A stretch of DNA of 64,000 nt. It comes from Diplonema papillatum (Eukaryota > Euglenozoa > Diplonemea > Diplonemida > Diplonemidae). Where the stretch lies: positions 1-64,000 of the forward strand of contig JAPJBO010000528.1 in the NCBI GenBank assembly GCA_030068145.1, given 5' to 3'. Below the pieces are notes generated by a model. That model did not search any database. It was not told where the DNA came from and saw only the letters and a program-made list of their open reading frames with translations. This document shows, one piece after another, positions 1 through 64,000 of the stretch. The position numbers and the translations under genes were made by a program. Positions within the stretch are counted from its first letter, which is position 1. Every line of letters begins with the position of its first letter.

Positions 1-159
1 AGTGCATGCTAATCCATGTGGTTCATGTACTTAAAAGAACTCAATGCTTAACGGCTTTATCACGTGGGCGGCCCTGAGATTACCCCCTCAGGCGACACCA
101 CTTTATCTTTAGCCATACTTCAACCCTCTTAGACCCCTCGACTACAGGCCCAAGCCCTC

Positions 160-960
160 CCATTACCAAAAGCCCCGAAGGCATCCCTGCGAAGAGTCCG
201 CTGAACTCTAGCTTTCAGACCAGCACAACCGGTTCAGTAGTAGTATAAACAGCTCATTTTCGCGTTTCGTTCCTCCCTCTCCCTTACAACCACAGTAGTA
301 GAAGTGTAAACAACGCATTTCCGTGTTTCTTTCCCCTGGCTTCCACCGTAAAGCGTGGTCCGCGCAATTGGGGTCCGTGTACGGCGCAGGAACACTGTAA
401 AGCTCTGCCAGCGCCTGCAACACCCTTCTCCCCCGTAGGGGTGGCCGCACCTCTCGCGGGAGAGACCGCCCCCTTGCACTCTAGCTCCCAGGACCCGCTT
501 TTCCTCTACCCCTGGCCCGCTGTTGGGTAAAACATGGTCGACACAATAGGGGGTTGTGCTGTATGACACCATGGCACTGTTTTGTGCTTTCCCTTCCGCT
601 TCTGTATTACGTGATCCACACAGTAGGGTTCGAGCCCGACGGCTCAGTAGCACCATGTTGTGCTTTCCCTTCCGCTTCTGTATTGCGTGGTCAACACAGT
701 AAGGAGTTTGAGCCCGACGGCTCAGTAGCACTGTTTTGTGCTTTCCCTTCCGCTTCTGTATTACGTGGTCAACACAGTAGGAGGTTTGAGTCCGACGGCT
801 CAGTTGCACTGGTTTGTGCTTTCGGTGCGTTCGACAGGCCTGTGCTGCCAGGTAACAGCCAGTAGCGTCAGGTAGGCTGCCACGGTACACAAACCAGAGC
901 CATTGGATGTCAAATGTTGCAGAGTACAAACCCCCGTAAAAACTACCGACGCCCATGCGC
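160..960. repeat. Dispersed repeat F, copy 1
   Basis: About 800 bp that recurs with high similarity at about 25,600-26,480 in the same orientation. It includes the segment from the CCACCGTAAAGCGTGG region through the tandem units at 565-830 to the GTAGGCTGCCACGG region. Parts of the same family also occur inverted at about 39.64-40.06 kb. No coding capacity is convincing. The first 130 bases share a separate short repeat with about 39,800-39,870. Confidence 0.8.
565..830. repeat. 78-bp tandem repeat inside repeat F
   Basis: CTCAGTAG/CTCAGTTG anchors recur at 643, 721 and 799, giving a 78-bp period. The second family copy shows 77-78 bp spacing at 26,114, 26,191 and 26,269. Each unit carries a GGCTCAGTAGC string (tRNA A-box-like) and a GGTTCGAGCCC/GGTTTGAGTCC string (B-box-like). 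Confidence 0.8.
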
Positions 961-1084
961 TAGGTAGCCTGCCGCGGCACACAACCCAAAACCAAGCACA
1001 CCAGCCTTTTCTCTCCCCGCGTTTGTATTCGAACCTCTCGAGCATTTGTTTTTCGGTCCGCACCCACACAAACGGGGGCTTTTT

Positions 1085-1390
1085 TGGCTGTCGGTGCCTG
1101 CGCCCACACCGCATTCGCACCCTTGTGTGTGTAGAGGTTCTTGCGGGAGGAGTCCCCTTGCACTCTAGCTCCCTTGAACCTTCCGGACCTCTCTTATCCT
1201 GTAATACGCAGTCCACGCAATCGGGGTCTGCCGTGCGACTCACCACAATTAGCACGGTCTCCGGGTGCCCAGTGCCCCGTGTAGACCACAATCCAGGCCC
1301 TCGCCAAATCATTTACAAGCAACCACAAGTATACAAAAGAAACAGTTTTCTGTGTGTGTGTGGGTGTGTGTGTGTGTGTGTGTGTGTGTT
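1085..1390. repeat. Dispersed repeat ending in (TG)n
   Basis: This segment (CTGCGCCCACACCGCATTC onward) is repeated at 28,246-28,505. In both places it runs directly into a TG/GT microsatellite: an imperfect run of roughly 40 bp here and 312 bp in the second copy. Confidence 0.8.
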
Positions 1391-1404
1391 TTTTTCATAT
1401 GAGT

Positions 1405-3008
1405 CGATGCCAAAAGGGGGGGGGGGGGGTTTGGGCGGAAAAATCCCCGCATAGTTCACCAGGGTCTGACGGGTACTGAGGCCCCATACCCTTCCTAAAA
1501 CATCATTCTGCGTTCAAATACGCCCTCAGAAGCCTCCGGAGAGCCTTCTATGATGTCCCAAATGCAATTTTTGTGGGTTTTTAGGGGGTCCCCCCGTCTG
1601 CTGGCCGTAAACCGCCATAGAAGACACATATGCAACCTGATGCTGGGTCGCTCCTCGGAGCAAAATCTCGGCCTAAACACACGTTTTCGGCGTTCTCTAT
1701 CATTCTCCAGGTGCATTCGACCCTCGGACTTCATAAATTATCTCGCTTACAGGTGTTCCGGGGTGTGCAAAAACAAGGCGAATGGACCCTACAGACCGTA
1801 CCACGCCCTGCCTGTCTATACAGGCTTTGGGGTCGAATTGCGCCGCCTTGGCGCCATGTGCACCGTTTTGGTCTCGTTTGTGCTGCTTTGGGATCCACTA
1901 AGAACTCTGGGTCTGATTTGCGGGACGCTTTGCTCGGTTTTGGTGGCCCACTTTCACCGTTCAAAGTGCATCCAGTGGTGAAGACTTTGCGCCGAAGCTG
2001 GAGAGGAAGCGACCCAGTAGGCGCCACTTCACCGTGAGCGGGTCTCGGAACAGGACTCAAACTGTGGCCCAGGTGATACTGCCGACCATGGCGGGTGTGT
2101 GCGCCACACAGTTTGTCTGACCAAGCTCACTGCACAGGAGCTTGCCACACATCCCTCGGGTCATGTGCCGCCTGTGCAAAGACATCCAGCGAGAAGCACT
2201 TTGCAGCCATGGGTGAGAAAGATGCCAGAAGGGAAGACATTGCCAGGAAAGCTCTGAAAGCCTGCCCTGAAAGCGGTGAAGCCTGCTTCACAAATCATGA
2301 AGTGAACGCGTCGTAGTCAACCGCTTGAGAACGGCTGATGATCGCCTGTTACTTAACGCTTGTCCTACTTCGTTCACCAAGCCTTGCAGAATCACCAGAA
2401 TAGCATAACATGATGTAGGTAGAAGCCTGAACAGGCCTTAGAACAGTGAAAGTGGGCGCCAAAACCGAGGAAAGCGTCCCGCAAATCAGACCAGAGTTCT
2501 TAATGGACCCCAAAGCAGCACAAACGAAGCCCGAAACGGTGGATGTGGCGCCAAAGCCGGTGCAGGTTGACCCCAAAGCCTGTATAGACAGGCAGGGCGT
2601 AGTTCGGTCTGTCCCCAATGCAGGGGGCCATTCTCCTTATCTTTGCACGTCCCGGAACACCTGTGAGTGAAAGAAACCACGAAGCCCGAGGGTCGAATGC
2701 ACCTGGAGAGTGCTAGAGAACGCCGAAAACGTGTGTTTGGGCTGGGATCTTGCACAGAGAAGCGACCCAGCATCAGGTTGCGTATGTGTCTTCTATGGTG
2801 GTTTACGGCCAGCAGGCGGGGGGACCCCCTAAAAACCCACAAAATCGCATTTGGGACATCATAGAAGGCTCTCCGGAGGCTTCTGAGGGCGTATTTGAAC
2901 GCAGAATGATGTTTTAGGAAGGGTATGGGGCCTCAGTACCCGTCAGACCCTGGTGAACTATGCGGGGATTTTTCCGCCCAAACCCCCCCCCCCCCCCTTT
3001 TGGCATCG
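1405..3008. mobile_element. Foldback-type element with ~560-bp terminal inverted repeats
   Basis: The left end starts CGATGCCAAAAGGGG and the right end finishes CCCCTTTTGGCATCG. The inverted match continues inward over about 1405-1963 and 2440-3008 with moderate divergence and small indels, leaving a loop of about 480 bp. The arms include long G or C runs just inside the ends. I see no transposase and no clear target-site duplication. It looks like a non-autonomous DNA transposon or a foldback element. Confidence 0.8.
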
Positions 3009-3009
3009 T

Positions 3010-4560
3010 ACCATATTGAAACTATGCTATTACTGCAGGGAATAGTTGACTGGACCTCTTGAGTTTGTGCTACCCACGATTTGGGGAGTCGGGAAACCGA
3101 CCCCCCCGTTCGTGAGAAAAAGCGAAGAAGGAAAACACCTCCTTTTTTTCTTGTCCGGGAAAAACACGCAGTCTTTTATCCCCGAGGTTTTATTATCCCG
3201 CAATCGAACCAGGTTGTAATACCTAAGCACATACACACCTTCTCCGGTAGCTCCCGGCTCAGCCGACTTACGCGGCCTTCTTAAAACGCCGGTGCTTCCT
3301 CACGGGCCCCGACCCACGCCTGCGTCCTCTCCATCCAACCCTCTGTTTTTTTCTTTCTCTGTATCTCCAAGTTCTCCCCTCGTGCTGGCACCACGAAGCG
3401 AGGTCCGTCGCTGCTAGCGGGCCCAGAGAAGGGAAATAAACCCATCTGTCGTTGTCAAGAGCTGCTGACTCTACTATTCCTGTTTCCTTCCGCGTGGAGG
3501 CACACGGAAGAGGGTCTCCGCATGGGGTGCCAACCCCTGCGAATAAAAGGCAGCCTCTTCCACGGCAGGACTTTTCTCGCAAGGTGGCCGGTGCTTCCTC
3601 ACTGGCCCCGACGCACGCCAGCGTCCTCCTCCAAACCCTCGCTGTCTTTCTCTCCCCCTCTTCTCCTGCGTACAAGGAAGCGAAGTTTGGCGCGGCCAGG
3701 TTTGGCTCGGGAAAAGTCGAAACCTGTTCATCACACCGATACTCCACGGCGATGCAAATCGCGTAGACGTTGTTTACCTCAGTGTGTATTGACTTTTGAA
3801 GCCGACTATGCCCTGGGTTGGTGCGCTGGGCAAGCAATATCGTGCTACTTTGATGTTGGTATCAATCTAAACAGCAAGATTTGCGTAGCTTTAGCGAGCT
3901 CCTGCTGGACGCAGTCGAAGCACGCGGGATACAAGCACAGCCTCAGCCTCGAAAGTGCGCGCGTTTTACCGGCAAGGCATGTCGGGAGGTTTTGCCGCTG
4001 GTGGTGCGATTATCACACAGAACCTCTAAACCACAATAAACGCTAGAACCCGTCCGCTCCCAGAGAAAGGGAAATACAATTTGAGTGGGCTAAACACGCA
4101 GTCTCTTCCCCTCAGGTTTTTATTGTCGCAAGCGAATTCCCGTGTGCATGCCGGGCGGCGCGCACACGGAACTAAGCGCCCATGCGGGGCCTCAAGCTCA
4201 TCCGACAAACTATTCAGAAACGGGTGGCGCCGGAAAACCGTACACCGCGAGAGTAGGAGAAAGTAGAAAGGGAAAACTAGAGTTTTCGTTGACCGCAGTC
4301 GACGACCTGTAGGGCAATTCATACTCATTCTAATCGGCATCCCTCTTCTTGAATCGCGAACGATCCCTTCGCTGACCTCCGCGGCGTTTTGAAAAGTTAA
4401 AAGCCTATTGTTCCTTCCGCATGGAGGCACACGGAAGAGGGCCTCCGCAGGGGTGCCGACCCGCGAGTAATAAGGTGCCTGGCAGGTTTGGTTTTATCCG
4501 AGTCTAGAGGTTTGGTAAATTTGAAATTCTCATATTTAGCTCTCCAGCGAGCTATCCCAC
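3010..4560. repeat. Gene-free stretch of decayed dispersed repeats
   Basis: No supported gene. A segment starting GGTGCTTCCTCAC appears at about 3289 and again at about 3588. The CTTCCGCGTGGAGGCACACGG segment at 3485 recurs at 4412. A GCAGTCTTTT/GAGGTTTTATTGTCGC repeat at 3170 and 4100 is related to sequence at 37,850 and to the array at 50.3 kb. The 3030-3110 segment (GGGAATAGTTGACTGGACC) recurs at 51,625. The string CTCTAAACCACAATAAACGC at 4025 matches the empty site of the MITE at 27,014. Confidence 0.6.
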
Positions 4561-4577
4561 TTTTCTGGGGCAGGCCG

Positions 4578-5155
4578 TGGGGTACCCCCACCCCGGACAT
4601 TTCTCTACCGTTTTTTTTTTTTTTTTTTTTTGGGTACTTTTTGAGAATTCACAATTGGCGAAAATTTTTCTCGCGGCGGACAACGGCGGGGCACAGTCGT
4701 CAGTGGACGACGTTTCCTGACCTACGGGTGGTAGGTTCTGTTCCCGCCGGTGGACTTTTTTCCGGGTCCGCACCCAGCATCAAAAGTTCACCAGGGGCGG
4801 TCCGGAGGGGCCCTCCCGGGCCCCCAACTTGCCTTCATCCCGAACTTTGCATCAGGGTTTTCCGGGGGGGGTCCGGGGGGGGGCCCTCCCCCCCGGGTAC
4901 GCGCCCCGAACTTGCTATCATCCCAAACTTAGCACCAGGTCCCCGAACTTGCCACCAAACGCCCAGCTTGGCATATCAAAATATTTGCACATTTAGCCAC
5001 AATTTAGCCACAACATTGTGGCTAAAGTTGTGGCCCAATGGGCCACATTGTGGCAAAAAAAAGTTGTGGCTAACCAGCCCTGCGTGGGGTACCCCACCCC
5101 GGACATTTCTCTACCGTTTTTACATGTTACTTTTGAGAATTCACAATTCGTCCAG
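4578..5155. repeat. Direct repeats around a homopolymer and G/C-run region
   Basis: The segment GGGGTACCCC...CCCCGGACATTTCTC, ending in TTTGAGAATTCACAATT, occurs at 4578-4660 and again at 5090-5155. The first copy contains a poly-T run of about 20. Between them are G-runs and repeated GTGGCTAAA/GTGGCCCAA strings. No gene is seen. Confidence 0.6.
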
Positions 5156-5337
5156 TTTTTGGCAGATTTTGGCCATTTTTCATACTTGTCCCGCGCCTTA
5201 AAAAAAAAGCGGGATCCCCGCTTTTTTTTTTTCCTCCCCCAAATCTGGAAAAAGCGGGGAAAAAGCGGGGAAAAAGCGGGGAAAAAGCGGGGAAAAAGCG
5301 GGGGAAAAGCGGGGTATTCAATACTCACCTACCTGCT

Positions 5338-5751
5338 TCAGAGCTCACCTTCTTCTTCACTACCCGTCGGGTACTCATCGTCACAGTCTCCTGGAGCCAA
5401 ACACTGTGTGATGTCGCCGTTGATGAGGAGTTTTGCCCTGAGCGAGAGCTCCTTCGGGGTCAGCCGCTGGCGGCGCTTGTTCCCTGAGATCGTACTCAAG
5501 GTTGAGAACCCCGAGTCGACCCCAGTGACAACTGGGCATGTATTCAGCATGCCCAGTGCGCAGCTGCGGAGGGCAGCGAACTTGTCGCATGCCTTCCACA
5601 CAGACCGCATGTCGCGTCCGACTTCGACTGTGTTGTCGCTGAGCCACGTGCGGTATTCAGCAGCTGCCTCTTCTGTCCAAAAAGGACAGGAGTCACGGAA
5701 CGTCCGAAGCACCGACTCGATCTGGGTGTTATCGTCGTCCGTGATGATCAA
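5338..5751 (-). CDS. hAT transposase C-terminal (dimerisation) domain-like protein, fragment
   Basis: About 137 codons with no in-frame ATG at the upstream end; the frame opens at a TTG that overlaps the stop of the preceding minus-strand frame. The region with FAALRSCALGMLNTCP, then a GFSTLSTISGNKRRQRL stretch, resembles the C-terminal dimerisation block of hAT transposases (small-residue helix, FS..S/K, R..L, then an N-containing helix). The tail is acidic (EYPTGSEEEGEL). There is no RNase-H-like catalytic core upstream, so it cannot be a complete transposase. It could be the C-terminal exon of a short hAT-derived gene whose first exon is 5748-5966, joined by a frameshift or unrecognised intron. 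The family call is by eye. Confidence 0.45.
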   Translation of the reverse strand: MIITDDDNTQIESVLRTFRDSCPFWTEEAAAEYRTWLSDNTVEVGRDMRSVWKACDKFAALRSCALGMLNTCPVVTGVDSGFSTLSTISGNKRRQRLTPKELSLRAKLLINGDITQCLAPGDCDDEYPTGSEEEGEL

Positions 5752-5966
5752 GCGTCAACGCTCGTGCTGTCGCTGTCGCTGTCGCTGCCAGCCGAAGTCG
5801 CTTCGGTTTCATAGCCGTCGCTGTCGCTGTCGCTGCCAGCCGAAGAAACGGCCTTCGGGGCGACACTCGGGGGGACCGCCCTGATTTGCTTCTTCGGAGC
5901 GGCCTTCTTGGCCACGGGCCCGTCCGAGCCAATGTCCCCGGCACCGCGCTTGGTCTGTGCAGGCAT
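5748..5966 (-). CDS. Small nuclear-type N-terminal ORF, probable first part of the hAT-derived gene
   Basis: 72 codons from ATG. It has a basic KKAAPKK cluster that could be a nuclear localisation signal, then two AGSDSDSD acidic repeats. Its stop overlaps the first codon of the hAT-like frame (5338-5751) in another frame, so the two are probably one gene with a frameshift or short unspliced feature. A TATA-like TATATGATATAG (minus strand, about 6030) lies about 60 bases upstream. No family is recognised for this piece alone. Confidence 0.4.
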   Translation of the reverse strand: MPAQTKRGAGDIGSDGPVAKKAAPKKQIRAVPPSVAPKAVSSAGSDSDSDGYETEATSAGSDSDSDSTSVDA

Positions 5967-6314
5967 TTCTTTTTTCGCCCTTTTTTTCTCGCGCCTGCAG
6001 TGTTCCTTTAACGCCGATGGCCCGGGCCTATATCATATAACGCCTGTGCCGCCCTGCGCTCCCGTCAGCAGGTGGATCCTGCACTTGTGTCTCCACGGGG
6101 ACTCAGCCGTGCGCGGCATCGGACGGAAGCATGCCTGCAATACGACCCGAGGGCCTCCGAGCCTCGTCGACGCATGCCCCGACAGGTGTGGATGACCTGT
6201 TCGCCCATATTCGTCCAGAATTATGTAGTCTGATCCCCCGCTTTTTGCCCGCTTTTTCCCCCGCTTTCCCCGCTTTTTTTAAGGCGGGGACACAAGGCGG
6301 GGGGGGGTACAAGT

Positions 6315-6940
6315 ATGATTTTTGCTGATTTTTTCCAGAATCTGGCCATTTTCGGCCATTTCTGCCGATTTATCCAGATTTTGGCCATTTTCGGCCGTTT
6401 TTGCCGATTTTCCAGAGTTTGGCTGCCAAAATCTGGAAAATTCGGTGAAAATGGCCAAAATCTGGAATATTCGGCGAAATCTGCCGAAATCTGGAAAATC
6501 CGGCAAAAATGGCCGAAAATGGCCAAAATCTGGAAAAATCGGCAGAAATGGCCAAAATCTGGAAAAATCTGGAAAAATCGGCTAAAATAGCCAAAATGAC
6601 CAATACCTAGCCCCCCCCGTGCATAAGATGGATAAAAAACTCGGGGTTTGGCGGTATCCATCTTAATCAAGGGGGGTATCCATCTTAAACACGGGGGCAC
6701 TGTAGACTACAGTGTAGTCACTTTGCACAGGGGTACCTCACCCCCGTGTTTAAGATGGATTGGCATTATCCATCTTAATCAAGGGGGTTTGGCTATCCAT
6801 CTTATGCACGGGGGGGGGCTAGGTACCTGGAAAAATCGGCAAAACGGCCAAAATGTGGAAAAATCGGCAAAAATGGCCGAAAATGGCCAAAATCTGGAAA
6901 AATCGGCAAAAATGGCCAAAATCTGCAAAATCTGGAAAAA
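6315..6940. repeat. Degenerate AAAATCTGGAAAAATCGGC array
   Basis: Short units built from AAAATCTGG, AAAAATCGGC and AAAATGGCC are repeated dozens of times. The units read on the minus strand in about 6315-6420 and on the plus strand in 6420-6600 and 6826-6940, so the array has an inversion point near 6420. The MITE at 6604-6825 interrupts it. Reading frames across the array are artefacts of the repeat. Confidence 0.75.
6604..6825. mobile_element. 222-bp MITE with ~30-bp terminal inverted repeats
   Basis: The left end TACCTAGCCCCCCCCGTG and the continuing GCATAAGATGGATA are matched in inverted orientation at the right end (6795-6825). A second inverted pair (TCTTAAACACGGGGG / CCCCCGTGTTTAAGA, about 6675 and 6742) is nested inside. 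It sits within the AAAATCTGG array, which continues on both sides. Confidence 0.75.
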
Positions 6941-6966
6941 CCACCTGGTCCGGGCTCCTGGTAAGT

Positions 6967-7030
6967 TCCCCGAAACTCCCCGACACTTCCCCGAAACTCC
7001 CCGCAACTCCCCGAAACTCCCCGATACTCA
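6967..7030. repeat. CCCCGAAACT decamer array, left
   Basis: About six units of the 10-bp motif with single-base variants, next to the inverted end at 6941. The same motif in the same orientation recurs at 9148-9245. Confidence 0.85.
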
Positions 7031-8196
7031 GCCCGATTTTTGTGGGAAAAAGTGGGGCTGCCGGTGGGTGGGCAGGTGTACAGGTTGGTAGTTGAGTGGA
7101 CAGATGGGTGGATGGTGGTGGGCAGGTCGGTGGATGGGTGAACAGGTGGGTAGTTGGGTAGACGGGTGCGGGCAAGTGGGTGAGGTGTGCAGGTAGGTGT
7201 GCTAGTGTGCTTCGGACGCGGCTCTCTTGAGCCGTCTGTGTTCCTCCTCCTCCGATCCTCTTCCTCTACTAACCGGATGCATCTACCAACTGTAGCTTGG
7301 ACTCCTGGGCAGTTGTTGAGGCACACCCTGCCTGCGGATTCGGAGGGCCTCAAGGCGAACCAGCAGTTGCTGGAAAACCTGCAGGACCTGCCTTTGAGTC
7401 CTTGGACACAGGGAGGAGTCTGAACAGGACGCGTCGTGTGCATGTGCGCAGGTTCAACCATCATCTGACTCTTCTGTTTGCGGTTGCAACCTTCGGTACC
7501 ACGAGTTTGCCATTCTTATGTCAAACTCTCCAATCCCCTCTTGGGTTTTGGTTTGGGCAAAAAGTATTCGCGCCCGCCATCTCCCGATGACCTTCCCACT
7601 TCTGACCACGCTGCAGCAGTCACGTGTAAACCGGGCAGACCCAGTCGTCCCCCATCTGGTCCCGAACGACGAGCACCGCTCCTGCACCCGAGTTTAGCCT
7701 TCGATGATTGGAAGCCGCATCGGAAACAGTGGGTCAACCCATCCCGGAATTCTGAATTCGTGCACCCGGTTGAAAGGAGTGTCCACTTCGGAGTCCACGT
7801 TCACTTATGTGGGGAGTTGTAGAGTACGGGAGGAACCGGAAATCCCGGAAAGATGGTACCCGCATTCCAACTCGTCTCGGGAATGGTCAGTCGACGACCG
7901 TATGCAGGTGGGTGGAGGCCCTGGGACTGCGAAGGTGTGACCACCCCATAAGGAGGACACTCTATCTTGCGTTATCTCTCTGTCCCAGTCGCCATAGCAA
8001 CCGTATCCTTGGCCAAGCATCATCCTGCAACCCTGCTTTCGGATGGCCATCGTGCCTCTCATTTTGGTTATCAACCTTACTCCTCGCTCGAATTGCCGTC
8101 TTCGACCGTAGCTGCCCCTGGTCCTGGTGGTTAGGGTTAGCATCTGCTCTCTTTCGTGACTACCTCTTCGTGCTACCTCTCTTCGTCACTGGTACC

Positions 8197-9135
8197 TTAT
8201 CTTGACCTCTGCCCGCCGCGGAGTGCACGTCTCTGTCTTCGATGATGGCGAGTCCTTACGCCGCCGCTTCGTTGCAGCGGCCGTCCTAGTGTCGTCGCCT
8301 TGTCTTCGGCGTTCTCGATGGCGGTGTTGGCGCCGGCATCCGCCGCTTCCCTTGTGGCGCTTTGGGCCGATGGTCGCAGCCTGCGTCTCGACTTCGGTGT
8401 CGCTTCGGGCGTCCCCAGGGGCGAAGGCCCGCGCTTCCGTCTCTTTGCCGCCGACTCCGCACATCGGCATATCGTGCTGCAGGCAGGCATCCGCGGTGTG
8501 AGTTCCTGCAGCATTCCGCGATCGTCTTGCACGTCCCGCACTGCGTCATCCTGTGCTTCTCGCAATACTTCACGGCGAGGCCGTCCCCTGTCGCGTGGTG
8601 TGCCTCGGCAGCAGCGCGCTACCGACGCTTGCCGATGCTTGCACTCTTCGCATTTCGCTTTGTGATGTCTCGTGCACACTCTCTCGTCCTTGGTGGTGGC
8701 CTGGGCACGCCTACCTCCATGCACTGGGTCTCCGCCGCCCACTAAATTTACCCTCTTCTGCCCCTTCTTGCCGGAGGTGCCGTCTTCGAAGGCGTCCCAC
8801 CAGCACCCATACGTGGAAAATACGTCCATCCCCCAGACCTCATCATTGAAGGCGTGCCTGTTCGTCCCCAGCTGCGACTCGAGCACGAGCATTGTCTCTG
8901 TACCCGCACGACCTCTGGTGGAACAGTTCCTGCTCTCCTTGCCGCAGCGGATCCTGTCGCTACCTGTGTCAAACCGTGCCAACCTGTACCTCCCAGTCTG
9001 TCCTTCCTTCTCAGCCTCTATCTTCGTCTTCGGGGCATAACCAAACACGGGACCGCTCTGCGCAAGGTAGGGCCATAATAACGTAACCCCCTCCCCGCCT
9101 TCGCCAAGGCCGGCTGCAGGGAAAGTGGTCGCCAC
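8197..9135 (-). pseudogene. Unrecognised ORF with C..H....C..C motifs, probably frameshifted
   Basis: A 312-codon open frame. I do not recognise a family. One part reads VCTRHHKAKCEECKH, a CxxHxxxxCxxC pattern. The next, in another frame (8286-8573, minus), reads YCEKHRMTQCGTCK, the same pattern. Two adjacent, similar metal-binding-type motifs in different frames suggest a tandem Cys/His repeat protein broken by a frameshift near 8580-8600. The rest is arginine-rich low complexity. It lies inside the putative decamer element and could be its cargo. Confidence 0.3.
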
Positions 9136-9147
9136 AAAGGAAATACC

Positions 9148-9245
9148 CCGAAACTCCCCGAATTTCCCCGAAACTCCCCGAAACTCCCCGAAATTCCCCG
9201 AAATTACCCGAAACTCCCCGAAACTCCCCGATACTCCCCGATATT
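9148..9245. repeat. CCCCGAAACT decamer array, right
   Basis: About ten units of CCCCGAAACT/CCCCGAAATT followed by CCCCGATATT. It lies just inside the inverted GGACCAGGTGG end of the putative element. Confidence 0.85.
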
Positions 9246-9584
9246 TTCGTCTGGACCAGGTGGAAAAATGAAAATTTCAAAAATTTGCTCAAAATATGCC
9301 AAGTGCATTTCCCTGACAAAAGTCAAGTGGGAATTTAATGCCAGCTAATTTCGTGCAAAGCGCCGGCAGAGAACGAAATCCACTGACACGAATTTTCTTG
9401 TCTGTGGGTTTCGGGCTCTGTCGCTTTCCGGGACTGGCGACACTACCTGGGGTCGAATATGCTTTCCCACACTGACCGCTGATTAAAGTGGTCTCTGCCC
9501 TGCCAGTTGTCCCCCGTCCCTTCTTTCCAATTCCATTAAAGCCAGACCAATCCACAACGACCGCCCCCTTCTTTTTTTTTTTCA

Positions 9585-10035
9585 AGCTTCTGGGTATGAC
9601 TTAGTGGTCTTCGGGCCTGCCCCGGTTGCTGCGCGTGATTTCTGATAGACTTAGTGGTTCTTCGCGGCTCTCCCCTTCTTTTTTCTAGCTTGTGGGTATG
9701 ACTTAGTGGTCTTCGAACCTGCCCCGGTTGCCGCGCGTGACTTCCGATGGGCTTATCGTGCTATCGGTTGCCCGCCTCTTTTCAATCAGTTACCCGCCTC
9801 TTTTCAAGCTTCTGGTTGACTTAGTGGTCTTCTGGCCCGGTTGCTGCGCGTGACTTCTGATAGACCTAGCGTGCTATCGGTTACCCGCCTCTTTTTTCAA
9901 GCTTCCGGTTGACTTAGTGGTCTTCGGCCTGCCCCGGTTGCCGCGCGTGACCTCCGATAGACTTATTGGGGTGTCGGGCCTGCTATCAGTTACCCCGCCT
10001 CTGAAGCTTCCGGGTTTGACTTAGTGGTCTTCGGG
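9585..10035. repeat. Degenerate ~110-bp tandem repeat
   Basis: Roughly five units, each with GACTTAGTGGTCTTC, CCCGGTTGC(C/T)GCGCGTGA and a TTACCCGCCTC block, with variable deletions. No gene. Confidence 0.75.
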
Positions 10036-10244
10036 CCTCGACAGTCGCAGGCCCAGCAGAGGTCCCGGGAGCCGGAGCCCGCGCGCGTCAGCACAAGGAT
10101 GAAGCGCAAAGAGGAGCGGGTCCAACGACCGACTCGCTGGCGGTTCTCCCCGTGTTTAATGTTTAGGTTCGTCATCACACCATCAACGCGGGAGGGGCTC
10201 GCCTCGTCCGCGCATCTCCTGCTCAACAGTCCGGACACTGCGTT

Positions 10245-10680
10245 GTTGCAGCGCCGGTTTTGTCGGCTCCTGATCGGCCGTGGTAAGTTCCAGCTCCAGG
10301 CTGAGGAGGTATGAGTTCGCCGAACGCGCCTTCGACGCCGTACTAGTGGCGAGGGACATGCCCAGACGAAATGACGGCGGCGATGACTGCGCAACGACAC
10401 CGGTTCAGAGGCCCAGCGCATGCGCGTGGGATTTTTGACGCTGGCAAGAGCGGTCCAATGTATCATCGCCATCCATCAACGCTGATGCAGCGCCGATCTT
10501 GTCGGCTCCCGGTGGCAAGTTGCAGCCAGGACTGAGGAGGTATGTTTCGCCAAGCGCGCCTTTGACACGACGCCGTACTAGCAGATCACGACGGAATGAC
10601 CGCGGCGATTCGTGTGCAAAAACACCAGCTCATGTAGCCCAGCGCATGCGCGTGGATTTCTTGACTGGCTGGAGAGGTCC
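10245..10680. repeat. Decayed tandem duplication, ~240-bp unit
   Basis: The block from TTGCAGCGCCGG through CTGAGGAGGTATG to GCCCAGCGCATGCGCGTGG occurs at about 10,245-10,450 and again at about 10,486-10,680, with many differences. A short frame downstream (about 10,690-11,030) is not recognised. I see no supported gene from here to 11,700. Confidence 0.65.
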
Positions 10681-11699
10681 TCGCAACTTCCGCCGCATGG
10701 GGCTGGACCGTGCGTGCGACGTGGACCCCCCGTACGAGATGCTGCGGGACCTGGGTATTTGGGGCGCTGGCACCCTGCTGCATCCTCAGGACGGGCTGGC
10801 CGGTGTCGGAGTTAGTTGAGTACGTCATCCACTCGCCTGGCCCGCCCGGTCAGCCCGAGATCACCAAAGAAGAGCTGCTGCACCGCAACCCGACGCCCTG
10901 GCAAGGTCGAGGCAGGCCATCCGTGCTGACTTCCCGGCGAACAAGACCATTAGGGGCTCGGTCCGAAAGGGGCTGGTGACAGGTTCCAGTCTACCGACGA
11001 ACACGGCTACCTGAGGAAGTTCATGATCCGCCGGTGAAGTCCGGTGAGCACGTTCCCCTTAGAGCAGAGCGCGCCTGCGACGACGGCGGAATCCTAATAC
11101 ACCAGTCGTTCGAAGAGGCCGCGGCGGCGCAGCGCACTACAGCGCATTCGTGAAGGTCATGGCAAAGGTCGCGGGCAGGGGCCTGAAGCCTCCCTGGCGG
11201 TAAAGCTGAGCTTTGCGACGTCGGCGCTCTTCGGCAGAATGGGCCGGTTGGGCCAGCTGCAACCCGTCTCTGTGGTTCGGTGACGAAGACGAGTCTACGT
11301 CTCGGCGCGTGGGGACAACGATGTCGTCCCGGGCAACGCGTGCTCGACAGGATCCCGGGAATAACATCGCGGCCCTGCCCACGCAGGCTCCTACACGCTT
11401 GGGCGGGACTCCCCATCCGGGGCATCCTGCAGAATGGGGGAAGTCGACCAGCGTGTTCGCACGATCGGCCAGCAAACGCAAGCTTGCTCGCCGCCAGCTG
11501 AGCTCCGTCTGTTAGACTCACAGCCACGGTTGCGCACCTGCCGCCTCCGTCGCTTAGTCAGTCCCGCACAAGCCGCCCCTGCTAGCAGCGGCTGCGCCGT
11601 CGGCTCTGTCCCACAGCTTTAGCAGGCCAGCTAAGGACCGTAACCAGTAACCACGTATTCTGTTTGGGCGAATGCGGCATCAAATGTACGTTAAATGCG

Positions 11700-12360
11700 C
11701 GGGACGAGCGGAAGCAACGGCTCCGAGCGACCCCTCGAAGGAGCGGAATTTAAGTAACAATTTCCGAGTGGGACTAGTCCCCTAAGGGCACATTCCACAT
11801 TGGGACTAGTCCCCTAAGGCACCTTACCCAAAAAAAAAATATTCTGAAAACGGGCCGGTTAAAAAGATTTTTTAACCATGGGGGTTTCTGGTGAAAACTT
11901 TTTTGTGCTCCTGCGGACTCCCACAGGACCTACACAGCCTCAGAGGCAGCTGGGGTAAAAAAGCAGGTGTCACACCCGCATTTCGGGTGTGGATTTACAC
12001 GCGTTTGGGTTGTAGCACACCCACTTTTCGGGTGTGACTCGGGCACACCCTCTTTAGCTCAAGCTTCTGAGACTCGACCTCACCGTATACAGGTACAGGT
12101 CATATTACCTGTAACTGCAGCCATGCCAAGTATTGTAGGCCCACCTACAATTCCACCTATGAAATCAGGCACATCTGAAGGCTCCGCTGGCCATCTTTGT
12201 ATGATCCACAACGTGACAGCGGACGTGCCACATTGGGTTGTCGACTTGTACAGTGTGTCACTACAGCAACAATTCACAAGCTACTCTGAAGCTGCCGCAC
12301 AAGCGTCGATTGCAAGCTCACATCTGTCCTACTACTAGCTTAAAAGCGACAGTTGTAACA
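11700..12360. repeat. Gene-free stretch with palindromic repeat fragments
   Basis: GGGACTAGTCCCCTAAGG occurs twice at about 11,772-11,820 and is related to the long palindrome at 51,117. The segment 11,968-12,060 has repeated CACACCC/GGGTGTG half-sites related to sequences at 24,830, 29,915 and 31,590. From 12,060 to 12,360 nothing is identified. Confidence 0.55.
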
Positions 12361-12365
12361 TTTTT

Positions 12366-12412
12366 GTGAGACTGCCGGAGTACCGGAGTTTCAAGCGAAC
12401 TTTCACTCACAC
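12366..12412 (+). repeat. First copy of the recurrent CCGGAG-TTTCAAGCGAACTTT motif
   Basis: A ~45-bp motif of the form GGAGACTTTAAAACCCCGGA followed by TTTCAAGCGAACTTTCACTC. Other copies, all on the plus strand, are near 14,190, 15,510, 16,436, 16,768, 17,118, 24,191, 25,195, 28,100 and 55,657. A variant ending in a TCTAATCCACAAATAACGCT block is at 14,418 and 53,166, and another variant at 26,969. Confidence 0.75.
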
Positions 12413-12937
12413 AAGCCCCTTTCCCGCGCGCAGCGTGGGGATTTTTTTTTCTGGCCATGTTGACAGGACGTAGCCTTCGCTCAATGGAAGCTGAAGTTTC
12501 CCATCAAGGTGTTAGCCGCCGCCGTAGGCCGCGCAGTCGCGAGGAAGAAGAGGGCCCGCAGCGTTACAAGGCGGCGATCCCCCGCGAGACGAGCTCGCCC
12601 GCCGGCCAGAGCGCCCGCTGCAGCACCAACTCCGGTGCCGCCACTCACTGTAGCAGAGCCGCAACCTGCAGCGCGCCTCCGGAGCGACTTACGCCCGCCG
12701 TAGCAGTGCGAAGAGAAGTGAGGAGACCGGAAACTCCCCGGAGAGATGGTCCCTGCACTCTAACTCGTCTCTCTCTCTCTCTCTGTTGACTTTTTAACCG
12801 GGATTTTCCCGAATTTCGGGGATTAGAGTAACCCCTGGGTGCTTGTTACAAAAACTATAACTCAAAAAAAAGGGGAGGGTCATCAGAAACCCAAAACAGG
12901 AAGCCAACCAACCCCTCTAACTATCGAATATAACAAG

Positions 12938-13483
12938 ATGCACCGTGTGCTGGGGCTGGTCCTGCTCGCAGTCTTGTCGGCTCAGGCGCAATTGCGTTTT
13001 TCCTCTCCGCGGTATCAGGAAATGGTGGCGATGAACGGGACGTGCGGGGCGGTCTGGCGGTCGATGACTTGGACCAATGTGTACAAATCGGGGAACGGCA
13101 GCTGCACCGGCGTCAGCCTGGGGCTGCCGCGGTCGAAGCTTGCGGTTGCGTACATCGTGAAGGAGGAGACCGACGGCATCGCGCGTGGGGCGTACGTGCA
13201 GGTCTTTACCGGCGACGTGCCCGGGCCCAGGAGGCAGCTCGCTGCCTGCGGCCACGCCGACATGCCCGCCTTAGTGCTGACGCTGAAGGTGGACGAGTTC
13301 GTGGTGGCCTGCGTCAACGCCGCGCAGACTGAGGTCGTCGCGGAAACGTTCGTCGGCAACGCGGCGGGCGGTGGCTCCTTCGTCGTCGCCGAAGCCCTCG
13401 CAGACAACATCACCGAACCCGCCGTATGCTGGCTTTCGACCGTTTCGTGCAGGGGGATTAGCTTCTATGTCCACATCTGGACT
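12938..13483 (+). CDS. Type I membrane protein, exon 1 (signal peptide and ectodomain start)
   Basis: Exon 1 starts at the first ATG. It encodes a hydrophobic signal peptide (MHRVLGLVLLAVLSAQAQ) and about 165 residues of ectodomain with possible N-glycosylation sites (NGT, NGS, NIT) and several cysteines. I place the donor after 13,483 (ACT|GTCAGT, phase 0) because joining to the phase-0 acceptor at 14,527 gives an uninterrupted IWT-ITTFPDGSF reading; the donor is weak, so this is inference. A MITE copy begins 30 bp later. With exons 2 and 3 the gene encodes a secreted domain, a Pro/Ser/Thr-rich stalk, one transmembrane helix and a short tail. The DGSFAVSW-type pattern in exon 2 resembles beta-strand repeats, but I do not recognise the family. 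Confidence 0.7.
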
Positions 13484-13512
13484 GTCAGTCCAAATTTGGA
13501 AAGGCCGCCGAG

Positions 13513-13778
13513 AAAATACTCGAGGGGCTGCCTTGTGCTTACTTCGAAGGAGGCTAGAGGGGGGGAGCCAATACAACTGATGGTGCTTACGCCCGCCACT
13601 GAACCCAGATTTACCTGCACATTTACCTCCCTTGATCTTGGAATACTGTTGCGATAGTGGAGTCATCGGCATGCCGATGAGTACCACACTATCACCGCAC
13701 ATTTACCTCCTTTGGTCTTTTGCAGCTGGCAGCCTCCTCAAGTGTTTCCTACAAAGCAGGCGCTTATCCAAAAAATGG
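13513..13778 (-). mobile_element. MITE family A, copy in intron 1 of the membrane-protein gene
   Basis: Family A has inverted ends of the form AAATACTTGAGGAGGCTGCC, with a conserved TTTGTATAAGCACCTGC extension at one side. This copy is in minus orientation. It carries an extra ~70-bp internal insertion with the palindrome CATCGGCATGCCGATG, flanked by a duplicated GATCAAAGGAGGTAAATG-type segment. The copy at 52,703 has the same insertion. Confidence 0.8.
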
Positions 13779-14039
13779 GTAAAAAAAAAAAAAAAAAAGA
13801 AAAAAGCGCCGTCTTTGCCAAATGCGATCGAGAGGTCATGAGAAGTGTATGTCTACGGATAATAGAGCAAGAGCCAGACAAAGCGTCAGCATGGGCCACC
13901 TGGCTGAATTTCTATTTGCAAAAGGGAGTAAACTGAATGGTGAGTGGGGGGGGATTGTCCCAGAGGAAGAAGTTTTTGTTTGAACGGAGGAAATCAAAGG
14001 TCCACAAGAAAAACAAAGCAAGCAAAAAACAAAGTCGTC

Positions 14040-14470
14040 AGGCATCAGAACGACGCATATTGTCGACCGCACAAAAATCCCGGACATGGCTAGCCATGAG
14101 CCAGAACGAAAGCGTCCACCAAATATACAACCCGTAACCAGACAGCCCTTTCTTGCACTCAGAGAACCCATTCATGAACGGTCACACGGAGACCCTAAAA
14201 CCCCGGAATTTCAAGCGAACTTTACTTCTAAAAACCTGGCTTTCCACACCGCAGCAGAACGACCACACCCTACCCAATCCCAAACACCCTTTTATCGCGT
14301 TAGGGGACTTCACAAGATTTCACAACGGAGTGACACATCATCCGAAACGAGCGGCACTCTCTCACTTTTCTCAACCCTCTCAACCCCCTCCATACCCAAG
14401 CCTCTACGGTCAACCGGAGACTTTAAAACACCGACCTTCTAATCCACAAATAACGCTAAAAAATGGCATG
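14040..14470 (+). repeat. Dispersed repeat G in intron 1
   Basis: Three blocks. AACGAAAGCGTCCACCAAATA through CATTCATGAACGGTCACACGG is repeated at about 15,400-15,545. GCAGAACGACCACACCCTACC recurs at 52,145. ACTTCACAAGATTTCACAACGG through TAATCCACAAATAACGCT recurs at 53,067-53,215. Parts of the last block appear at 26,940-27,013. No coding potential. Confidence 0.75.
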
Positions 14471-14526
14471 CCACCAATGGTGGCACCACCCAGTCCAGCT
14501 TACTCACGCCCACCAACATCATACAG

Positions 14527-15056
14527 ATCACAACCTTCCCCGATGGGAGTTTCGCCGTGTCGTGGCTGGACCACGGGGCGAATACGACGATGCGCACCCG
14601 CCGTTGCACTTCTGACGGCACTTGCGACGACCCGATTCTCGACTTGTACAGCGGTGCCCTGCTGCGCTACCACTCGTCCACCTCCAAGGACTACCTAGTC
14701 GTGTATACGGTGTTGCATCACTCGCTCGACGGGTGGACGATGATCGCAAGGTTTGCGGATCTCATGGTACTCGAAGGAGACCCGGTGCCGCTGGCGTACA
14801 TTCCTAACTTGTCGGACCTGTACACGGCGCAGTCGATAATCATGTATCGTCAGGGGTTCTTGGTTGTCTGGACCGGCGTTGACGACAGCGGAGAGGGCGT
14901 CAATGCGCGCCTCTTCCTGCGCAACGGCACCGCGCTCGGCGAGATGGTGGTGGCCAACCAGCCCACGGAGGGTGCGCAATATCACCCCCACCTATTCGGG
15001 TATGGGTTACCTTTCTCTTCAGGGGACGCCGTCGGAAACGCAAAAATCGTTGTCCG
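14527..15056 (+). CDS. Type I membrane protein, exon 2 (ectodomain)
   Basis: The acceptor is CATCATACAG|ATC at 14,527 with a plausible branch string (CTTACTCAC) upstream. The exon encodes about 150-175 residues: ITTFPDGSFAVSWLDHG, then LYSGALLRYHS, DYLVVYTVLHH, GFLVVWTGVDDSGEG and ARLFLRNGTALGEMVV. These alternating strand-like blocks with an aromatic after each hydrophobic run suggest a repeated beta-structure ectodomain. The 3' limit is uncertain: a phase-1 donor at 14,971 (GAGG|GTGCGC) would match the phase of the acceptor at 15,999, but the frame stays open to a MITE-A remnant at 15,057. No intron signal is compelling here. Confidence 0.6.
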
Positions 15057-15140
15057 GCTCGAAGCAAGCAAATGTCCTCGAGGAGCTGCCTTGTGCTTCG
15101 AAGGAGGCTAACGGGGAGAAACAATACAACTACAAAGTGC
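15057..15140 (-). mobile_element. MITE family A remnant
   Basis: CCTCGAGGAGCTGCCTTGTGCTTCGAAGGAGGCTA matches one terminus of MITE family A in minus orientation; the rest is lost. It lies at the end of exon 2 of the membrane-protein gene. Confidence 0.65.
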
Positions 15141-15399
15141 CTTAACTGTGGCGAGCAACGAACAGTTTTACCCAGCAAATCTACCCCAAAAAAACCTTAT
15201 ATTAGGGCGGAAACAACCCCGCACCACGTGAAGCACCGCAAGTGTCACGAAACCCAAGCACTACTCTACAAGAAAATACATAAAAACGTGGACAACAGAC
15301 GGGTACGGGCTACAAGGCAACCCCTGCTCAACTTGTAGATCGTGGGGGGCCCAAGACTGCGCTCCACGAAGGAATGTACTTGGTGTCCGTCACAAACAG

Positions 15400-15560
15400 T
15401 CCCGGATATGGCCAGCCATAACCCATAACGAAAGCGTGCACCAAATATACAACCCGTAACCATATAGCCCTTTTTTGCTCGAAGAGAACCCATTCATGAA
15501 CGGTCACACGGAGTCCCCAAACCCCCGGAATTTCAAGCGAACTTTAACTCTACGACGCGG
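15400..15560 (+). repeat. Dispersed repeat G, second copy
   Basis: Direct repeat of about 14,090-14,240 (AACGAAAGCG, CCAAATATACAACCCGTAACC, CATTCATGAACGGTCACACGG), ending in the recurrent TTTCAAGCGAACTTT motif. It lies in the presumed second intron of the membrane-protein gene. Confidence 0.8.
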
Positions 15561-15999
15561 GTTCTGTATCAGTAATTAAAAGTGTATGCGAGCGGATCGG
15601 CTACCAAGAGAAAGGCTGCGGAGTGGGCATCCTGGCTCAAGAATGAGTTAAAGTCTAGCCCGACACGTGAGGCTTCCTATCCAAATCCTGTTACCGTAAT
15701 TGGAATGATGTTGGACTAAAGCTGGAACGGGTAAAATGACAGACCGGGTAAAACCTGGAACACGGGTGGTGAAAGTGACAAGTGGGCAGTACTTCGATTC
15801 CGACAGTACCCACTCAAAGTCCTGAACTTAAACACACACGCGCACAACACCAGAGAAGGGCAGCTGGCGCACAGCTGTGACGTGAGGAAGCCAACGGCCT
15901 GGGCCGTACTCCGCAACAGGGGTTACCCAGACATGAATTCTACACGCGCACAACACAGGCCGGTACATCTCCCTGGTAGCGCGTTTCCGGCTTTCGTAG

Positions 16000-16412
16000 T
16001 GTACTCCTCGCTGGTTGAGGGAGAATACTCTGTCATCGCCGATACAGTTATCATTACATTCCCCCCGACGCCACCAACGGAGGCTCCCCCGTCACTGACG
16101 CCATCAACCGCGGCCCCTCCGTCACAGTCTCCTCCGTCGGAGGATACGAGCGCCCCGTCGACAGCCACGCCCGCGACGGAGACGGCAAGTCCCGAGCGAA
16201 GAGACGCCGACGATGACGATGACGACCAACTACCGCCGGGTGCCATCGTCGGCATCGTCATCGGGGTGTTGGCGGCGGTGTTGGTGGTGGTCGCGGCGGT
16301 CGTGTGGTTCACCAGGGCGCCCGCGCAACCGTCCAACGGCGTGGAGCAACTTCCCGCGCACGAAGACAAGGAAATGAAGCCTACCGAGCCCGCAGTGCAC
16401 GGCCCGGCGTAA
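16000..16412 (+). CDS. Type I membrane protein, last exon (stalk, TM helix, tail)
   Basis: The proposed acceptor is GGCTTTCGTAG|TG. The exon encodes VYSSLVEGEYSVIADTV, then a ~50-residue Pro/Ser/Thr-rich stalk ending in a run of Asp. The transmembrane helix AIVGIVIGVLAAVLVVVAAV follows, then a ~33-residue cytoplasmic tail (HEDKEMKPTEP) and TAA. This is the expected C-terminus of a single-pass surface protein; a signal peptide 3 kb upstream in the same orientation fits one split gene. Three decayed copies of the TM/tail segment follow. Splice joins are inferred, not proven. Confidence 0.7.
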
Positions 16413-16449
16413 GCAAGACTTTCGAGAAAAACGAAGACTTTAAAGCTCC

Positions 16450-17455
16450 GGAGGTTCAAGCGAACTCTCTAAAAGCGGTGCAAATATGGTCCGCCAACCC
16501 TCCCGCGATCATGTCCCTACGACTTGATGCTGGCATCACACATGCGTGCAATCCAGTGGACTATGATTGCACTGGATTTCACACTGGATTCGCGGGGGTG
16601 CCATCGTCGGCATCGTCGTCGGGGTGTTGGCGGCGGTGTTGGTGGTGGCCGCGGCGGTCGTGTGGCTCACCACGTCCAACGGCGGGAAGCAACTTCCCGT
16701 GCACGAAGGCAAGGAAATGAAGCCTACAGAGCCGCAGTGCACGGCCCGGCGTAGGCAAGACTTTCGATGGAGACTTTGAAGCTCCGGAGCTTCAAGCGAA
16801 GTCTCACTCTAAAAATTCATTGCACTCTAAAATGGTGCAAGTATTCCCGCGATAATGTCTATAGGCAGAACCTACGACTTGGTGCTACCATCACACTGGA
16901 TTCGCGCGAGTGACACATCTGGACTCGCGGGGGTGCCATCGTCGTCGGGGTGTTGGTGGCGGTGCTGGTGGTGGTCGTGGCGGTCGTGTGGTTCACCAGG
17001 GCGCCCGCGCAGCCGTCCAACGGCGTGAAGCAACTTCTCGCGCATGAAGACAAGGAAATGAAGCCTACCGAGCCCGCAGTGCACGGCTCGGTGTAAGCAA
17101 GACTTTCGAGAAAAACGAAAACTTTAAAGCTCCGGAGTTTCAAGCGAACTCTCTAAAAGTGGTGCAAATATGGTCCGCCAACCCACCCGCGATCATGTCT
17201 ATAGGCCGAACCTACGACTTGAACCTAACATGGAACATGCGTGCAATCCAGTGTATGATCGCACTGGATTTCACACTGGATTCGCGGGGGTGCTATCGTC
17301 GGCATCGTCGTCGGGGTGTTGGTGGCGGTGCTTGTGGTGGCCGCGGCGGTCGTGTGGTTCACCAAAGCGAAGCAACTTCCCCCGCGCACGAGGGCAAGGA
17401 AATGAAGCCTACAGAGCCCGCAGTGCACGGCCCAAGGCAAGACTTTCGAGAAAAA
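16450..17455 (+). pseudogene. Three decayed tandem copies of the membrane-anchor exon end
   Basis: The GGTGCCATCG start of the TM segment recurs at 16,239 (gene), 16,597, 16,932 and 17,289, spacing 335-358 bp. Each copy still encodes a hydrophobic helix of the GAIVGIVVGVLAAVLVV type. Copy 2 has a 1-base loss near the stop, copy 3 reads through to a matching stop (KEMKPTEPAVHGSV), and copy 4 has lost part of the tail. The spacers contain the recurrent TTTCAAGCGAACTCT motif. They may be pseudo-exons or alternative last exons. Confidence 0.8.
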
Positions 17456-17495
17456 TGGAGTGGGTCCAAAGCGACTCTCCCCATCTGGATTCGCC

Positions 17496-17928
17496 GGGGG
17501 GAAAATCTTAGTTTCGTGTTCAGGCGCTACTTGCCTCTAAGTGTTTGATGCTAGCATCAAGTCTTCTTCGCGGAATGCAGAGTCTTTTTTCTTCTTTTTT
17601 TCTTTTTTTCCGTTTTCTGTTTTTTCTGTTCTTTCTTTCGTTGTCGCCAATTTCTTTTTTCTCCTTTTACTTCTAATTTTAACTTTAATTTTCTTTACCA
17701 TGGTATTTTTGGACTTTCTGGTGCCGTAGAGTAGTTCTTCTTTCTCTATGCCGCCCACGTCGATGTTCGTTTAGCAGCGGCTGCCGAATCATGCCGTGGC
17801 ACCGTCCTTTTGTGCGTCTGCCTTGCTGAAGAAGTGTGGGAAAGGAGTCCAGGACTCCGTGGTTTGAAACCATGTACTATGGCTTCACTTCCTCCTCCCT
17901 TCGTCCGTTTTTCTTTAAAAAAAGGGGG
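17496..17928 (-). repeat. Penelope-like element flanking repeat (pLTR), downstream copy
   Basis: 433 bp nearly identical to 23,355-23,790 in direct orientation; the differences I see are small indels. It starts GGGGGGAAAATCTTAG and ends in an A-run then G-run. It contains the perfect palindrome CTTGATGCTAGCATCAAG. Direct flanking repeats of this sort are typical of Penelope-like elements. Confidence 0.9.
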
Positions 17929-17994
17929 TTTACAAATTGGGTTGTGGCTCGTAACCAACCGCCACGGGGCACTACTTCCACCAGGTGAAAGTGT

Positions 17995-20900
17995 TTACGC
18001 TTTCTCGAGAGAGATGACGTAGCCATTGGTTGTGAATCTCCTGGCACATTCCTCCCATGAGAGTACGGATACTTGCTGGTCGTCGTAGCATACCCATTCA
18101 TCGTCTTCCTTTAACACGGTATAGTAATGACCTGCCGTTGCTCTTCCGGTGTGGATAATGAAGCCTTTTACCGTGTAGGAGTCTTCACCGATCAGTATGG
18201 TTTGTCGGATCGGGGTGCGGGCTGGTATTTTTATTTCTTCGCGTGTTTTTTTCGATAGCTGTGCTCGTTGCAGTAGTACATCCATTTGCTTTGGAAATGT
18301 GTAATCTTCCTTCGTGGATCCAACGGTCTTTTTGTTACAGGTGCTACAGGGGAAGTCGTCCACTTTGGTTGCTCTCTTGTTTTGCACTTTCTTTATCAGA
18401 TCCTCAACTGACTCGGTGTAGGGCTTCTCCCTGTTTTTGAGTTCAAGCATCAGGAACGGTTCTGACGCCGGCGATGCTCGTGAAGACTCTTTGCATATTG
18501 TGCACGTTGTCAAACGGGAGTATGTCACCGTAGCTTGGTCGTCGTCGTCGCCCGTCACGCAGGAGCGTATCCACGTCAGCAGTTCGTGCACGTCCCGATG
18601 CGCGGAGTCGTCTGCCGTCGTGTTGAACACGAGGCTCCGGAGTGTGGCCATTGTACCGTGGATGTTTTGGCCTGCGTCGAAATCCGTGAACAGCCTCTGC
18701 ACCATCTGCTGGTTGGTGTCCAGGTGCGTTAGGTTTGCGAGTTGTAGTCGGAAGGACGTCCTTCGCGCCAGGAACTGCACGCTGGCGGCGAAGAAACATG
18801 AGTTGCGAATGTTCGTTATGCCGTTGCGTCCAGGTGGGTTTGTTGGTTTCGTCGCAGGGTGCGTAGTGCTGGTGGGTTCGGATTTGTGCGGCGACGTAGA
18901 CTGCGGCGAGGTTCTCCCGGGTGGATGTTTCGGTGAGCCGTCGGGCGGTTGCGGCGTGCGGATGCTGATGTACGGTTTTTCCTCGTTGGTCGGGCGACCT
19001 TCGTCATAGGCCTTTCCGACGAAGTGGTGAAACCGTGACAGCACTCGCGCATCTAATTCGTACTTTCCGTACGTTTGTGCCACGAACGTGTCGAACGTGC
19101 GCCGGAGTTCCCGTCCAGAGAATCCTCGGTTCCGAAGTCTGTAGTACACCTTCATGACCTCGACCTTCAGATCTGGCATGTTGTTGCAGATGCGCGCTGC
19201 TCGGATCAGTGCGCCTTTGAAGATCGAGGTTCCGGTGTTTCGTGGTACCGTGGATTCGACGTGGGTGTACTTTATCGGATTCCAGGGGAATTCCTCACCC
19301 TTGTCCAGGACAGACATCCGAATGAAGTCCGTCTTGTCATTCCTCTCCATCCGGATCCGCATCCCCAAAAAGACTACGTCGTCGACACCTTTCGACGTTT
19401 CACCATACTCCATGCCGTAGATATCTTCCGGCGGTGGTCGAACACCCCAGGTCAGGAAGTCGTCAATGAATCTGACGCTGTCGGCGTGATTCCTGGCCTC
19501 TTCTTGCAATCCTTTCGCGACCAGGCCGTCGATGTACTGCTTTTCGCACCAGTAGCAGTATAAGTTGGCGAGGTCTGGGCTTGCATTGCCGCCCATGGGG
19601 ATTCCGGATACCTGCTGGTAGCATGTTCCACCGTTGGTGACGAAGGTGTTACCAACAATGAAGCTGACCAGTGCTCGAATCTCTTCGACATTGTAGGAGG
19701 TCGTGTTCGATTCGTCTGGTTTCCCAAATTCGAAACGGTGTTTGGCGCGCTGGGCTTCTACGTTCGCTCCTTTTTCGGACTTCATGTACTCGAAAGCCTC
19801 TGCAACCGCAGACATAACATAGTCAACAATCTGCTTCTGCGGAATCTTCGTGTACATCTCTTTGAAGTCGAAGGTTCGTGGCGCTTTTTTGCGCAGTCGA
19901 GCGTAGTTCGTCTTTATGTGTACTGCTACGTCATCGACCGACTCCACGACGAAGAAACGACGTATCCCCGTTTGCGAAAACGCCGCTTCGTCCTTGCTTC
20001 GGAGCGTTGCTAGCACCAGCTTCAGCAAACCGGAGGCTTCTTGGTGTGCAGGGGTTGTGGATGCACGTGTCTTCATTCGTTTCTTGTCGCGGCCTTTTTC
20101 GTCTCGGTCCTTCTGTTCGTCTTTCTTCTCAACGTTTCCTTTCTCCGACACGCCGGCAATGTACCGCATCCGTGGTTCGGGTTTGTGGAGCTTCGGGATG
20201 CCGTAAAGGTACGGTAGGTTGTCGGTGTGTACGAACTTGTGTGACTTGTTGAAGTCACGGTGTCGTTCGAGCACGTCATCAATCGACTCGCCAACTTCCT
20301 GGTACGTTGAGCTCTGTTGTAATTCGTCCCGTAAGAGCTCCTTGTATTTTTCCTTGCAGATAAACCCGAAGTCATGGGACGTCTTATCTACAGGGAGAAA
20401 CACGAGGTGCTCCTGGAGCTTCTTCAGGGTGCGTAAGGCGTCTCGGAGTTGAGGTTCGTCGGTGTGCGCGTTGAGAGTTCCAAGGACGGCGTCGAACTCT
20501 TCGACCAGAGTTGTTGAAAATCTGGTCTTCTCGTCCTCGCTCGCCTTCGGGAAATTCGAGTTCACGAATTCTTCGACGTCGTGTCTTATCGAGTCGTACA
20601 TAGTCATCGGACTACTCGCGACCCGGTATTTTCGTCCTTTTCGAAAAAGTGAAAGGAGGGCTTCGTCAGTCTTCAGATCCGTTGCAAGTCCTAAAGCGTG
20701 TCCACCAAGATCCGGGCGGTGTGGTGTCATATGCTGCATGCATGGGCAAACCGAACCTGAGCTAGTCGGTTGATTCGCTTCGTAACTTACTTCGGTGACG
20801 TTGCTGACGAGGGTTACCAAAGGTGGCTTCAGGCGGTTGCTCACCATGAGGTTTTTGAGGACGGCCGGGTTGGGGCACGTTTCGCGAACCCGTGCGCGTG

Positions 20901-22515
20901 ACAGGACGCCGGCAATTGCTGTCCGGTCTTGTGCCGGGTGATGATGCGTCAGCTTGAAATACCGTCGTGGGGGGGCCGCCGGTTTCTCGGTTCTGTTGCG
21001 GATGCGCGCACTGAGGAGTCGTTCAAGGATTCGTACTTTGTCTGTGACGTCTTTTCCTTGAACGAAGGTTCTCAGCCACGTGCGTAGGCGGAGGGCGCGA
21101 TTGGGATGCCATGTTGACATGTCGTAGGTTCCCAGTCGGTCCTGTGGGAGTGTCAACAGGTGGTCCAACTGTTTCCTCAACCCAGAACAGAAGCCCGGGG
21201 AGGTGTCAATGTGGAGTTCGTCGTTTTCCATGCGGTGCCAGACGCTGCCGTCGGTGCGTCGTTTGCGGAGGCGTTGCGGTGGACGTTGCCTCCTCTTCTT
21301 CTTTGCAGCCTTGTTGTTGACCCTCTCTCCCTGTCGCCGATTCGTCATGTTCAATGGCGGGTTTAGCCATTTGATCCAAAACTCTTCGATTGGGAGAGCC
21401 ACGCGCGCGAAGTCAGCGGGCTGTACGTACAGCCGTTCCGGAACATTCTGTATCGGACACGCGTAGAGCTTCCGGCCTCGCTTTCGTAATTGTTGCGATA
21501 CACGGTTGCCCTTTGAGTTCCGATTTTCCCAGTGCTTGCTGTTTCGCACCTCGGCCGTCTTCGACGTCTGACCCACGTAGAGGACGGTGCCCCCTTCGTT
21601 CAGAAGTACGTAGATCACTCCCGTCGTGCTGTCGGCGACGTCGCTTCGGTCGGTTCCGCATTTGTTCCGCCCATTCGACACTTTTGTGCCGTATCGCTTC
21701 CAGAAGATTTCGATCGCGCTTTTTCTTCGGCTTCCGTGATCGTCGTCGTCGTCGTCAGGGTGGCGGCGCGTGTGGACAAAAGCGGCGAGGAAACGAGTGT
21801 CAGATTTGGGCCGGTTTGTTTTTTGTTTTCGCCGTTCTTTTCTGTTGGCGCGTGCACTTTTATTGTTTTTTTTGTTTTTTTGGTTTTTTTGGTTTTTTTC
21901 GTTTTGTTTTTTTGCCTCAGAGTCACGTGGTCGTTCTTCCGATTTTTCTTGGCGGCGTTTTCGTGCTTGTGCTCTGGGTTTTTCTTTTTGCGGCCTCTTT
22001 TGTTCGCGCTCCTTTTGTCGATCGTTGTGAACCGGGTGGCTAGTCGTTCCACGGTTCCTCTGTTCTGGGGCTGCTTGGGGTCTGGAAAGACCTTTCTCGC
22101 AGGGCTTCTTTGTTTTGGGGGCCGCTTGGGGTCTGGGGTGACCTTTGTCGCAGCGTTTCTCTTCCTTTCCCTCTCTCCGTGTCGCTGGGAAACGACCAAC
22201 AAGTTCAGGTCCTTCCTGGGAGTGGCGCTGTCGGAAAATAAGGCATTCGTCATCTGTCCGAATCGGATATCCGACGACTACCTTAGCGTCTGTTCCGTCG
22301 AGTTCATCATCAAAGTAGTTAACTTTCATGTTATCGGACTCGGTGGTGGTAGACGACGCAGCACTCCGCCTCGAATGGTTATGCTTCCTAGGCACTTTCA
22401 ATGGCGATTTAGAGACGGGTGTGGGATTTTTTATTTTGGGTCTATCAACGTGTCGGGCTGACAGGTCCAAAAGCGGTCCTGCGGCGTTTTTTAGGGCCAC
22501 ACGGCAAGGGGCCAT
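17995..22515 (-). CDS. Penelope-like retroelement polyprotein: GIY-YIG nuclease, RT and ubiquitin-specific protease
   Basis: One uninterrupted 1506-aa protein from ATG. Residues 1-290 are basic and low-complexity. About 298-390 is a GIY-YIG endonuclease (GVIYVLL...LYVGQT, an Arg in the following helix, then IEEFWIKWLNPPLN). About 588-610 has a CPC...H...GH motif found before some Penelope-type RTs. The RT has YLYGIPKLHK (~770), motif A TFDFKEMYTKIP (~882), motif B GIPMGGNASP (~972) and motif C RFIDDFL (~1018). Residues ~1226-1506 look like a ubiquitin-specific protease: Cys box GITNIRNSCFFAASVQFL (Cys ~1240, oxyanion Asn ~1235), two CxxC pairs (TCTIC, PCSTC) as in USP fingers, His box AGHYYTV (~1463) and YDD. 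An N-terminal nuclease is the permuted order of the Naiad/Chlamys group. A protease fusion is not something I know in this class. The ORF appears intact. Confidence 0.95.
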   Translation of the reverse strand: MAPCRVALKNAAGPLLDLSARHVDRPKIKNPTPVSKSPLKVPRKHNHSRRSAASSTTTESDNMKVNYFDDELDGTDAKVVVGYPIRTDDECLIFRQRHSQEGPELVGRFPATRREGKEEKRCDKGHPRPQAAPKTKKPCEKGLSRPQAAPEQRNRGTTSHPVHNDRQKEREQKRPQKEKPRAQARKRRQEKSEERPRDSEAKKQNEKNQKNQKNKKNNKSARANRKERRKQKTNRPKSDTRFLAAFVHTRRHPDDDDDDHGSRRKSAIEIFWKRYGTKVSNGRNKCGTDRSDVADSTTGVIYVLLNEGGTVLYVGQTSKTAEVRNSKHWENRNSKGNRVSQQLRKRGRKLYACPIQNVPERLYVQPADFARVALPIEEFWIKWLNPPLNMTNRRQGERVNNKAAKKKRRQRPPQRLRKRRTDGSVWHRMENDELHIDTSPGFCSGLRKQLDHLLTLPQDRLGTYDMSTWHPNRALRLRTWLRTFVQGKDVTDKVRILERLLSARIRNRTEKPAAPPRRYFKLTHHHPAQDRTAIAGVLSRARVRETCPNPAVLKNLMVSNRLKPPLVTLVSNVTEVSYEANQPTSSGSVCPCMQHMTPHRPDLGGHALGLATDLKTDEALLSLFRKGRKYRVASSPMTMYDSIRHDVEEFVNSNFPKASEDEKTRFSTTLVEEFDAVLGTLNAHTDEPQLRDALRTLKKLQEHLVFLPVDKTSHDFGFICKEKYKELLRDELQQSSTYQEVGESIDDVLERHRDFNKSHKFVHTDNLPYLYGIPKLHKPEPRMRYIAGVSEKGNVEKKDEQKDRDEKGRDKKRMKTRASTTPAHQEASGLLKLVLATLRSKDEAAFSQTGIRRFFVVESVDDVAVHIKTNYARLRKKAPRTFDFKEMYTKIPQKQIVDYVMSAVAEAFEYMKSEKGANVEAQRAKHRFEFGKPDESNTTSYNVEEIRALVSFIVGNTFVTNGGTCYQQVSGIPMGGNASPDLANLYCYWCEKQYIDGLVAKGLQEEARNHADSVRFIDDFLTWGVRPPPEDIYGMEYGETSKGVDDVVFLGMRIRMERNDKTDFIRMSVLDKGEEFPWNPIKYTHVESTVPRNTGTSIFKGALIRAARICNNMPDLKVEVMKVYYRLRNRGFSGRELRRTFDTFVAQTYGKYELDARVLSRFHHFVGKAYDEGRPTNEEKPYISIRTPQPPDGSPKHPPGRTSPQSTSPHKSEPTSTTHPATKPTNPPGRNGITNIRNSCFFAASVQFLARRTSFRLQLANLTHLDTNQQMVQRLFTDFDAGQNIHGTMATLRSLVFNTTADDSAHRDVHELLTWIRSCVTGDDDDQATVTYSRLTTCTICKESSRASPASEPFLMLELKNREKPYTESVEDLIKKVQNKRATKVDDFPCSTCNKKTVGSTKEDYTFPKQMDVLLQRAQLSKKTREEIKIPARTPIRQTILIGEDSYTVKGFIIHTGRATAGHYYTVLKEDDEWVCYDDQQVSVLSWEECARRFTTNGYVISLEKA

Positions 22516-23354
22516 CGTGTGGTTACAACATCCATGAGGTCGGTATCAGTTCGGGTCTCCGTCGTTGCCCGGGGTTCTGGTTTCCCTGGTCTTGCTGCAC
22601 TGGTGTGGATGGCACCTGTGCTTTTCTGTACCCTTTTTAGTTGGGGTATTTTTGCTTAGAAAGGACCCTGGAGTTCGTCCGTTCGTCTTCTTCCTGTCAG
22701 TTGTGAATGGCTGCCCCGACAAGAGCCACTGACGGGGAGTTGGCTTGGGGCTCGCTCAAAGGTTGTTCTAAGCTGGGGGAAAAAGTGGGGCGCAGGAAGG
22801 TTGACAGCCTTCCTCTCTGACGCGGGGTTGCGGGGCGGGGGTAAAATAAAACTTTTACTTTGCATCGGGGCCGGTACCGTATGGCGCTCGAAAGTACTGT
22901 AGTGGTACCGGCCGCGGCCAACAAAGGGATGCGGGGTTTTGCTTCCGGCTATCAGTCCCTGTGCTGCAGAGAAGCTGGGACGTCACATTTTGCATCCGGT
23001 AGGCGGGACGGGGGTAGGCAGCTGAGTGCTTTGTTTTCCGTTTCGCCACCCGGAAGACTGTTCTTTGTTGGGAAATGAAGGAGGGAAGAGAATAACTGGC
23101 AATTGACCTTTTCCCGCGTAGACAACGCGGTCCTTTCCAAATCTCGCCTTGTTTTGGGAATTCGGAGGTGGGGTGTTGTCAGTTCGATGCTGTTTATTGG
23201 GCCGTTCTCCTGCCGGTGCTGCTTTACTGCAGTCGGCCAGAGTTTTCCTATCTTCGTAGGTTGTTGGGTATTCCCTTGTTTTTGGGGAACTGTTGTCTTC
23301 TCCATTGGAGAGCAGAGTAAGACCTGTGTCTTCAGAAGACCGGCATACTCCGTA
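22516..23354 (-). other. 5' region of the Penelope-like element
   Basis: About 840 bp between the start codon of the polyprotein and the upstream flanking repeat, presumably the 5' untranslated/internal promoter region. It contains a GGTACC-flanked inverted pair near 22,871-22,907. No ORF is convincing. Confidence 0.6.
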
Positions 23355-23790
23355 GGGGGGAAAATCTTAGTTTCGTGTTCAGGCGCTACTTGCCTCTAAG
23401 TGTTTGATGCTAGCATCAAGTCTTCTTCGCGGAATGCAGAGTCTTTTTTCTTCTTTTTTTCTTTTTTTCCGTTTTCTGTTTTTTCTGTTCTTTCTTTCGT
23501 TGTCGCCAATTTCTTTTTTCTCCTTTTACTTCTAATTTTAACTTTAATTTTCTTTACCATGGTATTTTTGGACTTTCTGGTGCCGTAGAGTAGTTCTTCT
23601 TTCTCTATGCCGCCCACGTCGATGTTCGTTTAGCAGCGGCTGCCGAATCATGCCGTGGCACCGTCCTTTTGTGCGTCTGCCTTGCTGAAGAAGTGTGGGA
23701 AAGGAGTCCAGGACTCCGTGGTTTGAAACCATGTCTACTATGGCTTCACTTCCTCCTCCCTTCGTCCGTTTTTCTTTTAAAAAAAGGGGG
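23355..23790 (-). repeat. Penelope-like element flanking repeat (pLTR), upstream copy
   Basis: Direct repeat of 17,496-17,928 with a 2-base and a 1-base indel and a longer terminal G-run. About 99% identity between the two copies indicates a recent insertion. Confidence 0.9.
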
Positions 23791-23799
23791 GGGGGGACC

Positions 23800-25470
23800 A
23801 CAGGCTCAAGAGTAGGCACATAGTTCCAGATGGCACGAAGCCTTCCGCCCCCATTATTCCTGTCCTGCATAGCGTTGAGCACGGTGTCGGTGAAGTCATT
23901 CATCAACTGCTCCTCCTGCATGCGCCTCATCTCACAGGGTACCCCCTTCCTCACTAGGTGTGAGCTTCGATGCGTCCCCGACCTCTGCGGGAGTTCTCCC
24001 ATCTGTGCGTCTCAGTTTGGATTCAATATTCTACCTCTTCTCTCTCTCAGAAGAAGTCAGCGCGATAGCGATGCAAACAGAATAATATGCAGATGGCTGG
24101 GGACGGGCCCTGGGACTGCAAAACGCTTAGTGCGCACATTGTTTTTTACTCACACAACACAATAAATAACCCATCGACGACCATCACCCGGGGACTTTAA
24201 GCCTCCGGTTTCTCAAGCGAATTTCCACTCAAACAACGAACTGCGAGCACGACATCTCTCCCTCATACCTTTAGGCCCATTCCACGTCACCGGCCAACAT
24301 TCGGCGCAAACAGGCATTATTGCCTCGTCAACACAGCTCCCAGGAACAGGTCAACGAGGCTCTTCGCTGCCTCAGCAGTGTTGCTTTGGGCAATTGCGTA
24401 CCTGCTGCCATCCTTCGATGTGGTAGCCGTGGTAGTTCTCAGGCTCCCTCTCCGGAATCGAGCCCTAGTTCCCCGTTACCCGTTACAGCCACGGTAGTCC
24501 ACTACACTACCTTCAAAAGCTGATAGGGCAGAAGCTCTTGCGGGCTTGCACCGACTTGAAGTCGTGTGTCATCACTCATTTGACCTGCTTCATCTACACA
24601 CCGCTGCTATTGCTAGCGTTGATTCTCGGTCAATGGTATCCACCTCGACGAGGGTAAGCGTGCTGGGGGCAGCCAGAAAGGGACACACAGGAGAGGCGGG
24701 GAGGCTACTCCTTTGATTACTGTGGCGTCGCCTTCGTGGTCAGGAACGAACGAGAGAGTGACCACAGTTGTACACGTCCACACGGTGGTGTCCAGCCTCA
24801 GAAGCTGGAGTTAGGAGAAGGTGTACCCGAGACACCCCCGAAAGTGGGTGTGCTACAACTAAGACCGCGTGCAATTGCACACCCGAAAAGCGGGTGTGGC
24901 ACCGGCTGTTATAACTCCAGCTTTAGCTCCAGCTTCTCCAGAGACTGGGCTCCGCCGCGTAGGAAAGAGGTGTCCCGTTCGCAAATCCTGCAGGAAACAC
25001 CGTGAGTGCATAAAACCGTCACTGCATACCACCGTCAGTGCAAATTCCCGTCAAATTGGGGTCTGGCGGTAATATGCACGAACGTCATGTGCGTACTTTG
25101 CAGTTTCAAGCCTACCCGGCGTCAACAGTCAACCGAACACTCTGAAACCGGAGTTGAACTCTATTAACAATGTTAACCTTAACAAACAAAAACGGAGACC
25201 TGGAAACCCCGGAATCTCAAGCGAACTTGAAAAGGTGTTTCATTCAGCTAATCCCGAGCAGAGCCCCGGCAGGAGCGCGGATCTCCGACTGGATCCGTCA
25301 TTTGTTTCTGGTCAACTCGTTTGGCTGGAGAGCCCTGCCACTGCTCGCCGGGACTGAATACCTGTGTAGCAGAGCATGCGGGGGGGCATGCCAGGCTGGA
25401 AAAGAAGGGGTTTCTTAGATTTGCCCACCCGGTGCCTCAAAAAGTGTCACTTGCAGGGATTCGTTTATTT
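23800..25470. other. Gene-free stretch
   Basis: No supported gene. The recurrent CCGG...TCAAGCGAA motif occurs at 24,191 and 25,195. The segment 24,825-24,910 carries CACACCCGAAAAGCGGGTGTG-type hairpins related to 11,970 and 29,915. CTCCAGCTTTAGCTCCAGC strings here recur before the glutamine-rich gene. Confidence 0.5.
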
Positions 25471-25474
25471 TTTG

Positions 25475-25560
25475 AACCCGAAAAAGTGCCACATTGCAGG
25501 ACTCGAACTCACGACCTTCAAACCTTCCGTTAGGTGAGGCACGTGCTTACATATGACTCG
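25475..25560 (-). ncRNA. tRNA-like sequence, possible SINE head
   Basis: On the minus strand GTCGTGAGTTCGAGTCCTGC is an excellent tRNA T-arm/B-box string. It is followed by a 3' segment GTGGCAC that can pair (one mismatch) with GTGCCTC upstream, then TTTTT. The intervening D and anticodon arms do not fold well, so this is more likely a tRNA-derived repeat or pseudogene than a functional tRNA. Confidence 0.35.
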
Positions 25561-25599
25561 ATGCTAGCATCAGGCATGCATCAGAGCCAGGCTGCTGCC

Positions 25600-26900
25600 C
25601 AAACGCTGAACAAAGACCTTTCGCCAAACACTGCATTGTTGGACACTCCCTGCGAAGAGTTCGCTGCCTTCTAGCTTTTCAGACCGGTTACAACCAGTCC
25701 AGTAGCAGAAGTGTACGCAGCGCCTTTCCGTGTTTCGTTCCTCCCTCTCCCTTACAACCACAGTAGTAGAAGTGTAAACAACGCATTTCCGTGTTTCTTT
25801 CCCCTGGCTTCCACCGTAAAGCGTGGTCCGCGCAATTGGGGTCCGTGTACGGCGCAGGAACACTGTTAAGCTCTGCCTGCGCTTGCAACACCATTCCCCC
25901 GTAGGGGTGGCCGCACCTCTCGCGGGAGAGACCGCCCCCTTGCACTCTAGCTCCCAGGACCCGCTTTTCCCCTCTCCCCCAGCTCCCGCTGCTGGGTAAA
26001 ACATGGTCGACACAATCGGGGGGTTTGTGCAAACGACACCGTGGCACTGTGTTGTGCTTTCCCTCCCGCTTCTGTATTACGTGGTCGGCACAGTAGGGAG
26101 TCTGTGCGTGACGGCTCAGTAGCACTGTTTTGTGCTTTCCCTCGCTTCTGTATTACGTGATCCACACAGTAGGGGGTTTGAGTCCGACGACTCAGTAGCA
26201 CTGTTTTGTGCTTTCCCTTCCGCTTCTGTATTACGTGATCCACACAGTAGGGGGTTTGAGTCCGACGGCTCAGTAGCACTGTTTTGTGCTTTCGGTGCGT
26301 TCGACAGGCCTGTTCTGGCAGGTAACAACCGGTAGCCGTCAGGTAGGCTGCCACGGTGCACAACTCAGAGCCATTGGATGTCAAATGTTGCAGAGTACAA
26401 ACCCCCGTATAAAACTACCGCCCGCTGCGCTGCCAGTAGCAGCCAGCAACCGTCAGGTAGGCTGCCACGGCACACAACCCAAAACCAAACACACCAGCCT
26501 TTCTCTCCCGCTTTTGTTTTCGTACCTCTCGAGCATTGTTTTCCTCACAAGCGCCAGCTTGGGAGGAAATGCTTGACAAAAGCCGCCAGACAAAGAACCA
26601 AAGGGATTTCCAAGTGCTGTAACTACGGAACGGACGAGAGGGTCTACCCCTACACGACAAACCACACAAACAGGTCAAAGTCCTGAGTGAGAAAACAACA
26701 CACGGTGGTGTAAGCGAAGAACAAATCAGATTGTGTTTGTATTGTACTTGCCCCCTCTACCTCTGTATTTCCTCCCTTCCATTCAGAGTCAAAACAGCTA
26801 CGTCGAGTATTTTTTGACCGGTGGTTTTTTTCGTAGTAACAATGCTTTGTAAACACGAAAGAGAATTTCTTCTCGGTGTCGGTCGCAACACTTACAAACA
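25600..26900. repeat. Dispersed repeat F, copy 2, with extension
   Basis: About 25,690-26,480 matches 160-960, including the 77-78 bp tandem units at 26,114-26,330. The extension 26,540-26,790 is matched in inverted orientation by about 39,640-40,060. No gene. Confidence 0.8.
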
Positions 26901-27013
26901 TGGCTAGCCGTAGTTAAAGTGTATACGTATACCTACTACCCTCATACCACCCGCCTCACAGCCTCAATGGTCAACCGGAGACCCTAAAACACCGAACCTC
27001 TAAACCACAGTAA

Positions 27014-27226
27014 CATGCAGGGTCAAAACCTTGTGTCTTTTTGGAAATGGCAAAAAAAAAAAATTCCGGAAAAAAATTGGGTTTTTTGAATTTTAAAAGT
27101 TTGGAACAAACTCTGCAGGAATTTTTGATGAAGTTGAGCAAATTTTTTTTTTCCCAACTTTTCTTTTTGGGGTTCATCGGCCCCGCGGGAGCGTTTTAAA
27201 AAGACACAAGGTTTTGACCCTGCATG
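27014..27226. mobile_element. 213-bp MITE with perfect inverted ends and GTAA duplication
   Basis: The ends CATGCAGGGTCAAAACC... and ...GGTTTTGACCCTGCATG are inverted over about 29 bp. GTAA lies immediately outside both ends (27,010-27,013 and 27,227-27,230). A paralogous empty site exists at about 4025-4046 (CTCTAAACCACAATAAACGC), so the insertion boundaries are well supported. The interior is A/T-rich and non-coding. Confidence 0.9.
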
Positions 27227-27229
27227 GTA

Positions 27230-28245
27230 AACGCTAGAGAACGCTGGCAGCGTGATTGGCCTAACAATCATATTCACCCTACCAATCACTACCAGGCTAA
27301 TCCTCCCCGGCACACGGACAGGGCATTAGCTTCCCATTCCAAATTCCGTCAGCTGACGGAATTTGGAAATCATGGCGGCTCAAAAAAATAAAAATAAAAA
27401 AGTGCAAAAAACGACCTTCGATGAAAAAGTCGTGGGGGTCCGGTGGAGGCTAGGCCGCTGTGCCACGAAGCTGGCTGGCGATCAAGGGCTGGGCTGGCGG
27501 TCAGGGACTGGGCATCGGTGGGTCGCCGCTGGGCATGGTGGGCTGGCTGGCAGAACTGGGGCTGCCGCGGGAGCTGAGCCGAGTGAGAGTCGAGGCTCAG
27601 AAGTAGCCCGGAGTTCGTGACAGATTCTTTCCGAGTTGACACAAGTGCCTTGTTCCGTGTGATATCCGGTCTGCATCTACTCGTGCCAATGATTTACCAG
27701 CACACAGTATCTGAGTTGTGGATGAATTTGAAATGGGCTCTTGTTCATTCTTCAGGAATGTGCACCCGGGGGAGCGGGCGAGGGTCACACAGGTGGCAAA
27801 CAGTGCCACCAGTACGTTGGTGGGTATGTTTAACGCGACAAACGGACTGAGAAGTACAAACTCTTTCTCCACCTGAATGTACTGTACCGTTTGCCAGGGG
27901 CGGACCCCCCCGGACCCCCCCCCTTTTGGAAGGTTCGGGTGGCCCACACAAAGGCTTATAAGTTTCAGAGCGGGAAAAGCAAATTGGCTATTGAGACGGA
28001 ATTTGGAAAACTGAGGCAAAATGAAGCTAATAGCCTGGGCACGGACAAACAAAAACACACAACCATACAATACCTTAAAGGAACCTTTATGACTACGGTC
28101 ACCCGGAGACTATAAAACCCCGGATCCCTAAGCGAACTTGTACCCTAAAAAAAAAAAGAAAACGACGGCAACACAAAAAAACTGACTGCGCGATAATCGC
28201 CGGAAACACAAAAAATGGCACGGCAGTGTAGCACTGTTCTGCACT
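27230..28245. other. Gene-free stretch
   Basis: Nothing coding is supported. A related copy of 27,235-27,310 appears inverted at about 40,945-41,030. A copy of the recurrent CCCCGGATCCCTAAGCGAAC motif is at 28,100-28,150. Confidence 0.5.
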
Positions 28246-28505
28246 GCCTGCGCCCACACCGCATTCTACATCCTTGTGTGTGTAGAGGTGGCCGAACTTC
28301 TTGCTGGAGAGGTCCCCTTGCACTCTAGCTCCCTTGGACCTTCCGGACCTCTTTGATCCTGTAATACGCAGCCCACGCAAATCGGGGTCTGGCGTGCGAC
28401 TCTCGCTACAATTAGTACGGACTCCGGGGTGCCCAGTGTACCCCGTGTTGACAACAATCAAGGCCCTCGCCACATCATTTACAAACAACTGCGATAATCC
28501 AAAAA
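28246..28505. repeat. Dispersed repeat adjoining (GT)n, second copy
   Basis: Matches about 1085-1350 (CTGCGCCCACACCGCATTC onward). It ends at the long GT microsatellite. Confidence 0.8.
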
Positions 28506-28510
28506 AAAGT

Positions 28511-29043
<533 letters not shown>

Positions 29044-29488
29044 TAGCCAAGCATGAAATGTTGGAGGAAATGAGAAGCGCGTCTCCGCGTCCAGCAAGGG
29101 AAATACTTGAGGAGGCTGCCCGTTGCCAAAGATCAAAGGCTGTAGCCCACACGAAAACACTGGCGTGCGTAAGCGTTCGACGAATAGTATGCGACAGTTG
29201 GCGGTGTACCTCTTAACGAGCGTAGGCGTTGTCAACAAAAAGACGACTTTGCGGTTGCAATGTTTCTTTGACGACTAATAGCAATCCGAACGACAGGTTT
29301 GCCGCTCCAATCCGACAAGAGACGCAAAGTAGCTTGCTTCCCCTCCCTCCCTTCCCACTTGCTTCATTTTTCTTCGGAGTTCCTATGGCACACTTCATAG
29401 CAAGATTAGCAGCTTCTGGCTTCACCTTTTACTCCAACCATACGGCGCGCGGTAAGAGCAGGAGCGGTGGACGAGAGTGACAGACACG

Positions 29489-29883
29489 CATCTCCAGCTT
29501 TAACTTGAACCCCACCTTCTCTGAGGCTGGACTCCACCATGCACTCAAGTTTTCTCCAGTGAGGGGGGGCAGGGGTCCCCTGGCAAGAAAGAAGGGGGCT
29601 TAGCGCCCGGGGGCGGGGGGGGATGTCGCCCCCGCGGCAATGCGGAAGCTGGCGCCGCCGTCGTGCGCGCGGACCGGCGGCGGCGCGGCGTGGCTGGCCG
29701 CGGGGATCCAAGCGGAGAAGGCGCTGCACCGCACACCGGCACGCTCATCCCGTCGCATCCGCCGACGGCTCGAAGGACAAGCCGGAACGGCCTCTGCTCT
29801 ACGACGTGACCCTGCCGTAAGTCGAAGTCATCGAAGGCCCCGTCATGCTCACTAGAGCTTTCCGTGGTGGTGACTTTGGGGGG
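29489..29883 (+). pseudogene. Truncated 5' copy of the glutamine-rich amidohydrolase-like gene
   Basis: Matches the upstream leader and N-terminal coding part of the gene at 31,760 (leader from about 31,620; coding part to about 32,105). It has small deletions, a stop where the gene has Tyr (CCGTAA versus CCGTAC), and then breaks off into unrelated repeat. It is a partial duplication lying 2 kb upstream in the same orientation. Confidence 0.85.
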
Positions 29884-30149
29884 AGAAGCAAGTGTGCTGC
29901 AACCAAAACGCATGTAAACCCACACCCGAAAAACGGCTGTGACACCGGGGTTTTAAATGGAGGTTTCATGTCAGCTACTTTCGTGCAAGCGTCGGCAGGA
30001 GCGAACTCTACCAAACAGTATCCTTCGATTTTGTTTTGGTGTCTCGCAGCTGTCGCTTCCCGGAATTGACGTAGACCGGGAGCAGAGTACCAGGTGCGGC
30101 GCGTGTTCTCCGCTGCATCTCTTGGAACCCGAAGGGTTCTAACGCTGAC

Positions 30150-30890
30150 TGGACCCATTGTGTGATCCGCTTCGGCGCTGACTGCTTTGGAAGAGGGACA
30201 CTGCTTGGCACTCTCTGCATACCCATTTGCTATGATCTGCTTCAGTGCGGACTGCTTTGGAAGAGGGACTGCTCGCTTCGTGCTGATCTGCCCTACAAGA
30301 GACACTGCTTGGCACTCTCTGAATGCCCATTGGCTGATCCGCTTCGGCGACGACCGCTTTGGAAGAGGGACACTGCTTGGCACTCCCTGCATACCCATTG
30401 GCTGATCCGCTTCGGCGACGACCGCTTTGGAAGAGGGACTGCTCGCTTCGTGCTGATCTGCCCTACAAGAGACACGGCTTGGCACTCTCTGCATACCCAT
30501 TGGCTGATCCGTTCGGCGACGACCGCTTTGGAAGAGGGACACTGCTTGGCACTCTCTGAATACCATTGACTATGATCCGCTTCGGCGCTGACTGCTTTGG
30601 AAAAGGGACTGCTCGCTTCGTGCTGATCTGCCCTTCAAGAGACACTGCTTGGCACTCTCTGCATACCCATTAGCTATGATCTGCTTCAGTGCTGACTGCT
30701 TTGGAAGAGGGACTGCTCGCTTCGTGCTGATCTGCCCTTCAAGAGACACTGCTTGGCACTCTCTGCATACCCATTAGCTATGATCTGCTTCAGTGCTGAC
30801 TGCTTTGGAAGAGGGACTGCTCGCTTCGTGCTGATCTGCCCTACAAGAGACACTGCTTGGCACTCTCTGCATACTATTGACTGCGGTCCG
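30150..30890. repeat. Minisatellite with 69- and ~103-bp units
   Basis: About eight units, each with GCTTTGGAAGAGGGAC, CACTGCTTGGCACTC and TGATC(C/T)GCTTC. The longer unit includes TGCTCGCTTCGTGCTGATCTG and the short unit lacks it. Unit starts are near 30,233, 30,334, 30,403, 30,505, 30,575, 30,678 and 30,781. Confidence 0.85.
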
Positions 30891-30899
30891 CTTTGGCTT

Positions 30900-31620
30900 T
30901 TGCGGACCTCCCGAGCAGGTTGGAGCACAACTGGTCTGAGTTGAGCTTCTGCGGCCTAAGACCCCGAAGGCGTGTCCTCCGGCAAGGTGTGGTGGAAAAG
31001 GAGCTCCACAAGCTGGTTGAAGAAGAACGTCGTTCACCAGCTGCGCTTCCGCGCGTCTGGCCTCAGCGTAAGAAGGGGAGAGACCGTTTCAGTCTGCGTT
31101 CTCTCCCCTCCCACATTCTTCTCTGCTGGCAAAGGACCATTGGGATAGGAGCCATTGGGACAATCCCATGGACCGCGTGAATGGCGCGAACGGGCCCACG
31201 GCAGCGCAAGCCCGTGCCCACACGCCGGTCGTAGCTAACGGTGGTCGCGCATGCAGCCTGTCTGCTCGCGGTCGCGCCGGCCCGGCCCGCAACCGCAGCC
31301 GCCAAGGCGGCCACATTCGCCCGTGCCCACACGCCGGCCAGCTCTTCCCACCGAGCTAGCAATCCAGCTAAGGAGCACAACCGAGGATCCCGTAGTGTCA
31401 GCGGTCCGGACAAGGGACGGAGCCGAGGCCCGTTTGGTAGAACAGCGCATCAAACATGAGTTTAATTCGCACGCCGGGTCGGCGCCTACGGCTCCGAAGG
31501 CAACCGCACGGAAGGAGAATTAAACTCCAGCTTTAACTTTAGCTCCACCTTCTCCGAGGCATGGACTCCACCATGCACTCAACAGTTCTCCATACCCGAA
31601 AAACGGCTGTGACATCCGCT
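30900..31620. other. Gene-free GC-rich stretch
   Basis: No supported gene. A CCCGTGCCCACACGCCGG string is repeated at about 31,215 and 31,320. Sequence at 31,510-31,600 is related to 24,920 and 29,490. Confidence 0.45.
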
Positions 31621-31759
31621 TTTTGAGCTCCAGCCTTAACTTTTACTCCACCTTCTCTCTGAGGCTGGACTCCACCATGCACTCAAGTTTTCTCCAGTGA
31701 GGGGGGGCAGGGGTCCCTGGCAAGAAAGAAGGGGGCTTAGCGCCCGGGGGCGGGGGGAG

Positions 31760-32898
31760 ATGTCGCTGAGCGCGATGCAGGCCCCCGCAGCAATGCGGAA
31801 GCTGGCGCCGCCGTCGTGCGCGCGGACCGGCGGCGGCGCGGCGTGGCTGGCCGCGGGGATCCAAGCGGAGAAGGCGCTGCACGCCGGCGGCCCGCACACC
31901 GGCACGCTCATCCCGTCGCATCCGCCGATCGCCGGCTCCGGGCAGCCGCCCAGCGTGCTGCTGCAGCCCGCCGACGGCTCGAAGGACAAGCCGGAGCGGC
32001 CTCTGCTCTACGACGTGACCCTGCCGTACGTCGAAGTCATCGAAGGCCCCGTCATGCTCACTGCACCGCATGGGCTCGAGCTTTTCCGCGGGGGGGACTT
32101 CGGGGAGAAGAAGCGCGTGCACTTTCGGGAGAGGTGGGTGTCGGATATTGTGTTGCGGCTTTCGCAGCAGGTTGCGAAGAACCACGCGGGGGTGATGGCG
32201 AGCACGTCCTTCCTCGTCTGGAACGTCGCCACCGCGAAGCCGCAGGACCCGGCCAACCTCGACCCGAATTACCTGGTGGAAGCCGACTTCAACCTCTCCC
32301 CGTGGCACCGTGCCTTGGACACCTGGCGCCGCGTCTTTGCAGACCACCGCGCCGCCTGCGCCGCCCGGCAGCCCCTCCCCCTACCCGCCGAACAACTCGC
32401 CGGCCCCGAAGCCGCCAGCAACCGCAGCAGCAGCAGCAGCAAGCCGGCCGCCGCGAAGGCTCCGGGGTCCTTGAACCTGAAGGAGCGGCTGAAAAAATCA
32501 GACGCCGCCCTGGCGGACAACCCCAGGGGTGGCAAGGCGGGGGGCTCGGCGTCCTCGTCGAGGAAGCAACCGGGCGCGTTGCGAGCCGAGAAAGGGGACA
32601 AACTGGTAGACGGGCTGGCTTCGGCGAGGAGGCCCGACGAGAAGAGAGAGCAAGGGAGAGACGACAGGCAAGGGAAGGCTCCGGGCACCGCGAGGGGTGC
32701 GGCGGCGGCGGCGGCGGCGGCGGGGGGAGGCGGAGGTGGGGCTGCGGCCAGGGCGGCGACGAGTTGGCAGAAGCCCGCGGCGGCGGTGGAAAGGGCCGCC
32801 GCCGCCGCCGGGCGCCCGGCCAGGAAGGGAGCGGGCAAGGCTGAGCCGCAGCCGCAGCGGCAGCAGCAGCAACAGCAAGAGGTGCCGCAGCAAGAGTT

Positions 32899-32929
<31 letters not shown>

Positions 32930-33042
32930 CAACAACTACACGACCAACAGCAACACCAACAGCAACAACAACAAAGAAAGCCGCAACAACAACAACCGCA
33001 ACCAGAACGACAGCAACAGCAACAGCAACAAGAGGATCTGGT

Positions 33043-33079
<37 letters not shown>

Positions 33080-33899
33080 CTCCAGCAGGACGAACAAGTG
33101 CCCCAACAGCAACCGCAGCAGCAGCGGCGGGGGCAGGACGACCTGCGGCCCGACGCCGCTGCCGGCGCCCCGAAGCCGCAGAAGAAGGGCCGGCCGAGCT
33201 CGACGGACGGCGCGCGGCGCCTGCAGATCGACCCGACGGCTCCGTCCGCCGACGCCTGGCTGCACGCCTCTCCGCACCCCAGCGGCAGCGGCAGCAGCAC
33301 CGGCAGCGCCGCCGGCCCGCCGTCGTCGTCGCCAGGGGCGAAAGGGGGCGTCGGTGGCAGCAGCAGCATCTCCTCCGAGGATCCCGCCTCCTCGTCCGCC
33401 GCCTCCTCCTCCTCACCCCGCCACCCTTTGCACCGGGGGAGACCCGCCGACGGCGGCCAGCCGCTGTTCCAAAGCAAACCGGCTCCTGGCTGCGCGAATG
33501 TGTCCGGCATCATGTCACCCGCCGACGAAGCTGGTGTGCTGCCCAGGCGGCACACGTTCGCGCACACGGAGACGGCGGAGGAATCGTCCGCGTCGAGCGG
33601 GGACGAGATGGAGATCGGCGAGAGGGAGCCGGCTGGCCGCGCGAAGACGGCAAGAAGCAGTAGCTGCCCGGAGGGCGGCGGGCGCGCGGCGGCCGCCGGC
33701 CGCTCCGCCGGCAGGAAGAAGAAGAAGAAGAAAAAGCGGGCCCGCGCCTCTCCTGCAGCGAAGGAGCGCGCGGAGGCGGCGTCCCCGCGGAAGCTGCTGC
33801 AGCAGCAGCGGCAGCAGCGGCAGCAGCCGGGGTCCCCCAAATCGACGGGCAACAACGCGCCCGTTCTGTCCGACAGTTCGTCTGTGCCGGCTCTGCGGC

Positions 33900-33964
<65 letters not shown>

Positions 33965-35455
33965 TCTCCGAAATCCGCGGACAATGCTCCTGTCCTGTCT
34001 GACGGTGCTTCCGCGCCGACACTGCAGCAGCAGCAGCAGGGATCCCCCAAATCGACGGACAACAACGCGCCCATCCTGTCCGACAGTTCGTCCGTGCCGG
34101 CTCTGCGGCGGCGGCAGCGGTCTCCCAAATCCACGGACAAAGCTCCCGCCCAAACCGACAGTTCCTCCGTGCCGGCTGCAGAGCAGCAGCAGCAGCAGCA
34201 GCAGCAACAGCAACAGGCGTCCCCAAAGTCCGTGGACAACTCTCCCGCCCTCTCCGACGGTTCCTCGGCGCCGCAGCAGCAACAACAGCAGGCTTCCCCG
34301 GCGAGCGCTTCGGCTAAGCGAGAGTCGCGGCAGCGGAAGCGGCTGGACCAAGCGCAAGGCTCGTCTTCCGACGCACCGAGCACCGACCAAGCCGCGCCGC
34401 CTGTCGCATCTACAGCCGCAGCCACCACCACGCTGACGGCAGGAGGAGGAGGAGGAGGAGGAGGGTCATCCGCAAGCGCGCTGGAAACGACATCCGACAC
34501 CTCCCCCCGCAGCGGCGCCACGTCGAAGCCGTCCGGGCGGAAGCAGCTGAAGGCGGCGGCGGGAGGCAAGCTGGTCACCGCCCCGCCGCCGCCGATCCCC
34601 GACGGGATCGCTCCGCTGCTCCACTTCGACATCCACGGGAAGCTCGACCGGAAGGACAACCTGGACATTGACGTGGGCACCGGCGCGATGTTCGCGCTGT
34701 GGGCCGGCGCGTCGGAAGAGAAGCGGCAGTTCGTCGAGTACCTGCGCGACGTCGTCTGCGAAGAGTTGACCCTCGCCGTCGCGAACCGCCGCCCCCACGG
34801 GTTCAAGCAGCTGCGTTTTGGGGTCGAACGGTGCCCGGAGCTGCAAGGGTACAACACCCGCGGGTTCCACACCATGGCGCACCAAAGCGTGCTGCTGGGC
34901 GTCCCGGCCGTTCAGCTGGAGCTGCCGAAGACCGTTCGGAAGGCGCTGGTGACGGAGCCGACCTTCTTCGGTCGGTTCTCCGACGCGCTGGCGAACTCGT
35001 ACGCCCGCGTGTTCAAGCCGCGCGACTGCACCGCCGCGACGGTGCCGAAGCACTACCCGCCGTCGTTCAAGAAGAAGTTCGCCGCGTCGCCCGCCCAGAC
35101 CCTGCGGGCGCCCCCCCAGCAGCAGGCTGCCAGGCAGCAGCCCCCGCAAGCTGCCCAGGCGCCCCAACCTGCGGCCCCCTCCACCCGGTCTTCCGCCACC
35201 GCCGACGGCAGCGCGTCGGCACGCAAACCTGCCTACCTGCAGCAGCAGCAGCAGCAGCCCGGCTTCCTCGTCAGCGGAAGCGCGGTGCAGCCTTCGGACT
35301 CGGTCCCTGCGGCAGCCGCCATCTACACAGCGCCGCAGCCCGGACAGAAGCCCAGCAGCACGCAGCCGAAGATAACGCGCACAGCCGCCATGTGCAGGCA
35401 GCTGCTGCAGGATCTTGAAGCTTACGACGCGCGTGCTGAGGAGAAGATGATTTGA
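31760..35455 (+). CDS. Glutamine-rich protein with split N-formylglutamate amidohydrolase-like domain
   Basis: 1231 aa from the first ATG of the frame (the frame is open from 31,697 but without ATG). The conserved N-part (residues ~75-200) has VMLTAPHGLELFRGG (His ~104), RVHFRERWVSDIVLRL and ANLDPNYL. The conserved C-part (~945-1085) has LLHFDIHGKLDRK (His ~958), DVGTGAMFALW, GFHTMAHQSVLLGVPAVQLEL and RKAL. This order (metal-type His near the start, D-x-H-G, late Q-x-E plus Arg) resembles the N-formylglutamate amidohydrolase/zinc peptidase-like fold; the assignment is by eye. Between the halves lie ~740 residues of poly-Gln, Ala, Ser and Lys tracts, including repeated SPKS...LSDSSSVPA units, probably a disordered insertion. 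The C-tail is also Q/A/P-rich. No intron is needed. Truncated copies flank it on both sides. Confidence 0.85.
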
Positions 35456-35585
35456 AAGTCGTAGTTCTTGGAAATGAGGCTTAGATGCACAATATCCGCT
35501 TCCTAGCACTCTCCCGAAGCCTACGAAGGGCGTCCTCTTGCACTTCACAGTACCCTCCGCCTCCTGCACTTCTGAAGCAGATGCA

Positions 35586-36372
35586 CCACGGGTTCAAGCT
35601 GCTGCGTTTTGGCCCGGAACAACACCCGCGGGTTCCACACCATGGCGCACCAAAGCGTGCTGCTGGGCGTCCCGGCCGTCGCCAGCTGGAGCTGCCGAAG
35701 ACCGTTCGGAAGGCGCTGGTGACGGAGCCGACCTTCTTCGGTCGGTTCTCCGACGCGCTGGCGAACTCGTACGCCCGCGTGTTCAAGCCGCGCGACTGCA
35801 CCGCCGCGACGGTGCCGAAGCACTACCCGCCGTCGTTCAAGAAGAAGTTCGCCGCGCCGCAGACCCTCCGGGCGGCCCCCCAGCACCAGGCCGCCAGGCA
35901 GCAGCCCCCGCAAGCTGCCCAGGCGCCCCAACCTGCGGCCCCCTCCTCCCGGTCTTCCGCCACCGCCGACGGCAGCGCGTCGGCACGCAAACCTGCCTAC
36001 CTGCAGCAGCAGCAGCAGCAGCAGCCCGGCTTCCTCGTCAGCGGAAGCGCGGTGCAGCCTTCGGACTCGGTCCCTGCGGCAGCCGCCATCTACACAGCGC
36101 CGCAGCCCGGACAGAAGCTCAGCAGCACGCAGCCGAAGACAACGCGCACAGCCGCCATGTGCAGGCAGCTGCTGCAGGATCTCGAAGCTTACGACGCGCG
36201 TGTTGAGGAGAAGATGATTTGAAAATCGTCCTGCTTGGAAAGAAGACACGATGCTGTTCCTTTAGGTGTTGCGCACAATAGCCGCTTCCTAGCACTCTCA
36301 CGAAGCCTACGACGGGTGTCCGCTTGCAAGACTTCACAGTACCCTCTGCCTCCTGCTACTGGAGCAGATGCA
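35586..36372 (+). pseudogene. Downstream copy of the 3' end of the glutamine-rich gene
   Basis: Matches about 34,797-35,590, including the 3' flank after the stop (CGCTTCCTAGCACTCTC...). A ~23-base deletion removes part of the VERCPELQGY region and a 2-base change later restores frame. From VRKALVTEPTFFGRF to the stop the frame is open and very similar to the parent. It has no start or N-terminal half of its own. Confidence 0.88.
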
Positions 36373-36399
36373 ACTCGAGCCTGGCTTCCTTGCAGCCGA

Positions 36400-38000
36400 T
36401 CCTACTCGACTAGCTAGAGCAAGACGAGCTTTCGAGGCGAAAGCATGACACATCACGTGGGAAGAGAAAACCGCTTCCACAGGGATAACTCCTTTAGTCT
36501 GATTAAGCCGTGATCTGAGTCTGCGTGCAGCTGGGCTTCTGCCCGGGCAGTGGTGCAGTGTACGTGGTGGCAGCAGCAGGGATCGAGTCTAGCAGTTTGG
36601 GTTAGAATGCAAAGCATCTGTGGCGATAATTTGCATCGCCGGCGTCGCGACTCTTTCCGCCATCTCTGGATTTGTCCGTTGAACATGAAATGAGACCACA
36701 AAGGGCCGTCCGTGCTTTGTCACGGAGGATCGGCACTGAAGATCGTGTATCGAGCAAGCGTTTGCCCATGCTCTACGCGGTCTTTCTGTTCCCCGCCCGA
36801 GCTTGCCTTAGGACAGCTGCGGTAATGTGGAACAGATGCGCCGCCCCCGCCAAGCACCTCGCCTGACTATTGTCTCGTAAAGAAGATGGGTTGCATACCC
36901 TGGGGCTCGTTTTCGAACGCCAGCGGCGCCCAGCGACGTGCCGCATCGTTAGCGACGAGCGCCCAGAAGTACCAGCTGCTACTGCTGGCTTCTCGCTCTG
37001 CGTGAAATCAATAAGTCTAGTACATATAATGAATACCGCAAGCCGAAAAGTAAGTGGGGCCGTGCGACAACCTGGACAATCTCCTGCAATAGGCTGAAGT
37101 GGTCCAGGCTTATTACGGTCCAGCATTGTTTGGGGACCTTTCCGGGCATTAAGCAAAGAAAGTGAAGGGCCTACGGCCACAGTCATTTGAAAGTGACTGT
37201 GGTGTCGGTCACCTTTATGAAAACCTTTGCTGAAATTAGCAAACAAAGAACGAATCTGTGAACGTGCCAACCCTGGTAGGTTTCAAGTTTTGGATTTCTG
37301 GTGACACCCCGTTTGGGTTTCTGATGATTTTCCTTAAGGAATTGCCTTGTGGGAGGTGTTTCTGTCTTGTTTTTGCATTCTGCAGCCAATATTTCAGCCT
37401 AAACGAGCATCCGACCAGTCATTCTGGATTTCCTGAGCATTCTAGGACCACCCAAGTGGTAGGTTTCTAGTTTTGGGCTGCTGGGGGCCCGGTGTGCGGT
37501 CCGACATATCCCCTATTTCTGGCTTACGGTACAGTCCCTTTTTTCTAGAAAAGACTACGAAGGCCGAGAAAGAAAAAAGAAAAAATAATGAGATGCACAT
37601 CGCTCGCCATCCGACCAGACCCCGCTGTTTCTATCGGCCCGCCGGTGCATGCCGCCCCACCCTGGACCGACGGCCGCTTCTCTCTGAGTTCGAAAAGCCG
37701 CCGTCGCCTGGCTTCGAGGAAGTGGCTGGTTCAATTTGTCTTATTTTCGTGTGCGCTGCGGGGGGTGTGCGTCCTTTTCCGTTGCGGACGGGAATCTCAT
37801 GGATTTGCAATGCACAGACGATACAATTTTCCGCACCTGGGATAAACCCGCAGTCTTTTTCCCTCCGAGGTTTTATTGTCGCAAACGAATCCCCGTGTGG
37901 AGCCGGCGGTACCCACGGCACACAGCACCAAGCATCCATGCGGAGCATCAAGCTCGTGTAACAGCCAGCGCACACGTATCAGGCTGCCACGCAAACCTAC
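36400..38000. other. Gene-free stretch with dispersed repeats
   Basis: No supported gene. GTTTTGGATTTCTG through TTGCATTCTGCAGCCA at 37,257-37,395 recurs at 40,475-40,620. The 37,845-37,990 segment is related to 4,100-4,210. Confidence 0.5.
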
Positions 38001-38001
38001 A

Positions 38002-38737
<736 letters not shown>

Positions 38738-39095
38738 ATCAGGTTACCACACAACGCACACACACCCTCTCCGGTAGCTCCGGTCCGCTGACCTACCCCT
38801 GCGGTTTTCTCCTGCAATTTCCGGCCGTGGTGCATGGCCGCCATGCGGCAGGGCAATCGTCTTTATCTCACTCAGCGCGGCAACACTATGTGCCGCTGTG
38901 TGTGCCGCACCGCAGTCCAGCCGCTTTATTGCACACCCCACCGGCAGTCCAACCAAATCTTGCGTGTTGCCCTACAATGTGTTGAAGGCTGCGAAGGCGG
39001 CGGCTACGGTGGTTGATCAGAGTTCCTAACCTGAAACACGTGGAGGAAGTCGATCGACCGACACACATACATGAGGCGAAACCCCCGACTTTCTT

Positions 39096-39302
39096 TTTTG
39101 TATAAGCACCTGCTTTGTAGGAAATGCTGGAGGAGACTGCCAGTTGCGAAAGATCAAAGGAGGTAAATGTGCTGTAGCCCACACGAATCACAGGGAAAAC
39201 TGGGTTTAGCGCGGGCGTAAGCGTTCAACAAAAAGACCCACCTGTTTTCTCCCCTCTAGCCTCCTTCAAAATGAGCACAAGGCAGTCCCTCAAGTATTTT
39301 TA
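39096..39302 (+). mobile_element. MITE family A copy
   Basis: TTGTATAAGCACCTGCTTTG, GGAGGAGACTGCCAGTTGC, GATCAAAGGAGGTAAATG, then CTCTAGCCTCCTTC and the terminus GGCAGTCCCTCAAGTATTTT. Confidence 0.85.
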
Positions 39303-39639
39303 GTTTACCTGATGCGACTATGTCACGCCCGAGTCGTAACGCACCTCTGAACCGTGCGTCGCGTCACAGAGAATATTCCTTCTGCAAGCTTGGAACTAAC
39401 AACAGAATAATCCAGCTTCGCTGCGGGAGAGCCCCGGAACGGAAACGGCGACAGCAAAGAAAAGAAAGAAACAAACAGAAAACAATGATCTCGAAAGGTA
39501 GAGGCACGGGAAACCAAGTACCCCAGGTGGGGCTGGTCTGACACTTGCCCAGCGCTGCCGTCGCGGGGGAAAATGCGATTCCTCTCTACTCTACGAGACT
39601 TTAAAAATGCCGGCACTTGAAAATACTCGACGTAGCTGC

Positions 39640-40060
39640 TTCGACTCGAATGGAAGGGAGGAAATATAGAGGCAGAGGGGGAAAATACAATACAAATCCA
39701 ACCTGATTTGTTACGAGGGAACGAACCTGTAAGAGTGCCAACGCTACTCTTTCTATAGCGTACCTATAAAAGGTGTCACGGGATAAGCCGGCAGCCGCTG
39801 CTTAACGGCGATTACCCCCTCAGGTGACACCACTTTATCTTTAGCCATGCTTCAACGTTCTTCGCTTACACCACCGTGTCTTGTTTTCTCACTCAGGACT
39901 TTGACCTGTTTGTCGTGTAGGGGTAGACCCGCATGACCTCACGTCCGTTCCAACAAGGGGTTCGGTAGTTACAGCACTTGGGAATCCCTTTGGTTCTTTG
40001 TTTAGCAGCTTTTGGCGAGCATTTCCTTCCAAGCTGGTGCGTGGAATGTAAAAAAAAGAG
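39640..40060 (-). repeat. Inverted fragment of the dispersed repeat F extension
   Basis: Reverse-complement match to 26,540-26,790 (AAAGAACCAAAGGGATT, CAGGTCAAAGTCCTGAGTGAG, CCCTCTACCTCTGTATTTCC). At 39,800-39,870 it also contains a copy of the GATTACCCCCTCAGG segment from the start of the window. Confidence 0.75.
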
Positions 40061-40469
40061 GGGAAGGAGGGAGGGGCAGCGCTGGGGCTGAGTTCCGGCG
40101 AATTTGATAGCAAAACAAAGCAAGTACCCTCCCTCCCCTCGTCCCACCTATCCGTGTGTGCAGTTGCAGTAGGGGGAAGAATACATACCGCAATTGGATT
40201 ATAATGTTGAACCGGGTAAACCCTGGGGACATAGAGGGGGAGCAAACATACAAGTACAGAGGGGGTTGTAGGAAGCGCTGCTAGCTGGGTCCTTCGTACC
40301 CAGATGTGTCCCAGGTTTTACCCGGTCTGTCATTGAACCCGTTCCAGCTTCAGCCCAGTTCAACATTATTCCAATTGCGGTAAACTAAATGCATTCTCAG
40401 CATCTGCCAGTGTTGTTGCTGAGTAGATGCTGGATGCGATCAGGCCGGTAGGGCATGAGCAGAGCATTT

Positions 40470-41650
40470 TATGGGCACCTGATTGGTAGGATTCGAGTTT
40501 TGGATTTCTGATGACGCCCTGTCTGGGTTTCTGATGTTTCTCCTTAAGGAATTGCCTGGGAATTGGCTTGTGGAGGTGATTTTGCCTTGTTTTCGCATTC
40601 TGCAGCCATTATTTCACCCACTTGTTACGAGGTTTCACTTGTGAAACCTGTAGTCGATACGATCGCATTTGTCTAAGCCCGTGACTCGTGGGTGTAGCGG
40701 TTCTCGTGCGTGTTACACTTCGTGATCGTGCATTTTTTTTTTCCAACAAAACCACGCGCTTCTCTTCATTGAACTCCTGCTTTGCAGGAAATACCCGAGG
40801 TGGCCGCCAGTTGCGATTTTTTCAAGTATCGTAGACCCATGCACCTGACGCAGCAGGACGGGAAGAAATGGGAAGACCGGAAACTCCCCGGAGAATTGGT
40901 CCGAGCAAAAATAATAGGCGTGTGTTTGTTTGTACGTGCTGAGGGAGGATTATCCTGCTCGTGATTGATAGTGAACATGATCGTTAGGCTAATATTCTCC
41001 CAAACACGCTGCCAGCGTTCTCTTTCGTGTTTGCAATGCATTGTTACTACGAAGAATTCGCCGACGAAAGTCTGCTTGCAAAGAAACGTCACCAACCAGA
41101 GGATCGATTCCCGTCCTTCCCAATGCTGCTCTGCATCTCGCAATCCCGCGAACCCACGAACCGTGCGCATACTTTTCGGCCCCCGGGTCTATGTTTCACG
41201 GTTCTTTTCATCGGAGCTGAAGGCGAGCAACAATAATAGGCGGTTCCAGGCGCTCAGACACCCACAGACCCAAAACCGGGGTTTCGGCTGAAACTGGCTT
41301 TTTTGCTCGGTCAGACAAGTGCTAAAGTCCTCTGATCCGAGAGATGTTTTGTTAGAAATAACGCTAGAAACCTAATCACTGCAGCAAACATGGACCCTTT
41401 TTGACGTGCCTTCATCTTGGAGGCAGAGTGTCCGAACTGCAGCTCGGTTCTGCCTTTTTCGTGTGCCGTGTGGCAACGGTTCGCATGTCATATCCTTTCA
41501 CATGTTTCTGTCACGTGCTAACACACCTACATGTGAAACATGAGCTGGGTGCCCTCGTGCTAGTTATATAACTAGCTCGTGCTAGTTATGTGCTAGTCAC
41601 AAGTTATCAAATATAACTAGTTATAAAATAACTAGTTATTTTCACAAGTT
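40470..41650. other. Gene-free stretch with repeat fragments
   Basis: A copy of the 37,257 repeat is at 40,475-40,620. A partial MITE A end is at 40,766-40,838. Sequence at 40,945-41,055 is inverted relative to about 26,825-27,310. An AT-rich set of inverted ATAACTAGTTAT strings lies at 41,565-41,645. No gene. Confidence 0.5.
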
Positions 41651-41667
41651 ATGTACCTTACTAGTGC

Positions 41668-41875
41668 GTCGTGTACTCTACGGCACCAGAAAGCCCAAAA
41701 ATACCACGGTAACGAAAGTAGAAGGAGAAAAAGCAAGTTGTCGACAACGAAAGAAAGAAAGAAGGAAAGAACAGAAAATGAGACTCTGCATTCCGCGAAG
41801 AAGACTTGATGCTAGCATCAAACACATGAGAGGCAAGCGCCTGAACACGAAACTAAGATTTGTCCCCCCTTCTAG
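41668..41875 (+). mobile_element. Terminal fragment of a Penelope-like element, inverted and diverged
   Basis: On the plus strand it reads CTCTGCATTCCGCGAAGAAG, the CTTGATGCTAGCATCAA palindrome, then GAACACGAAACTAAGATT. It is the reverse complement of the flanking repeat of the element at 17.5-23.8 kb, visibly more diverged. This shows an older copy of the same family. Confidence 0.85.
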
Positions 41876-42300
41876 CCCCCAGCGAAGTGAGCGCCAGGCG
41901 ACTTCCTCCGAGTATTTCTTGGTATCTTATTAATGAAAGGCCCGCCGAGAGTCGGGGTTCGGCCGGAGGTTGTTTTTCGAAGTCTTCGAAAATGGCTTTT
42001 GTTTCTGGATCCGTCTGGATAGATACCAGGGAAAGCCTGCTACACGGGAGCCAAGCTTCACGTGTTCGGCGGTACTGCAGAACCACGGGCCTACGGGTCA
42101 AGTGGCTACCAATTTCCCAAACTAAAGCATCAAGGCGTGGCGCACCTTGGGGCTTGGCGCTCGCGCTGAACACAAGCTCGTCGAGACGGTCAGTCGCAGG
42201 GCAGAGCGGACGGGGTTGTAGCACAGTGCTGCCTCCGACTCAAGCTTTGCAAGCTGTGGCTGACCGTCACGTTCCTGGACCAGGAGCGGCCTTTTTCGTT
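41876..42300 (+). repeat. Dispersed repeat, inverted partner at 47,640-47,930
   Basis: GGTACTGCAGAACCACGGGCC, AAGCATCAAGGCGTGGCGC and CTTTGCAAGCTGTGGCTGACC match the reverse complement of 47,645-47,930. No coding potential is convincing. Confidence 0.8.
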
Positions 42301-42460
42301 TTTCTCTTCTTCTTGCTTCTGGATCCGTGTCTCCTTCCGGGCCCACATGGTACCTGTTATCCGACTGTTTCTTAGGCAGTCCTGTTGTAATTTCGGAAAC
42401 AGCCATTCTTCCTAGCTTTTTCTTCTCTGTCTGTTAAGAGCTGTGACTCAACAGCGTTCT

Positions 42461-43072
42461 CTTTTTGTATAAGCACCTGCTTTGTAGGAAATACTTGAGG
42501 AGGCGGCTGCCGGTTGCAAAAGATCAAAGTGGTTAAATTCTCTTTGAGAGGCTCATGTCAATTTCGCCTGTGTGTTTTTATGACAGACCTCCCATTCTCC
42601 CAAACAGGGGTTCCTGCCAACTGGTTTCACTTCCTTTAACTGGTTGGCAGAGCATTGGGACGCGAGCCGCCAGGCAAGGCGGCTGCGCACGCGGCGTTCT
42701 GCGCGCTGCTGCGTTTCGCAGGTGTCTTCCCGGGAGACGGTTTGGTTACAGCCTCAAGTTTCTACGGAGAGTAGTCATTTCTCTCCACCGAGGCACGCGC
42801 AATCCCGAGAGTGTTGTTACTGTTCCCGCTTCTGCCAGGTCAGACTTGTGTCCCTGGGTGTTTCTTTGGTGCACACGTTCATTATGATCAGGCTTGGTGA
42901 TCAGGCACGTGCAGTTTGGCAGGCGACTGGTTCTCCGCAATGTGCTGTAGCCCACACGCAGCACAGGTGAATCTGGGTTCAGCTGCGGGCGTAAGTGTTT
43001 CAACAAAAAGAGACCCGCTTTGTGCCACTCTAGCCTCCTTCGAAGTAAGCACAGCCCCTGGAGTATTTTTCT
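42461..43072 (+). mobile_element. MITE family A copy split by a ~400-bp insertion
   Basis: The first part (TTGTATAAGCACCTGC to GATCAAAGTGGTTAAA) is at 42,461-42,535. The remainder (ATGTGCTGTAGCCCACACG to the CCTGGAGTATTTT terminus) is at 42,938-43,072. The intervening sequence is unrelated to the family. Confidence 0.75.
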
Positions 43073-43079
43073 TTCTCCA

Positions 43080-45600
43080 CGACTTGAGGCGAGGCGTACC
43101 GTACCAATGGGATTTATTAGTGAAGGGTAAAATGTTCACGAACCCCAGAATCAGCCAAGAACTTCACTGTGAATTTGACCGGCCAGTATTAAAGCGGGGT
43201 CCTCAGCCTTCGTGCTAGTTGGGGTCACTCCGTTGCCAGTTTTTAGTACTAACAATCTTGCGGGTTGCCCTTCAATGTATCCTGCAGGCTAAAAAAGACG
43301 TCATGGCAGCGTGTTTTGCTGGTTGATTTGGAGAAGAATTCCTTACCTTGAATATGCACAGGGTAAAAACAAGTGGGAAAACGATCACCCGGCACGCACA
43401 AACAAAACGAAGTGCCTGTCTTTTTTGTCGTCTTCTTTCAGTACTACACACCCAAGCGGCTGCGAAGGATACCAGGGTTTGCCCCCCCAGAGTATGCCAT
43501 GTGCACACAGAAGGCCCGTTTTAATCATTGAACGGTCAGAAAAAGTTCACACATTCTGAGCTGGAAAACTATTCACTATTTGGACCGCTCACTAATTAAG
43601 CCCTTCACTAATAAACCCACTTTACGGTACCTTGGGGCTTGGCGCTTGCACTGAACACACGCAGAAACTGGTCCACGTTGCAGACCTTTTTCGACGTTAT
43701 GTTGCTCGAGATCAGCTCCGATGAAGAGATCTCGGAAAATAGACCCGGGGACCAAAATATATGTACGTGGTTTGTCCCGCCAGAGTTCGGGGTGTGGATC
43801 CATGTGGAAATGGTGATCGTGGAAATTAAAATCCATCTCGGATTTCTTGTTACACTGCCTGTCAGGTGCCATTATCAATTCCCTGAGTTCCGGGGGTTTC
43901 ACCACTTGCCCCGATGTGGCAACATAATTGCGCTGGTCGTTTTGACCTTTTTGGCGTGAATCGACGGTGCAAAGTCTTGCCAATCCGCAGAACTCAACCA
44001 AGCGGAAAAAGTCACAAAGTGTTTCCCTGAGGCCCGCGGGTACACAAGGGATGCAGGGCGGTACGGGGTTCTCATGTACCCATTGTGAGGTGGTAGTGGA
44101 GTGGACACGCCTCCCATGTGGTATGGTTGCACAGAGATACAAAGCTTATGGGCGCAGCTACAAAATAGATTCTTGTCACTTGCCAAGCGCGTCGATAAGC
44201 ACCTCTACCCGCAAACCGTGAGAGCATGGACACCCATGGCTGACAGCCATTTGAAGTTCCGTACCTGGTCACTGTACTACCCGACTCAAGCTTTGCACGC
44301 TGCCGGTTGACCGTTACCCTCTTGCCTTATGTGTCCGTGGCTTGAAGGACCGAAACACTAAGCAGACAGGACCAGTGCGGCGTTGAGAACACAATAATTC
44401 CAAGCACATTCTTCCACGCTTCCCAGGGCACATGGTCCGCCTTGAGTGTTTGTTGGCTGGAAGGAGTGCGTGGCTCAGGGTAGTCGAAGGCCTGCCAAAC
44501 ACACGAATGCAACACATTTACGACCGAAGCACGGTGCAGACAGGACCAGTGCGGTGTCGAGCACACGTCCATTCCAAGCACGCTCTTGCAATCTTCCCTC
44601 CTCCCCGCGGGGGGGGGGTCAAAGTATACTCTTCGTCTTCTTCTCCTTCTTCTTCTTCCGACCTTGCTTACTCCTCGACCTGGGTTGTCTGTTCCCTGCC
44701 TGTCGTCAGCGACGGCTCATTTTTTTGCGGGCGCCGCTTCCCTTCACTGGGTATCTGCAATCTCGCGGCCAGGCAGATGGGTCAGCCATCGGGAGCTTCC
44801 CCGACGAGTTCGTGCCCATGAGTGGTCGTGCTTACTTCAGGGATTCACCCGTGCAGGAGGTCTCCGAGTAAATGGATCGACAGCGGGTCTGCAGACGGCT
44901 CACCAATCGGTGGAAAACCTACGCGGAGGAGCCTTTTGGGTTCAGTTGGCTATCAGTGCAAACTCCGTTGCCAACAGTCCGAAGAAGCCAGCTCGATTCA
45001 ACCCGGTGGCCTTCAAACCGCGTGCTGTGTATACCCATATGCATGCTATGTGGAGTGTGTATGCCTACACACACCATTAGCTGTAGTACGTATGCTCAGA
45101 ACGAATGCATAGCAAGAGTACATGCAGTGCTGCTGTGTAGAGCACTAGCACAGAGTACTCACAACCACTGTGTAGAGCATCAACAGCACATTCATCTCCC
45201 TGCTGTGTTGTGCTTCTGCATGGTGTGGTTCACCACTACGCACTGCATACGTACAAGCAGAGGAGCAGGGTAGAGGTGAATCCAATTGACCGAGATATCA
45301 ACCAACGTCCCCACCTTGGCGAACTTCCCGCCAAAGGCCCAGCTTTCTCCGGTGGATGTACCCGCCAGAGTTAAACCGGTCCCCCAACCCCTGGCGTGGC
45401 CTGCCGCTGTCTATCACGGTTGCGGGCACCGGAAATTACAAACACCATTGAAGCGGGTGTGCATCCTAGCTTCAGAGTTTCAAGCTTTCACGGTGTATCG
45501 AGGTGTATCCGGTTAAGATAGACCGGTAGCTTCGCACGTGATGGGTGAGGTGTCCCGCTGCTGCGACAAGCCTGCGGGGGAAATGGGGCCACCGGTGGCC
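43080..45600. other. Gene-free stretch
   Basis: No supported gene. A ~180-bp tandem duplication around 44,350-44,590 repeats GACAGGACCAGTGCGG and ATTCCAAGCAC. GGATTTATTAGTGAAGGG at 43,110 and a similar string at 43,600 are inverted. Nothing else is identified. Confidence 0.45.
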
Positions 45601-45626
45601 CCTCCACCAGCGGACGTGGCTCGGGC

Positions 45627-46100
45627 GTGGTTGGAAAGAGCGGAGGGCGCGGAGTGCGAAACACAACGCCGCTGCAGCCAAGGCTCCTCCGGAACGACCT
45701 ACTGGCGATGTTTGAATGGGGACCGCTGGGCCTTGACGACGTTGTTGAGGAGCGGACAGCGGCGCGCGGGGCGGGTTCGGTGGAGACCGCCGACGGCCGC
45801 TGGACGGCCAACGTCGATGCTGATTGTCACAAGGCGGGTGAAATGATGACATCCCGACTGCGGTGGGAGGACCTGCGCCCGGCTGCAACGTCGATGAATG
45901 TGCCGACCCGATGCGGAATACGACATGCGCACGCGCCGGACAAGTTCGGAGACTGGGGCTGCAGCTGTAGGCACCCTTTGATTGGTTTCAGGAGTGGGCG
46001 TCTTGCCGATGAGTGTGCATTCGACGAGTGCGAGGCAGACTGCGCCACTTGCGAGGACGACCTATGTTCAAACGCCGGTCAGCTAGAAGCGATCATTTAA
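45627..46100 (+). CDS. Hypothetical Cys-rich ORF, possible exon
   Basis: A 157-codon frame whose second half is more protein-like than its surroundings: ETADGRWTANVDADC, then CGIRHAHAPDKFGDWGC and CEADCATCEDDLCSN, with regularly spaced cysteines. There is no recognised family, no signal peptide and no clear start or splice sites. It could be a fragment of an extracellular Cys-rich protein or chance. Confidence 0.25.
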   Translation: MVGKSGGRGVRNTTPLQPRLLRNDLLAMFEWGPLGLDDVVEERTAARGAGSVETADGRWTANVDADCHKAGEMMTSRLRWEDLRPAATSMNVPTRCGIRHAHAPDKFGDWGCSCRHPLIGFRSGRLADECAFDECEADCATCEDDLCSNAGQLEAII

Positions 46101-46972
46101 GGCAGCCCTGATTGCCAGATTCACGAGCGCACAAGGATCGCCTGGTGTTCTCGCACCTACTTTTCCGAAACCGAACAGATCCCACTCTCTCGGAAACGGT
46201 TGGCAGAAGCGGTGAATATTATAATTGCCACAGCTAGTGAAATGGATGCGAGAATTCATCAAGTAGGTGCTCTATTCCAAGTCTCTCTATCCCGGGAACC
46301 GTCAACGCGGTAGTAGTGAGCTCATGCAGGTGGGTGAGAAGAGAGGCCCTGGGATTAATGCGTGACTGCCACGCCCCTTGACCTGGTTTGATCTGTTCCC
46401 GCTCTCCGTCAGAACTTCTTACCTCGGGTTTATTTGAACGGCCGCGTTGCAGCCCTCAAGCTTTGCACTCGCGTGCCTGCTAACAAGAAATCCTCGAGTG
46501 AATCTCTATCGGCTATCCTCAGTGTTGGGCATTGCAGTCAGGCATTGCTGCTGTGCATTGCAGCAGCGGGTTTCGTTCAATGAGGAAAGGAATGAAGAAA
46601 TCCGAATAGCAACTTACGATGGGGTGATTCGCCAAGAAAATGTTAGGATGATCATTGGGGTCGATGATTTGGAACAAGATTTTCGAATTTGGGTCCACAA
46701 ATCTGGGGTTGAGAATTTGGCCACTGCCGACACTCGCTAGCCGTCGACGCACATGACGACGCCCCATCCTGAAGTGCAAATCCTGCCGGCGCGACACCGC
46801 TCAAGCGGCTACCTTAAGTCACTCGTTTGATTGTAGAGATTGCTCCGTTCTTCTCCCTGACTTGTTCTCAGACTAGAGGACACATACTACGACACATACT
46901 ACGACATACTACGACACATTTTGACCCATCTACTAACCCATTGGCTGCAGGGACCCGTGACTAGAAAAACAA

Positions 46973-47257
46973 ATGGACGACGAACTTCCGACACTCGCCT
47001 CTGCCCGATGGCGGGTGGACGTCACAATCACGACGAGCATCATGCAGAAGGTTTTCACCCCCGTCGTGTTGCTCCGTTTGGAGCTATCCAACGGCGAGAT
47101 CAAGACCTTCGAAGTGTCGCAAGCGCAGCTGCACCTCCTCCGCTACTCACTTGCCAAAATGCTGAAGGACGCTCACTACTTCGAGAAGAAGGCCGCGCCG
47201 CCTTCGCTGCTTAAGAAGATGAACGAGCGACTCGTCAAAAACGACAAGGCTGCGTGA
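46973..47257 (+). CDS. COMM-domain protein (COMMD family), short or 3' exon
   Basis: 94 codons from ATG. Almost the whole length is a COMM domain: ARWRVDVTITTSIMQKVFTP, then VVLLRLELSNGEIKTFEVS and LHLLRYSLAKMLKDAHYFEKK, matching the family pattern W.vdv..st......P.vl..l.l..g....fEv....h.lRy..a..lk. COMMD proteins act as hetero-oligomers in the Commander complex in endosomal sorting. The helical N-terminal domain of most COMMDs is absent. Either this is a COMM-only protein, as in COMMD6, or it is the last exon with an acceptor such as GACTAG|A just upstream. An in-frame stop lies at 46,958. A decayed copy follows at 47,531. Confidence 0.85.
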   Translation: MDDELPTLASARWRVDVTITTSIMQKVFTPVVLLRLELSNGEIKTFEVSQAQLHLLRYSLAKMLKDAHYFEKKAAPPSLLKKMNERLVKNDKAA

Positions 47258-47530
47258 GAGAGATGGCCAGAGAGCTAGTCTCTCTCTCCGGCCACACACA
47301 TGCTCACTGATTGAACGGGAGGAAGAGAGAGAGTGTGTGTGATTGTGTGCAGTTCTCCTGCTTGCTGTTCACAGGTGGATGATTCGTGAGAACGAAAAGA
47401 CTGCGTGAGATGGAGGCTAGTCACTGGTCAGCAGCAGCAAAAGCTGGGAGAGAAGAAGAGAGTCTCCTACCTGCTTCGCAGAAGAGACGGCGAATGACTT
47501 GTTCGTCCACGTGTTCAAGGCCTTAACGGC

Positions 47531-47640
47531 GTGTTAGCAGCGTCGGGCGAGATCAGGGCCTTCGAAGTGTCGCAAGCGCAGCTTCACTTCCTCCGCTACT
47601 ACACTCGCAACAATGCTGAAGGACGCTCACTATTCTTAAA
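47531..47640 (+). pseudogene. Decayed downstream copy of the COMM-domain exon
   Basis: About 100 bp with GAGATCAGGGCCTTCGAAGTG through GCTGAAGGACGCTCACTA match 47,089-47,182 at an offset of about 454 bp. It has an indel that shifts frame after LHFLRYY. It encodes EIRAFEVSQAQLHFLRYY and then loses the domain. Confidence 0.88.
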
Positions 47641-47930
47641 AAAGGAAAAAGGCCGCTCTTGGTTCAGGAACGTGACGGTCAACCACAGCTTGCAAAGCTT
47701 GAGTCGGAGGCAGTATAGTGCTACAACCCCGTCCGCTCTGCACTGTGGCTGACCGTCTCGACGAGCTTGTGTTCAGCGCGAGCGCCAAGCCCCAAGGTGC
47801 GCCAAGCCTTGATGCTTTAGTTTGGGAAATCGGTAGCCACTTGACCCGTAGGCCCGTGGTTCTGCAGTACCGCCGAACACGTGAAGCTTGGCTCCCGTGT
47901 AGCAGGCTTTCCCTGGTACCTATTCTTCGA
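47641..47930 (-). repeat. Inverted partner of the 42.0-kb repeat
   Basis: Reverse complement of about 42,010-42,295. It begins directly at the broken end of the COMM-exon copy. Confidence 0.8.
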
Positions 47931-47969
47931 GAAGAAAAAAGCAACGAACGGCCAACCGGACCCGGTTGC

Positions 47970-48760
47970 GTTCCCTCTCTTGCATCTTCAGTCAACAGAC
48001 GCCTCGATGGGGGGAAAGCTCCTTCTCGCCACTGCTTCTCGCAGGCCTGTTCGTGTTTCTCCTGTTTCAAGAAAGGGGCGAGCTGTTGCAGGTAAGAACG
48101 AGTAAAGCTATGCTGAGCTCTCTTGCCAGGGACCTTGGGTCCACCAGCGGGTCGTCCATAGTGGGTATTTGTAGTCTATTGTTGGTCCATCGTGCCTCAA
48201 GACCCGGCTTTGCTGCAACGACCGCGCGCGCACGCACACACGAACCACGCGAAGCTCATTGCACAGAGCAAGCTTGCCACGTCTCGGATGAGATGCGCCT
48301 TGCCTGTGTAAAGGAATTTGCTGTGGGATCGTTGCTGGTTAGCGCCCACTGCCTGTGTTGTTCGCACGTGCACGTTACCCTCTTGCATCTTCAGTCAACA
48401 GACGCCGCGATGGGGGGAAAGCTCCTTCTCGCCACTGCTTCTCGCAGGCCTGTTTGCGTTTCTTCTGTTTCAAGAAAGGGGCGAGCTGTTGCAGGTTCGA
48501 ACGAGTGAAGAACGAGTGAAGCTATGCTGAGCTCTCTTGCCAGGGACCTTGGGTCCACGACGAGTCCATAGTGGGTATTTGTAGGTCTATTGGTGGTCCA
48601 TCGTGCCTCACGACCCGGCTTTACTGCAACGACCGCGCGCGCACGCACACACGAACCACGCCAAGCTCATTGCACAGAGCAAGCTTGCCACGGTCTCGGG
48701 TGAGATGCGCCTTGCCCGTGCAAAGGAATTTGCTGTGGGATTGTTGCCCACGTAGCACAC
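47970..48760. repeat. ~405-bp tandem duplication
   Basis: CTCTTGCATCTTCAGTCAACAG through GGACCTTGGGTCCAC, CGCGCGCGCACGCACACACG and GCAAAGGAATTTGCTGTGGGAT-type blocks occur at 47,975-48,335 and 48,380-48,745. A short frame (MGGKLLLATASRR) followed by TTGCAG|GTAAGA, a good splice donor, is in the first copy only. No gene is assigned. Confidence 0.75.
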
Positions 48761-48799
48761 AAAAAAGGAGGGGAAACCTCGTTCAGTAGGCATTCGTTC

Positions 48800-49293
48800 A
48801 CAATTTTTCCAACGGTTTAGCTAGGAGAAACTACGTGCACTTCCGCACCTCCTCTGTCCACAAATCCCTCAGTGGGGCACTGCAAGCATTCAACAGTTGC
48901 ACGGGGCCGAAACCCATGCTGCAAACATCGGAAGATGGCGCCAGAAGTCTTACAGAATGCCGGACGGAGAAGCCGACAGCTTTCCCCTGTAGGATCCTGC
49001 TCCACCCCCACCCTTCGCAGATGAGCCAACACGACCCAAAACGCAGCGTGTCGGAAACTCAAAAACCGAACTGATGAAAGTGACGAGTGGACTGCACTTC
49101 GCTGCAGACGTTACCCACTCAAAGCCATGACAACACGCCCACACAGTCACACGTAAAAGGAGGTAAATTCCCGCACCAAGCAAACACACGAAGCAGGATG
49201 CCAAGCGAGGCCGCAGTCCCGTACAGTGTGCGGTCACCACGGCATTTGCTGCACGAGTTTCAGCCGTGACCACCTCGGGAACGAATTCCACAC

Positions 49294-49324
<31 letters not shown>

Positions 49325-49800
49325 ACACACACATGGACACACCCTCGCACACCGACCGTCCTCCTCCTGTTTCGCCTCAATAAACGTTCGCGCTCTTTTC
49401 TTGTGCTAGCCGCTTTCGTTTCCAATGACGAGGGGGTTCCGTATTCATTTCGTTCTAGGTTGTACCAACCGTACTAGAGGCGCGCGCGAAGTCTTTGCTG
49501 GGTTCGTGAATTGGCCAACTGCGCCCCTTAGGAGGTGCACCCGCTCACCACGCGTTGTATCTATGCTGCCGATTATGCCTGAAATTGGCTGACTGCGGGT
49601 GACTGCACCTCATAGCAGGGGGGCAATGCAGAAAGGCCCGCCAAATCTTGTTCGGCTCGTGAGTTGGCAGACTGCACACCTTAGGCGCAGTATCGTCTGC
49701 AGACGGCCCGCCATGGTGCTGTGAGTGGCGCTCTCGGGTGCTACCCGCGGCTCCTGATTTCTTCCAGGCCTTCTTGCATGTTGTGCCCGCAATGAAGTGT
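48800..49800. other. Gene-free stretch
   Basis: Contains a C-run followed by (AC)n at 49,292-49,332. Internally repetitive GTTGGC(A/C)(A/G)ACTGC strings lie at 49,500-49,680. No supported gene. Confidence 0.45.
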
Positions 49801-49957
49801 CAACTTGGAACTGTTACGAGCAAGAGGAATCCAACTGGTTAATTAAACCACAGCATTTCGCTTCATCACAGCGGTGGCGAGAGTGGATGTCTGCCCAGTG
49901 TCCTGATTATCAACGCTGAGAGATCAGGTCAAGCGCGGGTAAACGGCGGGAGTACCC

Positions 49958-49989
<32 letters not shown>

Positions 49990-50160
49990 TTCTAATTAAA
50001 GACGCGCATGAATGGATCAATGAGATTCCTTCTGTCCCTACCTACGACTCTGGCGAAACAACAGTCAAGGGAACGGACTTGAAACTGTGTCAGCGGGGAA
50101 ACAAGATACTGTTGAGTTTGACGCTAGTCTGACTTTGTGCAGTGACACGAGAGGTTGCTG
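49801..50160 (+). pseudogene. 28S (LSU) rRNA fragment
   Basis: Matches the conserved centre of eukaryotic LSU rRNA in order: CTTGGAACTGTTACG, GGTTAATTAAACCACAGCA, TCTGCCCAGTG, GCGCGGGTAAACGGCGGGAG, ATGACTCTCTTAAGGTAGCC, AAATGCCTCGTC, GACGCGCATGAATGGAT, CAAGGGAACGG, CAGCGGGGAAA, GTTGAGTTTGACGCTAGTCTG. It has many substitutions in normally invariant positions and no flanking rDNA, so it is a displaced, decaying fragment rather than a working gene. Confidence 0.85.
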
Positions 50161-50284
50161 ACGTCTGCGTCTGCAATATATCAAAAAAAGGCCTACAGGC
50201 CAGTCTGCTCTTCATCTGGAGTTCATACCGAAGGGCTCGCCTCGAACATCTTGTTCGGGTCTGTGACTAGCACCTGGCTGTTTC

Positions 50285-50640
50285 ACGATGGATCTTTAGC
50301 CAACACGGGGATTCGTTTGCGACAATAAAACTTCGGAGGGAAAAAGACGGCGTGTTTTTCCCGCTCAAGGAAAAATGCACTTTACACGAGGCGAGCGTCG
50401 CAGAGTGCAGGGGTCGCACAATATCTTTAGCCAACACGGGGATTCGTTTCGACAATAAACTTCGGAGGGAAAAAGACGGCGTGTTTTTCCCGCTCAAGGA
50501 AAAATGCACTTTACACGAGGCGAGCGTCGCAGAGTGCAGGGGTCGCATAATATCTTTAGCCAACACGGGGATTCGTTTGCGACAATAAAACTTTGGAGGG
50601 AAAAAGACTGCGTGGTTATCCCACTCAAGGAAAAAATGTG
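50285..50640. repeat. ~130-bp tandem array, 2.7 units
   Basis: CTTTAGCCAACACGGGGATTC recurs at 50,294, 50,425 and 50,554. Each unit includes GACAATAAAACTTCGGAGGG, GCGTGTTTTTCCCGCTCAAGG and ACACGAGGCGAGCGTCGC. The unit is related to the GGTTTTATTGTCGC repeat at 3,170, 4,100 and 37,860. Confidence 0.85.
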
Positions 50641-51069
50641 GCAGGAATGGTCAGGTCAATGCGTGTGGTTGGTTTCCCACTGCTACGGGGCAGCAGGACA
50701 CCTTGCGAAGAACCCTACCTAGGAGACCGTGAGACAGGGGCGGCCACCGGCACACTCTCCCCCTGCCGCCTGCTCCCCTGTCGCGGTAAACACAAAAGAA
50801 GTAAAGAAGAAGCAGAAGAAAAAGCAACATCAAGAAGATGTTCGATATCAGTGCGTTCGTCTGCTCGCTGGGGCGGCTGCTGTTCCGAGGCCTCGGCGTA
50901 TTGTTCGTGGCGGTGGCGATATGCATCATCAGCGCTACAATGTATGTCGCCCCTCCCCAGCTAATTCTTTTCTTAATGGGAAAAGTTCCTTAGGGGACTC
51001 GTCCCCATGTGAAATGTGCCCTTAGGGGACTAGTCCCTATTTTGCATTACAATTCCTGGTAAGAATTTG

Positions 51070-51200
51070 CAAAAAAGTTGCTAAGTGCATTTCCCAGTAC
51101 TTCCCAATGAAAATGTGCCCTTAGGGGACTAGTCCCCTAAGGGCAAACAATTTCATTGGACTTTTTGCCAGGGAAGTGTACTTAGCAATTTTTAAGCAGA
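51070..51200. repeat. Inverted repeat centred on a 28-bp perfect palindrome
   Basis: The palindrome at 51,117-51,144 has half-site GCCCTTAGGGGACT. The flanks continue the symmetry: AAAGTTGCTAAGTGCATTTCC and TTCCCAATGAAA on the left mirror TTTCATTGGA and GGGAAGTGTACTTAGCAA on the right. Half-site fragments recur at 50,990-51,045 and at 11,772-11,820. Confidence 0.85.
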
Positions 51201-51716
51201 TTTTTCGGATTTTTCTTAATAGTACATCTGTACTGACGGGAACATTTCCGGAACAAGGGTTGCACAGGAAAGAGAAAATGAAGCCAACGAAAAGTGCTAA
51301 TACAGAAGGTTTATACCCTGTACACGCGAAGAACAAGAAACTTTTGCCTTATCATTTTCATCACCTTTGGTCAGTTGATGCTGATCGTCAGTTGCTTCGT
51401 TTATCAGTGGAAGCCCCAACTCCGGAAATGTTCTGAACATGCCGCATTCGTGAATACGTTGTGTATGCCGCCCCCAGTGCGCACTGTGGTTTGTGCAAAT
51501 CGGAAATAATTTGGACGAGCGACGTTCCGAGTTACCAATATCTAGCCAAAAGTCCCAAGACTTTGTCCGGCCCCGAATATAATCGTTCCAACAAATTTCC
51601 ATTCCAACGGTGGGCTACGTATGCAGGGAATAGTTGACTGGACCTCTTAGCCACGATTGCGGGAGTTGGAAAACCGAACTCAATCTGATTGCTCAGACAC
51701 GGTTGTACAGGGCCTT

Positions 51717-51945
51717 AAGATCTGGCTGGACCTCTTCAGGAGCAGGCCGCCTGGCCGCTTCCAACCTGGGTAGATTCCGTTGGAAGGTCAGGAGCAGGCT
51801 GGTTGACCGCTTTCGCCTGGGTAAATCTGGTTGGACCTCTTCGGGTGCAGGCTGGCTGACCACTTTCAACCCGGGAAGATCCTGTGGGACCTGTTCAGGA
51901 GCAGGCCTGTTGCCCACTTTCAACCTGGGTAGTCTCCCGGAGATG
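51717..51945. repeat. ~63-bp minisatellite, four units
   Basis: Units contain TGGACCTCTTC(A/G)GG(A/T)GCAGGC and CTTTCAACCTGGGTAGA. Moderately diverged. Confidence 0.75.
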
Positions 51946-52002
51946 GATTTGCTTGTGCTCTCGTCGAAAGTCGGATGTAGTAACATGAAAACCTTTGCCC
52001 GG

Positions 52003-52086
52003 AGATCAGGTTAAGCGCGCGGGAGTAACTATGACTCTCTTCAGGTAGGCCAGATGCCTAGTCTTCTGGTTAAAGAACACGCAACC
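52003..52086 (+). pseudogene. Second, shorter 28S rRNA fragment
   Basis: AGATCAGGTTAAGCGCG, GGGAGTAACTATGACTCTCTTC and AGGTAGGCCAGATGCCTAGTC correspond to the middle of the fragment at 49,801. Both share the unusual GATCAGGT(C/T)AAGCGCG and TCTTCT..TTAAAGA variants, so they come from the same lineage-specific LSU sequence. Confidence 0.75.
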
Positions 52087-52702
52087 CGGTGAACATAGCC
52101 AATACTCGAAGATTAGCGTCGAAACTTTCTGGCTACGCCGTAGCAGAACGACCACACCCTACCCAATCCCAAACACCCCCTAACGCGCGTTAGGGGAATG
52201 CTTTGTGCGCTTCACTCGTTGACGATCTTGCCTGACTCAATGGTGTAAATTTGTTGCATTAGTGTGTGGGCCTTTGAAGCGTGTATGATGCCTCTCGCGC
52301 TGCTCCCCTTGAGGTTCCTGGCTCATGCCAAAGCGCCGCCGCCCGGGTTAAGGGGTTGCGGCATCAGGCGTGAGCCAGGGCCAGGGAGGCTGTTCGGAGG
52401 GGTCACCACCAATTTGTTGCATTCGTGTGATTGTCAGGCCTTCGACTACCCTGAGCAACGCACTATAAGATTAGACTCATGCAACGCTTGAAAGGAAGAA
52501 AACTAAACGGGTTGCACTTACTATGGGGTAACCCCCCCCGAGATAGCCGCTAAATGGTGAGAGAAACAGGCTAGCCCAGGAGGTTACGGGGGACGGAGGG
52601 CGGGAACCCAGGAACCTCAGCGCGAGGTCCCCTGGACCTCGTGCTGAACGCGGACACGGGAAAAATAGACAAGCAAAGCGGTGCGGGTGGGCGGGAACTT
52701 TT

Positions 52703-52988
52703 GTTTTTTGTATAAGCACCTGCTTTGTGTAGGAAGTGTTTGAGGAGACTGCCAGTTGCGAAAGATCAAAATAGTGTATCGGCATGCCGATGACTCCCCA
52801 CTATCGCAACAATATTCCAAGATCAAAGGAGGTAAAATGTGTGCTGTAGCCCACACGAAACACAGGTAAAGCTGGGTTTAGTGGCGGGCGTAAGCGTTCC
52901 GCAAAAAAAGACCCACTCCGTAGTTGTATTGTTTTCTCCCCCTCTAGCCTCCTTCGAAATGAGCACAAGGCAGTCCCTCGAGTATTTT
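52703..52988 (+). mobile_element. MITE family A copy with internal palindrome insertion
   Basis: Same subfamily as 13,513-13,778: the AGTGTATCGGCATGCCGATGA segment and ACTATCGCAACAATATTCCAA are inserted after GATCAAA, with the target segment repeated. Ends at CTCGAGTATTTTTG. Confidence 0.85.
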
Positions 52989-53066
52989 TGCTTTCTTTGG
53001 AATCAGGTGCCCAACACCTTCCTGGTTAGTGGTTCGTCACGCGCTTTAGCATTCCCACGATGAATC

Positions 53067-53220
53067 GACAGACTTCACAAGGTTTCACAACGGAGTGACA
53101 CATCACCCAAAACGAGCAGCACCCTCTCACTTTTCTCAACCCTCTCAACCCCTCCTTACCCAAGCCGGAGACTTTAAAATACCGACCTTCTAATCCACAA
53201 ATAACGCTAAAAAACGTGCT
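53067..53220 (+). repeat. Dispersed repeat G, third copy
   Basis: Close match to 14,305-14,465: CTTCACAAGGTTTCACAACGG, CTCTCACTTTTCTCAACCC and CTTCTAATCCACAAATAACGC. Confidence 0.85.
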
Positions 53221-53430
53221 CGCATGAATCAAGGTGATTCCTACCATCTGGCGAACACAATCAACGCATACCCACACAGCTTCACTTTCTACCACACGGT
53301 ATTCCCGCTGGTGATTGACCTCGACTCTGTTGCCGGGTGGGTGCAGTTATTACTCAGCTCATGGATGTCGTTCAATCTCATCTTCAACTACGTGATGGTA
53401 GTTCGGTATCCGTCTTTTTCAAACTATTTC

Positions 53431-53645
53431 TTTGTATAAGCACCTGCTTTGTAGGGAATACTTGAGGAGGCTGCCAGCTGCAAAAGGCCAAAGGAGGTAA
53501 GTGTGCTGTAGCCCACACGAAACACAGGTAACTCTGGGTTCAGTGGCGGGCGTAAGCGTTCAAAAAATACCCACTTCGTAGTTGTACTGTTTCTCCCCCT
53601 CTAGCCTCCTTCGAAGTAAGCACAAGGAAGCCCCTCGAGTATTTT
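53431..53645 (+). mobile_element. MITE family A copy
   Basis: TTTGTATAAGCACCTGCTTTG, AATACTTGAGGAGGCTGCC, the internal TGTGCTGTAGCCCACACG, CTCTAGCCTCCTTCGAAG and the CCCTCGAGTATTTT terminus. Lies about 220 bp upstream of the DHHC exon. Confidence 0.88.
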
Positions 53646-53869
53646 CTTAGCCACATGCAATGTGCGAGGAAACTGAACCGCCCAGTAGGACCCTGTGATC
53701 ATGGCCATTTGCCAATTTTCCACCTGAAACCACGTCCAGGAGTTGGGCTCAGGGTAGTGCGGTCAACGAACACGAAACCCGGTCGAACTTTTAGTTTAAA
53801 CTGGACATATGAGTCCGGCCTGTCGGAATAGGGTTAACCATGCTTCAACTCACTCCACCCTTCCTGCAG

Positions 53870-54572
53870 CACGCCGGCCGGGACGCTCAACGAGAGCCTC
53901 CTCGGGGAAGAAGAGCGGAAGATGGCGGCGCACCAAGAGTTCGTCCGGATGAAGCGCGGCGAAGGCTTCACGCTGTGGTGCCACCACTCGGACCGCCCGA
54001 AGCCGCCGCGCGCCCACTACTGCCACGTCAGCGGGCAGCTGATCCTCAAGATGGACCACTTCTGCCCGTGGGTCGGCCAGTGCGTCGGCCACTACAACCA
54101 CCGATACTTCCTCCTTTTCCTCCTGTATCTCTGGTTCTCCACAGGCTACGCGTGCCTGTGTATAGGACTCCACTGGCTCGGCGTGCTGGTGAACCCCAAA
54201 GCGGATGAGGCGATGCTGGCCTCAGAGTCCCACGTCATCAATTTGTGCTTCATCGTCTGCATTGCCCTGGTGGTGGCCATTTCGTGCTTCCTCTTTTGGA
54301 GCGGGTTCCTGGCGCTTTCGAACCAGACCACGATCGAGTGGCTGGGGAACAGGCAGCGGGCCGCCGACGCGGCGCGGCAAGGGAAGGTGTTCCGGAACCC
54401 CTTCGACATGGGAATAGTGGACAACCTGCGCGAGGTCTTCGGCCCCCGGAAGCGGGTCTTCGAGATGATGCTGCCCTGCACCGAGCCGCTGCCTTCCGAC
54501 GGGCACCACTGGCGCACCCGCGCGGACAGACATGGGTGGAACGACGCGTTCGTAGTCGATGACGCCCTGTGA
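53870..54572 (+). CDS. DHHC-type protein S-acyltransferase, 3' exon
   Basis: The exon starts after a pyrimidine-rich TTCCTGCAG acceptor, continuing TPAGTLNESLLGEEERK; a later in-frame ATG is at 53,922. The cysteine-rich domain reads CHHSDRPKPPRAHYC then KMDHFCPWVGQCVGHYNHRYF. The catalytic motif is DHFC rather than DHHC, and three of the usual zinc-ligand cysteines are replaced (CHHS for CxxC, then HVSGQL). Two transmembrane segments follow, then the conserved TTIE motif (NQTTIEWLGN) and NPFDMGIVDNLREVFG, as expected after the fourth TM. The catalytic Cys and the PaCCT-like Asn are present. Such enzymes attach palmitate to cysteines of membrane proteins. The first two TM segments must lie in upstream exons, which I do not find; the upstream 1 kb is MITEs and repeats. 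It may be 5'-truncated. Confidence 0.92.
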
Positions 54573-54984
54573 ATAGACGGCCAGAGTTGTGTGTCCACGC
54601 AACTGCCGCATGCATGGGGGCTTTGACGAAGCGATCTGGTTTCAGAGTTCCACGTCATCGAATTGTACTTTATCGTCTGCATTGCCCTTGGTGGTGGCCA
54701 TCTCGTGTTTCCTCCTGTTGGCGCGGGATCTTGGCGCCACCACGATCGAGTGGCTGGGGAACAGGCAGCGGGCCGCCGACGCGGCGCGGCAAGGGAAGGT
54801 GTCCCGGAACCCGTTCGACATGGGAATAGTGGACAACCTGCGCCAGGTCTTCGGCCCCCGGAAGCGGGTCTTCGAGATGATGCTGCCCTGCACCGAGCCG
54901 CTGCCTTCCGACGGGCACCACTGGCGCACCCGCCCGGACAGACATGGGTGGAACGACGCGTTCGTAGTCGATGACGCCCTGTGA
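54573..54984 (+). pseudogene. First downstream copy of the DHHC gene 3' end
   Basis: Sequence from the TM4 region to the stop is repeated after the gene. One added T (GCCCTTGGTGG versus GCCCTGGTGG) shifts the TM4 frame and a short deletion removes the SNQ part. From TTIEWLGN to the stop the frame is open and almost identical (E to Q in LRQVFG, A to P in TRPDRHG). Confidence 0.9.
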
Positions 54985-55396
54985 ATAGACGGCCAGAGTT
55001 GTGTGTCCACGCAACTGCCGCATGCATGGGGGCTTTGACGAAGCGATCTGGTTTCAGAGTTCCACGTCATCGAATTGTACTTTATCGTCTGCATTGCCCT
55101 TGGTGGTGGCCATCTCGTGTTTCCTCCTGTTGGAGCGGGATCTTGGCGCTACCACGATCGAGTGGCTGGGGAACAGGCAGCGGGCCGCCGACGCGGCGCG
55201 GCAAGGGAAGGTGTCCCGGAACCCGTTCGACATGGGAATAGTGGACAACCTGCGCCAGGTCTTCGGCCCCCGGAAGCGGGTCTTCGAGATGATGCTGCCC
55301 TGCACCGAGCCGCTGCCTTCCGACGGGCACCACTGGCGCACCCGCCCGGACAGACATGGGTGGAGCGACGCGTTGGTAGTCGATGACACCCTGTGA
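54985..55396 (+). pseudogene. Second downstream copy of the DHHC gene 3' end
   Basis: A 412-bp unit nearly identical to 54,573-54,984, with the same frameshift and deletion, so it was copied from the first echo rather than from the gene. It ends WSDALVVDDTL and stop. Confidence 0.9.
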
Positions 55397-55533
55397 GGCG
55401 GGAGAAGCACGACACCTTTTGACAACGACACTCGGAGGCTCACCTGACGTGCGTCTACGGATCCATTGCGGGTACGGAGACGCATTGTCCTGTCGAGGCG
55501 TGTTGCCAAAATCAAGCTCGGTCCTGCTTTTCT

Positions 55534-55550
55534 TGACGTCACTATATAAG
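55534..55550 (+). promoter_or_regulatory. CRE plus TATA-like promoter sequence
   Basis: TGACGTCA is followed one base later by TATATAAG. No gene begins convincingly downstream. The next feature is the recurrent TCAAGCGAACTTT motif (55,657) and then the 15-bp minisatellite. Function unknown. Confidence 0.35.
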
Positions 55551-55789
55551 ACTATGTCTCCCGTCCGAACGGTGTGTCACGAGAACCACTCAGCCAAGCT
55601 GAGACTCAATGGATCCCCTGCAAACCCCCTAATGTTCCCGGAGCAGGTCCAATTAGACTCCCGGATTCTCAAGCGAACTTTCACTCTGTACAGGTGACTG
55701 GAAACCAGCGGCTTCGAAAGCCGGCCTAAAGCACTCAACCAGTCTAGAAACAACGTGCTGGATTGAAGTACTAAACGCAAAGGATTCTG

Positions 55790-57005
55790 GCACTGCATAT
55801 GCTGGCACTGCGTATGCTGGCACTGCGTATGCTGGCACTGCGTATGCTGGCACTGCGTATGCTGGCACTGCGTATGCTGGCACTGCGTATGCTGGCACTG
55901 CGTATGCTGGCACTGCATATGCTGATGATGCTGGCACTGCATATGCTGGCACTGCATATGCTGGCACTGCATATGCTGGCACTGCATATGCTGGCACTGC
56001 ATATGCTGGCACTGCATATGCTGACACTGCCTATGCTGGCACTGCATATGCTGGCACTGCATATGCTGATGATGCTGGCACTGCATATGCTGGCACTGCA
56101 TATGCTGGCACTGCATATGCTGATGATGCTGGCACTGCATATGCTGACACTGCCTATGCTGGCACTGCATATGCTGATGATGCTGGCACTGCATATGCTG
56201 GCACTGCATATGCTGGCACTGCATATGCTGACACTGCCTATGCTGGCACTGCGTATGCTGGCACTGCATATGCTGACACTGCCTATGCTGGCACTGCATA
56301 TGCTGGCACTGCATATGCTGACACTGCCTATGCTGGCACTGCGTATGCTGGCACTGCATATGCTGACACTGCCTATGCTGGCACTGCGTATGCTGGCACT
56401 GCATATGCTGACACTGCCTATGCTGGCACTGCGTATGCTGGCACTGCATATGCTGACACTGCCTATGCTGGCACTGCATATGCTGATGATGCTGGCACTG
56501 CATATGCTGGCACTGCATATGCTGGCACTGCATATGCTGACACTGCCTATGCTGGCACTGCGTATGCTGGCACTGCATATGCTGACACTGCCTATGCTGG
56601 CACTGCGTATGCTGGCACTGCATATGCTGACACTGCCTATGCTGGCACTGCGTATGCTGGCACTGCATATGCTGACACTGCCTATGCTGGCACTGCGTAT
56701 GCTGGCACTGCATATGCTGACACTGCCTATGCTGGCACTGCATATGCTGATGATGCTGGCACTGCATATGCTGGCACTGCATATGCTGGCACTGCATATG
56801 CTGACACTGCCTATGCTGGCACTGCGTATGCTGGCACTGCATATGCTGACACTGCCTATGCTGGCACTGCATATGCTGGCACTGCATATGCTGACACTGC
56901 CTATGCTGGCACTGCGTATGCTGGCACTGCATATGCTGACACTGCCTATGCTGGCACTGCGTATGCTGGTATATGCTGATGATGCTGGCACTGCATATGC
57001 TGACA
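55790..57005. repeat. 15-bp minisatellite with higher-order structure
   Basis: About 80 units of CTGGCACTGCATATG with variants CTGGCACTGCGTATG and CTGACACTGCCTATG and occasional 6-bp CTGATG insertions. Eight consecutive GTATG variants open the array, and blocks of the other variants recur as longer units further on. Because the period is a multiple of three and lacks stops, several frames on both strands stay open; I do not treat these as genes. Confidence 0.95.
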
Positions 57006-57133
57006 CTTGCCCTTCTTGCTGGTGTAAAGTTCTCGCCGTCCACTGTGGGCCCTTTGTCGCTGAGCGTGTGCTCGTGCTCAATGCTTACTGTTCAGGATGA
57101 GTTCCTTCGCCTATCCACTTATTCTGGTTCAGT

Positions 57134-57885
57134 TCTGATCCGCATGCGTCTTCAGCCAATCCTTTCCACTTCTTTACTTACTCTGTTCCGGTGACCTGTT
57201 GCGGTTCAGATGGTGCGGGCAAGCTTTTCCCGCTTGTTGTGAAGCTGAGGCAGCTGCACCCAGGGAACAGCGAGGACGGAGGGTGTTGTTGTTGTTGCGG
57301 GTTAGCACCCCAAACAGCAGGTTCTGATCCGCATGTGTCTTCAGCCAATCCTTTTCTTTACTTACACTGTTCCGGTCACCTGTTGCGGTTTATACGGTAC
57401 GGGCAAGCTTTTCCCGGTTGTTGTGAAGCTGAGACAGGGAACAGAAAGGACGGAGGGTGATGTTGTTGTTGCGGGTTCGTACCCCAAACAGCTAAAGGGG
57501 GGCGGTCGAATAATAACGCCTGTGTTATTTTTCGATTTGTCGAAACTAAAAAGTAGTTCCGGGTAGCCGAACCGTAGCAGGATCAGATAGTGGTAGTGTT
57601 TTTAGACAACCAGGCGTGTGTCAAGTAACTGTTGTTATTCGACCCCCCCCCCCCCCCCCCCCTCCAAGCCGTTCGTGAGAAAGCGCGGAAGTTCAAGGGA
57701 AAACCGAAAGGGGGTGCCGGGCTGAGCTTTGTTTCAGGCTTCCGCAGGTACAAAAGTGTAATGTCCAGTACTTTCCAGGCGTGTTTGGTAAGAGATTAGC
57801 CTAGCCCCCTTGAGCACACTGGGAACCGGGAGAACGGAGGGTTGTTGTTGCGAGTTAGTACCCCAAACCTGTAATCAGGTTCGGG
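57134..57885. repeat. ~190-bp tandem duplication and C-run
   Basis: TTCTGATCCGCATG(C/T)GTCTTCAGCC through GGACGGAGGGTG and TTGTTGCGGGTTAG at 57,134-57,325 is repeated at 57,326-57,500, with a partial third copy at about 57,820-57,880. A C-run lies at 57,642-57,662. No gene. Confidence 0.75.
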
Positions 57886-58082
57886 AGAAAATGCGGAGAG
57901 AAAGAAAAAGCTCACGTAAGGGGGAGTCGGTCCAGCTTTGCTTCAGGCTTTCCGCAGGTACAAAAGTGCACACATCAGCAGTATTTGCATGTTTTTGTAT
58001 CCCACTTGTTTAAAATGAAGGTTGGTAAGCCGTGGGCTGGGTGGGACGATTGAGGACACCCCCCCCTTACTTGTTGGAAAAG

Positions 58083-58305
58083 ATGTCGACGGCGCTCCTC
58101 TCATGGGACACTCAGCGGCCTGCTGACATGATAGAACGCAACCCGGATCAGCCCGACGAATTGGCCGTGGCAACCTACGAACTCCAAAAGGGAACTGACG
58201 GCCTGCCGGATCAACGCCATGGCACCATCCATCGTCTGCGCATCACATGCAACGCCGAAACAGAGGCGCCGGCGCTCGAAGCAGTGGATGCTGTGGACGG
58301 AACAG
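58083..58305 (+). CDS. Possible 5' exon of the LINE
   Basis: An ATG-initiated frame of about 74 codons (MSTALLSWDTQRPADMIERN ... EAVDAVDGT) ending at ACAG|GTACAG, a good splice-donor match, exactly where the 74-bp tandem array begins. If spliced to the phase-compatible acceptor GGCTAACAG|CC at 59,055 it would give the LINE frame an initiator Met, which that frame otherwise lacks. No domain is recognised. This is inference. Confidence 0.35.
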
Positions 58306-58897
58306 GTACAGCTCGCCTTCTGTGACATGACTCTGGAATGACACCCCGGCACCAAGTAGAATATGACTAGCCATTGCTCGTACAGCTTGCCTTCTTCGAC
58401 ATGACTGTGGAATGACACCCCGGCACCAAGTAGAATATGACTAGCCATTGCTCGTACAGCTTGCCTTCTTCGACATGACTGTGGAATGACACCCCGGCAC
58501 CAAGTAGAATATGACTAGCCATTGCTCGTACAGCTTGCCTTCTTCGACATGACTGTGGAATGACACCCCGGCACCAAGTAGAATATGACTAGCCATTGCT
58601 CGTACAGCTTGCCTTCTTCGACATGACTGTGGAATGACACCCCGGCACCAAGTAGAATATGACTAGCCATTGCTCGTACAGCTTGCCTTCTTCGACATGA
58701 CTGTGGAATGACACCCCGGCACCAAGTAGAATATGACTAGCCATTGCTCGTACAGCTTGCCTTCTTCGACATGACTGTGGAATGACACCCCGGCACCAAG
58801 TAGAATATGACTAGCCATTGCTCGTACAGCTTGCCTTCTTCGACATGACTGTGGAATGACACCCCGGCACCAAGTAGAATATGACTAGCCATTGCTC
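58306..58897. repeat. 74-bp minisatellite, eight units
   Basis: CCATTGCTC recurs at 58,371, 58,445, 58,519, 58,593, 58,667, 58,741, 58,815 and 58,889, exactly 74 bp apart. Units 2 to 8 are almost identical. Each unit starts with GTACAGCT. There are no unique spacers, so this is not a CRISPR-like array. Confidence 0.98.
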
Positions 58898-58942
58898 ATA
58901 ATGAACGTGTGCACCAAAGAAACAGCCAGGACACAAGTCTGA

Positions 58943-61900
58943 CCTACCTACCGGCCGCAACATTACGACGCATTGAACGTGCCGCATACCATCCTCCGGC
59001 AACTGGCGACAACCGCCCCCGAGGTGTCTCAGATTCCCTTGAGCAGGCTAACAGCCGTGGAGCAAGCGCCTCGCCACCCAGTTCGCAATGGAGATGCGTC
59101 CTGTAAGGATATAGTGCTCGCGACGGCGAACATTGGGTCCATAAGCGCGAGGTGTCGGACGGTGGCGAACCTGCCGGCGGACATTGTTGCCCTACAAGAA
59201 ACCAGGGCGGGCCCAGAAGCGAAGAGGACGAGTGAGCTCTTTCTAGGAGCGTACGGATGGGACTGCCACTGGGGAGAAGACGTACCGATTGTTGTCGGCG
59301 CGAACGGAATCGGACAGCGGGTGCCGGGCGGCACAGCGGTCACCACCCGCGGGTTAGTTGCCAAAACCACACAGCCTACCACGGAGTTGGAGAAGCGGTT
59401 GGCGAAAAGCACACGGGTCGCACATGCCGTTGTAGCAACAGGCAATGCGCGAATGGTTCTACATGTTCTATCGGTGTACGCGCCTGTTGGCAGGGAGCAA
59501 GCGGTAGTCCAGGAACGGGAGAAGCTCCTTGCCGATGTGTTCGAGATGGCTGCAGGACTCGGGCAAGTGCCGATAGCTGTCTTGGGCGATTTTAACACAC
59601 CAACAGGGGAAAGCATGTCCCTGGCGGCTGCCTGCCAAAATGGATGGGTAGATGCGGCAGCAGCCGCCCAGGAGGGCTCAAATGCCCCTCCATCCACTTG
59701 CTGGGCGGGGGCAGCAGGCTCTCGCATAGACATGTGTTTTCTCAACGCCGTAGCAGCGCGGACGTTGGTGACGGTGGAAACCGCCAAGGCAGGAGAACAC
59801 GACATCCCGACACACTGTCCAGTGTTTGTTACACTCAGCATCCCGGCATCTACACCGCCCGAGCGCGGTCACTGGATACCCACTCCTTTCCCGAAGAAGC
59901 CGCCGTTGATGACGCAGGAGGAGATGAGGAGTGTACTAACCACGGCCTTGGACCGCAACCGCGCGGTCAGCGGAGCAGACGGGGCGCTGAGAAACGCATC
60001 GGAAGTGGCGGAAGCCTACCTGACTGGCCTGCACTGGAAGAGCCTCCCGCCAGGATCAACCGCCTACCGGGGCAGGGCTGGTGGATTCACCACTCGGAAG
60101 GCGCACGCGTCCGCAAGGCAGGCGTGCACGGCACGGGGTGCGACGGATAGGTCCGTGAGACAGCGGGACAAGGTGATTGGGATGCTACGCACTGTGATTG
60201 CCGAGGCGAGGCAGAGGCTGAGCGTTGGCCAGCCTAGCGCAATGACGGTTGCGGAACGGAACGCGAGAAACGCTTTGCATCGGTGTACTGCTGAAGAGTC
60301 ATTGGCGCAGCACCCCTGCACCGGGGACGAGGATGAGTTGCAGTACCTCGTGGCGACAGCAGAGAAGTTGGTAGGGACGCAACGCGAAGCTGTAGCAGAG
60401 CTGAAGACGGAGCGTTCTCGCCTCTGGAAAGAGAGAATCCAGAAAGCGTGGGGCAGCCAAGAGAAGGGTGCGATCTACCGTTTCCTGGCCGGACAGCAGG
60501 GAAGCCCATCGGTGTTCCTGCGGCGAGGGGACGGGACTCTGACTGCATGCCCGAGGGAAATCGACGAGATGCTGAGAGGACCTGAAGCCTGGGGCGGAAT
60601 ATTTCAAAAATACACGGACATCCCGGAGCCCCAATGGGAGGCCTTCAAGACTCACTACGCCCGGTACCTCCCTGCGCCGCACGCGATGGAATGCAGACCT
60701 ATCGGCGCGGCCGATGTGGATGCGGCCCTCAAGAAGATGAAGAAGACAACATCCCCCGGATTACACGGATGGCGTGTGCATGAGCTAAGGCAACTGCCGC
60801 CTGAAATCCTGGAGCTAATGGCCGATGCCATGAACGCAGTGGAAACCGAAGGACTATGGCCGGAGCAACTCATGCACGCAATAATACACCTCCTGCCGAA
60901 GCCCGAGAGCACCGGAGATCCCCTGTCGCAACGGCCCATATCCATAACCCCCGTCCTATACCGGATCTGGGCAGCGATAAGGGCGAAAGAAGCACTCGCG
61001 TGGATGGACGAGATCGCGCCAAGCGGGATGCATGGCTGCCGGAAGGAGCATGGCACGGACGACCTAATATGGCACTTGGCAGCACTCATTGAGGAGGCGC
61101 ACCTGACAGGTGAACCACTCTACGGCCTTGCGTTAGACTTCAAGAAGTGCTTCGACTCGGTCCCGATTGAGATAGCTTTTAAGCTGGCTGGGGAGCTTGG
61201 ATTCAACGAGGTTGTGCTGCGGACCTTGCGGGTGGCCTACGCCAGCATGCAGCGCCACTTTCGAATGGGAGCGACAGTAGGTGAGGGCTTCATTCCGACG
61301 AACGGGATCATGCAGGGATGCCCCCTAAGTGTCATTCTCATCAACGTCCTGATTAGCGTTTGGATGCGACACATAGCAGACATCGAAGCAGCGATACCAC
61401 TCTCGTATGTCGACGATGTGTATGCGATGTTGAAGTCACTCGCAAACCTGGAGGAGGCGGCCAGGCGGTCAGGACGGTTTGCAGGGCTGACCGGGATGAA
61501 AGTCTGCACGCAGAAGAAATCGCATTTCTTCACAACGGCGCCGGACGCTCCGCAAACGATCGAATACGCGGAGAGCAAAGACGAGGAGGGGAACAGCGAG
61601 CAGACCGAATTGATACGGAGGCGCACAACATTTGATGCCCTGGGGGCGATGATAACGACGGATCGGGTGCCGCCGGGGGAGGCGATACAACCGTCAAGGC
61701 GTATCTTGGAGAGAAACGCTGAAGCCGAGCTCGTGCTGAAAAGGGCTAGCTGTCTCCCGCTTCCAGGCGACGCAAGAGACCTGGTCGTTAGTATGACGGC
61801 AGGGGCAAAGCGGTACTACGGCACCGCAGTGTCCGAACTCAGGAAGCGGGACATCGTGCGCCTACGAAGGCTGTTTACTGACGCGGTGTGGACGGGACCG

Positions 61901-64000
61901 CCGCGGCGAGCCCAGGAGGCCGTGCTGCACATACTGCACCACGGGCACAGACTCGACCCGGTAGTAGTGCCCGTTTACCGGAGAATAACCACCTGGGCTG
62001 TTCAAGTCGAGAAGTGGGAGTCCGCGCGGACTCTGTCCCGGACGGCATGGGAGCAAAGCGACACGCTACTAATGCTGAGAGGGCCCCTAGCCCTTTTCAA
62101 GAGAGCTCTGGATGGGCTCCAGTGGCGCTGGGTGGCACCGACCAGCATTGCCTACACGAACGAAGCCGGAGACGAGGTAGTGCACGATGCAGCGGCGCAA
62201 GGCTGCACCCGAATCTTTCAACACGACTTGCGGCACGCGCTGAGGCTGCGTGAGATGGCTCAGCTCGCAGCGCGGCGAGCAGCGGACTTCGGGGGTGTGC
62301 AGAACGGGGTAGACCACCAGGCAACCCGGCACCTACTAGAAATGCGGGACTCCCCCCTCACCGCGTACGAAGCCGGCATGCTGAAGTCGGTACTTGCGGG
62401 GGCCACACCGGCAACCGGGCGAACGGGGTTGGGTGAACGAAACTGCCCGTACTGCGACACACAGGACCGGGAGACGGTAGAGCACTTGTTCTGGATGTGC
62501 CCAGCCTGGGAACGAAGTCGATCGAAGCACGGAGACTTGGTAAACGTGCAAAGGAATTGGCCCCCGTGCCTACGCTTGTGCGGGGTGGCCCCAGCTGTAC
62601 GAGGAGACGAAGCGATCCCCGGGCTGCCGGCAGCTAGGGAAGAAAGGTTGCGTGTACTAAAGCGGCTACACCTTTTCTTCGTCGAGGTCCTAACTCGACG
62701 TCAGGAAGCAGACGGCCTGCTTGACAGGTCCGCCAGGCATCACAGGACCGTGGACTACCCGCGTGGGTGGAAGCCATCAGAACCACACAGACTCACGGTC
62801 CCTGCCATTGCACCTTCCGCCGTCGGAACGAAGTGGAAATATGGCCAAGAGATGTGGATGGCATTTACCGACTGGCTGCAGCAGACGAAGTGGGCCCCCC
62901 CAGGGCACGATGAGCTGGGAACCAGTTTCATCGAACTGGCAGTGGATTTCGAGCTGTACACAGGACGGCGACTCCCTGACCTGAAGAGTAGGTTCTACTC
63001 AGCTCCTCCACAAGCACCAACAGGCAAGGCAACGGCAGCCCGCGCTACGTTACCGGCCCGGGAAATGGGAGACAGCAGGCTCCTGGTTTATTTCGATGGC
63101 GGGGCGAGAGCGAATGGGACCGCCTTCGCCGTTGCCGGGGCGGGGGCAGTCGTGTACCGCGATGGAGTGAAAGTGGCAGAAGTGGTCCTGCCACTGCCGA
63201 CCGTGCGCAGCAACAACGTAGCAGAGTACGAAGGACTGCTAGCGGGCCTGCACCTGCTGGGGGATGCAGGCGAAGCGGAAGGAGAGGAATGCACGGTGCG
63301 AGGCGACTCGGCGCTGGTTGTCGGGCACCTCGCACGACGCATGGCATGTTCAGAGGAACTGAAGCCGTATCTGACGCGCGCGGCCTTGAAGGTGTCGTCC
63401 CTGCAGAGACGGCTGACACTGCACATTGAGCACGTTGCGCGGGAGCAGAACACAGACGCGGACGCGCTCAGCAACGCCGCCATGGACCTGGTGCAACGCC
63501 AAAGGCCCACCCGGCAGCAACAAGAGACCATGCTGGCAAACTTCCGTCGGTCCGGTCTAGGAAAAGCGCTCAGCCTCATCGAAATGGGGAAGGCGTATGG
63601 GAAGGTGGTTGCACAGCCGTGGTTCTGCGGCCATGAATACTCCACCACCGTTTTGACATCTGTGGGAGGAACGGTTGTGCGGGGTGTTTCGAGGCGTGCA
63701 CAGTTATTGACCGCGACCGAGGATGTGATCATGAAGATACGCGAACACACACGAGAAAATCGGCCAGACCAACAAGAAAACAGCCCGTTCCCTCCGCACC
63801 TGGGATGGGCCGCAACTTTTTTGCCAGAGGAGGCCTATCCGGCAGGGTGGACGCAGGGAAAGCCGGATTGGAAGACGAAGGCTGAAGCGGCAGGAAGAAG
63901 CTCAAGCACGGAACCGTGCGAAGGAGCCCCCCCGTTCGAGGCCCCAGAAGGCGCGGTGAATACCTCCCGCCCCGGAGTGGTTTGCTCGCATCACAGGAAG
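58943..64000 (+). CDS. LINE ORF: APE endonuclease, reverse transcriptase, RNase H (partial at window edge)
   Basis: An open frame of about 1686 codons with no stop, running off the window. It is preceded by a stop at 58,940; the first in-frame ATG is 59,453, inside the endonuclease, so the true start must lie elsewhere. Endonuclease: IVLATANIGS, IVALQETR, SVYAPVG, VLGDFN, SRIDMCFLN, IPTHCPV. RT: KKMKKTTSPGLHGW, LLPKPESTGD, LALDFKKCFDSVP (motif A), GIMQGCPLS (B), LSYVDDVY (C), then GLTGMKVCTQKK. A CxxC-x9-H-x4-C finger (CPYCDTQ...HLFWMC) follows. RNase H: LLVYFDGGARANG, NNVAEYEGLLAGL, VRGDSALVVG, REQNTDADAL, so all four acidic residues are present. The RNase H looks like the bacterial/archaeal HI type. 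The C-terminal extension after it is unrecognised. The element appears intact and possibly active. Confidence 0.95.

Follow-up and report, generated by a model that had tools for sequence, protein, structure and literature searches.

Craig et al. reportedly described, in 2021, Penelope-like elements in which a GIY-YIG nuclease occupies the N-terminus of the protein, the permuted clade. Placement of the nuclease before the reverse transcriptase (RT) is the mark of this clade, and the element we describe here resembles its members in having a single open reading frame (ORF) with GIY-YIG ahead of the RT. It differs from them in that a linker and a ubiquitin-specific protease (USP) domain come after the RT, followed in two related families (families 2 and 3) by a C2H2-like finger as well. 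Elements of the Penelope/Poseidon clade likewise combine GIY-YIG and RT in one ORF and form pseudo-LTRs from tandem copies, whereas their nuclease is C-terminal and the element studied carries a hammerhead ribozyme (PMC11167929); in positions 15000-26000 around our element, Rfam hammerhead models gave no match up to E 5, and simple core patterns revealed nothing convincing.

Deconjugating proteases of other kinds have been found on selfish elements before, as the original prediction had noted for the Ulp1 and OTU types. Ginger1 carries a C-terminal ubiquitin/SUMO protease (OTU or Ulp1), yet is a DNA transposon with proteases of families other than ours; Mutator elements with Ulp1 and Helitrons with OTU are also published, and a Trichomonas vaginalis protein, which we compare by its description, joins a C19 peptidase to transposase_11, although this is a DNA transposase with no retroelement involved (PMC2836005). 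In the non-LTR elements NeSL and Utopia-1_TSP an RT protein is fused to a deconjugase-type (Ulp1-like) protease, but the RT is of another class, the nuclease is restriction-like and the Ulp1 domain is N-terminal (PMC4640811). Ubiquitination-related motifs are described for Burro, giant Gypsy-like elements (PMC6431247). Among open-licence papers retrieved with Penelope and ubiquitin terms we found none that describes a Penelope-like RT bearing a USP, and in the main text of the Diplonema genome paper the words Penelope and ubiquitin are absent and other retroelements are listed (PMC10161547).

The window analysed here is a stretch of 64,000 nucleotides from the marine, unicellular euglenozoan Diplonema papillatum (contig JAPJBO010000528.1, positions 1 to 64,000); the deposited proteins matched at 100% identity also come from this species. 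The original prediction placed in it one minus-strand ORF combining GIY-YIG, RT and USP, and all three were confirmed, the RT through its motifs and relatives (Table 1). The order within the frame is GIY-YIG nuclease, RT, a variable linker and a C-terminal USP. In the Pfam scan the nuclease scored 26.3 bits (cut-off 22.6). For the RT, whose bounds were drawn by eye on an alignment, the match to Pfam RVT_1 is weak (E 0.042; 14 bits, under the cut-off of 29.6), the NCBIfam scan returned weak group II RT matches and nothing further, and no PDB sequence matched the region up to E 0.1. Its conserved blocks (DK at 710, KLHK at 775, DFxxMY at 883, GIPMGGNASP at 971 and FIDDF at 1016) are largely common to the relatives discussed below, and agree with what we take to be the motifs of Penelope RTs. 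The five Pfam families reported for the protein up to E 1 include neither an integrase nor an RNase H nor a protease of retroviral type.

The Pfam UCH match on which the original prediction depended is present, at 57.1 bits against a cut-off of 23.9 and covering profile positions 2-251 of 254, and on account of its E value of 2.8e-15 we reject chance similarity to USPs. In a single-sequence search of the PDB the best solved human USP was USP15 (E 1.2e-9); the fingers and the His box lie in the significant part of that alignment, and the Cys box was aligned solely in another stretch, of 5 bits. The hallmarks first read from the sequence all proved to be right, namely an oxyanion Asn, N1235, five residues ahead of C1240, CxxC pairs at 1338-1341 and 1390-1393, AGHYY with H1463, and YDD at 1477-1479. 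By USP7 numbering, D1478 rather than D1479 is presumably the Asp of the triad. The domain shares family, catalytic residues and CxxC finger pairs with cellular USPs (USP15, USP12, USP36, USP5, USP46), but it is divergent and fused to an RT.

Table 1. Positions in the window of the element, its protein domains and its predicted protease active site.
Feature	Position	Strand	Remarks
Whole element, 6295 bp	17496..23790	-	sense strand is minus; extent common to copies L003, L008, L010, L014, L015
5' terminal direct repeat (pseudo-LTR)	23355..23790	-	two indels (3 nt) relative to 3' repeat
3' terminal direct repeat (pseudo-LTR)	17496..17930	-	435 bp
Single ORF, 1506 aa (GIY-YIG, RT, USP)	17995..22515	-	frame without internal stop
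GIY-YIG endonuclease domain, residues 299-386	21358..21621	-	PF01541, E 9.2e-6
Reverse transcriptase, ~residues 701-1190	18946..20415	-	motifs; RVT_1 weak
P/S/T-rich linker, residues 1191-1230	18826..18945	-	omega 0.35-0.60 (five pairs of six; one value undefined)
USP (UCH, peptidase C19) domain, residues 1232-1500	18016..18822	-	PF00443, E 2.8e-15; PDB USP15, E 1.2e-9
Codon of nucleophile C1240	18796..18798	-	C in 29/29 covering rows
Codon of H1463	18127..18129	-	H in 29/29 covering rows
Codon of D1478, likely triad Asp	18082..18084	-	D in 28/28 covering rows

The ORF coordinates first given for the locus stand, but the element itself is larger than the ORF and is bounded by terminal direct repeats. 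Apart from their indels and ragged poly-G/C ends, the two 435-bp repeats are identical. Besides the copy in the window, five of those compared (L003, L008, L010, L014 and L015) span repeat to repeat, and five others (L002, L006, L018, L021 and L023) are truncated at the 5' side with the 3' end point unchanged. Two copies lie head to tail on contig C2819, 5850 bp apart; contig C61 holds another such pair, the outer copy of which reaches the contig edge and has a stop; and in L010 a truncated copy and a full copy have one repeat in common. A layout of pseudo-LTRs and partial tandems has been described for Penelope-like elements (PMC11167929, PMC3846280).

The search of the Diplonema genome gave 31 scored matches from 9931 first-look candidates, copy numbers being lower bounds. 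Fifteen of the 31 are full-length, stop-free and ~100% identical to the element, with the USP in frame; the remaining copies include groups at ~92% and 73-74% identity. Since all 15 of these copies keep the USP in frame with the RT, and a further protein, P0012, has RT and USP in one frame, we reject the explanation that the USP belongs to a separate host gene. Of 17 copies examined, six have a run of at least seven C on their 5' side, compared with 0.8% of 5000 50-mers drawn at random from the window, and a preference for poly-C targets is possible; the run is clear only in L006, L022 and L023, because those of L008, L013 and L015 include the element's own C-rich end.

The element shows the traits expected of a Penelope-like element: GIY-YIG and RT (by motifs and relatives) in one ORF, pseudo-LTRs, and tandem and partial-tandem copies. 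Furthermore, the nuclease (residues 299-386) precedes the RT (from ~701), as in the permuted clade. A tree of nine RT rows drawn from the proteins of this analysis, omitting the partial or chimeric P0015 and P0017, branched without resolution. The assignment as a Penelope-like element with a fused USP is well supported, and the locus is best explained as a multicopy Penelope-like retroelement, recently active in Diplonema papillatum, with a USP at the end of its single predicted protein.

Conservation was assessed on 30 tblastn rows from the Diplonema genome, representing 29 distinct copies (L011 and L012 share one). Among the rows that reach them, N1235, C1240, D1308, H1463 and the four Cys of the fingers never vary (29/29), nor do W1474, D1478 and D1479 (28/28). 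The GIY-YIG and RT catalytic residues tested in these rows are kept likewise, the nuclease residues VIY 300-302 and YVG 313-315 being unchanged in 30/30. In-frame stops occur in L016 (at 1451), in L022 (at 221) and in L025-L028, which have a common stop at 21, before the first domain; more stops are present in a number of partial or diverged copies (e.g. those on C40, C321, C238 and C304).

We also estimated omega for six subfamily pairs by the method of Nei and Gojobori with bootstrap bounds, values that are rough because dS is near saturation in most pairs. In five pairs the USP had an omega of 0.09-0.15, the RT one of 0.06-0.09 and the linker one of 0.35-0.54 (one value undefined); in the comparison with the 91% subfamily the values were 0.24, 0.12 and 0.60, respectively. 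The upper bootstrap bound for the USP was at most 0.41 in all six pairs; the USP value exceeded that of the RT in every pair, and the bootstrap intervals of USP and linker overlapped in several. Between families 2 and 3, omega was 0.12 (0.06-0.21) for the USP, 0.58 (0.29-0.91) for the linker and 0.04 for the RT, for which dS is saturated; these two families are 60% identical in the USP and 78% in the RT, the USP thus changing faster. Judged by these comparisons, purifying selection acts on the USP, whose catalytic residues are kept, and we have next to no doubt that the sequences represent a real, selected fusion of RT and USP.

Further fusions of this kind, which the original prediction had suggested seeking, exist in two more Diplonema families and in P0011, P0012 and P0013. 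An RT followed by a USP is found in P0010, from Diplonema, and in P0011 (source lgn), P0012 and P0013 (source ena), all four being 28-34% identical to the window protein over residues 290-1190. P0012 carries the EukProt label Rhum, read as Rhynchopus humris, a diplonemid, and its name marks it as a transcript assembled with Trinity; for this reason its RT and USP, which share one frame, probably lie on one transcript in the source organism. The GIY-YIG domain scores at the cut-off in P0010 and under it in P0013, can be seen in P0011 by alignment only, and is absent from P0012, which is shorter. Penelope elements can hold host DNA between their pseudo-LTRs (PMC3846280), and the USP might on that account be a passenger acquired by read-through and merely tolerated. 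Such a history is scarcely credible in the face of the purifying selection, the invariant catalytic residues and an order of RT and USP that is the same in proteins this far diverged.

A search of the Diplonema genome with the UCH profile scored 149 places from 935 candidates (again lower bounds), a list below which the window family's own score of 57 bits falls. Ninety-five of the 149 form three groups of equal score (11 places at 85.9 bits, 43 at 85.3 and 41 at 76.5), and 18 further places look alike (17 at nearby scores, and L064), leaving 36 others, which include duplicates or single genes hit in two pieces. The 85.3-bit group has 15 frames of 1513-1570 aa and the 76.5-bit group 17 of 1551-1652 aa. 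We read one place per group (L051, L050 and L049), and in all three an RT lies in the same frame; it is on these three places, the scores and the frame lengths that the same-score places are called elements. L049 equals P0010 at 100%, and L050 represents a third Diplonema family, 67% identical to P0010. Sequence comparison thus shows the fusion in three families of Diplonema and in more distant relatives.

By eye, a C2H2-like finger follows the USP at the C-termini of L049, L050, L051 and P0011. As annotated, the protein P0015 (DIPPA_13632) extends from the RT to a zinc finger but skips the USP, through either an annotation artefact or true splicing; loss of the USP from a Diplonema family, as this protein would imply, is rejected, since the genomic frame at L051 (C1135), whose contig has the length given for that of P0015 (65,190), is continuous and contains the USP. 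Viral contigs scanned with alignment A2 held no relative, and a protein search with the same alignment returned three Diplonema proteins only, low-complexity words having perhaps taken up candidates.

How might a USP serve such an element? The RT protein would bind its own RNA, the GIY-YIG domain would cut the target, and reverse transcription would start at the cut, often leaving 5'-truncated copies, with tandem copies yielding pseudo-LTRs. The tethered USP would strip ubiquitin from the RT complex, such that the particle escapes the proteasome for long enough to insert. For another Penelope-like protein, DNA cleavage and an internal start of reverse transcription have been described in vitro (PMC11167929). 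Protection of the element's own RT complex in cis by a tethered deubiquitinase is the simplest reading of the fusion, and one on which our confidence is evenly balanced; a second target might be the ubiquitin carried by chromatin or repair proteins at the cut site. The purpose put forward in the original prediction, removal of ubiquitin from the element's own RT or from host restriction or chromatin factors, is plausible. Because fused relatives are many in the same genome and occur in other sources too, the ubiquitin step is probably part of the element's survival or spread.

The attachment of the USP through a variable linker, within a large protein, would also suit a protease that frees the element's proteins from a polyprotein after a ubiquitin-like GG end. 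We consider such a role very unlikely. Pairs of Gly in the window protein lie at 308, 604, 962 and 975, none of them inside the linker between RT and USP, and the Pfam scan of this protein found no ubiquitin-like domain, both of which disfavour simple self-cleavage. The corresponding linkers of P0010, P0011 and P0012 also lack GG, and P0013 has a single GG at 1781, at the domain edge.

Returning to deubiquitination, the likely substrates can be approached through the structures that the element USPs resemble. A profile of six proteins, five of them with a USP, matched USP36 best (E 2.1e-25, over the whole domain), its other solved-structure matches including USP46, USP12, USP18 (named Ubl carboxyl-terminal hydrolase) and entries that we take to be yeast Ubp8. 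Ubp8 and USP12/46 are chromatin deubiquitinases, and these matches, with that to USP36, would fit a USP acting in trans at the insertion site, where it would deubiquitinate histones, PCNA or repair proteins and so open chromatin or damp damage signalling while the cut is extended. A repair role has been suggested for transposon Ulp1 and OTU domains in the Ginger paper (PMC2836005). The likeness to chromatin USPs is distant, however, and does not fix the substrate, and we hold action in trans to be possible but rather doubtful. The match to USP18, together with active-site motifs that are altered in P0011 and P0013, raises the further alternative that the domain binds without cutting, or acts on SUMO, NEDD8 or an ISG15-like modifier. 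The oxyanion Asn motif is missing from P0013, and in P0011 Asp-Asp is replaced by Asn-Gly, such that the active site may be changed in some relatives; given that Cys, His and Asp are kept in the window family and in L049, L050 and L051 (families 2 and 3), we regard this alternative as improbable for the element. Ubiquitin removal from the element's own complex remains our preferred reading.

The USPs of the deep families are weakly alike (0.8 to 35 bits), in comparison with 236 to 366 bits for the RTs of the same proteins. In a tree of eight element USPs and 13 other Diplonema USPs, the latter being part of the 36 non-element-type hits with the partial domains L065, L066 and L067 left out, the element label needs two changes, and a single change in 34% of bootstraps; long branches meet in this tree. 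A single clade of element USPs has a p-AU of 0.374 for all eight and 0.30 for the five of Diplonema. A single clade is thus not rejected, and the tree is compatible with one capture of the USP or with several.

An RT relative, P0018, is 33% identical to the window RT and has no UCH match. By eye, we observed after its RT, at ~745-860, a pattern of H, D and CG resembling Ulp1 (GHWYTV, SWSCGYWALN), for which profile searches gave no support in Pfam up to E 10 or in the PDB up to E 5. We tentatively entertain, at somewhat less than even confidence, a broader proposal in which the C-terminal slot is a dedicated module for deconjugases (USPs in diplonemids, perhaps Ulp1-like in P0018), removal of a ubiquitin or ubiquitin-like tag is obligatory for retrotransposition, and USPs carried by elements now outnumber the cellular ones in the Diplonema genome.

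The predicted protein would join retrotransposition and ubiquitin removal in one polypeptide, and so poses in testable form the question of whether host ubiquitin systems restrain retroelements and elements counter them; a change of the one residue C1240 would part copying from deubiquitination. There is also a consequence for annotation, in that the deposited proteins Ubiquitin carboxyl-terminal hydrolase 26 (P0003) and putative ubiquitin carboxyl-terminal hydrolase 16 (P0010) are retroelement proteins. Five more Diplonema proteins that match the element, P0005, P0006, P0007, P0016 and P0021, bear the names UNC93-like, dynein intermediate chain, STIP1-like, ribosomal RNA-processing protein 12 and kinesin-like; these may be chimeric gene models or insertions into genes.

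Elsewhere in the window, 16204-17453, adjoining the element, consists of four tandem copies of a ~342 bp unit (repeat families D2, D5 and D9), which are perhaps like the repeated gene ends of the Diplonema genome paper, a paper that also reports scattered 28S pieces (PMC10161547). At 24368-24643, on the minus strand, lies a fragment of eukaryotic SSU rRNA (101 bits, E 8e-27) with stretches of the model missing, and an ORF on the plus strand at 53922-54572 encodes a DHHC palmitoyltransferase domain (E 4.8e-29).
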